Origin: an uncultured Tolumonas sp.
GTDB lineage: Bacteria > Pseudomonadota > Gammaproteobacteria > Enterobacterales > Aeromonadaceae
NCBI RefSeq assembly: GCF_963556105.2
Contig: NZ_OY829944.1
Span: 956,001-1,020,000 of the forward strand
Direction of reading: 5' to 3'
DNA: 64,000 nt
In this document: one piece after another, positions 1-64,000 of the stretch
Numbering within the stretch: position 1 is the first letter of the stretch
Layout of the letters: each line of letters starts with the position of its first letter
Program-made: the position numbers and the translations under genes
The notes under the pieces: model-generated
What the model saw: the letters and a program-made list of their open reading frames with translations, nothing else
Databases searched by the model: none
What the model was told of the DNA's origin: nothing

Positions 1-191
1 AAGATGTATCTGATTACCTGAAAGTTGGTGACATGGTTCGCACTAAAGTGCTGGAAGTAGATCGTCAGGGTCGTATCCGTCTGTCTATCAAAGAAGCGAA
101 ACGTGATGATCAGCCAGCAACTGAACAAGCAGTTGAAGCTGCACCGGTTGAGCAGGAAGTGGCAATCGACAACGTGCCAATGACTGAATAA
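1..191 (+). CDS. pnp: polynucleotide phosphorylase, C-terminal end (partial)
   Basis: Only the last 62 codons are present; the gene begins before the window. The reading frame starts at base 3 and ends with TAA at 189-191. The visible part is the end of an S1 RNA-binding domain ([17 protein letters not shown]), followed by a low-complexity acidic, Ala/Glu-rich tail. This arrangement is typical of the C-terminus of PNPase, a 3'-5' phosphorolytic exoribonuclease of the RNA degradosome. The S1 segment closely resembles the E. coli protein from memory; the tail is divergent, as usual. A strong terminator follows about 80 bases downstream. Confidence 0.88.
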
Positions 192-642
192 GCATTAGCT
201 AATTAATTATACGTAGAAATGTATGCGTACCGCCAATTAATTAAGAGTTTAAGCATAAATTGATACGTCGGATAAAAATCCAGTGATCTCAAGTCACTGG
301 ATTTTTTAATTCTTTTTCTACTGTGTATCCATCCGTCAACTTATCACTAAACTCAGAATTGAGCTGTTAGATGAAATGGAGTTGTTGCCAAAAATTCTGG
401 CACCGAGCCAGATAGCAGTCCGATGAAGCGATTCCTCAGAAGTTTGAAAAGTGAGAGGCTACCGAGAGAGAGTATAAAAGTTCTCGTGAAGCTCATAATG
501 AAATTACAGAGTAAATAATTGGTTATTACAACTAGTTTCGTCCGAATCAATATAGTAGTGGATTAATGTCGAACGAGTGGCTTTGTTTCTAAAACAGTGG
601 TCAATTTAAGTTAACCAGTACAAGTTATTACGGAGAGCTATT
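192..642. other. intergenic region between pnp and hrpB
   Basis: This 451-bp stretch holds the pnp terminator and the hrpB ribosome-binding site (GGAG at 632-635), and otherwise no gene I can support. AT-rich self-complementary blocks lie just after the pnp stop (about 200-209 and 235-244). A short plus-strand reading frame ending near 425 contains LLDEMELLPKILAPSQIAV. It has no start codon or ribosome site in a good position and may be chance or a gene remnant. Confidence 0.5.
274..307 (+). terminator. rho-independent terminator after pnp
   Basis: A 13-bp perfect stem (AAAAATCCAGTGA at 274-286, TCACTGGATTTTT at 294-306) with a 7-base loop runs into a T-rich tract. It is correctly placed to end the pnp transcript. 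Confidence 0.85.
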
Positions 643-3093
643 TTGTCGCAATTACCCATTCACGATCTGTTGCCACAACTTGCGCAGGCGTGCCATTCGC
701 ACAATCAGGTGATCCTGCAGGCATCGCCGGGGGCGGGTAAATCGACGGTAGTGCCCTTATTCCTGTTACAACAATTGGCGGGTAGTGGCCGTATTATCAT
801 GTTGGAACCGCGCCGCTTGGCTGCGCGAAATATTGCACTGTATCTGGCGCAGCAACTAGGTGAACCGGTTGGGCAGCAAGTGGGTTATCGCGTGCGTGGT
901 GAGCAGAAAACCAGTAAAGCGACGCGGCTGGAAATTGTCACCGAAGGCATTTTGACGCGCATGCTGCAGCAAGATCCGGAGCTGAACGGTGTCGATCTGC
1001 TGATTTTTGATGAGTTCCATGAACGCAGTTTACAAGCCGATACGGCACTGGCATTTGCGTTAGAAAGTCAGGCGGCATTACGACCAGAGCTGAAATTACT
1101 GGTGATGTCAGCCACACTCGATGGTTTACCACTACCACAACTGCTGCCCGATGCAGTAGTGCTGAATTGCCCCGGTCGCAGTTATCCGATCACTTTCTAC
1201 TATCAGCCAGTAAACCGACAGCAACCGTTAGTGCCGCAATGGGGCTCGGTGATTATTGATGCCATTTCAAATGAGCAAGGCAGCTTGTTAGTTTTTCTGC
1301 CCGGAGCTGGTGAAATTGATCGTTTGGCGGAATGGCTGCAGCCACGCTTACCCGACACTATTGCCGTGTTACGTCTGCATGGCCGGTTACCGTTTGCGGA
1401 GCAACAGCGGGCAATTTTGCCTTGTGCAGCAGGGCAACGCAAAGTCGTGCTGGCGACCAATGTAGCGGAAACCTCGCTGACCATAGAAGATATTCAGGTC
1501 GTCATTGATAGCGGTCTGGAGCGTCGTAGCAGCTTTGATTTAAAAAGTGGAGTGACGCGACTAGAGACCAAACAGATCGCCAAAGCGTCGGCTACACAAC
1601 GTGCGGGGCGTGCTGGTCGTTTAGGCCCCGGTGTCTGTTATCGGTTGTGGAGTCAGGAAGCGCAAGAACGTCTGGAAGAACAGGCGCCGGCTGAGATCCT
1701 GTGCAGTGATCTGTCATCATTACTGTTGGAAGCTGCTCTTTGGGGCAGTACGCCGGAACAATTACCGTTGTTAGATCCGCCCCCTGCTGCGGCCTTGGCA
1801 GCAGGCCGACAGTTGTTGCAATGGCTGGACGTTTTTGATGCACAGCATAAATTAACTGATAAAGGCCATCAGCTTGCCGCCTTACCTTGTGAACCACGCT
1901 TGGGGCATTTGTTATTAGGTGCGCAAGCGCTGGAACAGCAAGGTTATGCGGAGTTACTGGCTGCAGCCTGTTATCTGGTGGCGTTACAAGAAGAGCGTGT
2001 GTTGGGTAATGATCCTGTCTCTGTGCAGTTGCAGCGTTTAAGTCAAAGTTTACGCCCGGCGGCACAGCGTTGGTGGCAACGGTTAAACAGCGAAGGTGCT
2101 TTGCCGACTTGTTCGGTGGCGCAGATCGATCTGTTGTGTGCGCTGGCGTGGCCCGATCGCATTGCGAAAAACAGCGGCGAATTACGTTATCAATTGGCAA
2201 ATGGTCAGCGCGCCGATCTGCTATTTGATCACCCTTGTCAGGGCAAAGAGTGGCTGGTGGCAGTCTCACTGCAACAAACGGAACAAGGCTTACGCATCTA
2301 TACCGCCGAGCCACTAGACATCGTGACGCTGCAGACCATGCAACCACAGCTGTTTCGTGAAATCACCCATCTGGGCTGGGATAGCAAAGCTGAACGGGTA
2401 CGCGCAGAAAAACAAGCCTGCCTGGGTGCCATTGTGCTGAAACGTCAGCCTCTCACAGATCTGAGCGCCGAGCAAAAAACACAATGTTTGCTGGAAGGGA
2501 TCCGCTTACATGGTCTGGCGTGTTTACCCTGGAATGAAGAGAGCGAGCAGTGGTTGCAACGCTGGCGTTGTGCCGCCGATTGGTTGCCGGAGTTAGCATT
2601 ACCTGCGGCTGACGATACGACGTTATTAGCGAGTCTGGAGCAGTGGTTATTACTGCATCTGGATGGTTTATCGCGTTTAGATGATCTGCGCCGATTATCA
2701 TTTCTGACCATTTTGAAAGGGAACGTAAGCTGGGCGCAGCAGCAAAAACTTGATGAGTTATTACCCTCCCATTTTACCGCGCCAACCGGAAGCCGTATTC
2801 CATTGCGCTATGCCGCTGGGCGCGCACCGGTGTTGGCGGTACGTATTCAGGAGATGTTTGGTCAACGCGACACACCGAAAGTGGCGCACGGCAAAATAGC
2901 ATTACAGATCGAGTTGTTATCGCCGGCGAAGCGCCCGCTACAGATCACGCAAGATCTGGTGGCCTTCTGGCAAGGGGCGTATAACGATGTAAAAAAAGAG
3001 GGCAGAGGGCGTTACCCGAAACATTTCTGGCCTGATGACCCGCTGGAAGCGATGCCGACAAAAACAGTGAAACGACTGATGCAAAAGGATTAA
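643..3093 (+). CDS. hrpB: ATP-dependent RNA helicase HrpB
   Basis: This 816-residue DEAH-family helicase is close in length to E. coli HrpB (809). Visible motifs are Walker A SPGAGKST (residues 28-35), the DEAH-box variant DEFH (123-126), SAT (156-158), and the motif VI region QRAGRAGR further on. The C-terminal half matches the HrpB-specific HA2 and C-terminal regions, with the characteristic end RYPKHFWPDDP. Its cellular substrate is not well defined. The start is TTG at 643, chosen because GGAG lies 7 bases upstream and the frame gives the full family N-terminus. It lies 6 bp before mrcB, so the two are probably co-transcribed. Confidence 0.95.
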   Translation: MSQLPIHDLLPQLAQACHSHNQVILQASPGAGKSTVVPLFLLQQLAGSGRIIMLEPRRLAARNIALYLAQQLGEPVGQQVGYRVRGEQKTSKATRLEIVTEGILTRMLQQDPELNGVDLLIFDEFHERSLQADTALAFALESQAALRPELKLLVMSATLDGLPLPQLLPDAVVLNCPGRSYPITFYYQPVNRQQPLVPQWGSVIIDAISNEQGSLLVFLPGAGEIDRLAEWLQPRLPDTIAVLRLHGRLPFAEQQRAILPCAAGQRKVVLATNVAETSLTIEDIQVVIDSGLERRSSFDLKSGVTRLETKQIAKASATQRAGRAGRLGPGVCYRLWSQEAQERLEEQAPAEILCSDLSSLLLEAALWGSTPEQLPLLDPPPAAALAAGRQLLQWLDVFDAQHKLTDKGHQLAALPCEPRLGHLLLGAQALEQQGYAELLAAACYLVALQEERVLGNDPVSVQLQRLSQSLRPAAQRWWQRLNSEGALPTCSVAQIDLLCALAWPDRIAKNSGELRYQLANGQRADLLFDHPCQGKEWLVAVSLQQTEQGLRIYTAEPLDIVTLQTMQPQLFREITHLGWDSKAERVRAEKQACLGAIVLKRQPLTDLSAEQKTQCLLEGIRLHGLACLPWNEESEQWLQRWRCAADWLPELALPAADDTTLLASLEQWLLLHLDGLSRLDDLRRLSFLTILKGNVSWAQQQKLDELLPSHFTAPTGSRIPLRYAAGRAPVLAVRIQEMFGQRDTPKVAHGKIALQIELLSPAKRPLQITQDLVAFWQGAYNDVKKEGRGRYPKHFWPDDPLEAMPTKTVKRLMQKD

Positions 3094-3099
3094 TTCATT

Positions 3100-5400
3100 T
3101 TGGCAAAAAAAACGGTAACAAAAAAAGTAACAAGCTATCCATTCTGGCATTGGCGCCGTTGGATCAGTTTTGCCGTCAAGCTGAGCTTGGTGGGCATCGC
3201 CTTTATGGTGATGTTTGGTATCTATCTCGACAGTCTGATCCACAGCAAGTTTGATGGCCAGAAATGGCAGCTTCCTGCCGTGGTCTATAGCCGTCCATTG
3301 GAGTTATTTCCGGGCCAGCGCTTATCGGTGCAGCAGATGTTGCATGAGTTGAAATTGCTGAATTATCGCGCCAGCACTCGCCCACAGGGGCCGGGGCAAT
3401 ATGCGGTGAACGGTCAGCGGATTTTGGTGATCCGCCGTGCTTTTGATTTCGCCGATGGCACCGAAAAGATGCGTCCGTTATTGCTGAGTTTTACTGGTCA
3501 GCGTCTGGCGAGTATTCAAAGTGCTGATAATCAGCATGAACTGGCCTATGTACGCATGGATCCAGTCTTACTCGACCGCCTCAGCGGCGATGAGATCGAA
3601 GATCGTATTTTGCTGCGCATTAATCAGGTGCCGCAAACGTTCGTTAACATGCTGTTGCTGGTGGAAGACCGCGATTTTTACAGCCATGGCGGCGTGTCGA
3701 TTCTTTCGATTGGTCGTGCGTTTCTGGCTAATTTACGTGCCGGTCATGCGGTACAGGGCGGCAGTACGCTGACCCAGCAGCTAGCGAAAAACTATTTCCT
3801 CACGCGTGAACGCAGTCTGATGCGTAAAGTGCAGGAAGCTTACATGGCGGTGATCATCGATTACCGTTATGAGAAAAACCAGATCCTCGAAACCTACATG
3901 AATGAGATCTACCTCGGTCAGAACTATGCGCAAGGTGTGTATGGCTTTGGTCTGGCGTCGTATTTCTATTTCGGTATGCCACTCAATGAGCTGGAGCCGG
4001 ATCAAATGGCGTTGCTGGTTACCATGGTGCGTGGCCCCTCTTATTACGACCCATGGCGGTATCCGGAACGGGCACAACAGCGTCGTGACATGATCTTGCG
4101 GCTGATGCTGGAAAATCAGCAGTTGTCACCGGAGCAGTTCCAACTCTATGCCTCGCGGCCATTAGGGTTGCTGGAGCGTGGGCAGATGACCTTTGGTCGC
4201 ACCCCAGCCTTTATGAATTTGTTGCGTCGTGAATTACGCCAACGATTTGGTGAAGGGTTCCTGAAGCAATCAGGCCTGAAGATTTTCACCAGTCTGGATC
4301 CGGTGGCACAACAAGCGGCAGAAGAGTCGGTGTCTTCGCAACTGGATAGCATTGAAAAACGCCTGAACCGCAAAGAATTACAAGGTGCGATGGTGGTGAC
4401 CAACCGCCATTCCGGTGAAGTGTCTGCGTTAGTTGGTGGACGGGATACCAATTATGCCGGCTTAAACCGTGCACTGGATGCGCGCCGTCCGATTGGTTCT
4501 CAGGTTAAACCGGCGGTTTATCTGACGGCATTGGATCAAGGCTATCAGTTAGCAACCCCGCTGAAAGATGAACCGTTGCAGCTGCGTAATCAGGGTGGTA
4601 AAACCTGGGCGCCACAAAACTACGATAAAACCTATCGAGGGAATGTGCCGTTATATGCAGCGATGGCCAATTCACTGAACGTCCCGACCGTTCGTTTAGG
4701 TATGGCGGTTGGTATTCCGGCGGTAGCGGAGACGCTGAAAAAACTCGGCGTGACGCAGGATATTCCTCTTTTCCCATCCCTGTTTTTGGGCATTCTGGAG
4801 TTATCGCCATTTGAAGTTAATCAGTTCTATCTGACATTAGCGACACAAGGCTTATATCAGCCCTTAACCGCGATCCGCACCATTCAGGATAGTGATGGCA
4901 AAGTGTTGTATCAGCGTGCCGAGAAAGCTGAGCGCCGTATTGATGGTCAATCTGCCTATCTGACGTTGTTTACCATGACCAAAGTGGCCAGTCAGGGCAC
5001 CGCGCGCGTGCTGGCGTCGCAGTTCCCCGGTGCTGTGTTGGCGGGTAAAACGGGTACCACGGATAACCTGCGTGATGCCTGGTTTACAGGGATGGACAAC
5101 GATGAGTTGATCACCACCTGGGTGGGTCGGGATGATAACCAGCCGGCTGGTTTAACCGGTGCCAATGGTGCACTGCCGCTATTTAGTAACTATATGCAAC
5201 GACGGGGTGTGAACTCGCTGAAATTGCAGGTACCGCAAGGTATTTCCATGGTGAACTTCAACGTCGATGGTAAACCGGTGGCCAGTGGTTGTGCTGGCGC
5301 GCTGATGTTACCGGCGCGGACGGATAAACTGCCACCAGAGGAAAGTTGCAGCAGTACGCCGGTAGATTGGATTAAGAATATGTTTTCCAGTGGGGAGTAA
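3100..5400 (+). CDS. mrcB: bifunctional penicillin-binding protein 1B
   Basis: This class A PBP of 766 residues polymerises and cross-links peptidoglycan at the outer face of the inner membrane. One membrane anchor lies at about residues 23-43 after a basic cytoplasmic tail. A UB2H-like region follows, then a glycosyltransferase-51 domain with catalytic Glu189 (LLVEDRDFYSHGG) and QGGSTLTQQLAKN. The transpeptidase domain has S467-QVK, S525-LN and K650-TG. It is shorter than E. coli PBP1b (844), mainly at the termini. The start is TTG at 3100, just after the hrpB stop. No good ribosome site is visible, so translation may be coupled to hrpB. Confidence 0.95.
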   Translation: MAKKTVTKKVTSYPFWHWRRWISFAVKLSLVGIAFMVMFGIYLDSLIHSKFDGQKWQLPAVVYSRPLELFPGQRLSVQQMLHELKLLNYRASTRPQGPGQYAVNGQRILVIRRAFDFADGTEKMRPLLLSFTGQRLASIQSADNQHELAYVRMDPVLLDRLSGDEIEDRILLRINQVPQTFVNMLLLVEDRDFYSHGGVSILSIGRAFLANLRAGHAVQGGSTLTQQLAKNYFLTRERSLMRKVQEAYMAVIIDYRYEKNQILETYMNEIYLGQNYAQGVYGFGLASYFYFGMPLNELEPDQMALLVTMVRGPSYYDPWRYPERAQQRRDMILRLMLENQQLSPEQFQLYASRPLGLLERGQMTFGRTPAFMNLLRRELRQRFGEGFLKQSGLKIFTSLDPVAQQAAEESVSSQLDSIEKRLNRKELQGAMVVTNRHSGEVSALVGGRDTNYAGLNRALDARRPIGSQVKPAVYLTALDQGYQLATPLKDEPLQLRNQGGKTWAPQNYDKTYRGNVPLYAAMANSLNVPTVRLGMAVGIPAVAETLKKLGVTQDIPLFPSLFLGILELSPFEVNQFYLTLATQGLYQPLTAIRTIQDSDGKVLYQRAEKAERRIDGQSAYLTLFTMTKVASQGTARVLASQFPGAVLAGKTGTTDNLRDAWFTGMDNDELITTWVGRDDNQPAGLTGANGALPLFSNYMQRRGVNSLKLQVPQGISMVNFNVDGKPVASGCAGALMLPARTDKLPPEESCSSTPVDWIKNMFSSGE

Positions 5401-5468
5401 GATCCTGATTCTGTTGGGTTAAAACCTGACAGCACAAAATTCAATAACTGCTTTTAAACGTAGAACGT

Positions 5469-5494
5469 ATGGTAAGAGTTTCGGCTCTTACCAT
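5469..5494. repeat. inverted repeat between convergent mrcB and chemoreceptor genes
   Basis: ATGGTAAGAG and CTCTTACCAT form a perfect 10-bp stem around a 6-base loop. It sits where two converging transcripts end, so it may act as a bidirectional terminator, but the T-tract is weak on both sides. Confidence 0.5.
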
Positions 5495-5523
5495 GCTATT
5501 TGCGGAGTAAATCGATAATTAAA

Positions 5524-7230
5524 TCAGTCGTGAGAGACGACAAATTTATCTGTATATGTTTCCAATAACACAGCCAGTTGAGTCAATGAGACAAGGTGAT
5601 TGTTGACGGATTTAATGGATTGGTTGTTATCTTCAGACATTCTGGCGACATATTCAACGTTGCGAGCTGCTTCACTCATTGCACCTGTTTGGCTGCTGAG
5701 AGCATTCATTACATTACGAACAGAATCCATGACGAGCAGATTTTTTTCTGAAATAGCCTGCATACCATGGCTCGCTCTTTCTGCTGCCGCTACCCCTCCA
5801 TTGACGTGTTCAACGCTGGCATAAATCTGTTTAACCACTGATTGTGTACCGAGCTGAATTGATTTGATCATTGAGTCAACTTCGCGAGTTGATGCTGCAG
5901 TTCGTTCTGCTAGCATTCTGACTTCATCGGCAACAACCGCAAAACCTCTACCGGTTTCTCCGGCCCGGGCGGCTTCAATAGCGGCATTCAGAGCGAGTAG
6001 ATTTGTTTGATCTGCAATTTCTTTAATGGTTGTGACAATGGTCGAAATCGCATTTGATTTGTCGCCTAACGCTGTGATTTCTGTTGCAACCTGATTCACT
6101 TCGTCTGAGATCGTATCAATGTTTGTAATTAATGCATTGATCAATGTGACACCGTGTTGGGCGGTTTCTTCTGCTTCTGATGTGAACGTTAATACATGCT
6201 CGGAGTTGTGTGAAATCTGTTGAATCGTGGTTGTCATCTCTTCAACAGTGGCCGCAATTGATGATGCCGCATCACTTTGCGTATTCGAAGCATTGAGAAC
6301 TTGAGTACTGAGTTGATTCACTTCATCAGAGACACTATGTAACTCATGAGTACTTGATTGAATTTTTTTGATCAAATCATTTAAATGGCTGCGCATTGAT
6401 TCCATTTGACCTAACAGGCTATGTTGTCGATCCGTTTTTATTGGAATTGATTTGGCTAAATTACCATTAGATATTGTCGATACGACTGATGCGGCTATCA
6501 TGGGTTCGCCGCCTAACATCCTTTTTATCGATGAATATACCCGCCAGATAAACCCGAGAAAAACAAAGCACAAGCTAAGTGCGACAGTCATTTCAATTTG
6601 GTAAATCTTTGATTTTTGTTCGGCTGTATCTTGTTCAATAAGCTGGTTTTGCGTATTAGCATCAGCCAATAAAGTATCAACCATTTTCCGATGCTGACTA
6701 AATGTGTCTTCTAATAAAATTAAAGTTTCATCGTTAGGCTTTTTGTTGTTTTTCTCGATAAATGGAATGATTTCTGAATTGGCAATAGTAATGAATCGTT
6801 CTGCTGTCGGACGTATATTACTTGAGATTTGGGATTTCATTGCGGGATCAAGAGCAGAAGTTTCCCATCTACTATTTGCTGATTTGAATAATTCAATATC
6901 GCTTTCATAAGCCTCTTTGTAAGGTTCACGAGTAATATTATTTTCAGCATGTTGAATAAAAAGCTGTAATTGAAATGCAGCATCAACAAGATACATCGGC
7001 GGTGGCATGATATCGGCAATGAGATCTTGGTTGATTTTTAGTCGTGCGTAGATTGGGCCATTTATGGATATTTGTTTGATACTGTAGATACTAAAAAGCG
7101 TTAAAAAGGTTAAACCTAATAATGCACCCGTTATGAGAAATAAAAATTTATGTTTGATACTTAAACGGTCAAACCACGATAAATTGATGTTCTTATGATT
7201 AAGGTGCTGCTTATTGTTATAACTATCCAT
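5524..7230 (-). CDS. methyl-accepting chemotaxis protein (membrane)
   Basis: A 568-residue transmembrane chemoreceptor. TM1 lies at about residues 30-52 and TM2 at about 193-215. Between them is a roughly 140-residue periplasmic, largely helical sensor domain (four-helix-bundle type by appearance). A HAMP region and the cytoplasmic signalling domain follow, with the hairpin tip [20 protein letters not shown] and then [18 protein letters not shown]. It should control CheA through CheW. The ligand cannot be read from sequence. There is no C-terminal CheR-binding pentapeptide. It stands alone, with an AT-rich 357-bp region upstream, which is typical of dispersed receptor genes. Confidence 0.92.
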
Positions 7231-7587
7231 GTTGAAATTCCGTTTTTATTTTAAGTAATAGATATCCCGCATCTCTTAATGGTTGATTTAGATGTGGCTA
7301 AACTAAGTTGCCACAGAATATGGTGTTAATTCAATAGTATAATTGCTTGTAAATGATGAAATTTTTGTTATTTCACCTTTGTTTAATTAGATTGAATTTA
7401 AAGGTTTATGTATGTAAAACTTTAAATATTTAGATATGCAAAAAATGCATCTATGAAAAGTTGTTTTTATAACTGCAAATTTACAGTTGAAACCTTTAGG
7501 TTGTATTTCGAAGTTTTTTATAAATAAAAATGAAATGAATATAACTTTTTAAAGCAAAGCGCCGCATTTATGCGACGCTCTCTTTTC
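7231..7587. other. AT-rich intergenic region upstream of the chemoreceptor
   Basis: A 357-bp gap between two minus-strand genes. It must hold the chemoreceptor promoter (transcribed leftward) and, at 7558-7579, the probable yajL terminator. GGAA lies about 8 bases before the receptor ATG. I see no ORF or RNA gene. A sigma-28-like promoter was looked for and not convincingly found. Confidence 0.5.
7558..7579 (-). terminator. probable terminator after yajL
   Basis: Read on the minus strand, AGCGTCGC and GCGGCGCT form an 8-bp stem with one G-U pair and a 6-base loop, followed by a moderately T-rich run. It lies 8 bases past the yajL stop. Confidence 0.5.
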
Positions 7588-8160
7588 TTACGCCAACATA
7601 TCTTTGCGTACCTGCGATGCGATTTCTTTACCTTGTAACTCGGCAACAATTGCCAGCGCAAAATCGAGGCTGGTAGCTGGGCCTTGGCTGGTGATCAGTT
7701 TGTTGGGTTTATCCACGACGACACGATCTTGGCGGAGTTGTTTGGTTGGTAACTGACTTTGCGTACCGGGATAACCCGTGACCAAAGCATCGCCAATCAG
7801 ATCATGATGAGCTAAAACAAATGCCGGGGTGGCGCAAATTGCGGCACGCCACAATTCGTTGGCACGTTGTTTTTTCAGAAGCTCAATGACCATCGGGTTA
7901 TCACGCAGATATTCAGCGCCCGGCAAACCGCCTGGTAATACGATCACATCAAACGTCTCATGCGCGACCTCTTCCAGTAAATGATCTGCTACCAGATGTA
8001 CACCACGCGAAGCGGCGACTTCGCGTTGTTTGTTGGGGTTAATAGATGCGACCGTGACTTTTATATTGCCGCGTACCAGCGTATCGATGCTGGTTACCGC
8101 TTCAATCTCTTCACAACCGGGGGCAATAATAACCAGTGCTCTTTTGCTCATCATGTTCAT
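7588..8160 (-). CDS. yajL: DJ-1/PfpI family protein YajL
   Basis: A 190-codon member of the DJ-1/ThiJ family, closest to E. coli YajL (about 196 residues). The family has been described as a protein and nucleic-acid deglycase or covalent chaperone acting under oxidative or carbonyl stress; its exact activity is debated. The nucleophile-elbow cysteine is visible in AAICATPAF (Cys109 from the first Met), along with the conserved Glu in GCEEIEA and the LPGGLPGAE motif. The start is ambiguous: AAGG directly abuts the first ATG (8160), so Met3 (8154) or Met4 is better spaced. It follows panE with almost no gap, so the two form an operon. Confidence 0.92.
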   Translation of the reverse strand: MNMMSKRALVIIAPGCEEIEAVTSIDTLVRGNIKVTVASINPNKQREVAASRGVHLVADHLLEEVAHETFDVIVLPGGLPGAEYLRDNPMVIELLKKQRANELWRAAICATPAFVLAHHDLIGDALVTGYPGTQSQLPTKQLRQDRVVVDKPNKLITSQGPATSLDFALAIVAELQGKEIASQVRKDMLA

Positions 8161-8162
8161 CC

Positions 8163-9068
8163 TTATACGGTGACAAATTGCGATTCTAATGCTTTGATTT
8201 TTAGGTATAGCGCACGGTGTCGCGGTAGTTCAAGCCCGTTTTGTTCGGCTTGCTGCAACAGATAACCGGTAATGTAATCAATCTCAGTCCGACGTCGATT
8301 GGCGAGATCTTGTTGCATCGATGAGTAATTTTGCGCAGTCCGATCAACTACTTGCAAAACAAACTCACGCCATTCGTTAGCTGTTTTCGTCAGACCTTGT
8401 TTCAATAATAATGGCTGTAATTCCAGACATAATTCAGCGATGTCATCCTGATGCTGTAACAGGACGCCATTGGGCTGATTATAAACAGCCGACAACGGGT
8501 TTATGACGGCATTGACGACCAGCTTTTGCCACTGTCGTTCCTGAATCTGCTCACTCCAAGCTGCATGCCCTAAGGCATCCGCCAATGGCGACACCAATGT
8601 TTGCCACTGTTCCCCGGCTGTATTCAGTGCACCCAACCAAGTTTCACCAAAGCCGGTGTGTTTAATATGACGGGCATCGGTTTTCAGAGCACCAAAACTG
8701 GTGACACCGGCTAACAACGGGTTATGCGGGAAATGTTCGGTCAGCCATTCAGCGGTGCCCATACCGTTATGCAGTAGCAAAATTGGGCAAGATTCGGGTA
8801 GTAAGCCAATCAGCGGTTGTAAGGCATTGGTGACTTGCCAGACTTTGGTGGTGATCAGCAAACAACCAATCTGCGTCAGATCCTGATAGCCGATGCAATC
8901 AAGTTCACACAGGCAAATTGAACCATCCAACTGTTCCAACAGCATGGGTTTGGCTTGTTGCCGGTGCGGTTGACGGGTATCCAGCAGGTTAACTTTTTGG
9001 CCGCTGCGTTGCAGGTGGGTAGCAAACAAAGAACCCACGGCGCCGGCCCCTAAAATGGTCCATTGCAT
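8163..9068 (-). CDS. panE: 2-dehydropantoate 2-reductase
   Basis: A 301-residue ketopantoate reductase (E. coli PanE has 303). It reduces 2-dehydropantoate to pantoate with NADPH in the pantothenate/CoA pathway, in the cytosol. The N-terminal Rossmann motif GAGAVGS is at residues 8-14, and the catalytic-lysine region KLVVNAVINPLSA begins the C-terminal helical domain. It is first in a two-gene minus-strand operon with yajL (stop and next start within 3 bases). The region to yajQ (9069-9253) is a divergent promoter region. Confidence 0.94.
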   Translation of the reverse strand: MQWTILGAGAVGSLFATHLQRSGQKVNLLDTRQPHRQQAKPMLLEQLDGSICLCELDCIGYQDLTQIGCLLITTKVWQVTNALQPLIGLLPESCPILLLHNGMGTAEWLTEHFPHNPLLAGVTSFGALKTDARHIKHTGFGETWLGALNTAGEQWQTLVSPLADALGHAAWSEQIQERQWQKLVVNAVINPLSAVYNQPNGVLLQHQDDIAELCLELQPLLLKQGLTKTANEWREFVLQVVDRTAQNYSSMQQDLANRRRTEIDYITGYLLQQAEQNGLELPRHRALYLKIKALESQFVTV

Positions 9069-9253
9069 AAACAGGTTAACTCACTGTCAGATATAATAAT
9101 TAATTGTACGATGTCGGCCATGAATTGGCAGTTTTATCTCCATCGTACGTGAAGTTACAACGCTAATTAGTTCGGATATCGCTGTAGATTACCTTCATTC
9201 AGGTGCTGATTTCTGCTAGATTTAGCGCCAATTTGGAATGAGGAGAATTTACT

Positions 9254-9736
9254 ATGCCGTCTTTTGACATTGTCTCTGAAGTCGCGATGAACGAAGTTCA
9301 GAACGCAGTAGAAAACGCGAATCGCGAATTACAGACCCGTTTTGATTTTCGTGGTGTTGATGCCTCCTTTGAGCTGAACAAAGAAGAGATCAAAATGGCT
9401 GCTGATGCTGATTTCCAGCTCAAGCAGATGATTGAAATCCTGCGTGATAAAATTGTGAAACGTGGTATGGATGTCAGCTGTCTGGATATCGGCGATATCG
9501 AACATTCTGGCCGCCGTTATTTTCAGGTCATCAAACTGAAACAGGGTATCGAAACGGATGTGGCGAAAAAGCTCATCAAAATTATCAAAGATGCCAAGAT
9601 CAAAGTACAGACCGCGATCCAGGGCGATGAAATTCGCGTGACCGGTAAAAAACGTGACGATCTGCAGGAAGCAATGGCGCTGGTGCGTCAGGCTGAGTTG
9701 GGACAAGCGTTCCAGTTTACCAATTTCCGTGACTAA
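9254..9736 (+). CDS. yajQ: YajQ family nucleotide-binding protein
   Basis: A 160-residue UPF0234/YajQ protein (E. coli YajQ has 163). The family binds nucleotides, and some members bind c-di-GMP and act as effectors. The diagnostic N-terminus [10 protein letters not shown] and [11 protein letters not shown] are visible, as are the two ferredoxin-like halves and the conserved TGKKRDDLQ near the end. AGGAG at 9241-9245 fixes the start, 8 bases upstream. It is monocistronic, divergent from panE, and followed by a terminator. The role here is not evident from neighbours, though this chromosome does carry a GGDEF gene at 55.6-56.5 kb. Confidence 0.94.
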
Positions 9737-9756
9737 CCTGCGTTAGCGTTGTATCT

Positions 9757-9796
9757 GGCCTCCCGAGCGCATTTGCCTCTGGAGGCTTTATTTTTT
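9757..9796 (+). terminator. terminator after yajQ
   Basis: GCCTCC (9758-9763) pairs with GGAGGC (9781-9786), followed by TTTATTTTTT. It lies between yajQ and the ribosome site of ampG, and argues against any ampG start upstream of it. Confidence 0.65.
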
Positions 9797-9805
9797 GGAG
9801 TTGTC

Positions 9806-11044
9806 ATGCCGCAAAAGCACTGGTATCAACAGCTGTTTACCCGCCGGATGCTGATCTGTGTTTTCACCGGGTTCAGCTCAGGTTTGCCGCTTTATCTGCT
9901 GCTCAATCTGGTACCCGCCTGGCTGAAAACAGAACAGATTGATCTGAAAGCGATCGGGTTGTTATCGCTGGTGCAATTTCCTTATACATGGAAGTTTATC
10001 TGGTCACCGCTGATCGATCGTTACCCTATTTTTAATTTAGGTCGTCGACGTGGCTGGATGTTTTTATCACAACTGGTGTTGATTATCGCCATTGCTTCGC
10101 TGGGCTTTTTCTCGCCCCAAACCTCACTGTGGACGATTGCGTATCTGGCCTTTGGTGTCGCTTTTTTTAGTGCCAGTCAGGATATTGTGCTCGATGCCTA
10201 TCGCCGAGAGATCTTATCTGATCATGAATTAGGGCTCGGCAACTCGGTGCATGTGAATGCCTACCGGATCGCCGGTTTGGTGCCCGGTTCGTTATCGTTG
10301 ATTCTGGCCGATCATCTGCCGTGGCATTGGGTGTTCCCGATCACCGCTTTGTTTATGTTGCCGGGCCTGATGCTGACATTAATGTGCAAAGAGCCGGCAT
10401 CATCATCGGTACCGCGTACATTACGGGAAGCGGTGATTGAACCATTCCATGAGTTTATTCAGCGGCAAGGTGTGCAGAATGCACTGCTCATTCTGGCATT
10501 TATTTTCCTGTATAAACTGGGTGATAGCATGGCGACGTCGCTGGCAACGCCGTTTTATCAGGATATTGGTTTTAGCAAAACCGAAATTGGTCTGATCGCC
10601 AAACATGCGGGGCTTTGGCCGAGTGTTATTGGCGGTATGCTGGGCGGGATCTGGATGTTGCAGCTTGGCATCAACCGTGCGCTTTGGTTGTTTGGCATCG
10701 TACAGATATTGGCGATTTTCGGCTTTTATTGGCTGGCTGGCGTCGGGCACGATCGTGTGGCGCTGGGCTTTACGATTGGGTTTGAAGCGTTTGGGGTCGG
10801 AGTCGGCACCGCTGCATTTATAGCCTTTATTGCCCGCACTACAGATCCACGTTATACCGCTACCCAGTTTGCATTATTTACCAGTCTGGCCGCTGTACCG
10901 CGTACTTTCTTTAATGCCAGCACGGGGTGGTTAGTCGAATTGATGGGCTGGCAAAACTTCTTCCTGCTGTGTGCCTTATTGGCGCTTCCGGGCATGTTGT
11001 TGTTGTTTAAAGTCGCTCCGTGGCAAAACGAAAAAGCAGAGTAA
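9806..11044 (+). CDS. ampG: muropeptide transporter AmpG
   Basis: A 412-residue major facilitator permease with about 12 hydrophobic segments. AmpG imports anhydro-muropeptides from the periplasm for peptidoglycan recycling and, in many gammaproteobacteria, for AmpC induction. Family motifs are visible: SSGLPLYLLLNLVPAWL, the cytoplasmic-loop KFIWSPLIDRYP, and SQDIVLDAYRRE. It is shorter than E. coli AmpG (491), lacking the extra C-terminal segments, as in many relatives. ATG 9806 was chosen because GGAG ends 5 bases upstream. A longer reading frame from TTG 9749 would run through the yajQ terminator. A lipoprotein of the YajG family lies nearby, echoing the E. coli ampG-yajG linkage. Confidence 0.9.
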   Translation: MPQKHWYQQLFTRRMLICVFTGFSSGLPLYLLLNLVPAWLKTEQIDLKAIGLLSLVQFPYTWKFIWSPLIDRYPIFNLGRRRGWMFLSQLVLIIAIASLGFFSPQTSLWTIAYLAFGVAFFSASQDIVLDAYRREILSDHELGLGNSVHVNAYRIAGLVPGSLSLILADHLPWHWVFPITALFMLPGLMLTLMCKEPASSSVPRTLREAVIEPFHEFIQRQGVQNALLILAFIFLYKLGDSMATSLATPFYQDIGFSKTEIGLIAKHAGLWPSVIGGMLGGIWMLQLGINRALWLFGIVQILAIFGFYWLAGVGHDRVALGFTIGFEAFGVGVGTAAFIAFIARTTDPRYTATQFALFTSLAAVPRTFFNASTGWLVELMGWQNFFLLCALLALPGMLLLFKVAPWQNEKAE

Positions 11045-11046
11045 TA

Positions 11047-11078
11047 AAAAACCGGCAGGGTTCACCTAGCCGGTTTTT
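11047..11078. terminator. bidirectional terminator between ampG and the cyclophilin gene
   Basis: A 10-bp perfect stem (AAAAACCGGC / GCCGGTTTTT) with a 12-base loop gives an A-tract on one side and a T-tract on the other. It serves both converging genes. Confidence 0.88.
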
Positions 11079-11098
11079 AATACGATTTCATGCTGAAT

Positions 11099-11653
11099 TT
11101 AGTCTAACCGCGTGACCTTGGTGATCACGATCGGGTTAGTTGGCACATCACTGGCCCGCAATTTTGGATCAACACTGGTGGGTTCATCCGCAATTTTTTC
11201 CAGCACATCTAAACCGGATACGACTGAACCAAACACGGTGTAACCAGGTTGTACGTTGGCGTCCAAAGAGGTGTTGTCGTTCAGATTAAAATAGAACTGA
11301 CGAGTGGCACTGTTCGGGTCACTCATGCGTGCCATCGCCAACGTACCACGACGGTTAGACAAGCCATTGCTCGATTCGTTTTCTACCGGAGAGTGCGTTG
11401 GTAGTGGATCAAAACCAGCCGTATAACCACCCGCTTGTGCGACAAACCCCGGGATCACGCGATGGAACAGCGAATTGTTATAGCTACCGTCATCGACATA
11501 ACTTAAAAAGTTAGCCACCGTTTTCGGTGCTTTTTCTGCTTCCAATTCGACCACAATTTTGCCGAGGTTGGTTTGCATTTCTACCCGTGGGCCGCTAGCC
11601 CAGACTAAACCGGGTAATAAGGCCAGCCATGCTAATTTGCAGTATTTCATCAT
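11099..11653 (-). CDS. ppiA: periplasmic peptidyl-prolyl cis-trans isomerase (cyclophilin, PpiA type)
   Basis: A 184-residue cyclophilin that catalyses proline cis-trans isomerisation during folding. The N-terminus MMKYCKLAWLALLPGLVWA is a Sec signal peptide ending near residue 19-20, so the protein is periplasmic like PpiA rather than cytosolic PpiB. Core motifs are VANFLSYVDDGSYN, SLFHRVIPGFVAQAGGY and the active-site segment RQFYFNLNDN. The start overlaps the yajG stop by one base (TAATG), so the two genes are translationally coupled. Assignment to PpiA rather than another periplasmic cyclophilin is by the signal peptide and overall similarity. Confidence 0.9.
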   Translation of the reverse strand: MMKYCKLAWLALLPGLVWASGPRVEMQTNLGKIVVELEAEKAPKTVANFLSYVDDGSYNNSLFHRVIPGFVAQAGGYTAGFDPLPTHSPVENESSNGLSNRRGTLAMARMSDPNSATRQFYFNLNDNTSLDANVQPGYTVFGSVVSGLDVLEKIADEPTSVDPKLRASDVPTNPIVITKVTRLD

Positions 11654-12225
11654 TAAAATTGACCTTTAATGGCACCACGGATCTGATTGTCAGACAGGGC
11701 CTGCGACATGATTTCAGACAGTTGTTCATTCAGCAGCACTTCCAGATCGTGAATATCCGGGCGAGTCACGCTGTCTTGTGAAGAGGCACGGTTATATTCT
11801 TTATTCAGAATGTTGCCATTGTTCGATACGGTCAGTTTAATGCGACTTTTCGCATTGGCATTAAACATCACACCTGGTTTGGTCAGGGTTGCCTGCAGTT
11901 CTTCCACAACAACGCTGATATTGATATTGGATTGGCTGCCACGCGCTACGCCCTGTTGCTGGAAACCATTTTGCAGACGTTCGGCCAGTAGAATGTGCGG
12001 TGATACTTGGTTTGGGATCAGTGTGACCGGTGAATCTGGTAACGCAATTTTAATGATCTGACTGCCACTGCGTTCATCTTGACCATTCACTGAAACATCC
12101 ACACCTGGCTGATAGAGCCCATCCAGTTGATCGTCTACCACTGGGTTCAGATTGGCTTTTTGTGGCCACGACGCGGCACAACCAACAAACAGCAGCACGC
12201 TGAGGAGTAACATTAACTTTTTCAT
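11653..12225 (-). CDS. yajG: YajG family lipoprotein
   Basis: A 190-residue putative lipoprotein. The N-terminus MKKLMLLLSVLLFVGC is a lipoprotein signal with Cys16 as the lipidation site. The body resembles E. coli YajG (SVNGQDERS, PNQVSPHILLAERLQ, KSRIKLTV). The function is not established. It sits between rlmG (8 bp upstream) and the periplasmic cyclophilin (1-base overlap), giving a three-gene minus-strand unit. ampG lies nearby in convergent orientation, whereas in E. coli ampG and yajG are adjacent. Confidence 0.85.
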   Translation of the reverse strand: MKKLMLLLSVLLFVGCAASWPQKANLNPVVDDQLDGLYQPGVDVSVNGQDERSGSQIIKIALPDSPVTLIPNQVSPHILLAERLQNGFQQQGVARGSQSNINISVVVEELQATLTKPGVMFNANAKSRIKLTVSNNGNILNKEYNRASSQDSVTRPDIHDLEVLLNEQLSEIMSQALSDNQIRGAIKGQF

Positions 12226-12233
12226 GGAGGCTC

Positions 12234-13370
12234 CTATCGATTTATTGAGCGTAAAATAACAAATTTACTGTTGCTGGCAATACATTCTGCGCCACCAAAT
12301 AGACGTTTTAATTTGATGTGATAATCCAAATGTCGGTTACCGACGATCCACAGTTCACCACCACGTTTCAGACAACGTTTGGCATCGCGGAACATCTGCC
12401 AGGCAATGTCATCGGTGATGGTTTGCAGTTGATGAAATGGCGGATTACAAATAATGACATCCAAGCTGTTGCTGTCGATGCCACTCAGCGAATGACCAAC
12501 CTGAAAGCGGCTACGCGCCAGATCTTGCGGGCGATTATTTTCGACGTTGAGTTGGCTTGATGCCACCGCCATATACGATTCATCGAGGAATAGCAGTTCA
12601 GCTTCCGGGTTATATTCCAGCGCCATTAAACCCAGCACACCGTTACCGCAGCCCAAGTCGACCATCAGGCCGCGTTTTTGCCGTGGCAGGTGTTCCAGTA
12701 GGAAACGAGCACCGATATCTAAACTGGCACGGGCAAAGACATTGGCATGGTTGGCGATCTGATAATCGGTATTATCCAGCGGCCAGTGGGTTGGATAAGG
12801 GTTCGCAACAACAGGGCGATCTTCCACTTGTGGGAGGATCAAGCGAGCTTTTTTCCATGCCAGCGAGGTTTTGGTGGCGCCCAAAATCTGTTCAAACAAT
12901 GCCAGCGTTGAATTATGGATCTCTTTCACTTTACCCGCTGCAATGATGCGGGTTTCTGCGGTCACTACCTCACGCAGCCGCAGCAGCTGATATTCCAACA
13001 TTGCCAGTGTCTTTGGTACTTTGATCAGCACCAGCGCTGGCGCTGTCGGTAACGGCGCCAGCGCATCTTGCAGGTGCAGTGGCAGTTCTTCCAACTCATT
13101 GGTTTGCCAGTTACGGCGCGTGGCTTCCTGACTTAACAGTGAATCGCTGATCGCAATCGGCTGATAATGCGCCAGCCCACAGGTGAGTGCACCAAAGCTA
13201 TCATTCAAAATCAGGATCGGACCTTGGCTGGCGGCGTTTTGCAGTTGTTCAGCGGTGAGTTCACGCAGCAGATATTCATCGGCAGCATCCCATGCTTGCA
13301 GATTGGGATCATTGGTAGCAGGGTAACGGTGCAGTGTAAGCTCACTCGTCTCCAGGTTCAACAGGTTCAT
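12234..13370 (-). CDS. rlmG: 23S rRNA (guanine-N2)-methyltransferase RlmG
   Basis: A 378-residue protein, the same length as E. coli RlmG (YgjO), which uses SAM to methylate G1835 of 23S rRNA. It has two tandem methyltransferase-like domains: a degenerate N-terminal one and an active C-terminal one with the SAM motif LMVDLGCGNGVLGLMAL and catalytic NPPF in DVIICNPPFHQ. ATG 13370 lies head-to-head with the dioxygenase gene on the plus strand, so promoters for both must overlap the first codons of the neighbouring reading frame. Confidence 0.94.
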   Translation of the reverse strand: MNLLNLETSELTLHRYPATNDPNLQAWDAADEYLLRELTAEQLQNAASQGPILILNDSFGALTCGLAHYQPIAISDSLLSQEATRRNWQTNELEELPLHLQDALAPLPTAPALVLIKVPKTLAMLEYQLLRLREVVTAETRIIAAGKVKEIHNSTLALFEQILGATKTSLAWKKARLILPQVEDRPVVANPYPTHWPLDNTDYQIANHANVFARASLDIGARFLLEHLPRQKRGLMVDLGCGNGVLGLMALEYNPEAELLFLDESYMAVASSQLNVENNRPQDLARSRFQVGHSLSGIDSNSLDVIICNPPFHQLQTITDDIAWQMFRDAKRCLKRGGELWIVGNRHLDYHIKLKRLFGGAECIASNSKFVILRSINR

Positions 13371-13458
13371 GCCGTTTCCATCTGATAACTTTCTATCTCA
13401 AAATAATGCCGCTATTCTACCTGCCATCCTCGTTAACACCAATGCACCGGAGCAGAAA

Positions 13459-14043
13459 ATGCCGTTAGAACGTCAGTTACTTACCGATGCGGAGTTGTTG
13501 TGGCAGGACGATTTTTTACCGGCACCGGTTGCACAGCATTGGTATGCGTTATTACAGCAACAAGTGAACTGGCAACAATTACCGATCCGGATGTTTGGTC
13601 GGGTGGTATTACAGCCACGATTGCTCTGTTGGTATGGTGAGGCTAGTTATACCTACTCCAAATTGACGCTCCCGGCAACGCCTTGGCCGGCTTGGTTATT
13701 GCCCTTAAAGCAGCAAGTGGAACAGGCGGTTGGTGCCAGTTTTAACGGTGTATTACTCAATTATTATCGTGACGGACAAGATTCGATGGGCTGGCACAGC
13801 GACGATGAACCAGAGCTGGGGCGTGACCCGCTGATTGCGTCACTCAGTTTGGGGGCCGCACGGCGATTTACGCTGAAACATAAACAGCAACCATTGAAAC
13901 ACGAATTACTGTTAACCGAGGGTAGTTTGTTGGTGATGGCCGGTCACATGCAGCATTATTGGCTGCACGCATTACCAAAAATGGCGCGTGTTCAGGATGG
14001 GCGGATCAACCTGACGTTCCGTCAGATCATTGCCGGTGCATAA
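13459..14043 (+). CDS. AlkB-type 2-oxoglutarate/Fe(II)-dependent dioxygenase
   Basis: A 194-residue DNA-repair dioxygenase predicted to reverse N-alkyl damage (1-methyladenine, 3-methylcytosine) by oxidative demethylation. The iron site HxD is visible in MGWHSDDEPELG, the distal His in YWLHALPK, and the 2-oxoglutarate-binding Arg pair in RINLTFR. The NYYRDGQDSMGWHSDDEP segment resembles eukaryotic ALKBH2/3-type proteins more than E. coli AlkB. ATG 13459 was chosen because GGAG lies 6 bases upstream. A start at 13369 would overlap rlmG and add 30 non-conserved residues. The 3' end overlaps the convergent TPR gene by 22 bp. No ada or other alkylation gene is adjacent. Confidence 0.88.
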   Translation: MPLERQLLTDAELLWQDDFLPAPVAQHWYALLQQQVNWQQLPIRMFGRVVLQPRLLCWYGEASYTYSKLTLPATPWPAWLLPLKQQVEQAVGASFNGVLLNYYRDGQDSMGWHSDDEPELGRDPLIASLSLGAARRFTLKHKQQPLKHELLLTEGSLLVMAGHMQHYWLHALPKMARVQDGRINLTFRQIIAGA

Positions 14044-16244
14044 CTTTCTTTAGCTTCGGTTTGTTTAAGCGATAACGGGAAGTGTTGCATTAATGCCTGA
14101 CTAACTTCGGCAATCACTCTTTGCCAGTCCCCTAATACCGGCTGACGGAATAAACGTGCTGAGTGATACCAAGGCGAGTCAGCCCGTTCAGTCAACCAAC
14201 GCCAATCATTGTTATAGGCCAGTAATATCCACACCGTTTTGCCCATTGCACCGGCCAAATGCGCGACGGCGGTATCCACTGTGATCACGAGATCCAACTT
14301 AGCAATAATGGCGGCGGTGGCTGCAAAATCACTTGGTGTTACATCAGGGTAGTGAACATTAGCCGCGGAGATAGTTTGTCTGACATGTTCAGGCAGCGGT
14401 TGCTGCAGGCAAATATAATCTGCTGGCAGTGCAGACAATAACGGTTTGAACGTCGCTAAGGGTATAGAACGCGCACGATCGTTGTGATGTTTGGCATTAC
14501 CGGCCCACACAAAACCAATTTGCGGGTTCTTGCTGTTGACTACTCGTTGAGCGGAAATAGTTAAATAACCTTCTGCAGCAGGAATAGAGGCCAGCGTTGT
14601 GGCAAACGCCAGTGGCAAGCTCATTAAGGAACATTGCCAGTCATGCGCGGGCAGATTATCGCCACGTACAATAATTTGCTCAACGCCAGGTAATTTACTT
14701 AGCAGGCTATGTAATACGTCTGGCACTTCAAGAATCACGCGCGCTCCGCGCTTGGCGACCAGAGTGACGTAACGACAAAACTGGATGGTGTCGCCGTAAC
14801 CTTGTTCCGCATGCAATAAAATCGTTTGTCCGGGTAAAAACGCTTCTCCGCGCCATTGTGGTTTTTGCCACTGCCGTTGTTTGGCGTTTTCACTGAGCCA
14901 GTTTTTTCGCCATTCATATAATTGCCAGCCCAGTAACATTTGCCCCTGTATTAAATGACAATGCGCCTGATTCCAGTAGGTTTCTGACAGGTTAGGATCT
15001 AACTCCCTGGCGCGTTTAAAATCCGCTTGCGCATCATCAAATTGACGCAACTCATATAACATCATGCCGTGGGTATTCAGCGCACTGGCAAAGTGAGGGC
15101 GCAATTGGATTGCCCGCCATAAGCAACTCAGTGCCAACCAGTGGCGTTGCATATCACGTAAGACAATTGCACAGTCGTGCCATAAGTCAGCACTATTGGG
15201 CGATAACATCAGCGCACGTCGATAACAGCCTAAGGCATTATTTAATCGGCGTTGTTTCAGCAATACCCCCGCCAGCCCATGCCAAGCGTTAATGTGATTG
15301 GGTTGTTCGCGCGTCAGTTGTTGATAACGCTGCTGTGCTTGTTCCCATAAGCCGCATTTTTCCAAGCTGACAGCAAAATTAAACAGCGCATCAATATGTT
15401 GTGGTTGTTTTTTGAGAGCTTGCTGATAATAGTGCTGCGCCTCTTCGTGGCGTTTCAAATCATCCAGAATGACGCCACAATTATTATCGGCATCAGCCGA
15501 ATTCGGTTCTGCCGCAGCTACTTGCTGATAACACAACAATGCATCCTCATGACGATGCAAATGTCGCAAGATCAAACCTTGTTCCGTGAGAGTATCGGTG
15601 CAATTTGGCGATAATTGCCGAGCTTGCTGAATATAATGTAAGGCCTGCTCGTGTAATCCGGCTTGTGATAATGCTTTTGCGGTGACTCGCCAGCTCATGG
15701 CCTCTTGCGGATAACTCTGCAATAGCTGGCCGAACAGATCTAAGGCTTCCGCATTTTTCCCCTGCCCACAAAATAAATTACCAAGATTAATCAACGCATC
15801 CCGGTGCTCAGGTTTTAATGCTAAAACTTGCCGCCAACATTGCTCGGCTTGTTCCAAATGCTGCAGATGTTGGAATGCCACGCCCAGATTATTCCAGGCT
15901 GCAGACATAGCCGGCTCAATCGCAATAGCTCGCTCAAAACAATCTGATGCTGCCAGATAATCTTCTTTTGCCAACAAAACCAAACCACGGTCAGACAACA
16001 GGTCGCAATCGTCAGGGGCTAATTCCTGCGCTTGTTGCAGTACATACTCTGATTCGGCGTAACGGGTTTGCTGATATAACGAAATACCAAACAGATGCAG
16101 CGCGATGCGGTGACGAGGATGCTGTTGCAAGATCTGGATATAGCATTGTTGCGCATCATCAATCCGACCCTGTTCATGCAGCCATTGTCCGCGTAACAGG
16201 TGTTGTTCTGATGTCGATGGCTGCTGAAGATCGGTTGTAAGCAT
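14022..16244 (-). CDS. tetratricopeptide-repeat protein with C-terminal glycosyltransferase-9-like domain
   Basis: A 740-residue protein with no signal peptide. The first about 430 residues are tandem 34-residue TPR units (repeated patterns such as AWNNLGVAFQHLQHLEQAEQ and DALFNFAVSLEKCGLWEQAQ). The C-terminal about 280 residues resemble the heptosyltransferase-like GT9 fold, with LLHAEQGYGDTIQF, IGFVWAGNAKHHND, and the nucleotide-sugar region LVITVDTAVAHLAGAMGK. Such proteins are predicted to glycosylate proteins or surface polymers, with the TPRs binding the acceptor, but the acceptor is unknown. No sugar-nucleotide or capsule genes are adjacent. It overlaps the 3' end of the dioxygenase gene. 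Confidence 0.82.
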   Translation of the reverse strand: MLTTDLQQPSTSEQHLLRGQWLHEQGRIDDAQQCYIQILQQHPRHRIALHLFGISLYQQTRYAESEYVLQQAQELAPDDCDLLSDRGLVLLAKEDYLAASDCFERAIAIEPAMSAAWNNLGVAFQHLQHLEQAEQCWRQVLALKPEHRDALINLGNLFCGQGKNAEALDLFGQLLQSYPQEAMSWRVTAKALSQAGLHEQALHYIQQARQLSPNCTDTLTEQGLILRHLHRHEDALLCYQQVAAAEPNSADADNNCGVILDDLKRHEEAQHYYQQALKKQPQHIDALFNFAVSLEKCGLWEQAQQRYQQLTREQPNHINAWHGLAGVLLKQRRLNNALGCYRRALMLSPNSADLWHDCAIVLRDMQRHWLALSCLWRAIQLRPHFASALNTHGMMLYELRQFDDAQADFKRARELDPNLSETYWNQAHCHLIQGQMLLGWQLYEWRKNWLSENAKQRQWQKPQWRGEAFLPGQTILLHAEQGYGDTIQFCRYVTLVAKRGARVILEVPDVLHSLLSKLPGVEQIIVRGDNLPAHDWQCSLMSLPLAFATTLASIPAAEGYLTISAQRVVNSKNPQIGFVWAGNAKHHNDRARSIPLATFKPLLSALPADYICLQQPLPEHVRQTISAANVHYPDVTPSDFAATAAIIAKLDLVITVDTAVAHLAGAMGKTVWILLAYNNDWRWLTERADSPWYHSARLFRQPVLGDWQRVIAEVSQALMQHFPLSLKQTEAKESYAPAMI

Positions 16245-16398
16245 AGTAACTACGGGCTGTGCTGATGGCCGTCATTCGATGGGGATGGAATGTGAGACTG
16301 GCCCTGATTTGATAGCGCCACTATAACGAGCAAAGAATAGCCGTAACCAGCTGGGCCGATGAAAAGATTATGAAATAAACGTTAAGGATTGTAAGTGT

Positions 16399-16413
16399 TG
16401 AGAGTGATTCTCA
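16399..16413. promoter_or_regulatory. candidate Fur box upstream of bolA
   Basis: TGAGAGTGATTCTCA matches the 7-1-7 Fur consensus (TGATAAT-n-ATTATCA) at 11 of 14 positions. It lies about 90 bp before the bolA start and within a longer near-palindrome, 16398-16414. It is between the divergent TPR gene and bolA, so it could affect either. Confidence 0.45.
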
Positions 16414-16503
16414 AAATTCAAAATAACCTTATCTGTAATCGGGTTGTTTGTCGGGGCTGACACGTTATGCTGTGAGTTTGAATATCATGGCGGAGAGTCA
16501 CCT

Positions 16504-16815
16504 ATGTCGATGCAACAGCATATTGAACAAACCTTACAACAAGGGTTGGAACCAACTTGGTTGTCAGTAACCAACGAAAGTCATATGCATCGATCTTCCG
16601 GGCCGGATGCGGAAAGTCATTTTAAAGTGGTCGTTGTGAGTGCGTTATTTGAGGGTGAACGACTGGTTGCCCGTCACCGCCGAGTGAATACACTGTTGGC
16701 GCAGGCTTTGCAAAGTGGCGTACATGCGTTGGCGTTACATACCTACACGCCGGCAGAGTGGCAAGCACGTGCAGCACTGGCGCCTGATTCGCCAAATTGT
16801 GCCGGGCACAAATAA
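16504..16815 (+). CDS. bolA: BolA family protein
   Basis: A 103-residue BolA (E. coli BolA has 105). Diagnostic features are ESHFKVVVVSALFEGERLV, the conserved RHRRVNTLL segment and HALALHTYTPAEW. BolA proteins partner with monothiol glutaredoxins in iron-sulfur trafficking and also act on morphology and transcription in stationary phase. GGAG at 16492-16495 supports ATG 16504. An in-frame ATG 60 bases upstream would add residues absent from the family. It lies 25 bp before apbE, so the pair is probably an operon. A Fur-like site lies upstream. Confidence 0.93.
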   Translation: MSMQQHIEQTLQQGLEPTWLSVTNESHMHRSSGPDAESHFKVVVVSALFEGERLVARHRRVNTLLAQALQSGVHALALHTYTPAEWQARAALAPDSPNCAGHK

Positions 16816-16840
16816 TTAATAAACGGCAGGAGAGAGCAGT

Positions 16841-17872
16841 ATGTCGTGGAGTAAACAGAGTGTCGGTTTGTTGATGCTGGCAATGGTAGCTGGTTGTGAT
16901 AAGCCGCCAGCTGCGGAGCATCCGATGCTGGAAATTCATGGCCGCACGATGGGCACTTTCTATGGTGTCAAAGTGGTGGGTGATTTCCCTGGTGGGCAAC
17001 AGGCGTTGCAAACACAGGTCGATAGCTTACTGAAACATTATAACGATGAAATCTCCACGTATGATCCGAACTCTTCTTTGTCGAAGTTTAATCAACAACA
17101 AACTACCGCGCCGTTTCCTGTTTCTCAGGATATGGCGGATATCGTGATCAGTGCGGTGCGTGTTGGTCAGCGTACGCAAGGTGTATTGGATGTTACGGTC
17201 GGGCCTTTGGTGAATTTATGGGGTTTTGGGCCGGATAGGCGCCCGGTAAAAATACCAACAGATGCGCAAATTACCGCAGCACGTCAGCGTGTGGGTATTC
17301 AGCGTCTGCATGTCGATGTCAGTGCTGATCATGCAGAACTTCGTAAAGACATTCCGAACATGTATGTGGATCTGTCGACTGTCGGTGAAGGTTTTGGTGC
17401 CGATAAAATCGCCGACTTTCTGGAGTCACGCGGTGTGCACAATTATCTGGTGGAAATCGCTGGCGCGTCTCGTAGTCGGGGTGTGAATGCCAAAGGTGAA
17501 CCGTGGAAGTTGGCGATTCAGAAACCAACCGATGAGTTAGATGAAGTGCAAGCGATCGTCAAACCGGATGGCCGGGCGATCAGCACCTCGGGCAGCTATC
17601 GTAATTATTATGAACTCAATGGTCAGCGCTATTCGCATATCATCGATCCGGCAACAGGGAAACCGATCACGCATCGTCTGGTTTCAGCCACCGTGATCAC
17701 GCCCACCGCCTTGGAAGCTGATGGTTTAGATACCGCTCTGATGGTGATGGGACCAGAAAAAGCGATGGCGTTTGCCAAGCAACAACATCTGGCTGTCTAT
17801 CTGGTAATTAAAACCGATAAAGGCTTCAAAGCGGAATACAGTGAGACATTTAAGCCTTATTTGGTGCAATAA
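16841..17872 (+). CDS. apbE: FAD:protein FMN transferase (ApbE lipoprotein)
   Basis: A 343-residue periplasmic flavin transferase that attaches FMN to Thr/Ser of target proteins such as the Nqr and Rnf subunits. A lipoprotein signal ends in VAGC (Cys19). Family motifs are HGRTMGTFYGV, DEISTYDPNSSLSKFN, DLSTVGEGFGADKIA, GRAISTSGSYRNYY, the HIIDPATGKP segment and ALEADGLDTALMVMG. The usual glycine-rich VEIGGE-type strand is written VEIAGASRSRG here. An AGGAGAGA ribosome site precedes ATG 16841. In relatives apbE often neighbours nqr genes; here it follows bolA instead. Confidence 0.92.
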   Translation: MSWSKQSVGLLMLAMVAGCDKPPAAEHPMLEIHGRTMGTFYGVKVVGDFPGGQQALQTQVDSLLKHYNDEISTYDPNSSLSKFNQQQTTAPFPVSQDMADIVISAVRVGQRTQGVLDVTVGPLVNLWGFGPDRRPVKIPTDAQITAARQRVGIQRLHVDVSADHAELRKDIPNMYVDLSTVGEGFGADKIADFLESRGVHNYLVEIAGASRSRGVNAKGEPWKLAIQKPTDELDEVQAIVKPDGRAISTSGSYRNYYELNGQRYSHIIDPATGKPITHRLVSATVITPTALEADGLDTALMVMGPEKAMAFAKQQHLAVYLVIKTDKGFKAEYSETFKPYLVQ

Positions 17873-17892
17873 ATGCCCGCCATGACTCAAAT

Positions 17893-17919
17893 GACAATGG
17901 GAACTCGTTTTCCCTTTGT
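17893..17919. terminator. possible terminator between apbE and the XRE regulator gene
   Basis: GACAATGGGAA and TTCCCTTTGTC can pair with one mismatch around a short loop, between two converging genes. T-tracts are short on both strands, so termination is uncertain. Confidence 0.35.
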
Positions 17920-17931
17920 CCCATGATGAAA

Positions 17932-18339
17932 TCATTCAGGGGTGATCTGTTTTGCCAGATTTAAAAACTGACTCATCCCTTCTTTATCCAGATAGCCATC
18001 TGGGCGTTTGTGCGAACGCAGATATTGATAGCCAGAAACCATACTAACTAATTTTTCTAAATCAGCGTTGGAGATCGTTTCATTCATCGTGGTTTCATAG
18101 CTGAGTTTTAATGCTTCCGCATCGACTACTTCTGCTTGTCGGTATAAATAACCACAACCAGTAGCCAGAAACTCAAGCGAACAATTGGCTCGCATCGCGA
18201 TTTGGTTAGCTTTCATTAAACTGGGTTCACTGCCTTTGAGATATTTACGGATCAATGCTTCACTTAAACCAACTCGGCGTGCGAAACCGCTAACACTTTC
18301 TTCTCCAATTAATTCAGCTAATCGTGCGGCAAAGCTCAT
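17932..18339 (-). CDS. small XRE-type HTH transcriptional regulator
   Basis: A 135-residue protein with an N-terminal Cro/CI-type helix-turn-helix at about residues 17-60 (GFARRVGLSEALIRKYLKG, then KANQIAMRANCSLEFLATG). The roughly 70-residue C-terminal helical part has no recognised domain. It resembles short phage-repressor-like regulators found next to prophages or mobile genes, but no phage gene is nearby. The gene diverges from ydhF. The 100-bp gap contains AGTG-N6-CACT (around 18388), which could be an operator. Its target is unknown. Confidence 0.75.
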   Translation of the reverse strand: MSFAARLAELIGEESVSGFARRVGLSEALIRKYLKGSEPSLMKANQIAMRANCSLEFLATGCGYLYRQAEVVDAEALKLSYETTMNETISNADLEKLVSMVSGYQYLRSHKRPDGYLDKEGMSQFLNLAKQITPE

Positions 18340-18440
18340 AAAATCGTACCTTAGTTCGGGAAACTCTCGGAGTTACATTGTAGTCAGTGTGCGATCACTC
18401 TAGCATGCTGTCATTGCGATAAAAAAGGTGGAAAAATTTA

Positions 18441-19349
18441 ATGATTTCACGTGTTGAAGCGGCTCCTGGTGGTTTTCAATTATCCGAATTTATTCAAGGT
18501 TACTGGCGACTGGCGGAATGGAACATGTCCGCCCAGCAGCGACTGGATTTTCTCAAACAACATCTGGAGCTGGGTATTACCTCGGTTGACCATGCGGATA
18601 TCTACGGTGGTTACAGCTGCGAACAATTGTTTGGTGAAGCGTTAGCGCTGGAACCCGCATTGCGTCAGCAACTGGAAATCGTGACCAAATGCGATATCAA
18701 ATTACTGTCCGCGAAATATCCTGATCGTACGATTAAACATTACGATACCTCTGCTGCGCACATTGCCTATTCGGTAGATAATTCACTGCAGAATTTAGGC
18801 ACCGATTATCTGGATCTGTTATTGATCCACCGTCCTGATCCACTGATGAATGCGGATGAAGTGGCCGATGCATTTGTGCAGCTGAAACAAAGTGGCAAAG
18901 TGCGTCATTTTGGTGTTTCTAACTTCACCCCATATCAATTCGACCTGCTGCAATCGCGTCTGGATTTCCCGCTGGTGACCAATCAGGTGGAAGTCAATCC
19001 GGTTAATATTTTTGCTTTGCACGATGGCACGCTCGATCAAATGCAGATGAAACGTATCCGCCCGATGATTTGGTCGGCGTTGGGGGGCGGTTCTATCTTT
19101 ACTGCACAAACGGAACAGGCACATCGTCTGCGTACGGTATTAGCTAATGTCAGCGAAGAACTGGGTGGTGCAAACCTGGATCAGGTGATTTATGCCTGGC
19201 TGCTGAAACTGCCTTGCCAGCCACTGCCGATTATTGGTTCCGGCAATATTGAGCGAGTGTGTTCTGCGGTAGCGGCAAAAGCGATCAATCTGACACGTGA
19301 ACAGTGGTTTAGCATCTGGGAAGCAGCTGCTGGTCATGAGGTGCCTTAA
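18441..19349 (+). CDS. ydhF: aldo/keto reductase family oxidoreductase YdhF
   Basis: A 302-residue NADPH-dependent aldo/keto reductase, very similar along its length to E. coli YdhF (298). The AKR tetrad is visible: Asp and Tyr in VDHADIYGGYSCE, Lys in EIVTKCDIK, and His in LLLIHRPDPLMNADEVADAF. The segments KVRHFGVSNFTPYQFDLLQS and PLPIIGSGNIERV bind cofactor. The physiological substrate is not known. ATG 18441 lies 8 bases downstream of a GGTGG-type site. It is followed by dinB after 78 bp, which has its own SOS promoter. Confidence 0.9.
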   Translation: MISRVEAAPGGFQLSEFIQGYWRLAEWNMSAQQRLDFLKQHLELGITSVDHADIYGGYSCEQLFGEALALEPALRQQLEIVTKCDIKLLSAKYPDRTIKHYDTSAAHIAYSVDNSLQNLGTDYLDLLLIHRPDPLMNADEVADAFVQLKQSGKVRHFGVSNFTPYQFDLLQSRLDFPLVTNQVEVNPVNIFALHDGTLDQMQMKRIRPMIWSALGGGSIFTAQTEQAHRLRTVLANVSEELGGANLDQVIYAWLLKLPCQPLPIIGSGNIERVCSAVAAKAINLTREQWFSIWEAAAGHEVP

Positions 19350-19398
19350 AACAAGCTGTGTTTCCTCGCTTGTCGTCAGCTAAAAGAGCAGTTAAACT

Positions 19399-19430
19399 CA
19401 CAAATACTGTATACATAAACAGTATTTGTG
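19399..19430 (+). promoter_or_regulatory. LexA (SOS) box in a 32-bp perfect inverted repeat at the dinB start
   Basis: The 20-bp core TACTGTATACATAAACAGTA (19405-19424) fits the LexA consensus CTGT-N8-ACAG exactly. It is embedded in perfect 12-bp arms, CACAAATACTGT (19399-19410) and ACAGTATTTGTG (19419-19430). The right arm ends on the GTG immediately before the dinB ATG. Confidence 0.93.
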
Positions 19431-20486
19431 ATGAGAAAAATTATCCATGTGGATATGGACTGCTTTTTTGCCGCAGTCGAGATGCGCGATAATCCAGCGC
19501 TGGTGTCGTTGCCATTGGCGATTGGCAGCCCGGCGGAGCGTCGCGGCGTCATTTCGACCTGTAATTATGTCGCGCGTCGTTATGGCATTCGTTCAGCCAT
19601 GGCGACGGCACATGCATTGCGTCTTTGCCCGCGTTTAGTATTACTGCCGGGCCGAATGGCGTTATACCGCGAAGTGTCGCGCCAAGTTATGCAGATCTTT
19701 GCCCGCTACAGCGAGATCATTGAACCTGTCTCGATCGATGAAGCTTATATTGATGTCACTGACAGCCCATTATTTCAAGGCAGTGCAACACGTATTGCGG
19801 AAGCGATACGGGCAGATATTCAGCGCGAATTAAATCTCACCGCATCCGCGGGAGTGGCACCGAATAAATTCTTAGCCAAAATTGCCTCTGAACAAAATAA
19901 ACCCGACGGTCTGTTTGTCTTATCGCCACCGCAAGTGCCGGAGTTTGTCCGCCAGCTGGCGTTATCGCGTATTCCCGGTATCGGTGGCAAAACGGCTGAG
20001 CGATTAAACGCGGTAGGGTTGCACACCTGTGCCGATGTGCAGCTGTTTCCCCGTCAGCAATTACTGCTGCAATTTGGCAAAACCGGCTTGATGTTATTAG
20101 AGCGGGCCTATGGTATCGATGAACGCCAGTTGAACACCTCACGGGAGCGCAAATCGGTGGGAGTAGAAACAACTTTCGCGGTGGATATTGCGCTAGAAGA
20201 ACAGGGGCATGCGATATTGCCGCAATTGCTGGCGGAGTTGTCGAAGCGCTTACAGCGCCGTGAATGGCGCGGGCAGATCGCGCGGCAAGGTGTCAAAATC
20301 AAATTTGCCGATTTTCAGCAAACTACAGTTGAACGTTCGGTGAATCGATTTTCACCACCACTATTTGATGAGCTATTACATGAAGCCTGGCTGCGTGGCG
20401 GGGGAAAACCGGTGCGGTTGGTGGGCATCAATATTGGTTTCCCTGCCGCCGAAAATACGCAACAGCTGCCGCTTGATCTGCAATAA
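19431..20486 (+). CDS. dinB: DNA polymerase IV
   Basis: A 351-residue Y-family translesion polymerase, the same length as E. coli Pol IV. Metal-binding carboxylates are visible in IIHVDMDCFFAAVE and in PVSIDEAYIDV. The fingers segment is STCNYVARRYGIRSAM, the thumb helix-hairpin-helix is SRIPGIGGKTAERL, and a little-finger domain follows. The C-terminus QLPLDLQ is a clear beta-clamp-binding motif. The start is ATG 19431 (or the GTG just before it), because the conserved N-terminus begins here. The LexA box ends 6 bases upstream and no ribosome site is visible, so the mRNA is leaderless or nearly so. The gene is SOS-controlled. Confidence 0.96.
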   Translation: MRKIIHVDMDCFFAAVEMRDNPALVSLPLAIGSPAERRGVISTCNYVARRYGIRSAMATAHALRLCPRLVLLPGRMALYREVSRQVMQIFARYSEIIEPVSIDEAYIDVTDSPLFQGSATRIAEAIRADIQRELNLTASAGVAPNKFLAKIASEQNKPDGLFVLSPPQVPEFVRQLALSRIPGIGGKTAERLNAVGLHTCADVQLFPRQQLLLQFGKTGLMLLERAYGIDERQLNTSRERKSVGVETTFAVDIALEEQGHAILPQLLAELSKRLQRREWRGQIARQGVKIKFADFQQTTVERSVNRFSPPLFDELLHEAWLRGGGKPVRLVGINIGFPAAENTQQLPLDLQ

Positions 20487-20487
20487 A

Positions 20488-20513
20488 AAGCCCCTCGTTT
20501 TAGCGACGGGCTT
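20488..20513 (+). terminator. dinB terminator hairpin separated from its T-tract by the IS
   Basis: AAGCCCCTCG (20488-20497) pairs with CGACGGGCTT (20504-20513) with one mismatch. The usual T-run is missing: an insertion sequence begins just after. Joining 20513 to about 21830 would restore CTTTTATTTG directly behind the hairpin. Confidence 0.65.
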
Positions 20514-20520
20514 AATTAGA

Positions 20521-20580
20521 TGGTCCGCCTCCGTTCTCAGCGACTAAGCTGAGAATGAGTTAGGTAACGGAGGTGAACCA
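20521..20580 (+). repeat. nested inverted repeat at the IS left end, covering the transposase ribosome site
   Basis: The outer arms TGGTCCGCCTCCGTT (20521-20535) and AACGGAGGTGAACCA (20566-20580) pair throughout, with two G-U wobbles. The inner arms TTCTCAGC (20534-20541) and GCTGAGAA (20548-20555) pair perfectly, competing with the innermost outer pairs. GGAGG in the right arm is the Shine-Dalgarno for ATG 20583. Confidence 0.85.
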
Positions 20581-20582
20581 TC

Positions 20583-21614
20583 ATGTCTATTCAAGTCATT
20601 GGTATCGATTTAGGCAAATCTAATTTCCATTTAGTTGCACACGATCGCAAAGGCAACACCCTTTTTCGAAAAAAACTTTCCCGCAAACAGTTGATCCAAT
20701 TTATCTATGACACCCCGCTCACCACCATCGCCTTTGAAGCCTGCGGAGGTGCTCATTGGTTGGGACGATTGAGTCTTAAGCTCGGTCATTCAGTGAAACT
20801 GCTTCCCCCTCAATATGTACGGCCTTATGTCAAAGGCAATAAAAATGATTTCATTGATGCTGATGCCATTGCTGAAGCATCGCAACGGCCGTCCATGCGA
20901 TTTGTTGAAGTCAAATCAGAGGATGCGCAACTCATCACCGCTGTTTATCGTGTTCGGCAGGGATATATCAAAGACCGAACTGCATGCATGTGCAGGATTG
21001 GTGCTTTATTACTCGAGTTTGGTGTCAGTCTGCCGCAGGGACATGGGACGATGAAACAGTTATTCACCTAGCTGACAGCGAATGCACCCGAACTGCCGTC
21101 AGCATTAAACATCGAATTAACGGCATTGCATGAGTATTACAAATATCTGAATGAACAAATCAAAGTGCAGGATGACAAACTTACGCGCCATGTTGCGCAG
21201 AGCGATGAAGGGCAATTATTGCATGAGATCCCTGGAGTTGGTGTACTGACGGCCAGTCAATGTATGGCGGAATTAGGGAGTGTGAAACAATTTAAGAATG
21301 GACGCAATCTGGCCGCATGGCTGGGGCTGGTTCCCCATCAGCATTCGACGGGAGGAAAACCGCGTTTACTCGGAATAAGCAAACGAGGGAATAAACATCT
21401 GAGAACGCTGTTCATTCATGGAGCGAGGGCGATTTTAGCCAGGCCGGAAAAGACGGGGTCGATATTTGGGGACTGGTTAGTGCAACTACGAGCCAGTAAG
21501 CCGTTCAATGTAGTGTGTGTGGCGTTAGCGAATAAACTGGCCCGGATAGTCTGGGCGGTATTGAGGTACAAAGAAGCGTTTAATGCAGAGAAACTGCAAT
21601 CCGAGTTTGCATGA
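20583..21614 (+). pseudogene. IS110-family transposase interrupted by an in-frame amber codon
   Basis: The frame encodes a 343-residue DEDD-type transposase/recombinase. The N-terminal RuvC-like domain shows IGIDLGKSNFHLVAHD, FEACGGAHWLGR and KGNKNDFIDADAIAEA. The C-terminal transposase-20 domain shows LLHEIPGVGVLTASQCMAEL and the serine-bearing segment GLVPHQHSTGGKPRLLGISK. The two open segments (20583-21071 and from 21072 on) are in the same frame, separated only by TAG at 21069-21071. The likely ancestral codon is CAG, one transition away. Without readthrough the product is two halves, so the copy is probably inactive. Confidence 0.88.
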
Positions 21615-21640
21615 GCAAAGAGAAGATGACGAAAACGGTA

Positions 21641-21823
21641 GAACCACCGGAATAGAACCTGACAATAAAAACAGCAGAAAATGCTTTGGGCTTTTTTGAG
21701 GATATTCCGGCGCGGAACTCATCGTGGAGCGGGAAGCGAGAGCCTCCCAACAGAGACTCCGAATACATTAGCGCAGACCAATCCCGTCATTGAAGTTTGT
21801 TCTTGCAATAACGGGGCGGACCA
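21641..21823 (+). ncRNA. candidate bridge RNA region in the IS right end
   Basis: The 3' non-coding end folds into two stem-loops. In the first, CCGGAATA (21647-21654) pairs with TATTCCGG (21703-21710). Inside it is a small hairpin AGCA-GAAAA-TGCT (21673-21685), leaving single strands at 21655-21672 and 21686-21702. The second stem is weaker (CGGA 21713-21716 with TCCG 21758-21761). The internal-loop strands carry short matches to both flanks of the insertion site (see findings). This is the layout known for IS110-family bridge RNAs. Boundaries and expression are inferred. Confidence 0.45.
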
Positions 21824-21875
21824 TACATTTTATTTGTTGATGACGGCTCACTGTCATCACCGCAAAGGCGGCTAA

Positions 21876-23525
21876 TTATTTTGTGGTGCAGGAAGCAAAC
21901 ATATCCAGCGAAGTGTCATACGCACTGGTTTTGACATCCAGCAGACCCAGCACAGAATGGAACAGATTATCCTGCGAAAGTGGTTCATCGGCTTTCCGCA
22001 ACAAGCAGTTCTTATCCAGCTTCATGCGTTGCAAAAAGCTCGGTGAAAACCATTGTAATGCGCCGATATGGGTTTGTTCTTCCGGTGCAATCATATACGG
22101 CGCGGCATGCAGATAAATGCCTTTCTCGCCGGTTGACTCACCATGATCAGCCATATACAACATCGCGGTATCAAAACGTTGGTTGTTTTGCTGCAGTAAT
22201 TTTATCACCTGACTCAACACATAATCGCTATACACAATGGTGTTGTCATAAGCGTTGATCAGTTCCTGACGCGGGCAATCTTGTAGCTGATTGGTGCGGC
22301 ATTCTGGCAGGAATTTTTTAAATTTCTCCGGTGAACGCAGGTAATAAGCAGGGCCATGACTACCTTTCATGTGCAAGACAATGACACCATCGTTAGTCAG
22401 CTTATCGATGTAATCCTGTAACTGATACAGCAGAATTTCATCAAAACATTCCCCGTTAGTACACAAACCCGGTACTTTCAGATCTTGTACATTCTGTTCA
22501 CCGATGCGCACTGCGACACCACGACTGCTGGAATTGTTATCTTTCCACAACAAATCAAAACCAGCATGTTTCAGCACATCCACCAGATTTTCATTGCGTT
22601 TGGCTTTGCTGTCGCTGTAGTCCTGACGCGTGAATTTAGAGAACATGCAAGGCACCGACACTGCCGTTTCGGTACCGCATGAACTGACGTTACGATAATT
22701 CACGATATCCAGCTTACTCAGCTCAGGGTTCGTGTCACGGGCATAACCATTCAGGCTGAACTCACTGGCACGCGCCGCTTCACCGACCACAATCACAGTC
22801 AGCACTTTTTTCTGACCACCGGCAGTGATCTTGGCGCCTTTCTTCGCATCTTCGCCCAACGGCGCAACGACGATTTTGCCGCCGCTCAATGTGCTACTGA
22901 TATACGATTGGATCGCGCCAACATAGTTCACTGGCACAATCATGTGACGAATATAGGTGTTATTACGGGCAAAAGAGGCGATATCAACGTAATAAGCGGC
23001 GGCAACCCCACTGCTGATCACCAGCGTCATTACCAGCGTCAGAAACTTATAACCAACCTCTTTCATAAACGACGCATAGTGGATCTTGCTGCGCAGTAGT
23101 AACACCACGGGCAATACACCGAGTAACAAAAGATAAAGGCCCAGTTTTAGACTGAGTAATTCTCCGGCTTCACGAGGGTCGGTCATTAAAGTGTTGCGTA
23201 TCATTTCGCGGTCAATGACGACACCATAACTATCCATGAAATAGGCGGTTGTCGCGCCACCTAATAACAGCACCGACAAGAGCGGTTTGAATAACCATGG
23301 CAGCAACAACAAAGAGAGGATCTGATTCAGCCAGGTGATCAACAGCAGGTAAAGCGCGGCTAAAAACAGCACGCTATGCCAGTTGTCCGTGCCGATGGCA
23401 TTAAACGCAGCCTGCCAGAACGAAAAGTTGGTAAAGGTAATAAAAAACCATGCCGCCAGTAAGATCTGGCGGGCAGGTGTGAGTTGCAGTGAAAATCGAC
23501 GTAAAAAATTCATCAATAAACTCAT
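21876..23525 (-). CDS. eptA: lipid A phosphoethanolamine transferase
   Basis: A 549-residue inner-membrane enzyme that adds phosphoethanolamine from phosphatidylethanolamine to lipid A, which lowers cationic-peptide binding. Five N-terminal membrane segments lie within about residues 20-185, followed by a periplasmic sulfatase-like domain. Zinc and catalytic residues are Glu249 (VVGEAARASEFS), nucleophile Thr285 (SSCGTETAVSVPCMFS), and YMADHGESTGEKG and YLHAAPY. Paired cysteines are present. The gene abuts the pepD stop with no gap, so it is co-transcribed. EptA and MCR share this architecture; I call it chromosomal eptA from its housekeeping context. Confidence 0.92.
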   Translation of the reverse strand: MSLLMNFLRRFSLQLTPARQILLAAWFFITFTNFSFWQAAFNAIGTDNWHSVLFLAALYLLLITWLNQILSLLLLPWLFKPLLSVLLLGGATTAYFMDSYGVVIDREMIRNTLMTDPREAGELLSLKLGLYLLLLGVLPVVLLLRSKIHYASFMKEVGYKFLTLVMTLVISSGVAAAYYVDIASFARNNTYIRHMIVPVNYVGAIQSYISSTLSGGKIVVAPLGEDAKKGAKITAGGQKKVLTVIVVGEAARASEFSLNGYARDTNPELSKLDIVNYRNVSSCGTETAVSVPCMFSKFTRQDYSDSKAKRNENLVDVLKHAGFDLLWKDNNSSSRGVAVRIGEQNVQDLKVPGLCTNGECFDEILLYQLQDYIDKLTNDGVIVLHMKGSHGPAYYLRSPEKFKKFLPECRTNQLQDCPRQELINAYDNTIVYSDYVLSQVIKLLQQNNQRFDTAMLYMADHGESTGEKGIYLHAAPYMIAPEEQTHIGALQWFSPSFLQRMKLDKNCLLRKADEPLSQDNLFHSVLGLLDVKTSAYDTSLDMFASCTTK

Positions 23526-24980
23526 TTATTTATTAGGGATTGCCGCCAGCATAGCGACCAGCAACTGCCAGAAACGGGCTACTGCAGGAATGTGTACCCG
23601 CTCATCCGGCGAATGCGCACCCTGAATGGTTGGGCCGAAAGAGACCATATCCCAGTGCGGATATTGCGCTTTGAACAGACCACACTCCAAACCGGCATGG
23701 ATCACCATCAACTTTGGCAATTCACCAAACAATGCTTCATGTTGTTGACGCAGTAATGCCAAGGTGGGTGATGATGGGTCTGGCGCCCAGCCAGGATAGG
23801 CACCATCAAACTGGCAATCAGCACCCGCCAGCGCACACAAAGAAGCGGTCATCTGCTCAACGTAATGACGGCCTTCGTCGTTTAATGAACGGATCAGGCA
23901 TTGGATATAAACGCCGGCTTCGTTGGTCTGGATCACGCCAAGATTCGTCGAGGTTTCCACCACTCCTTCAATTGCATGGCTCATGCGGATCACGCCATTC
24001 GGGCAGGCGAGCAGCATTTGCAGCAAACGTTGCTGATCAGTCAGACTAAAGCAATTTGCTGGCTGTGCTGCTGGCAGGCACGAGATCTGTAAATAGCTAT
24101 CTACTTCCTGCAGCTCAAGCTGTAGAGCTTTGGTGCGTTCAACGATTAATTGCTGTACGGCATCGATACGATCTGTCGCCACCAGAATGACGGCTTCTGC
24201 TTCGCGAGGAATAGCATTACGTAATGTGCCACCAGAAATAGTGGCCAGCCGAATTTGTTCAGCCGGCAAAGCCTGTAACACACGGCTTAACAGCTTGTTG
24301 GCATTACCACGATCCTGATGGATGTTGACACCAGAATGGCCGCCGCGCAGACCTTTAACTTGCAGCGAGAATGCCTGCATACCGGCCGGAATGGCTTCTC
24401 GCTGGCATTGGAAATGAATATTGGCGTCGACACCACCAGCACAACCCATATAGGCTTCGGCATCTTGTTCGGAGTCGGTATTCAGCAGAATATCGCCTTC
24501 CAGCCAACCGGCCTGCAGACCAAAAGCACCACCCATGCCGGCTTCTTCATCGACGGTCAGTAACACTTCCAACGGGCCATGCTGCACGGTGTTATCGGCC
24601 AATACCGCCAGACAGGCTGCGGCACCGATGCCATTATCAGCACCTAAGGTCGTGCCACGTGCGCGCACCCATTCACCATCGATATAGGCTTGGATCGGGT
24701 CACGGGTAAAATCATGTTTGGTATCGGCATTGGCTTGCGGCACCATATCGATATGTGCTTGCAAGATCACACCTTTGCGGTTTTCCAGACCCGGGGTCGC
24801 CGGCTTTTTCAGGATCAGGTTGCCAACGGGGTCAACCTTAACACTGATAGCCTGTGACTTTGCCCAGTCTTGTATCCATTGACTTAATGCAGCTTCATGC
24901 TTGGAAGGGCGGGGGATCTGGCAGAATTTGTCGAAAAAGAACCACAAATGAGACGGTGATAATTGTTGTAATTCACTCAT
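23526..24980 (-). CDS. pepD: aminoacyl-histidine dipeptidase (peptidase D)
   Basis: A 484-residue M20C cytosolic metallopeptidase (E. coli PepD has 485) that cleaves Xaa-His and other unspecific dipeptides. Zinc-site motifs are visible: VILQAHIDMVPQ, the GTTLGADNGIG Asp, LLTVDEEAGMGGAFGL with the catalytic Glu pair, and LNTDSEQD. The GLRGGHSGVNI segment lies in the dimerisation (lid) domain. ATG 24980 agrees with the conserved N-terminus. It is the first gene of a unit with eptA, with no functional link evident. Confidence 0.95.
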   Translation of the reverse strand: MSELQQLSPSHLWFFFDKFCQIPRPSKHEAALSQWIQDWAKSQAISVKVDPVGNLILKKPATPGLENRKGVILQAHIDMVPQANADTKHDFTRDPIQAYIDGEWVRARGTTLGADNGIGAAACLAVLADNTVQHGPLEVLLTVDEEAGMGGAFGLQAGWLEGDILLNTDSEQDAEAYMGCAGGVDANIHFQCQREAIPAGMQAFSLQVKGLRGGHSGVNIHQDRGNANKLLSRVLQALPAEQIRLATISGGTLRNAIPREAEAVILVATDRIDAVQQLIVERTKALQLELQEVDSYLQISCLPAAQPANCFSLTDQQRLLQMLLACPNGVIRMSHAIEGVVETSTNLGVIQTNEAGVYIQCLIRSLNDEGRHYVEQMTASLCALAGADCQFDGAYPGWAPDPSSPTLALLRQQHEALFGELPKLMVIHAGLECGLFKAQYPHWDMVSFGPTIQGAHSPDERVHIPAVARFWQLLVAMLAAIPNK

Positions 24981-24999
24981 GAAACATTCTCCTGCTCAG

Positions 25000-25031
25000 A
25001 AACAAAATGCGCCGCAGATAGCGCAGCGCAT
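25000..25031 (-). terminator. terminator after the small membrane-protein gene
   Basis: On the minus strand, ATGCGCTGC and GCGGCGCAT form a 9-bp stem with one G-U pair and a 7-base loop, followed by TTTTGTTT. It separates the small upstream gene from pepD. Confidence 0.6.
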
Positions 25032-25052
25032 GCTTAATGGTTGTTGTAAAAA

Positions 25053-25343
25053 TCAGATCGGGCGGCGAAACAGACGGAATCCAATGTATAGGATAATGGA
25101 TGTTGCCACCGAGCTGGCACTAAACAGATACATCACATAATAGGCGTGTTGCATGGGGTCATTACCATCCGGTAATAAATGGATCACGCCTCGATTGATC
25201 AGCTGATTAGCCAGCAATGCCAGCAGTGCCCAACCGCTGATCCATTTCATTTTTTGGTTATGTGAACGATGCGGTTGGTTATACATCAGTCCAACCCAGA
25301 AACAGAACCAGACGGTAACAAAAATATATGAAAACAGAGCCAT
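25053..25343 (-). CDS. small hypothetical inner-membrane protein
   Basis: A 96-residue protein with three predicted membrane segments (about residues 3-20, 35-52 and 67-88) separated by short polar loops. The tail is basic (FRLFRRPI). I do not recognise the family. It has its own terminator and lies divergent from the nucleotidase gene. A CRP-like site is centred about 80 bp upstream of its start, a plausible activator position. Coding quality looks normal for the region, and I expect it to be real, but no function can be inferred. Confidence 0.65.
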   Translation of the reverse strand: MALFSYIFVTVWFCFWVGLMYNQPHRSHNQKMKWISGWALLALLANQLINRGVIHLLPDGNDPMQHAYYVMYLFSASSVATSIILYIGFRLFRRPI

Positions 25344-25414
25344 GGCGAGTTATCCGGCGGTGTGAATAAAAATCGGTCTTAATAACGCAAGCCTGATCAT
25401 GCCACGAAAGTTAG

Positions 25415-25430
25415 CGTGACAGAAGTCACA
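25415..25430. promoter_or_regulatory. candidate CRP site
   Basis: CGTGACAGAAGTCACA matches TGTGA-N6-TCACA at 9 of 10 positions. It lies in the divergent region, 72 bp from the small membrane-protein start and about 190 bp from the nucleotidase start. Confidence 0.45.
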
Positions 25431-25507
25431 ACAGCGATCCGAAAAAGAGAGGATGACGTATAAACATAGAATTACTGATATTAGGGTGTCATCTGGCGGT
25501 CATGATG

Positions 25508-25543
25508 TTGTCATCTTTGCCGGGCAGCGTGAAAGATGATAAC
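25508..25543. repeat. 12-bp-arm inverted repeat upstream of the nucleotidase gene
   Basis: GTTGTCATCTTT and AAAGATGATAAC pair with a single G-T wobble across a spacer of about 12 bases. It ends about 80 bp before the nucleotidase start. It could be an operator or leader hairpin; no T-tract follows. Confidence 0.5.
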
Positions 25544-25621
25544 AGTTTGTAATTGCCCGACAGGATGGGATGGGTGTATAACCTCACCTCCTGTAACATT
25601 CAGTGTCGTTACGGAGCCTGT

Positions 25622-27337
25622 ATGTCTGCATTATTAGGGCGCTTTTACCTGGCGCATATCAACGATACACACTCTCATTTTGATGAAACCGCATTACCCC
25701 TGCGTCTGGCGTTACCTGATGGGGCCTGTGATATTCGTCTGCATTGTGGTGGATTCCCGCGGCTGGCCAGTTTTATCAAACGGGCCCGGCAACGGGCTAT
25801 TTCAGAACAAATGCCATTATTCCTGCTCGATGCTGGTGATAGTTTTCAAGGAACCCTCTATTTTTCCTGCTTTAAAGGGCAGGCGAATGCCGCATTACTC
25901 AATCAATTAGGCATCGATGCTATGGTGGTTGGTAATCATGAGCTGGATACCGGCAACGCACCACTCGCTAATTTCTTACGTCAGATCCGGTTTCCGTTAT
26001 TGGCCGCCAACTGGGATCTGTCTGGCGAGGCGGAAGATAAACCGACCCGCATGCAAGATCATCCACTGATGGTCAGCTGGCAAAATCCCGCGCATCCGAA
26101 ACCTTATCTTGTGAAATGGGTCGATGACGTACCAGTGGCTATTTTCGGGCTGGTACTGGAAAACATGCCGGATATCGCTGCCCCCGACGGCGATTCCCAG
26201 TTCTTGCCGGTGGTGGAAACGGCCAAAACAATAATCGAACAGATCCATGCTGACGGCATCGAACAGATTATTTTGCTCAGTCACCTTGGCTTTCCCCGTG
26301 ATTGCCAGCTCGCGCAGGAAGTGGAGGGGATTTCGCTGATCGTGGGCGGTCACACGCATACCCTGCAAGGTGATTTCGGTGCATTAGGTTTAGCCGATGA
26401 ACACCCGTATGGCGAACGGTTTAATCGTACCTTAGTGTTGCACGCTGGTTATAACTCGCTGATGGTAGGTTTAGCCGAAGTGGCCTTGTTGCCGGACGGG
26501 CAAATGCGTATTGAACAAGGGGGTAACGTCTTACTCACCAGTGAAACGGCATTGCTGCAATCACAACAAGGCGAACCACTGCCAGCGCCGCAGCAGCGCA
26601 TCATCCGACGTTTCTTGCGTAACCAACGGCATGTTGCGATGTTGCAGCCTGATTCTGCCATGGAGCGTCTGCTGGCCAATAATTACCGCGCTAAATTACG
26701 TCACTATGCCAGTGATCAGGTGGTGTCGTTACCACGTGGTTTGCGGCATGTTCGTATTCCCGATGAACGTGGCGGCAGTCAGGTTGCTCCGCTGGTGGCG
26801 GAAGCCATGTTATTTCAGGCGCGAGAAATGGGCGTACCGGTCGATGTCGCGATTTTTAATGCCGGTGGGGCGCGGATCTCGTTACCGCCGGGGCCGGTCA
26901 GTGCCGCTGAATTAGCTGGCCGGTTGTTGCCGTTTGCCAGCACCATCAGCCATTTTGACGTGCGTGGCGAGCAGTTACGCTTAGCGCTGGAAGGGGCGAT
27001 AGTGAATGCACTGGAGCTTGGTGGTAGTGGCAGTTTCCCGTATCCGGCTGATCTGCGTTACAGCTACCATGCCGGTGCACCACGCGGGCAACGGGTGCGG
27101 CAGTTGCACGTTAAAGATCGGTCTGGGCGTTGGCAGTTATTCGATGAGCAACGCGATTATCGTTTGATCACCACTAGTTATACCGCGATGGGAAAAGAGG
27201 GTTACCACGCGCTGTTGAATCAACGCTCAGAGCCAGAACTGCTCGGGTTGATTATCTCCGATGCGTTTATCAACTACGCTCGTTCGCGCGGAATACTGAC
27301 GCCCCCGCAGGATACGCTGTATACCCTTCGTACTTGA
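25622..27337 (+). CDS. metallophosphatase / 5'-nucleotidase family protein
   Basis: A 571-residue two-domain hydrolase of the UshA/5'-nucleotidase family. The N-terminal metallophosphoesterase motifs are HINDTHSHFD, DAGDSFQGTLYFS, VVGNHELDTG, LLSHLGFP and IVGGHTHTLQG. The C-terminal 5'-nucleotidase domain has FNAGGARISLPPGPV and TTSYTAMGKEGY. There is no signal peptide, unlike periplasmic UshA, so it is probably cytosolic. ATG 25622 was chosen because GGAG lies 5 bases upstream; a TTG 69 bases earlier adds an unrelated N-terminus. The last codons and TGA lie inside an ERIC repeat. Confidence 0.88.
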   Translation: MSALLGRFYLAHINDTHSHFDETALPLRLALPDGACDIRLHCGGFPRLASFIKRARQRAISEQMPLFLLDAGDSFQGTLYFSCFKGQANAALLNQLGIDAMVVGNHELDTGNAPLANFLRQIRFPLLAANWDLSGEAEDKPTRMQDHPLMVSWQNPAHPKPYLVKWVDDVPVAIFGLVLENMPDIAAPDGDSQFLPVVETAKTIIEQIHADGIEQIILLSHLGFPRDCQLAQEVEGISLIVGGHTHTLQGDFGALGLADEHPYGERFNRTLVLHAGYNSLMVGLAEVALLPDGQMRIEQGGNVLLTSETALLQSQQGEPLPAPQQRIIRRFLRNQRHVAMLQPDSAMERLLANNYRAKLRHYASDQVVSLPRGLRHVRIPDERGGSQVAPLVAEAMLFQAREMGVPVDVAIFNAGGARISLPPGPVSAAELAGRLLPFASTISHFDVRGEQLRLALEGAIVNALELGGSGSFPYPADLRYSYHAGAPRGQRVRQLHVKDRSGRWQLFDEQRDYRLITTSYTAMGKEGYHALLNQRSEPELLGLIISDAFINYARSRGILTPPQDTLYTLRT

Positions 27338-27447
27338 AGTTGCAGCATCGTTGACGGCGTTCACTCACCCCAATCACATAGCTTATCTATGCTCATGGGG
27401 AGTCGCTCTCTTGTCGCCTTGCTGCAACCCCAATTACTTTGGGTATA
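27320..27447. repeat. ERIC repeat (complete copy)
   Basis: A 128-bp imperfect palindrome with ends TATACCCTTCGTACTTGAAG and the inverse TACTTTGGGTATA. The core, on the minus strand, is GCGACTCCCCATGAGCATAG followed by GTGATTGGGGTGAG. This matches the enterobacterial repetitive intergenic consensus as I recall it, including the GACTGGGGTGAGCG block. It overlaps the 3' end of the nucleotidase gene and lies upstream of gpt. Confidence 0.85.
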
Positions 27448-27582
27448 TCAACTGAATTTTGACCAGCTGATGCGTTAATTGAACCGGCTTGAAGCATAAA
27501 AATCGCTAAAAATACTATTTATTGGCTGCTGCTCTGGTATCCTTGGCAGTTAGCCATTTTTAAATCCCCAATAGGTTATGTT

Positions 27583-28047
27583 ATGAGCAAAAAGTTTTAT
27601 GTTTCGTGGGAAAATCTGCATCGTGAAGCGCGTCGTCTTTCTCGTCGTCAGCTTCCTGCAAGCCAATGGAAAGGCATCTTAGCGGTTAGTCGTGGTGGGT
27701 TGGTTCCTGCGGCTATTATGGCGCGTGAACTGGGTATCCGTTTTGTTGATACCATCTGCATTTCCAGCTACGAACATGATTCACAGGGTGATTTAAACGT
27801 TCTGAAACGCATTGATGGCGATGGCGAAGGCTTCCTGATCGTCGATGATTTGGTGGATAGCGGGAATACTGCGCGTCTGTTGCGTGAAATGTACCCGAAA
27901 GCACGACTGGTGACTGTGTTTGCGAAACCAAAAGGCGAGCACTTGGTTGATGATTTCGAAGTATCTATTCCGCAAGATACTTGGATCGAGCAGCCATGGG
28001 ATATGGTGCACTGCTTTGTTCCGCCAATTTGTGAAGAAAATCAGTAA
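27583..28047 (+). CDS. gpt: xanthine-guanine phosphoribosyltransferase
   Basis: A 154-residue purine salvage enzyme (E. coli Gpt has 152) that converts guanine and xanthine, with PRPP, to GMP and XMP. The PRPP-binding motif is [19 protein letters not shown]. The N-terminal half has [20 protein letters not shown], and WIEQPWDMV near the C-terminus forms the purine site. It is followed by its own terminator and then by frsA, the same neighbour as in E. coli. Confidence 0.96.
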
Positions 28048-28053
28048 ACAAGT

Positions 28054-28082
28054 AAGGCTTCCGATGGGAGCCTTTCTTTTTT
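28054..28082 (+). terminator. terminator after gpt
   Basis: AAGGCTTCC pairs with GGGAGCCTT (one G-U) around a 3-base loop, followed by TTCTTTTTT. frsA therefore probably has its own promoter or depends on readthrough. Confidence 0.75.
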
Positions 28083-28127
28083 GCACGACAAAGAGCATAA
28101 ATAGAGAAAACCGCTCGCGGAGTCACT

Positions 28128-29402
28128 ATGTCAGCCCCATCCGACAAGAACTTAAGTGAAACCTTATTCAATAAAGTTCAACCTTACAAAATTCGTGAAA
28201 CATCCACTATTTCCAGTTCCGGCAACCCATTACCCTGCGAACCGCAAGAACAGTTCCTGATCGATGGGTTATGTACGCCGTCATGGTTCCGGGTTTTACG
28301 CCGGGCATTTTGGATCTGGCAAGGTGCCGAACCGATTGAATTGGAAGAAACGCTGGCTCGTATCGCTACCAGTGATGGCGAACGAACTAACCCGCAGCAA
28401 ATCGACACCGTGCAGGGCTTCATTCCTGGCAACTGGTGTTATGAGTGGAGTCAGGTGGCTGGCGAACATAACCGCAAGGCGAAAGCGGCCGATGATGCGG
28501 GTGAACCTTGGATCGCCAAAAAAGAGTATTTCCTCGCGGCCCGTTATTATTCGATTGCCAGTTATCCGCATCTGAAAGGGGATGAGTTGGCCGAACAAGC
28601 ACAAGTGCAAGCCAACATCGCTTACCGTGAAGGCGGTCGTTATCTGCCGGTGCCGCTAAAAGAGCTGAAAGTGCCGTTTCGCGGTAAAGAGATCAAAGGT
28701 TATCTGCATTTGCCGCATGACGACCACCCGGTACCCTTGGTAATGGTGACCGGTGCTATTGATAGTCTGCAACTCGATTTTATCCGTTTGTATGAAAGAG
28801 TGCTGGCACCGCTCGGTATCGGTATGTTGTCGCTCGATCTCCCCGGTTGTGGTTATTCCAGCCATTGGCCGCTGGTGGAAGATTCCAGTCGTTTACACCA
28901 AGCGGTGCTGCAATATCTGAAAGATGTACCGTGGGTGGACGATCAACGTGTGGGCATGGTTGGTTTCCGCCTCGGTGGGAATGTTGCGGTACGTCTGTCT
29001 TATCTGGAACAGTTGCGCATGAAAGCGGTAGTTTGTGTTGGTCCGGGCATGCACAACTATTTTACTGATCCGGCGATATTTGAGTTATCACCACCAATGA
29101 TGCGCGCCAGTCTGGCTAACCGGCTAAATATGGATGCCTCCAATTGGGGGGCGGTGCAACAAAGTTGTCAGGTCTTTTCGCTCAAGCGCCAAGGGCTGGC
29201 TGGAGTGAGTAAAACGCGGGTGCCGATTTTGAGTATTGGGCATCGTCGCGACTTTATTTGCCCGGAGGCGGATATCCGCATGTTGGCATCATCCAGCTTA
29301 AGCGGTAAAGCGGTAGTGCTGGATAAAGAACCGGTCAAAGAGCAGATGAACCGGATGTTGAGTGAAATTGGTGAATGGTTACGCCTGCATTTTAATCTCT
29401 GA
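28128..29402 (+). CDS. frsA: fermentation-respiration switch protein FrsA (esterase-like)
   Basis: A 424-residue alpha/beta-hydrolase-fold protein matching E. coli FrsA (YafA, 414). FrsA has been reported to bind unphosphorylated EIIA-Glc and to shift metabolism toward fermentation; a claimed pyruvate decarboxylase activity is disputed. The nucleophile elbow reads VGFRLGGNVAVRL, lacking the usual Gly-x-Ser, as in known FrsA. The N-terminal helical cap has GNWCYEWSQVAGEHN and KKEYFLAARYYSIASYPH. GGAG lies 6 bases before ATG 28128. It is next to gpt as in E. coli. Confidence 0.93.
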   Translation: MSAPSDKNLSETLFNKVQPYKIRETSTISSSGNPLPCEPQEQFLIDGLCTPSWFRVLRRAFWIWQGAEPIELEETLARIATSDGERTNPQQIDTVQGFIPGNWCYEWSQVAGEHNRKAKAADDAGEPWIAKKEYFLAARYYSIASYPHLKGDELAEQAQVQANIAYREGGRYLPVPLKELKVPFRGKEIKGYLHLPHDDHPVPLVMVTGAIDSLQLDFIRLYERVLAPLGIGMLSLDLPGCGYSSHWPLVEDSSRLHQAVLQYLKDVPWVDDQRVGMVGFRLGGNVAVRLSYLEQLRMKAVVCVGPGMHNYFTDPAIFELSPPMMRASLANRLNMDASNWGAVQQSCQVFSLKRQGLAGVSKTRVPILSIGHRRDFICPEADIRMLASSSLSGKAVVLDKEPVKEQMNRMLSEIGEWLRLHFNL

Positions 29403-29495
29403 TCAAGAGATCGCATAAAATAGCTGCGAAATTCCATTGCAGGGGGCGGTTAGCCTCCGGTATAAAGAAGCCCTTCATGGAGGGTTATCGCAGCA

Positions 29496-30599
29496 ATGAA
29501 AAGCAAAACCATCGTCGTCAAGCTGGGCACCAGCATTCTTACCGGCGGCACACGTAAACTGGATCAAGCTCATATGGTTGAGTTGGTTCGTCAGTGTGCT
29601 GCTTTGCATCGTCATGGGCATCAAGTCGTGGTTGTGACCTCCGGCGCTATCGCCGCAGGTCGTGAAAAGTTGGGTTACCCCGATCTTCCCCCCACTATGC
29701 CCAATAAACAGATGCTGGCGGCGGTGGGGCAATGTCACCTGATGCAAGTGTGGCAGAACCTGTTCAGTATCTACGGTTTGCAGATTGGCCAGTTGTTGTT
29801 GACCCGTGCCGATCTGGAAGATCGCGAACGTTATCTGAATGCGCGCGACACGCTGCAGACACTGCTGCATAACCGTATTATTCCTGTTATTAACGAAAAT
29901 GATGCGGTCGCGATTGCTGAAATTAAAGTCGGCGATAATGACAACTTGTCTGCGCGGGCTGCTATTCTGGCCGATGCGGATCTGTTAATTCTGCTGACCG
30001 ACCAGAAAGGTTTGTTTACCGCCGACCCGCGCACCAACCCGGATGCGACATTGATTGAAGAAGTGACCGAAATCACCGATCAACTGCGTAGTTTGGCGGG
30101 TGACAGCGTGAGTGGCCTTGGCACCGGTGGCATGTCGACGAAACTGCAAGCCGCGGATATTGCCTGCCGTGCGGGTATTGAAGTGGTGATCGCCAGTGGT
30201 AAAACCCCAGAAGTAGTGGGTCGTCTGGCAAATAATGAAAAAGTTGGCACCTGCTTTAAAGCACAAGCTAATCCGTTGGAAGGTCGCAAGAGCTGGATTT
30301 TAGCCGGCCCGCAGTCGCACGGTGAAATTCACATTGATGCCGGTGCGGTGAAAGCGGTGCATGACAAAGGCTCGAGCCTGTTGCCAAAAGGCATCACGCA
30401 AATTGTCGGTGAATTCGGTCGCGGTGAAGCCGTGCGCATCATTACACCGGACGGCAAAGAGTTGGCGCGCGGCATTACGCGCTATACTGCTGATGAATTA
30501 GCCCGTGTACGTGGCCATCACTCTGATGAAATTGAAGCTTGCTTAGGTTATGGCTATGGTCCGGTGGCAATCCATCGTGATGATATGGTCTTGCTGTAA
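29496..30599 (+). CDS. proB: glutamate 5-kinase
   Basis: A 367-residue enzyme, the same length as E. coli ProB. It phosphorylates glutamate to glutamyl-5-phosphate, the committed and feedback-inhibited step of proline synthesis. The amino-acid-kinase domain shows [40 protein letters not shown] and [21 protein letters not shown]-terminal PUA domain begins at about residue 275. proA follows after a 12-bp gap. The leader before the gene contains a small hairpin (29471-29484) that includes the GGAGGG ribosome site. Confidence 0.96.
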
Positions 30600-30611
30600 A
30601 GGAGAATGAAC

Positions 30612-31871
30612 ATGAGTTTATTAGCAATGGGCAAGGCCGCCCGCGACGCCTCGTTTGAATTAGCTATTGCTGCCACCGCCCGTAAAAATCAGGCTTTGCT
30701 GGCAATGGCCGATGAGCTGGAATTACAGCAGGATGTGATCCTGGCTGCGAACGCCAAAGACATTGAAGCGGGTCGTGCATCAGGTTTAACCGATGCTCTG
30801 CTCGACCGTCTGCTACTGAATGAATCACGTCTGGCCGGTATTGTCGCCGATGTGCGCAAAGTAGTGACACTGGATGATCCGGTTGGCGCTGAAATTGACA
30901 GTCGCGTGTTGGAAAATGGTATGCGCTTATCGCGTCGTCGCGTACCAATTGGCGTGATTGGCGTTATTTATGAAGCGCGCCCGAACGTAACCATTGATAT
31001 CGCTGCACTGTGTTTGAAAACCGGTAACGCCAGCATTTTGCGTGGTGGTCGTGAGACGTTTCACTCCAACATGGCGTTGGTGAAAGTCATTCAGACGGCA
31101 CTGGCCAAGAGTGGTTTGCCAGCCGCATCAGTGCAATACATTGAAAGCCCTGATCGTGCACTGGTGAGCGAGTTGCTGACCATGGATCAATACGTCGATA
31201 TGATCATCCCACGTGGTGGCGCGAACTTGCACCGCCTGTGTAAAGATCAAAGCACGATCCCGGTCATCATCGGCGGTTTTGGTGTCAGCCACTTATACGT
31301 CGATGAAAGCGCTGATCTGGTGCGCGCCATTGATGTGATTGATAACGCGAAAGTACAGCGTCCATCCGCCTGTAATTCGCTGGATACCTTGCTGCTGAAT
31401 GAAAAAATTGCCGCCAAAATTGCACCGGCTTTGGTCGCTCGTATGAATCAGCAAAAAGTCACGTTGGTGGCGGAAGCGAAAGCTTTTGCGCTGTTGCAAG
31501 CGGCGGGCGCCAACCAATTACGTCAGGCGGGCGATGAAGATTTTGACACCGAATGGTTGAGTTTGACGCTGGGTGTGAAAGTGGTGGCTGATGTGAAAGC
31601 GGCGATTGCTCATTTGCAGGAACATAACGCCTGTCACTCTGATGCGATCCTGACCAACGATCTGCGTCATGCCGAATTGTTTATCAATGGTGTTGGTTCA
31701 GCGGCCGTGTATGTCAATGCATCAACCCGTTTCACTGACGGTGCGCAGTTTGGTTTAGGTGCTGAAGTAGCCGTTTCTACCCAGAAACTGCATGCCCGTG
31801 GCCCAATGGGGCTCACTGAACTGACCAGCTATAAATGGATTGGTCAGGCTGATTATCTGAGCCGCAGTTAA
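30612..31871 (+). CDS. proA: gamma-glutamyl phosphate reductase
   Basis: A 419-residue NADPH-dependent enzyme that turns glutamyl-5-phosphate into glutamate-5-semialdehyde, the second proline step. It is an aldehyde-dehydrogenase-fold protein with the catalytic cysteine in [12 protein letters not shown]. Other family segments are [20 protein letters not shown], the [13 protein letters not shown] loop and [23 protein letters not shown] 30612 is chosen because GGAG (30601-30604) is 7 bases upstream; the ATG at 30606 is too close. It is co-transcribed with proB and ends at a strong bidirectional terminator. Confidence 0.96.
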
Positions 31872-31901
31872 GTGATTATTACCCAATAAATCGTTTTGAA
31901 T

Positions 31902-31934
31902 AAAAAGCCACGCGATTCTTGCGTGGCTTTTTTC
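31902..31934. terminator. bidirectional terminator between proA and the FIST chemoreceptor gene
   Basis: AAAAAGCCACGC (31902-31913) and GCGTGGCTTTTT (31921-31932) form a perfect 12-bp stem with a 7-base loop and T-tracts in both directions. Confidence 0.92.
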
Positions 31935-31947
31935 TTATGCTCTCCAA

Positions 31948-33972
31948 TCAATTCAACATATTGGTCAATTGATCCAGTGTATCCATACGCGCGTTGACCT
32001 TTTCAGTCAGTGCACTGGCTTCACGCAAGGCAGATACCGCATAAACAATAGCATTGCTGGCATTTTGTATATCGGCAGAAACTTCGGCTAACCGGCTATT
32101 GAAATTGAGCGTACTGCGGGAGAATTCATCGCCAGTCGAGCTGTTTTGTCCGATCAATTCTGAAATATCACTGACATTGACCACCAGACCATGAATCGAA
32201 TCATTGGTTTTTTTCAACGATTCCTGCGTAATTTGCGCCAGTTTACGCACCTCTTCTGCTACTACTGCAAAACCACGACCATGTTCACCAGCCCGTGCCG
32301 CTTCGATAGCGGCATTTAATGCTAACAAGTTAGTCTGGTCGGCAATCTTATTGATTACATTCAATATCTCTTTGATATTTTCAGTGCTGCTGTTAAGCGT
32401 GAGGGTTTTTGGCTGAATACTGTTACTGAGTTCTAATAATGTATTTACCTGCTGCAAGTGCTTAGACAACGAGCCACCCAATTGTAATACTTGCTGGCTG
32501 ATATCTTGCACATTGTGTTCAATATCACCCAGCCTCGTTGTCAGTGCAGGCATCAGTGCACGGTAATGTTCGAGTTGTTGAATAACTTCTTTACGGATCT
32601 TACTGACAATATCGATTTGTTTGATCTGTCGTTGCAGGCCGTAGTTTTGAAACTGAGCATATAAAATGGGAAATAGATCGACCGAATCATCTGAGAAATG
32701 AACGTCACTGTTTTCCAGTTGGAAGAAAAACAACGCTGTTAGTGTCTGGTTGATATTGACCCCATACAGCTCGCCAAATGTTGAAAAACCAGCGGTCGGG
32801 ATCGCATCAAAGCTATGAACCTGCGCTAAACTTTGCTGATTGTGCAGTCGTCTTAGAATACAGTCATTTAAGATACCGCCGACAGGTGTAGTGTGTTGTT
32901 TCGTTGCCATAAACTCACGGAAATCTTGTTCGGTACGTTGGACTAAATCCTGCCGTTTAACCAGAAACAGCTGTTCGCCCATCGATAAATCGCAGAAAAA
33001 AGAGACCTGATCTTTTTCAAAATCAAAGCCGGCAATACTGCGGATAAACAGCTGGTCTTCGATCTCAATGGCAAAGCTGTAATCTTCCAGCTGACGCTCT
33101 AAATCATGGTTGTTGCTGACGCGGAAATGTTTCTTCAGTGCATCAATAAAAGAGATCACATGATGATCATCAGTCAGTACGGATTTGACCCAGCGTTGTT
33201 CTTGAGATGCTTCGGTGATTAAAAAAGAGACGTTCTGTTTTTCAAAATTATGCGAGGTAAAAATGGCATAACGATAGGCCGGATTAATCTTCATAAACGC
33301 AATCACAGCATGACCTTGCTGGATCTGCTTGCCGTCATAAATATAAGTATTTTTAAAGTCGAGTTTGCCACCGGCGGAACCACCAATGAAATGACAAGGA
33401 AAACGACGGCTGCTGTAAACCGCTTCGCTGAAAAAGGATTCTGAGGCACCCAATCCATCTAGGAAAGTTAAGGCAACGGTATCATGATGCTCAATAGGAA
33501 ATGGAATGGAGAGGCGAGCCAGTGATTGTGCAATCCGTTGTACGCGATCGTGATGCGATACGCTGATCTCGCCGCGTTTTAGGTCTTCATTATTCAGCGC
33601 CACACTGGTGATCATCACCTGTTGCAGTAAACGTTTATCAAACGCCTGTACAACCACGGTATTCCAACTGCTACCCGTATCACAATAGAGAGAAGATGCA
33701 CTATCTGGCTGGTGGCATAACTCGCCAGCGGTCGTCGTAGCCAGTAATTGGCATTTGGGCGCGCGGCTGTTCAGGTATTGTTTCAGCATCTGACAGCACT
33801 GATTAAAATCGGTATGTGGGCTGACATACGCCACTAAGAGCGCAGGCTCAGCGCCTTTGGGTAACCATTCCTGCAGATCTTGTGACAACTTCTGTGCATC
33901 AGAGCGTAAGACATGAACAACGGGTTGATTATTGGGGGTTCCTGCTACTTTTTTTCCAAAAAATGAAAACAT
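31948..33972 (-). CDS. soluble methyl-accepting chemotaxis protein with FIST sensor domain
   Basis: A 674-residue cytosolic chemoreceptor. The N-terminal about 400 residues are FIST-N and FIST-C domains: [44 protein letters not shown], and [18 protein letters not shown] at the end. FIST domains are thought to sense small ligands, perhaps amino acids. The C-terminal part is an MCP signalling domain with tip [20 protein letters not shown] and then [14 protein letters not shown]. No membrane segment is present. ATG 33972 has AGGA 7 bases upstream; a start at 34056 would add 28 unlike residues. The gene converges on proBA and diverges from hpt. Confidence 0.9.
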
Positions 33973-34237
33973 AGGCGCGTCCTGATTAATCGATTCAGCT
34001 TTGGTGCTCTTTGCGGCTAACTGAATATGTATATAAGTAATTATTGTTATACCCATTATTTATAGAACAGTTCTGGCGACACAGATGTGCTTTCGCTCTG
34101 AATAATCAAAACTAATAAATGATCCTGCTACAGTGACGATTTCCCGACTATAAACAGGCTATAATGCGCTATTACCAAATTTTCTTTTTAAGATGCGGGA
34201 TCACCCGCAGCCAAACTCAGACAGGTAGATAGTCGTT

Positions 34238-34771
34238 ATGATGAAACACAAAATCGATGTGATGATCTCGGAAGAAGATGTTCAGGCCAAAGTGGCTGAA
34301 CTGGGGCGTCAGATCACCGCACATTATCAGGGAACCTCTGAGCTGGTTCTGGTGGGATTATTGCGCGGTTCTTGTTTGTTTTTGGCTGATTTGAGCCGTC
34401 ATATTGATCTGCCGGTGAGTCTTGATTTCATGACTGCATCCAGTTACGGCAACAGCACGACGACTTCTCGTGAAGTGCGTGTGCTGAAAGATCTGGATGA
34501 TGAGATCAAAGGCAAAGATGTGTTGATCGTGGAAGACATTATCGACAGCGGTTTTACTTTAAGCAAAATCCGCGACATCATCGGTTTGCGGGAACCCAAA
34601 TCGCTGGCGATCTGTACGCTGCTGAATAAACCGGCGCGTCGTGAAGTGCAAGTGCCGGTTGAGTGGACCGGCTTTACCATTCCGGATGAATTTGTGGTGG
34701 GTTACGGTATCGATTACGCCCAGCTGTATCGCAATCTGCGTTTTATCGGCAAAGTGATCCCGCAGGAATAA
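34238..34771 (+). CDS. hpt: hypoxanthine phosphoribosyltransferase
   Basis: A 177-residue purine salvage enzyme (E. coli Hpt has 178) converting hypoxanthine and, less well, guanine to IMP and GMP. The PRPP loop is [17 protein letters not shown]; the N-terminal [17 protein letters not shown] and flexible-loop [19 protein letters not shown] are present. Tandem ATGs at 34238 and 34241 make the exact first residue uncertain. It is monocistronic, with its own promoter region shared with the divergent FIST receptor gene and a terminator overlapping the end of scrR. Confidence 0.96.
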
Positions 34772-34811
34772 ACCATTGCCTGGTTAGTTGTTTCTCGGAA
34801 GTACAGACATC

Positions 34812-34853
34812 AAAGCCACCCCACTTGTTAGTAACAATGGCCGGTGGCTTTTT
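34812..34853. terminator. bidirectional terminator between hpt and scrR
   Basis: AAAGCCACC and GGTGGCTTT form the stem, with an inner palindrome TTGTTAGTAACAA (34825-34837) in the loop. T-tracts lie on both outer sides; the scrR stop codon falls at its right edge. Confidence 0.8.
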
Positions 34854-35910
34854 ATTTACGCAGGAAATCGGCCGCCATTAGTTTGCTTAGACGACGTGAT
34901 TCAGGGTGTCGCCAGCGAATACGGGCTGGGATCGTTTGGTTTACCGGCGATGTTAGCGGTTTGTCTTCCATCAAGGCCATTAGCATGGTGAAGGCATTGA
35001 AGGCGAGGGCGGTGTAATCCTGAGCGATGCTGTCGACATGCAGCGGCATAAAATCCAACAATTCATGATCATCAAAACTAGCCAGATGTAAGCCCTGTTG
35101 CATTTCCGGGTTTTGATTCAGATATTGCAGCACCCCTTCCAACAGCGAGAAAGACGCGGTGAACAACGCTTTGGGCGGGCGTCCTAACTCATTGCAGACC
35201 TCTTCCATCATGTCATAACCGGAGTAGGAGAGATAATTGCGCTGACGTATCCATTCTGGGCGCACAATCACTTGTGCCTGTTGCAAACCTTGTTTATAGC
35301 CGCTCAGCCGTTGTTTGCTCGGTGTCAGGCTTGGTTCGCCGCCAAAGTAGTACACTTCTTCCGGCGATTGGGTACCCAATACCTGAATCAAGTGGGCGGT
35401 AGCGGTGGTCGCATCCGTCATGATCAGCGGTAAGCTGGAGTCACCAATCTGACGACCGAGTTGCACGACCGGAACATAACTGTGGATCTTGCTATACGCT
35501 TCATCGCTAGTATTGCTTGAGATAACAATTAAACCATCAACCTGACGTTGTAGCAGATTATTAACCACCACACGCTCTTGCTCAGGGTCTTCGTCTGAAC
35601 AGGCGATGATGATCTGAATACCGGCATTCCGAAATAGCGATTCCAGCTCTTTAGCCAGACTGGCGTTAGTGAACTGCGTTAAGAAGGGGAGCACCAAACC
35701 AATCGTGTGGCTGCGTGACGAGCGTAACGCACGGGCATGGAAACTGGGTTGATAGCGATGTTCTTCCGCAATCGCCAGTATTCGTTGCTGGGTATCTTCC
35801 GATACCCGATATTCATCGCCTTTACCATTCAATACCAGACTGGCGGTCGCCTTAGAGACGCCCGCTAGTTCTGCGATGTTGCTGATAGTAATACGGTTTG
35901 GTTGTTTCAC
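34852..35910 (-). CDS. scrR: LacI-family sucrose operon repressor ScrR
   Basis: A LacI/GalR-type repressor of 352 residues from GTG 35910 (366 from ATG 35952). The helix-turn-helix and hinge read ITISNIAELAGVSKATASLV and LNGKGDEYRVS. The periplasmic-binding-protein-like effector domain follows. It resembles enterobacterial ScrR, which responds to fructose or fructose-1-phosphate. GTG 35910 matches the ScrR N-terminus better and avoids overlap with scrB, though its ribosome site is weak; ATG 35952 would overlap the scrB stop by 16 bp. It is downstream of scrA-scrB and probably acts at the paired operators near 39.05 kb. Confidence 0.9.
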   Translation of the reverse strand: MKQPNRITISNIAELAGVSKATASLVLNGKGDEYRVSEDTQQRILAIAEEHRYQPSFHARALRSSRSHTIGLVLPFLTQFTNASLAKELESLFRNAGIQIIIACSDEDPEQERVVVNNLLQRQVDGLIVISSNTSDEAYSKIHSYVPVVQLGRQIGDSSLPLIMTDATTATAHLIQVLGTQSPEEVYYFGGEPSLTPSKQRLSGYKQGLQQAQVIVRPEWIRQRNYLSYSGYDMMEEVCNELGRPPKALFTASFSLLEGVLQYLNQNPEMQQGLHLASFDDHELLDFMPLHVDSIAQDYTALAFNAFTMLMALMEDKPLTSPVNQTIPARIRWRHPESRRLSKLMAADFLRK

Positions 35911-35936
35911 GTCAGATCCGATAGCGGGTAGCTTTT

Positions 35937-37352
35937 TTATTCTATCACGCATGCCGACAACAACCAGTGATGAATTGAGAGTGCACCGGTCCCTTCAAAG
36001 CGTAAACTTTTTTTGGTTGGATCCGGGAAATAACGCGCAGTCATACACGCTTCGCCATTATTGATAAATAACTCTAATGACGAGCTATCAAGTAACACTT
36101 GCAACGATTGTAATTTGCCAAACCAATACCGAGATTCTGTTTCGTTGGTCCGCCAGTTCAAGCGGGTCAGCGTTAGGCATTCACCATCCCAGTTCAGGCT
36201 GGCATTATCACGTAACGATAATGAGAATGGCCCGTCAACATTCAACAACAATTCGGCAGAAACACCATCAAATAACGGCGCTTCACTGGCATTGCCTTGC
36301 CATGTTGCTCCCGATCCTTGTCGTAGCTGTTGCAATTCTTCGGCAGGTTGTTGATATAACTGACCATCACGGAAGAACAGCTCACGCGGGCAGGTCATGC
36401 AATCAACCCAGCCATGTTTCACTGTGGGCTGCGCCAATTCATTGTCATCTGGCATGCCTAACCAGCCAAACATCAAGCGACGGCCATCAGAAGTCTCTGT
36501 GGTTTGTGGCGCATAAAATTCAAAGCCCAGATCCAGCTCATGGAATTCACCATGCGGGAAGGTGCCTTGCTGATAATCGAGTTCGCCGACGAAGTAACCA
36601 CATTGATACAAATTCAGATAACTGTATTGTTCTGCCGCCAAGCCTTGCGGGCAACAGAGCAAGACATCGTGGCCATGCAGATGAAACAGATCCGGGCATT
36701 CCCACATATAACCAAATTCTTTCAGGCCATTAAGATGGGTGCCGGCAATTTCACTGATCAATTGCCACTGTTGCAGGTCACTGCTGCGATAAAATAATAC
36801 CTTACCTTTGATATCTGGCGTTTGTGCCGCTAACACCATGTACCACAAGCCATCGTGTTGCCACACTTTCGGGTCACGGACATGACCGGTATAACCTTCC
36901 GGCAGTGGAATGACGGGCCCTAGTTTCTGGTAGGTACCATCAGGCAACTCTTCTGCCAGACATTGGTTGGCGGTTCTGGAGCCATCGGCATATTTCACAT
37001 TACCGGTGTAGAGCAGCGTGATTTTGTCGTTGTTTAATACGGCTGAGCCGGAATAACAACCGCTGATCTCATACTCTTCCGTTGGTAGCAGTGCGACAGG
37101 TTCATGACGCCAATGTACCAAATCAACAGAACTCCAGTGGCCCCACCATTTAGCGCCATGGCGACAAGCGAGGGGGTTCCATTGATAGAATAGGTGGTAA
37201 CGATCATGAGCTTGAATAAAACCGTTTGGATCATTCAGCAGGCCCACTGTTGGTGCCAAATGCCAGTGCAAACGATACGGGTCACTGGCTGCAATAAGTT
37301 GCCCGGTCATTAACGACCGGGCGAGTTGTTTCAGTAAAGAAACTTCAGACAT
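35937..37352 (-). CDS. scrB: sucrose-6-phosphate hydrolase (GH32 invertase)
   Basis: A 471-residue cytosolic GH32 enzyme that splits sucrose-6-phosphate into glucose-6-phosphate and fructose. The five-bladed propeller motifs are visible: nucleophile Asp in GLLNDPNGF, transition-state stabiliser in HVRDPKVW, and acid/base Glu in YMWECPDLF. A C-terminal beta-sandwich begins near residue 330. The start overlaps the scrA stop by one base (TAATG), so the two genes are translationally coupled. No fructokinase gene (scrK) is in this cluster; fructose phosphorylation must be encoded elsewhere. Confidence 0.95.
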   Translation of the reverse strand: MSEVSLLKQLARSLMTGQLIAASDPYRLHWHLAPTVGLLNDPNGFIQAHDRYHLFYQWNPLACRHGAKWWGHWSSVDLVHWRHEPVALLPTEEYEISGCYSGSAVLNNDKITLLYTGNVKYADGSRTANQCLAEELPDGTYQKLGPVIPLPEGYTGHVRDPKVWQHDGLWYMVLAAQTPDIKGKVLFYRSSDLQQWQLISEIAGTHLNGLKEFGYMWECPDLFHLHGHDVLLCCPQGLAAEQYSYLNLYQCGYFVGELDYQQGTFPHGEFHELDLGFEFYAPQTTETSDGRRLMFGWLGMPDDNELAQPTVKHGWVDCMTCPRELFFRDGQLYQQPAEELQQLRQGSGATWQGNASEAPLFDGVSAELLLNVDGPFSLSLRDNASLNWDGECLTLTRLNWRTNETESRYWFGKLQSLQVLLDSSSLELFINNGEACMTARYFPDPTKKSLRFEGTGALSIHHWLLSACVIE

Positions 37353-38722
37353 TATTCAGCGTCCGTGTTGTAACGCAATACAGTGGCGATAGCGAAGGCG
37401 GCACCGAAAGCGATAACCATACCAATCAAATAGTTCAGAACAGAGTTGGATTGTACAATCGCGATACCAGGGATACCGGTCAAGCCTACAGCAGTCATAC
37501 CGACTTTGCTGGCAACGACCCACGCACCACCCAGTGCACCACCCGCCAGTGCTGCCAGGAATGGCTTCACAAAGCGCAAGTTAATACCGAAGATAGCTGC
37601 TTCAGTGATCCCCAACAGACATGAGACACCAGCAGGGATAGCAATTGATTTGATGCGAGCATCTTTAGTTTTGAAATACACCGCTAAACATGCACCACCT
37701 TGTGCCACGTTTGCCATAGCCCAGATTGGCAGCAGGAAGTTTACGCCCACGCTCTTATCGGCCAGCAAACCCAACTCAATGGCATGGAAGCTGTGATGAA
37801 TACCGGTGATAACGATGGCAGAGTAAGTACCGCCGAATAACAGACCTGCTAACCAGCCAGCGTGTTCATAAAGGGTAGTCAGTACATAGGTGATGCCATG
37901 ACCCAAACCACGACCCGCTGGGCCGATGAACAGCAGGGATACAAAACCGGTGATCACGACGGTCAGGAACGGAGTCAGGATAATATCCAATGCATCAGGA
38001 ATAACGCGACGCAGTTGTTTTTCAAGATGGCTCATGAACCAGACGGCGATCAAGACCGGGAATACTGTGCCCTGATAACCGATCATCGCAACGTCCATGC
38101 CCATGAAACTCATGGTTTTGAAACCTGAGCCGACAGTCCAGGCATTCGTCAGTGCCGGATGGGTTAAGATCCCGCCCAGTGTTGCGCCCAGATAAGGGTT
38201 GCCACCAAATTCACGGGCTGCAGTGAAACCGATCAGCACTGGCAGAATGATAAATGCCGCAGAGCTGAACATATCCAGCATGATGAAAATCGCGCTGTCC
38301 GGGTTTGCCCAACCGTAAGTGCGGACCAGACCCAGGGTACCCATCAACAAACCTGATGCCACGATGGCAGGAATGATAGGGACAAAGATGTTAGACAGGG
38401 TACGGGCAGCACGCTGCACGATATTCAGTTTTTGTGTGGCCAGCTTTTTAACTTCACTTTCGCTGGATTCATTAATGCCTGCTACAGCTGTAAATGCGGC
38501 ATAGACTTTGTTCACAATACCAGTACCAAAAATGATCTGGATTTGCCCCGCGTTACTAAAACAACCTTTGACGCCATCCACTTGTTCAATGGCATTTTTA
38601 TTAATTTTGTTATCATCCTGCAAAACCAAACGCAAACGAGTTGCGCAGTGGGCTGCACTGACGATATTCTCTTTACCGCCCAGTAGTGGGATCAGTTCAT
38701 TTGCTACAGAAGTTACATTCAT
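37352..38722 (-). CDS. scrA: PTS sucrose-specific EIIBC component
   Basis: A 456-residue phosphotransferase permease that imports sucrose as sucrose-6-phosphate. The EIIB domain comes first, with phospho-accepting Cys26 in SAAHCATRLRLVL, then about ten membrane segments of EIIC (HSFHAIELGLLADKSVG contains the sugar-site region). No EIIA domain is fused, so it should depend on the glucose EIIA (Crr). AGAGGA lies just before ATG 38722. It is first in scrA-scrB-scrR, with a roughly 270-nt leader and twin LacI-type operators upstream. Confidence 0.95.
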   Translation of the reverse strand: MNVTSVANELIPLLGGKENIVSAAHCATRLRLVLQDDNKINKNAIEQVDGVKGCFSNAGQIQIIFGTGIVNKVYAAFTAVAGINESSESEVKKLATQKLNIVQRAARTLSNIFVPIIPAIVASGLLMGTLGLVRTYGWANPDSAIFIMLDMFSSAAFIILPVLIGFTAAREFGGNPYLGATLGGILTHPALTNAWTVGSGFKTMSFMGMDVAMIGYQGTVFPVLIAVWFMSHLEKQLRRVIPDALDIILTPFLTVVITGFVSLLFIGPAGRGLGHGITYVLTTLYEHAGWLAGLLFGGTYSAIVITGIHHSFHAIELGLLADKSVGVNFLLPIWAMANVAQGGACLAVYFKTKDARIKSIAIPAGVSCLLGITEAAIFGINLRFVKPFLAALAGGALGGAWVVASKVGMTAVGLTGIPGIAIVQSNSVLNYLIGMVIAFGAAFAIATVLRYNTDAE

Positions 38723-38737
38723 GATTTTCCTCTTTGG

Positions 38738-38753
38738 ATGTAACCGGTTAAAT
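38738..38753. promoter_or_regulatory. LacI/GntR-type palindrome next to the scrA ribosome site
   Basis: ATGTAACCGGTTAAAT, containing the perfect palindrome TAACCGGTTA (38741-38750), lies 16-31 bp upstream of the scrA ATG. Its CCGG centre is typical of LacI-family operators and resembles the gluconate-type operator as I recall it. It differs from the two upstream scr operators. Confidence 0.4.
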
Positions 38754-39035
38754 GAGATAGCGGGGGCTCAAGCCGTGATCTCATCAACCGATGCTGTTTC
38801 ACAACAGCGTGGGTTGTACGTGCTGCCCGGTCTGCTTTACTTGGGGTGAACCAGACTGGGACGCACACTCTCTCATCATTAATCTCTATCGTTACGCCAT
38901 GCTGGTTTGCAGTATGTCGTGAGTTTGTTCTTTGTTAGTCATTTATCCGCTGAGTGACTATTGACTCTAATCTCAACGAAATTTCATTTTCTTTTACAGT
39001 ATACAAATAGTGTTTTACTGTTCTGTAATTAGTTT

Positions 39036-39051
39036 ACTAAAACGGTTTAGC
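39036..39051. promoter_or_regulatory. scr operator 1 (LacI-family)
   Basis: ACTAAAACGGTTTAGC is a near-palindrome with the CG-centred form expected for ScrR. It lies just upstream of the candidate scr promoter and shares 15 of 16 bases with operator 2. Confidence 0.72.
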
Positions 39052-39066
39052 AAAACAACTAAACAA

Positions 39067-39082
39067 GCTAAAACGGTTTAGC
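39067..39082. promoter_or_regulatory. scr operator 2 (LacI-family)
   Basis: GCTAAAACGGTTTAGC is symmetric except for the central ACGG. Its centre is 31 bp, about three helical turns, from operator 1. Confidence 0.72.
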
Positions 39083-39236
39083 AAATGCGATCAATCTAAC
39101 AAAAATTGTGGATTCCTTAAGCAATAAGGTCTCTTTTGATGCCATCTTTGTTATTAGCCGGAATGATCCAGATCAGGTTATAATCCGTTATCTGCCTTGT
39201 GCATTACCGCTTTCTAATATGAAGAACTCTGACACT

Positions 39237-40154
39237 ATGCTTGCTCTCGATATTCAGCAATTACGTAAAACCTATCAGGGCGGCGTCGAAGCCCTGAAAG
39301 GCATCGATCTTGCGGTCGAAGAAGGGGATTTTTACGCCCTGCTTGGCCCGAATGGCGCCGGAAAATCAACTACCATTGGTATTATCAGCTCGCTGGTAAA
39401 TAAATCAGCGGGGTCGGTCAAAGTCTTTGGTTACGACATTGATACACAACTGGAACAGGCTAAAGCGCAGATTGGTTTAGTGCCGCAAGAATTTAACTTC
39501 AGCCAGTTTGAGAAAGTCGAACAGATCGTGGTGCAACAGGCTGGGTTTTATGGTGTGCCACGTAAAGTAGCCGAAGAACGGGCCGAGAAATATCTGACCC
39601 AGCTCGATCTGTGGGAAAAACGCGATAAACAGGCACGCACGCTCTCGGGCGGTATGAAGCGTCGCTTGATGATTGCTCGTGCGCTGATGCATGAGCCGAA
39701 ATTACTGATCCTGGATGAACCTACCGCAGGAGTCGATATTGAGATCCGCCGTTCGATGTGGCAGTTCCTGCAAAATCTCAATGCCGAGGGTGTCACCATC
39801 ATTCTGACGACCCATTATCTGGAAGAAGCCGAGATGCTGTGCCGTAACATCGGTATCATCGATAAAGGGCTCATCGTGGAAAACACCAGCATGCGTAATT
39901 TACTCAGTAAATTACAGGTGGAAACCTTCTTGCTGGATTTAGATCGTCCGGCTGCCAATGTTCAGCTGACGGGTTTTAAATCCCATCCGGCGGGTGAATT
40001 AAGTCTGGAAGTGGAAATTCAGAAAACGGATGGCCTGAATGGCGTGTTTGAGCAGTTGAACAATCAAAACGTCAAAGTGCTGAGTATGCGTAATAAAGCC
40101 AACCGGCTGGAAGAGTTGTTTGTTTCATTAGTAGAGAAAGGACGTCAGGCATGA
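39237..40154 (+). CDS. yadG: ABC transporter ATP-binding protein YadG
   Basis: A 305-residue ABC-2-type exporter ATPase, closely matching E. coli YadG (308). It has Walker A GPNGAGKST, Q-loop LVPQEFNF, signature LSGGMKRRLMIARAL, Walker B LLILDEPTAG and the switch His in LTTHYLEEAEMLCR. The exported substrate is not known. ATG 39237 gives the family N-terminus (MLALDIQQLRKTY). A frame open from 39108 would add 43 unrelated residues and begin close to the scr operators. No strong ribosome site is seen. It overlaps yadH by 4 bases (ATGA). Confidence 0.92.
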   Translation: MLALDIQQLRKTYQGGVEALKGIDLAVEEGDFYALLGPNGAGKSTTIGIISSLVNKSAGSVKVFGYDIDTQLEQAKAQIGLVPQEFNFSQFEKVEQIVVQQAGFYGVPRKVAEERAEKYLTQLDLWEKRDKQARTLSGGMKRRLMIARALMHEPKLLILDEPTAGVDIEIRRSMWQFLQNLNAEGVTIILTTHYLEEAEMLCRNIGIIDKGLIVENTSMRNLLSKLQVETFLLDLDRPAANVQLTGFKSHPAGELSLEVEIQKTDGLNGVFEQLNNQNVKVLSMRNKANRLEELFVSLVEKGRQA

Positions 40155-40924
40155 ATAGCGCCGTTTACTGGATTGCCTTCCAGAGCTTGGTTCGTAAAGA
40201 AATTAACCGTTTTACCCGTATTTGGATCCAAACCTTAGTACCGCCAGCGATCACCATGACACTCTATTTTGTCATTTTCGGTAATCTGATCGGCAGCCGT
40301 ATTGGTGATATGCATGGTGTGACGTACATGCAGTTTATTGTGCCTGGTTTGATCATGATGGCCGTTATCACCAATTCTTACTCGAATGTCTCTTCGTCAT
40401 TTTACAGTGCGAAGTTCCAGCGCAATATCGAAGAGCTGCTGGTGGCACCGGTGCCGAATTATCTGATCATCTGGGGTTTTGTCGCCGGTGGTGTGGCGCG
40501 TGGTTTGTGCGTCGGTGCGATTGTCACGGCGGTGTCGTTATTTTTTGTGCCGTTTCATGTGCATGATCCGGTCAGCGTATTCATCATGTTAGTACTGACG
40601 GCGATTTTATTTTCGTTGGGCGGGTTGTTGAATGCGATTTTTGCGAAGAGTTTTGATGATATCAGTATTATTCCGACGTTTGTGCTGACACCACTGACAT
40701 ATTTGGGCGGCGTATTTTATTCCATTCAATTATTACCCCCATTCTGGCAAGCGGCCTCGCATGTAAACCCGATCATTTATATGATCAATGGCTTCCGTTA
40801 CGGCTTTATCGGTATCTCTGATGTACCAATGTGGACATCTTACCTGGTGGTTTCACTGTTTATTCTGGCGTTGTATACCACTTGTTGGTGGCTGGTGAAG
40901 AAAGGCACTGGTTTGCGTCATTAG
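40151..40924 (+). CDS. yadH: ABC transporter permease YadH
   Basis: A 257-residue ABC-2 permease (E. coli YadH has 256) with six predicted membrane segments. Family landmarks are TLYFVIFGNLIGSRIG, YMQFIVPGLIMMAVI and the C-terminal YLGGVFYSIQLLPPFWQ with HVNPIIYMINGFRYGF. It pairs with YadG to form an exporter of unknown substrate. Start and yadG stop overlap as ATGA. A strong terminator follows. Confidence 0.93.
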   Translation: MNSAVYWIAFQSLVRKEINRFTRIWIQTLVPPAITMTLYFVIFGNLIGSRIGDMHGVTYMQFIVPGLIMMAVITNSYSNVSSSFYSAKFQRNIEELLVAPVPNYLIIWGFVAGGVARGLCVGAIVTAVSLFFVPFHVHDPVSVFIMLVLTAILFSLGGLLNAIFAKSFDDISIIPTFVLTPLTYLGGVFYSIQLLPPFWQAASHVNPIIYMINGFRYGFIGISDVPMWTSYLVVSLFILALYTTCWWLVKKGTGLRH

Positions 40925-40940
40925 TCAATTTGCCAGCAAC

Positions 40941-40968
40941 AAAAAAGCCTCCTTGCGGAGGCTTTTTT
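40941..40968. terminator. bidirectional terminator between yadH and prs
   Basis: AAAAAAGCCTCC and GGAGGCTTTTTT form a perfect 12-bp stem with a 4-base loop and serve both converging transcripts. Confidence 0.93.
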
Positions 40969-40987
40969 ATACTCTGTAAAGTCTGAA

Positions 40988-41935
40988 TCAATGTTCAAAC
41001 ATGGCAGAGATAGATTCTTCGTTACTGATACGGCGAATAGCTTCCGCCAGCATAGGTGCCAGAGTCAGCTGTTTCACTTTACCCAGTGCGCGAATTTCAT
41101 CGCTCAACGGAATAGAATCGGTAATGATCACTTCATCAATCACTGATTCAGCAATGTTTTTCGCTGCCAGACCAGAGAAGATTGGGTGAGTAGCATAGGC
41201 AAATACGCGTTTAGCGCCGCGCTCTTTCAGAGCTTCAGCAGCTTTACACAGCGTACCGCCGGTATCGATCATGTCATCAACGATGATGCAGTCACGGTTG
41301 GCTACGTCACCGATCAGGTGCATAACCTGAGAGACGTTAGCGCGTGGACGGCGTTTATCGATGATAGCGATGTCAGTTTCATCCAGCAGTTTAGCGATAG
41401 CACGTGCACGTACTACGCCACCGATATCCGGAGAAACAACAACAGGATCTTCCAGTTGACGTGATTTCATATCTTCCAGCAGAACTGGGCTACCAAATAC
41501 GTTATCAACAGGAACATCGAAGAAGCCCTGAATCTGCTCAGCATGCAGATCGACTGTCAGAACGCGGTCAACACCCACGCTGGACAGGAAATCAGCAACA
41601 ACTTTTGCAGTGATCGGTACACGTGAAGAACGTACACGACGATCCTGACGAGCATAGCCAAAGTAAGGAATTACCGCGGTAATACGACCAGCGGAAGCAC
41701 GACGCATGGCATCAACCATAACAATCAGTTCCATCAGATTGTCATTGGTAGGAGCACAGGTTGATTGAATGATGAATACATCACTACCACGTACATTTTC
41801 GTTGATTTGTACGCTGATCTCTCCATCGCTGAAGCGACCTACGGCTGCACTGCCAAGTTTAGTAAAGAGGCGGTCGGCAATCTTTTGCGCTAATTCCGGT
41901 GTGGCGTTACCGGCAAACAGCTTCATGTCAGGCAC
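40988..41935 (-). CDS. prs: ribose-phosphate pyrophosphokinase
   Basis: A 315-residue enzyme, the same length as E. coli Prs, making PRPP from ribose-5-phosphate and ATP for nucleotide, histidine and tryptophan synthesis. Near-identical landmarks are [40 protein letters not shown], the PRPP loop [18 protein letters not shown] and the C-terminus [15 protein letters not shown]. It is downstream of lolB and ispE on the minus strand, 69 bp after ispE, and probably has its own promoter in that gap. It supplies PRPP for gpt and hpt in this window. Confidence 0.97.
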
Positions 41936-42004
41936 GGGATTAAACCTCTGGGTTTGTCCAGTTGGGGGTGAAGGCTAGCAGGAAATGTTGACGGGGCAGA
42001 CATC

Positions 42005-42862
42005 TCAAGCATAAACCTGTTGCAAAGCGACGTGAAGGGGTGATAAGTTTTCCCCTCTTGCTACAAAACCATGTAGCCATGTCGGCATCAACGCCAAAAT
42101 TTCTCTGGCATGGGCTTCGTGTTCAAACTCCGCAAACACACAAGCACCAGTACCGGTCATTCTTGGCGGGGCGTATTCTATCAACCAGCGTAAGGCCTTT
42201 TCAACCTCGGGGTAATTCTTTTTCACCAAAGGTTCGCAGTCGTTATGCCAATCACCCTGCTTTAATTCGTGCCATGACTGCTTTGGTGTGTCCCGTTTGA
42301 GATCAGGATGTTGAAAAACAGCTGCTGTTGAGACATGGCACGGCGGCACTAAAACCAGATACCATTTCTCTTTTATTTCAACTGGTTGTAATTGTTCACC
42401 CACGCCTTCGGCAAAAGCTGCATGTCCGCGCACAAAAACGGGCACATCGGCACCTAACTGACGGCCCAGTTCGGCTAACTCATCGATAGGTAGATGAATT
42501 TGCCACAAATGATTAAGTGCGACCAATGTGGTTGCCGCATCAGAGGAGCCCCCACCAATGCCACCGCCCATCGGTAAACGTTTATCCAACTCAATAATGA
42601 CACCAAGTGGTGCTGCAGAATGCTGCTTTAATAACATGGCGGCCCGATAGATCAGGTTTTGCTCCAGCGGTACATCAGCCAGTGCGGGTTCAATGGTTAC
42701 CTGATTGCTGTCATTGAGGTGAAAGCGCAACCAGTCGCAGTGATCGAGAAAGATGAATAGCGTCTGTAATTCATGATAACCATCAGCACGCCGGCCATTG
42801 ATGTGTAAAAACAGATTCAGTTTTGCTGGGGCAGGCCATGCGATAGTGTTGGTTTGTGTCAT
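42005..42862 (-). CDS. ispE: 4-diphosphocytidyl-2-C-methyl-D-erythritol kinase
   Basis: A 285-residue GHMP-family kinase of the MEP isoprenoid pathway (E. coli IspE has 283). The phosphate-binding loop [17 protein letters not shown] is at about residues 96-112, with N-terminal [20 protein letters not shown] and C-terminal [15 protein letters not shown]. The start overlaps the lolB stop by four bases (ATGA). The lolB-ispE-prs order is the same as in enterobacteria. Confidence 0.96.
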
Positions 42863-43446
42863 TGTGTTACCAGCTCCCAGTCATTGATCACCAGACGGAG
42901 TTCGGTTTGCTGACCTTTAAAGGTGATTTTCTCTGGCATCATCCAACCATCAACTTCCTGATAGCTTTGATATTGCATCTGCCAGTTGGGTGTTTTGATG
43001 TTGGTCACCTGACCGGTCGCATTGATGTCATAGTCGGTGTCGCCTGGGAGACCTTTGATCCATAACGGCAGTTTATATACCGGCATTTGCCAGCCGGTTA
43101 AGCGATAGACCAGATATTCGGCATCGGTGCCGCGATATTCACGACCTTTATCATCGATAATAACGACTTTATCGCCTTCTTTACTCATTTCCATGATGCG
43201 GGTGCCAAGCAGGCTGGTCAGATTGAGGTGATAATCATCGCCATTTTGTTGCCAGTGGATACGGGCAGAGCCTTTTTTCTCTGGCGTGATAATGGCCAGC
43301 TTACCGGAGATGGTCCAGTGGGTAATATTTTCCAGCTTCTGACGTTGCATACGCCAGCTGGCATTGTCTAATTGATGTTGTTGTGAGGTACACGCGCTCA
43401 GAATTAGCAGGCAAAAAAGCAATGATAGTTGTTGTAATGTTTTCAC
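42859..43446 (-). CDS. lolB: outer-membrane lipoprotein receptor LolB
   Basis: A 195-residue lipoprotein that accepts lipoproteins from LolA and inserts them in the outer membrane. The N-terminus [19 protein letters not shown] is a lipoprotein signal with Cys19 as the lipidation site. [20 protein letters not shown] and the C-terminal segment [20 protein letters not shown] fit the LolB fold. GTG 43446 is chosen because AAAGGAGG lies 4-5 bases upstream; the frame open to 43668 would translate an ERIC repeat and run into hemA. It is essential in E. coli. Confidence 0.93.
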
Positions 43447-43473
43447 AAAGCCTCCTTTAACGATACGACAGTA

Positions 43474-43554
43474 TATACCCTTCATACTTGAAGTTGCAGC
43501 GTCGTTGCCGGCGTTCATATGCCGCCTTGTCACCACACTAATGACTTTGGGTAT
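43474..43554. repeat. ERIC repeat, internally deleted copy
   Basis: About 81 bp bounded by TATACCCTTCATACTTGAAG and ATGACTTTGGGTAT. Both ends match the complete copy at 27320-27447, but the central GGGG-containing core is missing. It fills the lolB-hemA divergent region. Confidence 0.75.
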
Positions 43555-43635
43555 CGGCGCTGGTGCTTTGCTTTCAAAGATCGCCACTTTTTCGTAGAAT
43601 AGCTGCCCTAAATTAGCTGACGAGTCCGCAGCCTG

Positions 43636-44898
43636 ATGCATCATCTGTTTGTGCTGGGGGTAAACCATAAGACGGCGTCGTTGTCATTGCGTGAGCGAGT
43701 GGCCTTTGGGCCGGAGCGCATTGACGATGCTTTGGCGGCGTTAACATCGGTCCCCGGTGTCAGGGAAGGGGTGATTCTTTCCACCTGTAATCGTACTGAA
43801 CTTTACTGTGCTGTTGATAGCGGCGCCAGTGAAGAGGTTGCTCTATGGCTGTCACATTTCCAGCATCTGACGGAAGATGAACTCCAGCCGGCGTTATATC
43901 AGTTGCAAGATGGTGAAGCGGTGCGTCATCTGATGCGCGTGGCCGCGGGGCTAGATTCACTGGTCTTGGGTGAACCGCAGATCTTAGGTCAGGTAAAACA
44001 AGCGCTGGATACCGCCAGTAAACAAGGTGCGGTAAAAGGGCTGTTGAATCGCTTATTCCAACGCACCTTTGGTGTGGCGAAACGCGTGCGCACCGAAACA
44101 GAAATCGGCGCTTACGGTGTGTCGGTTGCTTATGTCGCCGTAACGTTAGCGCGGCAGATTTTTGGTGATTTATCACAAGTAAAAGTTTTGCTGATTGGCG
44201 CTGGTGAAACAATAGAACTGGTTGGACAACATTTGTATGGGCATTCGGTCTCGCAAATGACCGTAGCCAACCGTACGTTGATCCGCGCACAAGCGATTGC
44301 CGGTGCCTGGCAGGCCGATGTGATTACCTTAAATGAGATCCCGCAGGTATTGCCGGAAGTCGATCTGGTGATCAGCTCAACGGCCAGCCCGTTACCGATC
44401 TTAGGTAAAGGCTTGGTCGAACGGGCGTTAAAACAGCGGCGTAACAAGCCGATGTTGCTGATTGATATTGCGGTGCCACGCGATATTGAGGAAGAGGTCG
44501 GAGAATTGTCTGACGCTTACCTGTATACCGTCGATGATCTGCAAAACATCGTTGCCGAAAATCAGCGACACCGGGAGCAGGCGGCGCGGCAAGCGGAGCA
44601 AATTGTGCAGGATGAGCGCGAACAGTTCATGAACTGGTTCCGCGGTTTATCGGCACAAAACCATGTGCGCCTTTATCGCCAACAGGCTGATGACATACGC
44701 CAAGAACAGTTAGCGCTGGCGTTGCGCAAACTTGAGCAAGGTGACGATGCGGCGGCGGTGTTATCCGAGCTGAGTGAGCGACTGATGAACAAACTTATTC
44801 ATGCGCCAACCGAAGCGCTACGCCAAGCAGGCGAAGCCGAAGATAAAAGCTCGTTATTATTATTGAGTCAGGCTTTACGACTCGACGAAAAAAATTAA
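43636..44898 (+). CDS. hemA: glutamyl-tRNA reductase
   Basis: A 420-residue enzyme (E. coli HemA has 418) that reduces glutamyl-tRNA to glutamate-1-semialdehyde, the first committed step of tetrapyrrole synthesis. Catalytic Cys51 is in [12 protein letters not shown]. Other landmarks are [32 protein letters not shown], the NADPH motif [16 protein letters not shown] and the C-terminal dimerisation helices. It heads a plus-strand run hemA-prfA-prmC-sirB1-kdsA. Its promoter region contains the shortened ERIC copy. Confidence 0.97.
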
Positions 44899-44946
44899 AT
44901 ATCACGCAAATTGCGCTGAGCAAAAAACAAATCAAACAGGAATGCT

Positions 44947-46032
44947 ATGAAAGAAACAGTGATCAGAAAACTGGAAGGACTGATGGAGCGCTATGAGGAA
45001 GTTCAGGCGCTGCTGGGTGAACCAAGTGTGGTTTCCGATCAGGATAAATTCCGTGCTCTGACCCGGGAATATTCGCAGTTGGGTGAAGTGGTTGCGGGTT
45101 TCCAGCAATATCAGCAGGCCGAAGCCGATCTGCAAGCCATCGAAGAGATGCTGGCGGGCGATGATGCTGAAATGAAAGCCATGGCGCAGGATGAACTGGC
45201 TGATGCCAAACAGCTGATTGAACGCGTGGAAGCGGAATTACAGGTGTTATTGCTGCCAAAAGATCCGAAAGATGACAGCAACTGTTTTCTGGAAATTCGT
45301 GCCGGTGCCGGTGGTGATGAAGCGGCGATTTTCGCTGGTGATCTGTTCCGTATGTATTCCAAATATTCCGAACGACGTGGCTGGCGCATGGAAATTATGA
45401 GCACCAGTGATGGTGAGCATGGCGGCTATAAAGAGATCATCGTGCGCATGGAAGGTGAGAGCGTTTACGGTGTGATGAAGTTTGAATCGGGCGGTCATCG
45501 TGTGCAACGTGTGCCTGAAACTGAATCACAAGGTCGTGTGCATACCTCCGCTTGTACGGTGATGGTGTTGCCGGAAATCCCAGAAAAAGAGATCCCGGAT
45601 ATTAACCCTGCTGATCTGCGTATCGATACGTTCCGTGCTTCGGGTGCGGGTGGTCAGCACATCAATAAAACCGACTCGGCGATTCGTATTACCCACATTC
45701 CAACTGGCACGGTGGTTGAGTGTCAGGACGAACGTTCACAGCATAAAAACAAAGCGCGTGCGATGTCAGTACTGGCGGCGCGTCTGGCACAGCAGGAAGA
45801 AGATAAACGTCGTGCCGAAGCGGATTCAACCCGCCGCAGTATTTTGAGTACCGGTGATCGTTCGGATCGTATTCGTACCTATAACTACCCACAGGGTCGA
45901 GTCAGTGATCATCGTATCAACCTGACACTGTATCGTCTGTCGGAAGTGATGGAAGGCGATCTGGATTGCCTGTTGCAACCACTGTTGCAGGAATTCCAAG
46001 CCGACCAATTAGCGGCATTATCAGAGCAATAA
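44947..46032 (+). CDS. prfA: peptide chain release factor 1
   Basis: A 361-residue RF1 (E. coli 360) that reads UAA and UAG and triggers peptide release. The GGQ motif is in [15 protein letters not shown]. The stop-codon-recognising PxT tripeptide is PET in [15 protein letters not shown] (PAT in E. coli). The N-terminal helical domain and C-terminal domain are intact. It sits 48 bp after hemA and just before prmC, which methylates the Gln of GGQ. Confidence 0.97.
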
Positions 46033-46062
46033 TCATCGATAGTGATGAACAGAGAACCATTC

Positions 46063-46911
46063 ATGCAAATAGCGTCCCTGCGTCAGCAGTTGATCCAGCG
46101 TTTTGCCGATAGCGACAGTGCCGCACTGGATGCGGATTGTCTGTTATGTGCGGTATTAAGTTGTACCCGTACTTTTTTGCGTACCTGGCCGGAACAAGAG
46201 TTAACGCCGGAACAAGTTGAGCACTTGGAGCAACTGGCTGTTCGCCGCGAACAAGGTGAACCGGTCGCTTATATTCTGGGTGTGCGCGAATTCTGGTCGC
46301 TGCCGATACAGGTTTCGCCGGCGACGTTAATTCCACGCCCGGATACTGAATGTCTGGTGGAATGGGCGCTGAGCCTGTTACCAGAACGTGGGCAAGGCTT
46401 AAAAGCGCTGGATCTGGGCACGGGCACGGGTGCTATCGCACTGGCGCTGAAATCGGAATGTCCCGGTTTGACCATGTGGGCAGTAGAGCGCGAGCCAGCC
46501 GCGTTGGAATTAGCGCGGCGGAATGCGGCACGGTTAGGTTTTTCAGTCAAATTTCTGGCCAGTAACTGGTTTTCGGCGCTGAATGAACAAAATTTCCACC
46601 TGATTGTCTCTAATCCGCCCTATATTGATGCTGCTGATCCGCATCTGGCGCAGGGTGATGTACGTTTTGAACCACTCACCGCACTGGTTGCCGAAGAAGA
46701 TGGCTTGGCGGATATCCGCCAACTGATTGATCAAGCACCGGAATATCTTGCCGATGGTGGTTGGTTGTTGCTGGAACATGGTTGGCAACAAGCCCAGGCA
46801 GTACGCGAATTACTGTTGGCACGCGGTTTTCATGCAGTCATGACAAGACAGGATTTAGGTGGTCAGGATAGAGTTTCTGGCGGCCAATGGTTTGGTGATG
46901 TTGCAAGGTAG
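46063..46911 (+). CDS. prmC: release factor glutamine methyltransferase
   Basis: A 282-residue SAM-dependent enzyme that N5-methylates the GGQ glutamine of RF1 and RF2. The SAM motif is LDLGTGTGAIALALKSE and the catalytic NPPY is in LIVSNPPYIDAADPHL. GVREFWSLPIQVSPATLIPR and PDTECLVEW match the family closely. ATG 46063 was chosen because it aligns with the E. coli N-terminus; GTG 46042 and ATG 46045 are in-frame alternatives. It lies directly after prfA. Confidence 0.95.
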   Translation: MQIASLRQQLIQRFADSDSAALDADCLLCAVLSCTRTFLRTWPEQELTPEQVEHLEQLAVRREQGEPVAYILGVREFWSLPIQVSPATLIPRPDTECLVEWALSLLPERGQGLKALDLGTGTGAIALALKSECPGLTMWAVEREPAALELARRNAARLGFSVKFLASNWFSALNEQNFHLIVSNPPYIDAADPHLAQGDVRFEPLTALVAEEDGLADIRQLIDQAPEYLADGGWLLLEHGWQQAQAVRELLLARGFHAVMTRQDLGGQDRVSGGQWFGDVAR

Positions 46912-46918
46912 TACGCAA

Positions 46919-47719
46919 ATGAACATTACACATGATACTGATTTTGAGGGTTTGGATATTGCGATGCTGGCGCTGATGGCGGCAGAAGATGTGCAGGGGC
47001 AGCCGGTTTTAATCGATGGTTTGCAGCAGTTACGTCTATTGCGCACCGCTATTCGCCCGTATGTGACGGCATGTGATATCAAACAACGCCGCCAGCAATT
47101 ACTGCATGCGTTTTATCATGAGCTGCAGTTTGCGGGTGACTGGGAACATTATTATGCGGCAGAAAATTGTCTGCTGGATAATGTGTTGACCCAGCGCAGT
47201 GGCTTACCGATCACCTTAGGTATTGTGTTAATGCATCTGGCGAACTCGGTTGAAATACCGGTACGCGGTGTCTGTTTCCCCGGTAATTTTTTACTGCTGT
47301 TTCCGGAAGATACGCCGGTATTTATCGATCCGTTTACCGGTGAAGAGTGGGATGCAGCCCAGCGCTCATTAATGCTGCGGGCAACGCTGGGTGATTTGAC
47401 GACAATGGACAGCAAATACACCAAAGAAGCGGATCAACGTCAGATTCTATTGCGCTTATTGAGTGTCACCAAAGCCTGTATGCTCCAAAGCCGTCGTTTG
47501 CCGGAAGCATTACGAGCCAGTGAAGTTTTATTAAAAATGAACCCGGATGATCCGTATGAAATTCGTGATCGGGGTTTAGTGTATGAACAATTGGAATGCC
47601 CGCAATTAGCGGCCAATGATTATTCATATTTTATTGAACAATGCCCGCAAGATCCGGTCGCTGCTGTGCTGAAAATGCAGCTGGCTTTTCTGGATCATGG
47701 CGCAACAACTTTGCACTGA
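46919..47719 (+). CDS. sirB1: SirB1 family protein (transglutaminase-like core with TPR-like tail)
   Basis: A 266-residue protein matching SirB1/YchA (269 in E. coli). The N-terminal domain has the transglutaminase-like core-2 fold (RSGLPITLGIVLMHLA, VRGVCFPGNFLLLF, IDPFTGEEW). The C-terminal part has TPR-type helices (LLKMNPDDPYEIRDRGLVYE). The function is unknown. ATG 46919 lies 7 bases past the prmC stop and fits the family length; an upstream frame from 46859 would overlap prmC. sirB2, which precedes sirB1 in E. coli, is absent. Confidence 0.9.
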   Translation: MNITHDTDFEGLDIAMLALMAAEDVQGQPVLIDGLQQLRLLRTAIRPYVTACDIKQRRQQLLHAFYHELQFAGDWEHYYAAENCLLDNVLTQRSGLPITLGIVLMHLANSVEIPVRGVCFPGNFLLLFPEDTPVFIDPFTGEEWDAAQRSLMLRATLGDLTTMDSKYTKEADQRQILLRLLSVTKACMLQSRRLPEALRASEVLLKMNPDDPYEIRDRGLVYEQLECPQLAANDYSYFIEQCPQDPVAAVLKMQLAFLDHGATTLH

Positions 47720-47727
47720 TGGAGTGA

Positions 47728-48582
<855 letters not shown>

Positions 48583-48624
48583 CGGTTAGTAGCTAGCTTT
48601 CAGTCAAATAACAGCTCTCTTTTT

Positions 48625-48648
48625 AAAGCCCCGAATAGGGGCTTTTTT
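48625..48648 (+). terminator. terminator after kdsA
   Basis: AAAGCCCC and GGGGCTTT form a perfect 8-bp stem with loop GAATA, followed by TTTT. Confidence 0.9.
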
Positions 48649-48681
48649 GATCCGCTCAAACCAACCACACACATAATCGTC

Positions 48682-48717
48682 TACACAAATTACATTGCTG
48701 TAAATATAATGAGCCAT
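48682..48717 (+). promoter_or_regulatory. marR-emrAB promoter with operator-like palindrome
   Basis: TATAAT at 48705-48710 is preceded, with 17-bp spacing, by TACACA at 48682-48687. The palindrome TTACA-TTGC-TGTAA (48690-48703) fills the spacer, an ideal place for a MarR-type repressor. A second AT-rich near-palindrome follows at about 48716-48732. Confidence 0.55.
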
Positions 48718-48756
48718 GTATATTATATGTATTGCTATTATCTTTGTGTGACCAGC

Positions 48757-49227
48757 ATGAACAGTACTGACATCGCTTTTCTCTTTGGTGAAGTAGCCCG
48801 ACTGACCCGAAGACGATTTAACCAACAAATGGAATCCTTTCGACTCACCCATGCGCAAAGTCGCACCTTGTTACGCTTATCGCGTTGTCAGGGGTTACGT
48901 CAGGTCGATCTGGCAAAAATACTAGAAATTCAGCCAATTACCTTAGTTAAACAGTTAGACCAGCTGGTTGAGATGGGGCTGATTGAGCGCCGCAACGATG
49001 AGCAAGATCGCCGGGCGTTTCGGTTATATCTGTTACCGGCGGCAGAGCCGGTGCTAACCGAGATCCGTGCTGAAGTGCAGGAGCTGCAAAGCTTAATGAC
49101 TAAAGATTTAACGGCTGCGCAAATTGACGCATTTGTCGAAGCATTGTTGGTGATGAAAACCAATTTGCTGAGTGAAGATATCGACACTACTCATAGTGCC
49201 ATGTTGGGTAAAGAGGACAAATCATGA
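48757..49227 (+). CDS. MarR-family transcriptional regulator
   Basis: A 156-residue winged-helix regulator. The DNA-binding region is LRQVDLAKILEIQPITLVKQ with wing ERRNDEQDRRAFRLYLLPA. It overlaps the following efflux gene by four bases (ATGA), indicating an operon and probably autoregulated control of emrAB, with lipophilic drugs relieving repression. ATG 48757 is chosen since the likely transcription start is near 48717; the frame open from 48709 would start before it. It resembles MprA/EmrR in role, but I do not assign the symbol. Confidence 0.88.
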   Translation: MNSTDIAFLFGEVARLTRRRFNQQMESFRLTHAQSRTLLRLSRCQGLRQVDLAKILEIQPITLVKQLDQLVEMGLIERRNDEQDRRAFRLYLLPAAEPVLTEIRAEVQELQSLMTKDLTAAQIDAFVEALLVMKTNLLSEDIDTTHSAMLGKEDKS

Positions 49228-50291
49228 GTGAAAAACAGCCTGAAAGCACTAATTCCCGTTCTTTAAATAAATTACGTCGCTGGCTGATGCTCGGGCCTTG
49301 TTTTGTCTTATTGCTGGGTGGTGGTTATTTTTATCTGAACAGTGGCCGGTATGTTGAGACCGATAACGCTTACCTGAAAAGTGACAAGATCCCGCTGAGT
49401 ACTGAAGTGGCTGGGCAGGTTGTTGCGTTATATGTGAAAGAAAATGTGCCGGTAAAAGCAGGGCAAGCGTTGTTTGAAATCGATCCTGCTGCCTATCAAG
49501 TTGCGTTACAAAAAGCACAAGCTAATCTGGCGAATATCCGCACCACGATTTCCGCCTTAAAAGCGCAATATCAGCAGGTTGAATCCCAGATCGCCCTGCA
49601 AAATACCAATTACGCATATGCGCAAAAAGCCTATAAACGTCAGGCGGAATTAGCCGAACGCCATTTTGTTTCCGCTTCTGGGGTGGATGATTCCAAGCAA
49701 GCGGTCGATGTGGCTTCCCAGCAATTAGTCGTATTACGCAATCAGTTAGAACAGTTGAAACAAAATCTGGTGGGCGATCCGACTATTGCCGTTGATGAGC
49801 ATCCGCAGGTTAAAGCGGCGTTAGCCGAGGTGGCGCAGGCGAAATTAGATCTGGCACATACTCATATTACGGCGCCGGATTCAGGCGTGGTCAGCCAATT
49901 ACCAAAACTGGGACAGCATCTGGCGGTTGGCGCTCAAGCATTAGCGTTGATCTCAGATAAATCGGTGTGGGTGGAAGCGAATTACAACGAAACCGATCTT
50001 ACGCACGTGAAATTAGGCCAAAGCGTTAACATCCATGTGGATACCTATCCTGATTGGGAAGGCAAGGGAGTTGTTGAAAGCATCAGCCCGGCAACCGGGG
50101 CGGAGTTTTCCGTGTTACCAGCGCAGAATTCTACCGGGAATTGGGTGAAGGTCATTCAGCGTATTCCGGTGCGGATCCGCATCAATACGAGTCTTAATCA
50201 GCCGGAGTTACGGACGGGGATGAGCGCTATCGTGGATATCGACACCGAGCACCGCCGTCATGTTCCCGGTATGGCGTGGGCACAGCAGTAA
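49224..50291 (+). CDS. emrA: EmrA-type membrane fusion protein
   Basis: A 355-residue HlyD/EmrA-family periplasmic adaptor. One N-terminal membrane anchor lies at about residues 22-40. Next come the biotinyl-lipoyl half-motifs (YVETDNAYLKSDKIPLSTEV and HTHITAPDSGVVSQLPKLGQ) flanking a long coiled-coil hairpin (about 95-190), and a beta-barrel (VWVEANYNETDLTHVKLGQS). It links the inner-membrane pump EmrB to an outer-membrane channel; no TolC gene is adjacent. It is in an operon with marR and emrB. Confidence 0.92.
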   Translation: MSEKQPESTNSRSLNKLRRWLMLGPCFVLLLGGGYFYLNSGRYVETDNAYLKSDKIPLSTEVAGQVVALYVKENVPVKAGQALFEIDPAAYQVALQKAQANLANIRTTISALKAQYQQVESQIALQNTNYAYAQKAYKRQAELAERHFVSASGVDDSKQAVDVASQQLVVLRNQLEQLKQNLVGDPTIAVDEHPQVKAALAEVAQAKLDLAHTHITAPDSGVVSQLPKLGQHLAVGAQALALISDKSVWVEANYNETDLTHVKLGQSVNIHVDTYPDWEGKGVVESISPATGAEFSVLPAQNSTGNWVKVIQRIPVRIRINTSLNQPELRTGMSAIVDIDTEHRRHVPGMAWAQQ

Positions 50292-50309
50292 GTAACCAAG
50301 TAGGCTAGC

Positions 50310-51836
50310 ATGTCTGTCATACCAACTTCCACGACTCACCCCGCTCGTGTTGCGCATCGAGGCTTGATCACAGTTGCTGTGATGCTCGCCACGGTGATGC
50401 AAACGCTGGATACCACCATCGCCAACGTCGCCTTACCTTATATGCAAGGCAGTATGGCGGCAACGCAGGATCAGATCTCGTGGGTGCTCACCTCCTATAT
50501 TGTAGCGGCCGCCATTTGTACGCCGTTAAACGGTTTTTTAGTGAACCGGTTTGGGCGTAAACGAGTATTTTTCTGGGAAGTGCTTGGTTTTACCTGTGTA
50601 TCGGTATTGTGTGGAGTCGCGCAATCACTACCTGAGATCGTGACATTTCGTATTTTGCAGGGAATATTTGGTGCTGGTTTAGTGCCGCTGTCACAAGCGA
50701 TCCAGTTAGATGTCTATGAACCCAAAGAACGTGGTCAGGCCATGGCGATCTGGGGTATTGGCGTCATGGTTGGCCCAATTTTAGGGCCGACACTGGGCGG
50801 TTACCTGACGGAGTTTTACAACTGGCGTTGGGTATTTTTCATCAATCTGCCGGTTGGCATTCTGGCACTGGTCGGTATCTGGTTGTTTGTGCCGGAAACC
50901 AAACCCAATAAAACCATCCGCTTTGATGGTCTTGGCTTTGGCTTACTGGCTATCGCCATTGGCGCGTTGCAGATGTTTTTGGATCGTGGTGAATCCAAAG
51001 ACTGGTTTACCTCGACAGAAATCATCCTCGAAGGCATCTGTGCCGTATTGTTTATCTATCTGTTCATTGTGCATATGTTTACGCACAAAGCGCCGTTTAT
51101 TCACCCTGCCATGTTCAAAGATCGAAACTTCTGCATTGGCTTATTACTGATCTTTATCTTAGGCGTCATGCTGCTGTCGACCGTGGCCTTGTTATCCCCT
51201 TTTCTAGAAAACCTGTTGGGTTATCCGGTCTTAGCAACGGGGTTTGCCATGGCTCCGCGTGGGCTAGGAACCATGTTGAGTATGAGTCTGGTCGGCCATC
51301 TGATGCGTCGGTTTGATCTTCGTACTTTATTGGTGGTCGGTTTATTAATGATGGTTGAATCATTATGGGAAATGTCGCTGTTTGATCTGAATATCACGTT
51401 CTTCGATCTGTTTAGAACTGGTTTTATCCAAGGTTTTGGGATGGGATTCGTGTTTGTGCCGCTGAGCACAATGACCTTTATGACACTCGATCAGAAATAT
51501 AGAAATGAAGGCACGGCGATGTATAGCTTGTTGCGCAATATCGGTAGCAGTATTGGTATTTCAATCGTGGTCACTTTGCTGTCGCAAAATACGCAGGTTT
51601 TTCATTCCATTCTGGCCGAGAATACCAACGGATTTAACGTTATTTGGTTACATCAGCTGCCGACATTGTGGGATCTGAGATCGGCAGGTGGCCTTGCTTT
51701 GCTGAATAAAACCATCACCCAGCAGGCTAGTTTGATCGCCTATTTGCGTGATTTCCGGTTGGTGATGTTTGTTACCTTGTTGGCGTTACCATTGATCTTT
51801 TTATTACGTAAACGCAATCCGGCAGTGACGCATTAA
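50310..51836 (+). CDS. emrB: EmrB-type multidrug efflux MFS transporter (DHA2)
   Basis: A 508-residue proton-drug antiporter with 14 predicted membrane segments, typical of DHA2 pumps (E. coli EmrB has 512). Motif D1 is visible in LDTTIANVALPYMQGSM, motif A in FLVNRFGRKRVFFWEV, and motif C in WGIGVMVGPILGPTLGGYL. It works with EmrA. It lies 18 bp after emrA and ends 2 bp from the convergent histidine-kinase gene, with no terminator visible between them. Confidence 0.94.
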   Translation: MSVIPTSTTHPARVAHRGLITVAVMLATVMQTLDTTIANVALPYMQGSMAATQDQISWVLTSYIVAAAICTPLNGFLVNRFGRKRVFFWEVLGFTCVSVLCGVAQSLPEIVTFRILQGIFGAGLVPLSQAIQLDVYEPKERGQAMAIWGIGVMVGPILGPTLGGYLTEFYNWRWVFFINLPVGILALVGIWLFVPETKPNKTIRFDGLGFGLLAIAIGALQMFLDRGESKDWFTSTEIILEGICAVLFIYLFIVHMFTHKAPFIHPAMFKDRNFCIGLLLIFILGVMLLSTVALLSPFLENLLGYPVLATGFAMAPRGLGTMLSMSLVGHLMRRFDLRTLLVVGLLMMVESLWEMSLFDLNITFFDLFRTGFIQGFGMGFVFVPLSTMTFMTLDQKYRNEGTAMYSLLRNIGSSIGISIVVTLLSQNTQVFHSILAENTNGFNVIWLHQLPTLWDLRSAGGLALLNKTITQQASLIAYLRDFRLVMFVTLLALPLIFLLRKRNPAVTH

Positions 51837-51838
51837 TT

Positions 51839-52987
51839 TCAGTGTGGATCGTCTGACTCGATCACGGGCGAAATGGGCAACCAGACAGTAAAGACGGAAC
51901 CTTTACCGGGTTCACTTTGCACATCAATATGCCCCTGATGTTTTTTGATAATGCCGTAGGCGACCGATAAACCTAAACCGGTACCGGCACCTAAGCGTTT
52001 TGTGGTAAAGAACGGGTCAAAAATTTTGGCTTTTACTTCAGGCGTCATTCCACTACCGGTATCCGCAATCGTGATATAAACCTGATCTTGGCTCACGCCA
52101 GTTTTTACGCGGATCTCGCCATGAATATCAATGGAATGTACAGCGTTCAGCAGCATGTTCATAAACACCTGATTAAGCTGCGCGGGCATGCAATGAACTG
52201 GCGGAATATCCCCATATTCCCGGATCACGTCAGCTTTATATTTCAGTTCATTACTCAGTATATTTAGCGTGCTATTCAGACCATCTTGTAAATTAGCCCA
52301 TTCCCAGTAATTTTCACCGGCTCGGGAAAAATGCAGTAAGTCTTGAATGATCCGCCTGATGCGGATAGCCCCTTCTATCGAGTCTTGAAATAGCGGTCCA
52401 ATATCCTCTTTCAAGAAATCGATGTCGATTTCATCCCTTAATGACTGGATCTGTAGAGGCCAAACAGGATTAGCCGGGTCGGCAGATGATTTTTCATAAA
52501 GTGCAATCAATTGAAATAGCTGGGTAAAATAGCGCTGCAGCGAACTCAGATTCGAGGTGATAAATCCCATCGGGTTATTAATTTCGTGAGCAACACCGGC
52601 AGCTAACTGGCCAATCGATGCCAATTTTTCCGATTGCCGTAGCTGACGATCGCTTTCTTCCAGTTTTTGAATTAATTCTTTTTGTTCCGATTTTTCTTGT
52701 TCCAACGCTAAAAGTACCAGCTTTCGCTCTTCAATTTCGTTGGCCATTTTGCGTTGTGCATCAATCAATTCAGCATTGATTTGGTTGTTTTTTAATAATG
52801 CATTTTCTAGCTGCTCCGTCCGGCTCATGACTTCGTCTTGCAGCATTACTTGGGTTTGAAACAGGCTAAAGTCCGTCATCTTGTCGGCATCTACTGCATC
52901 AGCCCGTTTTATTAACGCGGAGACCATTTTATTCAGACGGATGATTTCATTCTGTAATTCGGTCATTGTTGGCTGTTTGTCAGTCAT
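51839..52987 (-). CDS. soluble sensor histidine kinase partnered with a FIST protein
   Basis: A 382-residue kinase with no membrane segment. The N-terminal 115 residues are a long coiled coil. Then comes the H-box EKLASIGQLAAGVAHEINNP and an HATPase domain with N-box MNMLLNAVHSI, G1 ITIADTGSGM, F-box FDPFFTTKRLG and G2 GAGTGLGLSVAYG. No receiver domain or response-regulator gene is adjacent. The start ATG 52987 overlaps the FIST stop as ATGA, so the kinase is translationally coupled to its presumed sensor. In-frame ATG 53005 would lie inside the FIST gene. Confidence 0.88.
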   Translation of the reverse strand: MTDKQPTMTELQNEIIRLNKMVSALIKRADAVDADKMTDFSLFQTQVMLQDEVMSRTEQLENALLKNNQINAELIDAQRKMANEIEERKLVLLALEQEKSEQKELIQKLEESDRQLRQSEKLASIGQLAAGVAHEINNPMGFITSNLSSLQRYFTQLFQLIALYEKSSADPANPVWPLQIQSLRDEIDIDFLKEDIGPLFQDSIEGAIRIRRIIQDLLHFSRAGENYWEWANLQDGLNSTLNILSNELKYKADVIREYGDIPPVHCMPAQLNQVFMNMLLNAVHSIDIHGEIRVKTGVSQDQVYITIADTGSGMTPEVKAKIFDPFFTTKRLGAGTGLGLSVAYGIIKKHQGHIDVQSEPGKGSVFTVWLPISPVIESDDPH

Positions 52988-54126
52988 GATGGCGATTCTC
53001 CGCAACCAAAAGCGATCCCGGTACAGGTCTGGTTCACATGCAAGCTACCGAATTGCTCACCGAAACTACTAAATCCAGAAGTACGATATTGTCGGAATAT
53101 ATCCGCAACAGCAGTGAGTTGTTGGTTATCAATAATTTCCATGCGTCGCAAAGAACAATCACAAGCTAGGGTCAGCGATATCTCCCCAAGAGCAGTTTTG
53201 AGTTTGCTAAATTGCTGATCTAAATCATTAATCAGGTTTGTACTATCAGCAACCCGCAATACAACACCTTCATCAATGGCGCAATAAAGCCGCAAACTAC
53301 CATCTGAATTCATTGTTTGTATGGAACGAATGTATTCATTGCCGTTTATTTTGATGACAAGTGGAAATGCGGCAAAGAAGTGGGTGTTTAGTTCCGATAT
53401 GTTTTTGCCAATACGCTGCGCATAAACATCAGCAGCGGGAAGACCATTTAATTCGATAATAGTTCGGTTAACCGGATCAGCGGCTGTTACTACTAACGGT
53501 TCACCAATGCCTGAGAAATTTTGTGTCTTAAACAGACGAAATGGTCTGTTGGTGCTGAATAAGACTAATACGCAGCTGTTTTCATGAAATGCGCCATGAT
53601 GAAAGACATGTGTTTGTACGAATTGCATATTGTCGGCAGCGGAACCACCGAACAGGGGAATGCTGCCCAAGTTTTTTTGAAAACTGTAACTGATGAATTC
53701 TTCTTTGCCGGACAAGCCATCAATTAATTGCATGGCAAATGCGTGACGATGGTTATTGAGGCGTGATAAGTGTTCTCGCTGTGGTAGTAGCGATTGTACA
53801 AACTGTTTGCTGTCCGATTCGGTCAGCTCAGTGATCTTGTTTAAGCAACCGGTGACCACGCTAAATTCATCTTGCGGAAATAATACGGCACTGATGGAGT
53901 GTTCAATGTAACCATTGGGGCCTATTTCGCCGGCGGTCGTACATCCAACAACCGCAACATCAGGAAATAACAGATTAAAACTCTCTGCAATTGCAGTTAA
54001 ATCATAATGGGCGGAGCAAAAAAACAGGAGCAGACTCGCAGACTGAGAATTGAACTGGTTTTTCAATTCGGTTACTGCAGTTTTTGCGTCAGGCGCTTGG
54101 GATTGTGCACGCAGTATTTTGTTCAT
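52984..54126 (-). CDS. FIST-domain signal transduction protein
   Basis: A 380-residue stand-alone FIST-N/FIST-C sensor. Landmarks are VAVVGCTTAGEIGPNGY, AMQLIDGLSGKEEF, LFGGSAADNMQFVQTHVFHH, NGLPAADVYAQRIG, and the C-terminal TSGFSSFGEQFGSLHVNQTC. No membrane segment or signal peptide. FIST domains are proposed to bind small ligands inside the cell. It is coupled by ATGA to the histidine kinase, so it probably senses for that kinase. It is divergent from tilS. Confidence 0.88.
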   Translation of the reverse strand: MNKILRAQSQAPDAKTAVTELKNQFNSQSASLLLFFCSAHYDLTAIAESFNLLFPDVAVVGCTTAGEIGPNGYIEHSISAVLFPQDEFSVVTGCLNKITELTESDSKQFVQSLLPQREHLSRLNNHRHAFAMQLIDGLSGKEEFISYSFQKNLGSIPLFGGSAADNMQFVQTHVFHHGAFHENSCVLVLFSTNRPFRLFKTQNFSGIGEPLVVTAADPVNRTIIELNGLPAADVYAQRIGKNISELNTHFFAAFPLVIKINGNEYIRSIQTMNSDGSLRLYCAIDEGVVLRVADSTNLINDLDQQFSKLKTALGEISLTLACDCSLRRMEIIDNQQLTAVADIFRQYRTSGFSSFGEQFGSLHVNQTCTGIAFGCGESPS

Positions 54127-54312
54127 GCTTGTTCCTGATACAGCTATTTGTTACATCACCAGTGTGGCTTTGTCTGACTGTAGTCAACAATTCCACAAAA
54201 ATCTGATTAAAACGCCGTGATGCAGTAAATCTGTGATAGCTCACACAGCAGTGATCCCGAAGCCCTTCTGTTATCATGTGTTCATCTTGATTGTGTTCTG
54301 AAATGAGTTCCT

Positions 54313-55644
54313 GTGAGCCACTATCGTGTAGAAACTGACGTATTCGCCATTTTGGATCAACAGCTCAAACCCGGCCCTTTACTGGTCGGCTTTAGTGGTG
54401 GTCTGGATTCCCGCGTATTGCTGGAATTATTGGCTCGTTATACTCGTCAACGAACGGGTTTTTCGTTGCAAGCGGTACATGTCCATCATGGATTGAATCC
54501 GTTGGCTGATCAGTGGTTGAGCCACTGCCAGCAAACTTGCCAGACACTGGCAATCCCGTTTACGGCACAACGTGTTGAGATTGCAAAACAAAATCGTCAA
54601 AGTTTGGAAGATCTGGCGCGTCAGGCGCGTTATGCGGTGTTTCGGCAGTATTTACCAATCGGTGGCATGTTACTTACGGCGCATCATCAAGATGACCAGC
54701 TGGAAACACTGCTGTTAGCACTGAAGCGTGGTTCGGGCCCACGAGGCTTAGCGGCCATGCCAATGGAAACTGATTTTGCCGGTGGTCGCTTGGTGCGCCC
54801 GCTATTATCTTTTAGTCGTCAGCAATTATTGGATTGGGCGATCAGCCAGCGCTTAAGCTGGATTGAAGATGACAGCAATCATGATGAGCGTTTTGATCGT
54901 AATTTTCTGCGCCAGCGCGTGATCCCATTATTGCGGGAACGGTGGCCGGAGATGGCGGTAACTGCAGCGCGCAGTGCCGCTTTATGTGCGGAACAAGAAA
55001 CATTACTCGATGAAATTGCCAAAACAGATCTGTTCGCCTGTCAGCATGTTGATGGCAGTTTGCAAATCGAGTTGTTGGAGAGTTTGTCACCTGCACGACG
55101 TCATCAGTTATTGCGCTTCTGGTTACGCCAACAAACCGGCACGGTGCCATCACACGCGCAATTACAGAAGATCTGGCCTGAAGTGGCATTAGCCCGTGCA
55201 GATGCAATGCCCGAACTTGTCTGGCAACAAGGCGTTATCCGTCGCTATCAGCAGCGTTTATATCACGTTTCCCCAATGCCAGCAGCCATGTTGTCGCAAG
55301 CATTACCAATCGATATTCCCGTTCATTTAGCGAATGGCGTTTTGACGTTACAGACTGATTATCTGAATGAAATGCGGTTACGCATGCCAGAAGCAGAAGA
55401 ACAAATAACGTTGGAATATGGCTTGCCTGGTTCGCACAAAGCGCATCCGGTAGGGAGAGAACATTCGCGTGAGTTGAAGAAATTATGGCAAGAGTATGAG
55501 GTTGCGCCTTGGCGCCGGGGCACAATGCCAGTCATCTGTTATCAGGGGAAGATTGCCGCAGTTGTCGGCTTATTTATCTGTCAGGACTATCTCTGTGAAA
55601 CGGGCTGTAAAGGGTTAACAATTAACTGGCAGCCGAATGCCTGA
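54313..55644 (+). CDS. tilS: tRNA(Ile)-lysidine synthetase
   Basis: A 443-residue enzyme (E. coli TilS 432) that converts C34 of the CAU-anticodon tRNA-Ile to lysidine so that it reads AUA. The PP-loop is VGFSGGLDSRVLLELLARY at about residues 25-43. Other landmarks are AVHVHHGLNPLADQW, TAHHQDDQLETLLLALKRGS and EDDSNHDERFDRNFLRQRVI, with C-terminal domains including GREHSRELKKLWQEYEVAPW. The start is GTG 54313. It is essential where AUA codons are used. It converges on the GGDEF gene with 2 bp between stops. Confidence 0.95.
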   Translation: MSHYRVETDVFAILDQQLKPGPLLVGFSGGLDSRVLLELLARYTRQRTGFSLQAVHVHHGLNPLADQWLSHCQQTCQTLAIPFTAQRVEIAKQNRQSLEDLARQARYAVFRQYLPIGGMLLTAHHQDDQLETLLLALKRGSGPRGLAAMPMETDFAGGRLVRPLLSFSRQQLLDWAISQRLSWIEDDSNHDERFDRNFLRQRVIPLLRERWPEMAVTAARSAALCAEQETLLDEIAKTDLFACQHVDGSLQIELLESLSPARRHQLLRFWLRQQTGTVPSHAQLQKIWPEVALARADAMPELVWQQGVIRRYQQRLYHVSPMPAAMLSQALPIDIPVHLANGVLTLQTDYLNEMRLRMPEAEEQITLEYGLPGSHKAHPVGREHSRELKKLWQEYEVAPWRRGTMPVICYQGKIAAVVGLFICQDYLCETGCKGLTINWQPNA

Positions 55645-55646
55645 AT

Positions 55647-56531
55647 TCAGGCATCCCGGCGCAGATTTTTATTGTGATAAAGTTGCTCATCAGCCAGATG
55701 ATACAGCTCTTTGGCGCTCATACCGCTGGTCCAATTGGTATAACCTAAGCTGCAACCTACATTCAATAATTTCAGTTCTGGATGTTGTGCCAGACGTTTT
55801 TGTAAACGTACCATCACGCGTAATGCGGTAAATTCATCTGCCGGTTGGAACATCAGCGCAAATTCATCGCCACCTAAACGAAAGACCATGTCGGTACCGC
55901 GTACAACATCAGTCAAAAGTTCAGCAAACACTTTTAAAACACGGTCGCCAGTTGGGTGACCATGGGTGTCGTTGATCTGTTTAAAGTGATCTAAATCAAC
56001 CAGCATGAGTGTTAAACCATTTGGCTGACGATTGTTCTGCTCAATGGATAACTGCATCGCTTCGTCAAAATGAGCGCGGTTACCCACACCGGTTAAATGA
56101 TCCATCCGGCATTGCTGATCCATCTCTTCCATTTTCAGAAACAGACGTAACGGGTTAATCAATAACTGGTGTAATTGCTGCAACAGACGATGCTGATGCG
56201 GGTTCAGTTTGCCGGTTAATTCGTAATCAACTTGGCCCAGCAACTGCATCTTAGGATCAAGCAGCGAGAAATGTTGTTTGTAAGCGCCACGGCCGAGATT
56301 CAATATCTCAAAACGTTGTTCCATCCAGATATAAGCCATGCGGCAAACCGGCAAATGTTGGCTGGTCCAGGTGGCAAAAGATTGCAGCAGATCGGCGAGT
56401 TTTTCTTGCGTCATCAGCGTTTCCAGCAAGGCTAATTTATCGCTGCTGGAGATCGGGCTAAAGCCACTCACGCGGGCAAAATGCAGATCCGGGGCATGAT
56501 CATATGTCGCTACAACAGATAAACCTTCCAT
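55647..56531 (-). CDS. GGDEF-domain protein (putative diguanylate cyclase)
   Basis: A 294-residue cytosolic protein. The C-terminal about 160 residues are a GGDEF domain with intact active site RLGGDEFAL and substrate-binding HLTGVGNRAHFDEAM and LVDLDHFKQINDTHGHPTGD, so it should make c-di-GMP. No RxxD inhibitory-site motif is obvious just before GGDEF. The N-terminal about 135 residues have no membrane segment and no domain I can name, possibly a GAF-like sensor. It is monocistronic, with a 248-bp upstream region shared with the proS terminator. Confidence 0.88.
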   Translation of the reverse strand: MEGLSVVATYDHAPDLHFARVSGFSPISSSDKLALLETLMTQEKLADLLQSFATWTSQHLPVCRMAYIWMEQRFEILNLGRGAYKQHFSLLDPKMQLLGQVDYELTGKLNPHQHRLLQQLHQLLINPLRLFLKMEEMDQQCRMDHLTGVGNRAHFDEAMQLSIEQNNRQPNGLTLMLVDLDHFKQINDTHGHPTGDRVLKVFAELLTDVVRGTDMVFRLGGDEFALMFQPADEFTALRVMVRLQKRLAQHPELKLLNVGCSLGYTNWTSGMSAKELYHLADEQLYHNKNLRRDA

Positions 56532-56738
56532 ATCTTTTACCCACTTAAAAACTAATCTTATTTTAAATAAAGCAAAAGCTATGCCTGTTTTAGATCTTTT
56601 TTAATCTATTGATGTATAAGGTTTTTTAGAAAAGCAGTAGGAAATATGACATTGCGGGTTGACGCTTCGCTGTCGTTTCAAAAGAAAGAAGCTAAAGCAA
56701 CGATACTAAGCTGATCTCGCGAAGACATTTTTTTGACA

Positions 56739-56766
56739 TAAAAAAACCGGCCATTTGGCCGGTTTC
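56739..56766 (-). terminator. terminator after proS
   Basis: AAACCGGCC and GGCCGGTTT form a perfect 9-bp stem with a 4-base loop. On the minus strand it is followed by a run of seven T, right after the proS stop. Confidence 0.92.
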
Positions 56767-56779
56767 TAAGATGCGATGA

Positions 56780-58504
56780 TTATTTCGCTAATTGGGCTTT
56801 AATTTTTGCCACAATTTCATCAATCGCAATTTCGGTTTTCTCGCCGCTACGACGGTGTTTGTATTCCACCACGCCGTTGTCGATACCACGATCACCGATC
56901 ACGATCGCATGCGGAATACCGATCAACTCCATATCGGCAAACATAACACCTGGGCGCTCTTTACGATCATCCAGCAATACTTCAACACCGGCTGCTTGCA
57001 GTTCAGTGTAGAAACGCTCAGCCAGTTCCTGAACGCGCTGCGATTTTTGCATGTTCATTGGGATGATCACCGCCTGGAATGGTGCCAACGCGTCGCTCCA
57101 GATAATACCGCGATCGTCAAAATTTTGTTCAATCGCCGCTGCCACCACACGGGTAACACCGATACCGTAACAGCCCATTTCCATTACGGTCGATTTACCG
57201 CCTTCGTTTAGCACGGTGGCATTCATTGCTTCAGAGTATTTGGTGCCGAGTTGGAAAATATGGCCCACTTCAATACCACGTTTCAGCAGCAGGGTGCCTT
57301 GACCGCATGGGCTTGGGTCACCTTCCACCACATTACGGATATCAGCGACTTCGTAACCCTGAATATCACGATCCCAGTTCATGCCAGTCATGTGGAAACC
57401 ATTTTCATTGGCGCCACAAACAAAATCAGCCAGATGCGCTGCACTGCGATCGACGATCACTTTGCATTTCAGGTTTTGTGGGCCAATGGAACCGGCATCA
57501 CAACCTGCAACGGCACGGATCTCTTCTTCGCTGGCGAACGTTAATGGTGCTGCAACACCAGCCACTTTCTCGGCTTTGATATCGTTCAGTTCATGATCAC
57601 CACGTAGAACCAGCGCAACAACGCCTGCTTTACCTTGTTCATCGGCTTCGCCTTTAACCAACAGTGTTTTAACGGTCTGCTGTTCAGCCACTTTCAGGTA
57701 TGCAGAAACTTCCGCAATGGTGTGTGCATTTGGCGTAGCAATTTTGGTCGCACTCGCGGACGGTGCTGGGCGCTCACCGGCAGGAGCTAACGCTTCGGCC
57801 ATTTCCACGTTAGCGGCGTAATCTGATTCGGTAGAGAAAGCGATCACGTCTTCACCACTGTTGGCCAGCACGTGGAATTCATGTGAACCCGTGCCACCGA
57901 TCGAACCGGTGTCAGCCAATACTGGGCGGAAATCCAGACCCATGCGGCTGAAAATGTTGCAGTAAGCCTGATGCATTTTGCCGTAGGTTTCGACCAGACT
58001 CTCTTTGTTCAGATGGAAGGAATAAGCATCTTTCATGGTGAATTCACGACCACGCATCACACCAAAGCGAGGGCGAACTTCATCACGGAATTTGGTCTGG
58101 ATCTGATACAGGTTCAGTGGCAGCTGTTTGTAGCTGTTTACTTCGTAGCGTACCAGTGCGGTAACGACTTCTTCATGAGTCGGGCCTAATACAAACGGAC
58201 GGTTATGACGATCAGTCAGACGGCACAGCTCTGGGCCATATTGTTCCCAACGACCAGACTCTTCCCACAACTCTGCTGGTTGCACGACTGGCATTGAAAT
58301 TTCAATGGCACCGGCTTTATTCATCTCATCACGTACAATGGCTTCAACTTTATGCAATACACGCAGGCCGGTCGGTAACCAAGTATACAGGCCAGAAGCC
58401 AGTTTACGGATCATCCCGGCGCGCAGCATCAGCTGGTGGCTGATCACTTCCGCATCATTCGGTGTTTCTTTGAGCGTGGAAAGCAAATATTGGCTGGTAC
58501 GCAT
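56780..58504 (-). CDS. proS: prolyl-tRNA synthetase
   Basis: A 574-residue bacterial-type class II synthetase (E. coli 572). Motif 2 is in [20 protein letters not shown], motif 3 in [18 protein letters not shown], and an INS/YbaK editing domain for mischarged Ala lies inserted at about residues 225-405. The C-terminal anticodon-binding domain ends with [15 protein letters not shown]. It is monocistronic, with a terminator directly downstream and an upstream region divergent from ycdX. Confidence 0.97.
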
Positions 58505-58699
58505 GTTGGATCCTTCGTTTATTGAGCATTAGCCCGGCATATCGCCGGTTATATTCGGAATTTGGGGCAAAATTCTAGCAGGCGGGTGGATGACACCCCA
58601 AGGGAAAAATCAACAATGTGCAGAAAAGCATAGCGATCCGCCGTAAAAATGACTTTTATGATATGCTGAAAACAATGACAGAAGGGGAGAAGTTAAGCT

Positions 58700-59440
58700 A
58701 TGCGCTATCAGGTCGATACCCACGCTCATACCCTGGCCAGCACGCACGCCTACAGTACCATTCATGATTATATTGCCGAAGCTAAACGTAAAGGCATCCG
58801 TATTTTTGCGATCACCGATCACGGCCCAGATATGGCGGATGCACCGCATGCGTGGCATTTTATCAATCAACGCGTGATTCCCCGCATCGTCGATGGTGTT
58901 GCCATCCTGCGTGGTATCGAGGCCAACATCAAAGACGAATTTGGCAATATTGATTGTAATGAAAAAATGCTGGGTGAATTAGACATTATCCTGGCTGGTT
59001 TCCATGAGCAGGTTTTTGCACCGAAAGATCGTGATACCAATACCCGTGCCATGATCAATGCGATGAAAAACGGGTTGGTACACATCATTACTCATCCGGG
59101 TAATCCGCGTTTCCCGGTTGATATCCATGCCATTGCGGAAGCTGCTGCGAAATATAATGTCGCGCTGGAAATCAACAACTCTTCGTTTTTACATTCCCGT
59201 GTCGGCAGCGATGTAAACTGTACGGCAATTGCGAAAGCGGTGCGTGATGCTGGCGGATGGGTGAGTCTAGGTTCTGATTCGCACGTGGCGTTTAGTCTGG
59301 GTGAGTTAGATAAAAGTCTGGAAATATTAGATCGTGTTGATTTTCCGGCTGAACGCGTGCTGAACCAAAGCCCGCGAGTGTTACTGGATTTTCTGGAAGC
59401 GCACGGTAAACCGCCTATTCCAGAATTCGCCGAATTATAG
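58700..59440 (+). CDS. ycdX: PHP-domain phosphatase YcdX
   Basis: A 246-residue trinuclear-zinc phosphatase of the PHP family (E. coli YcdX 245). Metal-binding motifs are visible: [19 protein letters not shown], the ITDHGPDM loop, [23 protein letters not shown] and GSDSHVAF. The physiological substrate is unknown; in E. coli it is linked to swarming. An AGGGGAG ribosome site precedes ATG 58700. It is monocistronic, followed by a terminator shared with the convergent small-lipoprotein gene. Confidence 0.93.
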
Positions 59441-59451
59441 GCAAAGAAAAT

Positions 59452-59491
59452 GGCGCCATCTTCTGTATATAAAGAATCCGGCGCCTTTTTC
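59452..59491. terminator. terminator between ycdX and the small lipoprotein gene
   Basis: GGCGCC at 59452-59457 pairs with GGCGCC at 59480-59485 across a partly self-paired loop, followed by TTTTTCTT on the plus strand and ATTTTCTTT on the minus strand. Confidence 0.7.
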
Positions 59492-59716
59492 TTATTTGGT
59501 TTGCTGCTTCATTGCTTCAGCTTGTTTATCGGCCGCTTGCTGCAGTGTTTGCTCCACTTTTTTCGCATCTTCCAGCGGCTTCAGCTGATCTTTTAAGATC
59601 GTATCTTGCGTGCTCGGTTTGGCTGCCGGAGGTGCGTCATGACCTGCATCGCATCCGGTCGATAAAAACAATAATATCGATAATACAAAGCTCATATACC
59701 ATGCGGCATGCATCAT
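59492..59716 (-). CDS. small hypothetical lipoprotein
   Basis: A 74-residue protein. The N-terminus MMHAAWYMSFVLSILLFLST ends in a lipobox-like STGC with Cys22. The mature part of about 50 residues is Ala/Pro-rich, then charged and helical (LKPLEDAKKVEQTLQQAADK), perhaps a short coiled coil. I do not recognise the family. AAGGAG lies 7 bases before ATG 59716, supporting expression. It lies 11 bp downstream of trmO, so it is probably the last gene of rcsF-trmO. Confidence 0.7.
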   Translation of the reverse strand: MMHAAWYMSFVLSILLFLSTGCDAGHDAPPAAKPSTQDTILKDQLKPLEDAKKVEQTLQQAADKQAEAMKQQTK

Positions 59717-59727
59717 GGTTTTTCTCC

Positions 59728-60456
59728 TTATTCGATATCGGTGATGGCGCAGATAACGGCGACACCCTGTTGAACCTGCCAGTTGATATTAAATGTCAGC
59801 AATCGGACGCCGTATATTTTATCGTCATTATTTTGCTTACGGTAGGCTGGGCGTGGGTCTTGCCCAATCACTTGTTGTAAAAATTCACGAAATCCGGGGT
59901 AAGTACGTGCAATTTTCTGACAACGAATTTCAATGTCAGGCGTAAAACTTACCGGCATGGTGACGGGAGCATCGGGTGCAAAGCCACCACGTGCGTCAGG
60001 AATATTATCAACAAATGGCAAATAGGGTTTGATGTCCACGATCGGCGTGCCATTGACTAAATCGACCCCGCCTAATTCCAGCCATACCCGATTTCCCTGT
60101 TGTTTGATCGCTTTCAGTTCCACCACCGATAATCCTACCGGATTAGGGCGAAAAGGGCTGCGTGACGCGAAAACACCAACGCGCTGATTACCGCCTAAGC
60201 GGGGAGGGCGCACAGTTGGGTGCCATTCATCAGTACCATTTTGATGAAACAGGAACATCAGCCACAAATGACTGAACTCTTCGAGCCCTCGCACACAATG
60301 CGGATCATTATATGGTGGTAATAATTCCAACTGCGCATTCATGGCGGTGACCAGCCCCGGTTGCCGAGGGACGGCAAACTTTTCCTGATAAGGGGAACGG
60401 ATCACGCCAATAGTTGACAGGCTGAATGGTGTATTGGCAGGGTTCTCAGACATCAT
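59728..60456 (-). CDS. trmO: tRNA (N6-threonylcarbamoyladenosine37-N6)-methyltransferase TrmO
   Basis: A 242-residue TsaA/YaeB-family enzyme (E. coli 235) that methylates t6A37 to m6t6A in tRNA-Thr. Landmarks are STIGVIRSPYQEKFAVPRQP, LEEFSHLWLMFLFH, GVFASRSPFRPNPVGLSVVE and DIKPYLPFVDNIPDARGGFA. The start overlaps the rcsF stop by one base (TAATG). The rcsF-trmO order is the same as in E. coli. Confidence 0.93.
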   Translation of the reverse strand: MMSENPANTPFSLSTIGVIRSPYQEKFAVPRQPGLVTAMNAQLELLPPYNDPHCVRGLEEFSHLWLMFLFHQNGTDEWHPTVRPPRLGGNQRVGVFASRSPFRPNPVGLSVVELKAIKQQGNRVWLELGGVDLVNGTPIVDIKPYLPFVDNIPDARGGFAPDAPVTMPVSFTPDIEIRCQKIARTYPGFREFLQQVIGQDPRPAYRKQNNDDKIYGVRLLTFNINWQVQQGVAVICAITDIE

Positions 60457-60836
60457 TATTTGCTGTCTTTAACCTTATAGGCTTGGCCATAACAAACCAT
60501 GCTTGATACGCATTCAGTGGTGGCTGGCATGCTGATACATTTGGCAAACACCACGGCATTACCGCCTTTATCGGCCACTTTTCGGCGAGCATCTGTTTGT
60601 GCATCAATCATATTAGGCGGTGCTTGGGTGCTTTTGCTCTGGCAGGATTCACCTTCCACTGTACCAATCGAAGTTGCATCAGCATCCAGGATCTGCGCTT
60701 TATCCAGCACATTCACCGAACCGGGTTTGAAGTATTCAGTGAAGTTTTCTTTATCCAGATTGGTATGTACCTGAAACAGACTACATCCACTTAACATGGT
60801 CATCAGCAGTGCAACAAACGGCAGACTTTTCATCAA
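60456..60836 (-). CDS. rcsF: Rcs stress-sensor lipoprotein RcsF
   Basis: A 126-residue outer-membrane lipoprotein (E. coli RcsF 134). The signal MMKSLPFVALLMTMLSGC places the lipidated Cys at 18. Four further cysteines (GESCQSKS, FAKCIS, TTECVSSMVCYG) match the two conserved disulfides. RcsF reports envelope damage to the Rcs phosphorelay through IgaA; those partners are not in this window. It is translationally coupled to trmO. Confidence 0.9.
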   Translation of the reverse strand: MMKSLPFVALLMTMLSGCSLFQVHTNLDKENFTEYFKPGSVNVLDKAQILDADATSIGTVEGESCQSKSTQAPPNMIDAQTDARRKVADKGGNAVVFAKCISMPATTECVSSMVCYGQAYKVKDSK

Positions 60837-60902
60837 TTCAGCCTCTCATTAATAAGAACTAGCATTATAGAGAGGCTGATCGAGAGATTCGATAGATATC
60901 AG

Positions 60903-62648
60903 TTATTCATCGTTCAGATGATGAAATAATTGCTGATAATAACGATCCTGACGCAACAACTCATCGTGGGTAGCCGTAATTCGGAAGCGGCCATTTTCCA
61001 ACAACGCAATCCGGTCCATTTGTTCCAGACCGGTCAGTCGGTGGGTAATCATCAGCACAGATTTACCGATACTGTGTTGTATGACGAGTTGCATAATACG
61101 TTGTTCTGTTGCCGGATCTAACCCTTCAGTCACTTCATCGAGCAATAACAACGGCGCATCGTGTAACAATGCCCGCGCTAATGACAACCGACGTTGCTCT
61201 CCACCCGATAACGCACGTCCGCCTTCGCCCAGCCATTGACGTAAACTTTCTTTCAGATTAGCAGCATCTAATAAACCATCCAGTTCTACCTTGGTTAATA
61301 CGGCCAGCAGTTCGGCATCAGTGGCTGAGGGTTTGGCTAAGCGTAAATTATCTGCCAGTGTGGCACTAAATATATGCACGCGCTGACTCACCACCGACAT
61401 TGAGGCTCTTAATGCTTCATCAGTGAACTCAGCAATCGCACGGTTATCTAGCAAAATGTTACCTTGTGTCGCTTGCCATTCCCGCGTCAATAAACCTAAT
61501 AAGGTTGATTTTCCACAGCCTGTTGGCCCGAGAATCGCTACTTTTTCACCGGCATTCAGTTGTAATGAAAGTTCATTCAATACACTGGTGGGCTGATCCG
61601 GGTAGGTAAACGCCAGTCCTTGAATAGTTAATGTTCCGCTACGGGCTGGTGTTTCATCTAAACCAAACTGTGTTGCAGGTGTTGATGCCATGATCTGGTT
61701 TAGCCGCCTTGCTGCGGTAAACGTAGACGATAAATATTGGAAAGCGCCGGCCAAGGGTTGTAATGCTTCAAAAGAAGCCAATGCAAAAAAGGCCATCAAA
61801 GCAGTTAATGGGTCGGCTTGTGTTTGGTTACCCACACCGGCGGCAGAGAACCACAACATCGTGCACAACACCACACTCAGCAACCCCATCATCAAGGCGC
61901 TGGCAAAACCGTTGATACTGGTCATGCGACGTTGTGCATAGAGTAGCGATTGTTCTTCACGTTCGATTGCTTGGCGGTAATGTTCGTCGGCGGCAAACAG
62001 CAACAAATCGGCCTGATTAGCCAGGTAGGTGGTACAGGCTTCGCGTAAATGACTTTGGCTGACAATTAGCGCCTGCCCAGGTTGTTTTCCTAAACGATAA
62101 AATAAGAAGGGTATAAAAAGTGCGATAAACAGTAACGCCGTACCCAGTAATAGCGCTAAGTGTGGATCAAACAGCAGAATGACACCCACCAGGCAACCAA
62201 TGATCAAAATGGCCGCTAATACCGGCGTGACAAGACGCAGATACAAATTATCTAACGCATCAATATCCGCTACCAGACGATTGAGTAATTCTCCCTGACG
62301 CCAGGTGCGCAACTGATGTAATGATAACGGCGCAATTTTTTTCCAGAATTGGATCCGCAGCGAGGTCAGTACGCGGAAGGTTGCATCATGGCTGACGACA
62401 CGATCCCCCCACCGGCTGGCGGTGCGGATAATAGAGAAAAAACGGACTGCGCCAGCTGGTGTCATGTAGTTGAAACCATCTTTTCCCGCGACACTTAAGC
62501 CAGCCACTGCACAAGCCGTCAGAAACCAGCCGGACAGAGACAATAAACCTAACCCAGCCAACAAAGTGCAAAGCGTAAGCAGTAATCCTAACGACAACAT
62601 GCCTGCGTGTTGCCAAAATAATTTCAGATAAGGACGTAACTCACGCAT
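60903..62648 (-). CDS. cydC: heterodimeric ABC exporter subunit CydC
   Basis: A 581-residue half-transporter with six N-terminal membrane segments and a C-terminal ATPase. With CydD it exports glutathione and cysteine to the periplasm (a heme role has also been proposed) and is needed for cytochrome bd assembly. Walker A is LGPTGCGKSTLLG, the signature is ALSGGEQRRLSLARALL, and Walker B is LLLLDEVTEG. ATG 62648 (MRELRPYLKLF) fits CydC and has GGAG 7 bases upstream; ATG 62654 is too close to it. It overlaps the cydD end. Confidence 0.95.
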   Translation of the reverse strand: MRELRPYLKLFWQHAGMLSLGLLLTLCTLLAGLGLLSLSGWFLTACAVAGLSVAGKDGFNYMTPAGAVRFFSIIRTASRWGDRVVSHDATFRVLTSLRIQFWKKIAPLSLHQLRTWRQGELLNRLVADIDALDNLYLRLVTPVLAAILIIGCLVGVILLFDPHLALLLGTALLFIALFIPFLFYRLGKQPGQALIVSQSHLREACTTYLANQADLLLFAADEHYRQAIEREEQSLLYAQRRMTSINGFASALMMGLLSVVLCTMLWFSAAGVGNQTQADPLTALMAFFALASFEALQPLAGAFQYLSSTFTAARRLNQIMASTPATQFGLDETPARSGTLTIQGLAFTYPDQPTSVLNELSLQLNAGEKVAILGPTGCGKSTLLGLLTREWQATQGNILLDNRAIAEFTDEALRASMSVVSQRVHIFSATLADNLRLAKPSATDAELLAVLTKVELDGLLDAANLKESLRQWLGEGGRALSGGEQRRLSLARALLHDAPLLLLDEVTEGLDPATEQRIMQLVIQHSIGKSVLMITHRLTGLEQMDRIALLENGRFRITATHDELLRQDRYYQQLFHHLNDE

Positions 62649-64000
62649 ATTCATTCTCCGTCATGCCGGTAACGGTAAAGTCTGGTTGTAGCAATAAAGC
62701 CCGGAAATCATCATTTTGTTGGCTCAACTCCATGAAACTGCCTTCGGCAACTAACTGACCTTGTTGCAACAGTAAAATATGATCGGCCTGCTGTAGTTGT
62801 TCAACGCGATGAGTTACCAATAAAGTGGTGTGTTTTCGCCATAACGGTGCCAATGCCTGCAGAATTTTATGCTCATTCACACGATCTAAACTGGCGGTTG
62901 GTTCATCCAGCAATAACAAACGGCATGGTTTCAGTAAGGTTCGAGCCAGCGCTAAGCGTTGTGCCTGACCAACTGACAAGCCGGAGCTTTGCTCGGAAAC
63001 GGTATAGTCCCAGCCTTTTTCCTGAATAATATCGAGTGCACCTGCTTGTTCGGCTGCCTTTAGCAGCGATTCCTCACTGATATTATGCTCACCGAGTAAT
63101 AAGTTGGCCCGCAGACTGCCGGGTAACAATCGAGGATTTTGCGCTAACCAGCCAATATATTGCCGATAATCACGCATATCTAACGTAGATAACTCCTGAC
63201 CATTAATCTTTAAGCTACCGGTATACGGCGCAAAACCTAATAACGCATTGAGCAGAGAGCTTTTGCCTGATCCGGTTTTACCTACAATCGCTACAAATTG
63301 ATTAGGCTTAATATTAAAAGACAACGGACCGACTAATACCTTTCCGTCATGTGCCAATACACAACAATCAGTCGCTTCAATTGTAAAGTCAGAGTTATCG
63401 ATAAGTGCTTGTTCTCCACCAGTCGTTTTAAGCACTTCGCTATCCAGAAATGTTTGTAACGAATCGGCGGCACCAATAGCCTGTGCCTTGGCATGATAAT
63501 GCGCACCCAGTTCGCGTAACGGCAGATAAAAATCAGGTGCCAGCAATAAAACAAACAAGCCACTGAACAGAGTTAGTTCACCGTAAGAACCAAAATTCAG
63601 ATTGCCGAGATAAGAAAAACCGAAATACACCGCAACAAGTGCAATGGATACCGACGCAAAGAACTCCAATACCGCAGAACTTAAAAACGCCATGCGCAGA
63701 ACTTCCATAGTTCTGCCACGGAAGTCTTCCGATGCCTGTTCGATTTTGTCTCCCTCTGCTTTTGTGCGATAAAACAGACGTAAAGTTGTTAAACCTTGTA
63801 AGCGATCGAGAAAATGTGCAGACAAACGCGCTAATGCCTGAAAGTTGCGGCGGTTTGCATCTGCCGCACCCATACCCGTAAAAATCATAAATACAGGAAT
63901 TAGCGGGGCAGTTAATAGAAGAATAAGGCCACTAGCCCAGTTGGTTGGAAATACAAACAACAAAATAATAAAAGGCTGTAAACCCGATAACATGGATTGT
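62641..64000 (-). CDS. cydD: heterodimeric ABC exporter subunit CydD (5' end cut by window)
   Basis: The last about 453 codons of CydD; the N-terminal part with the first membrane segments lies beyond 64000. The remainder shows later membrane segments and an ABC domain with Walker A VGKTGSGKSSLLNALL, signature GLSVGQAQRLALARTLL (LSVGQ rather than LSGGQ), and Walker B LLLLDEPTASLD followed by the switch His in LLVTHRVEQL. It partners CydC and overlaps its start. An apparent ATG at 63993 is internal, not the true start. Confidence 0.95.
   Translation of the reverse strand, partial: QSMLSGLQPFIILLFVFPTNWASGLILLLTAPLIPVFMIFTGMGAADANRRNFQALARLSAHFLDRLQGLTTLRLFYRTKAEGDKIEQASEDFRGRTMEVLRMAFLSSAVLEFFASVSIALVAVYFGFSYLGNLNFGSYGELTLFSGLFVLLLAPDFYLPLRELGAHYHAKAQAIGAADSLQTFLDSEVLKTTGGEQALIDNSDFTIEATDCCVLAHDGKVLVGPLSFNIKPNQFVAIVGKTGSGKSSLLNALLGFAPYTGSLKINGQELSTLDMRDYRQYIGWLAQNPRLLPGSLRANLLLGEHNISEESLLKAAEQAGALDIIQEKGWDYTVSEQSSGLSVGQAQRLALARTLLKPCRLLLLDEPTASLDRVNEHKILQALAPLWRKHTTLLVTHRVEQLQQADHILLLQQGQLVAEGSFMELSQQNDDFRALLLQPDFTVTGMTENEYA

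Follow-up and report, generated by a model that had tools for sequence, protein, structure and literature searches.

The window analyzed (64,000 nucleotides of an uncultured Tolumonas sp., positions 956,001 to 1,020,000 of contig NZ_OY829944.1) carries, between the dinB and eptA genes, an insertion sequence of the IS1111 family which splits the hairpin of the dinB terminator from its T-tract. Very probably, the 3' non-coding region of this element encodes a seekRNA (bridge RNA) guiding its insertion between the hairpin and the T-tract of terminators. Judging from the sequence data, this reading is suggested by the ends of the element, the empty sites in relatives, the site preference, the covariation between guides and flanks, a candidate donor guide that agrees with the right end, and a conserved fold. 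The mechanism itself (seekRNA/bridge RNA) is already known.

The Element, Its Ends, and Its Transposase

The features identified are listed in Table 1. An IS1111-type element between the dinB hairpin and its T-tract had been proposed from the sequence of the window, along with a hairpin ending at 20513 and followed by no T-run. Both proposals proved correct: the element extends from 20513 to 21827 with TTTTATTTG directly after it, the hairpin ends at 20512/20513, and the T-run is absent. The stem score of the hairpin is 19 (median of the controls 8, 95th percentile 15), and the minimum free energy (MFE) of positions 20484-20519 is -14.2 kcal/mol. The dinB hairpin was missed by the terminator scanner, which fits the loss of the T-run but also the strict stem rule of the scanner. 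Since this hairpin now precedes TTAATTAG instead of a T-run, termination should be weakened.

Table 1. Features of the IS1111-family element and its insertion site (window positions).
Feature	Position	Strand	Remarks
Predicted 3' terminator hairpin of dinB	20489..20512	+	Stem runs up to the insertion point; the homologous sites of G070, G071, G074, and G073 are empty
IS1111-family element	20513..21827	+	1315 bp; delimited by the subterminal inverted repeats (sTIRs) with the 7/3 bp rule, as well as by comparison with relatives having an empty site
Left extension TAATTAG	20513..20519	+	Outside the sTIR; would contribute the greater part of the -10 half to a predicted promoter present only in the circle junction
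Left-end hairpin over the transposase ribosome-binding site	20519..20582	+	Inverted repeat; predicted fold
Left sTIR ATGGTCCGCC	20520..20529	+	10/10 complementary to 21815-21824
DEDD transposase gene	20583..21614	+	Interrupted by an in-frame stop in the window copy; PF01548 and PF02371 in separately searched pieces
3' non-coding region, putative seekRNA/bridge RNA	21615..21827	+	Behind the transposase gene; conserved stems, guides
Stem enclosing the target loop, 5' arm	21647..21654	+	Pairs with 21703-21710
Top-strand guide AATAAAAA (predicted)	21664..21671	+	Complementary to TTTTTATT (right target half, top strand)
Bottom-strand guide GGGCTTTTT (predicted)	21688..21696	+	Same sequence as the top strand spanning the insertion point
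Stem enclosing the target loop, 3' arm	21703..21710	+	Pairs with 21647-21654
Weaker candidate donor guide CTCATC, left end	21718..21723	+	By inspection; imperfect
Candidate donor guide ATACAT, right end of the circle junction (ATACA^T)	21763..21768	+	Repeats "AT" plus the right extension
TTGCAA, -35 half of the predicted circle-junction promoter	21803..21808	+	Sequence only
Right sTIR GGCGGACCAT	21815..21824	+	Pairs with the left sTIR
Displaced terminator T-tract TTTTATT, right target half	21828..21834	+	Adjoins the hairpin in relatives

Members of the IS1111 family carry extensions of 7 (or 6) bp and 3 bp outside their sTIRs (PMC11187229), and the length of these repeats ranges from 7 to 17 bp (PMC11208160). 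The extensions of the present element are TAATTAG (7 bp) and ACA (3 bp), and the ends given by the 7/3 rule agree with those deduced from the empty sites. Its sTIR is a perfect 10 bp repeat, slightly shorter than the IS1111 norm (11-13 bp), and in several sister elements it reaches 12-14 bp. The left extension reads TAATNA(G/T) in 32 of the 35 elements compared below, the exceptions being L006, L015, and L024. If the two ends were joined, they would form the predicted circle-junction promoter TTGCAA-17-CATAAT, the -35 half of which is present as TTGCA(A/G) in all 28 alignment rows; a junction promoter of this kind has been described in the IS1111 family (PMC11187229). The left end is predicted to fold strongly (MFE -37.3 kcal/mol for positions 20519-20600, z -6.06), and the resulting hairpin, which would bury the ribosome-binding site, may be a guard against the synthesis of transposase from read-through transcripts.

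The assignment to the IS1111 DEDD transposases is based on domain matches: the pieces of the interrupted window copy match PF01548 in the N-terminal part (E 1.2e-16) and PF02371 in the C-terminal part (E 4e-25). Full-length open copies of the gene occur elsewhere in the genome, and none of the five copies scored contains an internal stop. One intact copy (P0001) matches the NF033542 model (transpos_IS110) with 325.9 bits, the cutoff being 140, and shows by eye the sequence GLVPHQHSTG, fitting the C-terminal IS1111 motif GL-P----S(t)G. The closest named transposases are partial matches from a Tolumonas MAG, with 93-94% identity. The non-coding stretch located 3' of the gene is 213 bp long, versus 70 bp on the 5' side.

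Copies in the Genome and Empty Sites in Relatives

Nine full and nearly identical copies of the element (98% in the case of L009) are present in the 4.0 Mb genome. Whether the other copies also occupy terminators was a question raised by the original prediction: eight of the nine lie between a predicted terminator hairpin and a T-tract, and the right flank is TTTTATT in all nine, with one extra T in L005. With the flanks read in the orientation of the element, the junction stem reaches the control threshold in these eight copies. The ninth, L003, is located inside a gene resembling, by eye, a PAS-domain gene, at the site GGGGAT^TTTTATT (the caret marks the insertion point); its stem score is 8 and no hairpin is present. 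A gene in the same orientation ends 26-162 bp upstream of seven of the nine copies, while the sole neighboring gene of L007 converges from the right. The upstream gene of the window copy was checked to be dinB by Pfam; those of other copies we take, by eye, to be glmU, valS, ppc, and the gene for a cytochrome bd subunit.

An empty dinB-eptA junction was found in relatives, as had been anticipated: G070 and G071 carry, without any element, GATGGGCT^TTTTATTTG, i.e., GGGCT^TTTTATTTG. The site rebuilt in the original prediction by deleting the element was right as to the hairpin and the T-tract but not as to the four T's, since five are present in the empty sites of G070 and G071. The same site is one T longer in G074 and reads TTTTTGTTATT in G073. 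For the other eight copies, empty sites were searched using joined-flank queries and were obtained in seven cases, each in three or four relatives; the right flank of L006 gave no match in the relatives with this query. Empty sites are thus available for eight of the nine copies in all, in up to four relatives, and their comparison indicates that nothing was duplicated or lost except for the length of the T-run. No target-site duplication was detected at these eight sites, and all nine copies are in a single orientation. At L008, all three relatives carry one or two extra T's, and one T may have been gained or lost at insertion. At L003, the left half of the site differs in the relatives (e.g., CGGCGAT).

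Three further observations concern these loci. The left extension of L006 (G000:C2:749389-750700) is TTTTTAG instead of TAATTAG, which restores a T-run after the hairpin; this may have arisen after insertion or be a vestige of the strand exchange. At L010 (G000:C1:915991-916041), a 51-bp right end with 86% identity stands alone, the rest of the element being unmatched. In G071, the counterpart of the terminator occupied by L004 is followed by a different insertion (L156/L160, G071:C6:387050-387873) which resembles, by eye, an IS200/IS605 TnpA element; two unrelated elements are therefore found at one terminator region.

Target Guides and Their Coupling to the Flanks

The relatives studied came from a scan of genome contigs and from plasmid records, in addition to the copies of this genome. 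Among the 92 loci examined, many had no second end or a spurious inverted repeat; 28 elements (including two from Tolumonas) were kept because their sTIR was convincing and both flanks were present, and the seven other Tolumonas copies brought the sample to 35, with 22 distinct guide pairs. The guide columns were taken from the alignment. Guides matched their own flanks at 17.7 positions versus 14.8 under permutation (z 8.0; none of the 20,000 permutations was as high), with z values of 6.6 for the strand at 21664-21671 and 6.2 for that at 21688-21696; since related elements are not independent, these figures overstate the certainty. For 11 guide pairs, the own target comes out first among the 22, and the poorest fits are those of L025, L071, L013, and L043 (ranks 15, 14, 13, and 11). 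The Tolumonas pair ranks its own target only 8th of 22 because nearly the same target is common to many relatives.

The location of the guides was also addressed by an unbiased scan in which every twelve-base window of the non-coding region (410 in all, counting both strands) was tested over the 35 elements. A z value above 4 was obtained in 15 windows, all lying within the two guide strands: the antisense coupling peaks in windows starting at 21658-21664 (z up to 7.0) and the sense coupling in those starting at 21684-21691 (z up to 7.6). No third segment of the non-coding region exceeded this value. A second test was carried out on 27 further, mostly distant IS1111 elements, many of which have targets that are not T-rich and carry their guides in the same alignment columns. 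In 23 of these elements, but not in the other four, the own target is first among the 27, and own flanks again did better than every permutation (z 13.7); the rows were inspected before scoring, and an offset of 3 was allowed, as against 2 in the 35-element test. This set excludes L186 (a duplicate of L178), L092 and L101 (short flank), and L112 (imperfect repeat, close to L111).

The loop strands had originally been proposed as the guides that directed this insertion, and the covariation of both strands with the flanks across relatives argues for that proposal. GGGCTTTT is indeed present at 21688-21695, and the sense match is one base longer (GGGCTTTTT). ACAATAAAA is also present, at 21662-21670 and not at 21664-21672, and its pairing part is AATAAAAA. 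The original prediction came with the caveat that T- and A-rich matches of this length can occur by chance. This caveat holds for Tolumonas taken alone, as the rank of its target shows, but is overcome across the 35 and 27 elements by the permutations and the scan. The idea that the matches are a by-product of T/A-rich composition, the true target guides lying elsewhere in the non-coding region, is scarcely credible: individual T/A-rich matches of 8-9 bases are likely enough, and the own-target rank of Tolumonas is by itself no proof of guides, but the scan yielded no other coupled segment and the further elements with non-T-rich targets use the same guide columns.

In a further IS1111-like element (L060 in G036, L061 in G073), the loop seems, by eye, to match its own flank TTCCGTTTT.

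Fold of the Putative RNA and Donor Side

The stem pairing 21647-21654 with 21703-21710, which had been read from the sequence, was recovered exactly, and the helices enclosing the loop vary on both sides across relatives. The structure predicted by RNAalifold from 24 sequences has three helices, namely an outer stem of 8 pairs, a CCT/AGG helix of 3 pairs, and an apical stem of 4 pairs, the guides forming the opposite strands of an internal loop. In the outer helix, 97.9% of the cells are paired and changes on both sides occur in seven of the eight pairs; in the whole structure, the values are 97.5% and 10 of 15 pairs, as against 20-49% paired in slid controls. Four of the five covariation measures of the structure lie above all 500 shuffles, and the number of further pair types shows no excess (350 of 500 shuffles being as high). 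It is covariation, and not stability, which speaks for a structured RNA here: when 21636-21732 is folded as a single sequence, its stability does not exceed that of shuffled sequences (z -0.91). The search of positions 20300-22000 against Rfam yielded no match at the gathering score, the best of two weak matches having 28.2 bits versus 55.

A segment downstream of the target loop repeats "AT" plus the right extension and may be the donor guide for the right end. Such a repeat was found within a 25-nt segment in 54 of 56 elements and for six of the seven types of extension (raw count). The segment follows the changes of the extension through ACA, AGA, ATA, GTA, CTA, and AGG, with L043 and L095 as exceptions. 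The weaker candidate for the left end, CTCATC, resembles the reverse complement of TAATGAG, a sequence found in many relatives.

Recognition of the Site

In this genome, 15 unoccupied sites match GGSCTTTTTATT exactly, versus 2 for the reversed-pattern control. Four of these 15 are the other arm of occupied terminators. Since a strong hairpin ends at the junction in 14 of the 15, GGSCTTTTTATT is here nearly equivalent to "terminator." With up to one mismatch to GGGCTTTTTATT, 65 sites were found, versus 40 for the control; 54 one-mismatch sites were listed and 18 of them fetched, 12 of which are hairpins. Occupancy was 7/18 for sites with GGSC versus 1/51 for the other one-mismatch sites (p 2e-4, the grouping being post hoc and each locus counted once). 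In a stricter split, 4/13 exact GGGC sites were occupied, versus 4/56 with one mismatch (p 0.036). L005 lies outside both counts.

Most likely, the site is picked by sequence pairing rather than by the hairpin. The alternative, in which the transposase reads the terminator hairpin itself, extruded or transcribed, and the loop matches are incidental or secondary, is very unlikely. It would account for the stems that reach at least the 95th percentile of the 10,500 control positions at the junction in eight of the nine copies and in 21 of the 35 elements, and class C group II introns may recognize hairpins in a similar way. Yet the hairpin is probably not read, because L003 and sister elements with other guides occupy guide-matching sites devoid of strong hairpins: in six sisters whose guides do not specify terminators (L023, L024, L029, and L072-L074), the stem scores 6-13, the threshold being 15. 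The hairpins among the one-mismatch sites are, moreover, rarely used. Recognition of the hairpin was rejected on these grounds.

Still less probable is a fairly unspecific insertion followed by the selection of survivors behind genes, which would enrich terminators. The seven copies situated shortly behind a gene of the same orientation are in keeping with such a process, but the insertion point is exact to the base relative to TTTTATT in all nine copies (apart from the extra T at L005), the orientation is constant, L003 lies inside a gene, and the match between own guides and flanks exceeds all 20,000 permutations.

Proposed Mechanism

According to the guide-RNA reading, which we prefer, the RNA from the 3' region would be transcribed, processed, and bound by the transposase, as suggested by the data on other elements (PMC11187229, PMC11208160). 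The covarying stem would hold the internal loop presenting both target guides, AATAAAAA pairing with the top strand of the right half and GGGCTTTTT with the bottom strand where it spans the insertion point. The sequence specified by both guides would be approximately GG(G/C)CT^TTTTATT, which corresponds to the T-tract of a terminator preceded by the 3' arm of its GC-rich stem. Because the guides would thus specify the end of a terminator, the transposase-RNA complex would place the element between the hairpin and the T-tract. With the loop paired to the two strands of GGSCT^TTTTATT, other segments of the RNA would hold the circle junction, and the element would go in with a single orientation, without any duplication of bases. 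Site choice directed by pairing has been demonstrated experimentally in other IS1111 elements (PMC11187229), and we infer by analogy that pairing is also the cause of site choice here.

Comparison with Known Systems

The element resembles the IS1111 elements described as using seekRNAs (ISEc11, ISKpn4, ISPst6, and ISPa11; PMC11187229) in its DEDD transposase, its sTIRs with extensions of 7 and 3 bp, its 3' non-coding RNA, its guide order, and the lack of target duplication. In that account of the IS1111 family, the complement of the top strand lies 5' of the complement of the bottom strand (PMC11187229), and sequence covariation points to the same order in the present element. The targets named there are a linear site, the integron attC, and Pseudomonas REP sequences (PMC11187229), whereas the target is here an intrinsic terminator, a target common to sister elements in several genera. 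Among the open-licence matches listed, there was no description of terminators as a target of IS110/IS1111 elements.

The internal-loop target guides, as well as the candidate donor guides, recall the bridge RNA of IS621 and the IS110 group (PMC11208160). In that system, as described (PMC11208160), the RNA precedes the transposase gene, whereas it lies behind the gene here, where long sTIRs are also present; the order of the target strands in IS110 elements is the reverse of that in IS1111 (PMC11187229). Membership of the IS110 group proper (IS621 type) was rejected in view of the RNA region downstream of the transposase gene and the IS1111 strand order.

Class C (IIC) group II introns are mobile and insert at intrinsic terminators (PMC4424553, citing Robart 2007). 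They are, however, ribozyme-based retroelements with an unrelated chemistry, the target alone being alike. A class C intron was rejected at this locus since transposase domains were the only ones detected in the two pieces of the gene (Pfam, E<=0.001) and Rfam gave no match at the gathering score in 20300-22000. The IS1111 of Coxiella burnetii belongs to the same family and also has a repeated stem-loop target, with more than 50 copies per genome (PMC2104537), but its target is described as one chromosomal recognition sequence and not as terminators in general (PMC2104537).

The present case indicates that a single fixed guide can have many targets when it is aimed at a degenerate feature occurring throughout the genome, and it suggests terminators as landing sites. 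It also raises the question of whether the elements gain from read-through by parting the hairpin from the T-tract.

Related Elements

A strong junction stem is present in 21 of the 35 elements and in 13 of the 26 from outside Tolumonas, versus an expected 5%. A quick transposase tree with one support measure was built from 41 of the 42 rows entered, L048 being dropped because its hit region contains a stop; L043, L186, L037, L042, L106, L108-L113, L115, L117, L191, and L192 are also absent from it. One branch (SH-aLRT 95) separates 29 rows from gamma- and betaproteobacteria. In 28 of these 29 rows (not in L025), versus 3 of the 12 rows outside, the right flank has four or more T's within its first eight bases. 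The hairpin-site label requires six changes along the tree, gains and losses counted together, at least five of these changes being forced by starred branches, versus a mean of 11.7 after shuffling.

Other left guide halves were found in several sisters: GTGAC (L023), GAGG (L024), GTCAG (L029), CTCAT, CTCAC, and CACAT (L072-L074), and GATAGAC (L178/L186). These left halves match their own site exactly, with one mismatch in the case of L072. The absence of a strong stem was scored in L023, L024, L029, and L072-L074. One Pseudomonas genome holds both L178/L186 and the terminator-type L032/L048, and these natural guide-target pairs would be useful for dissecting the mismatch tolerance of IS1111 guides.

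It is about as likely as not that, in this clade, the right half of guide and target stays T-rich and the left half has been reset time and again, the versions with GGGC, GGGT, or CGGT giving a generic terminator-seeking element. If this is so, one fixed RNA would open up many mostly harmless sites behind genes, as a guide-RNA counterpart of the class C introns.

A distant relative, L096 (G220:C31), is inserted directly 3' of the T-run of a terminator-like hairpin, and not before it.
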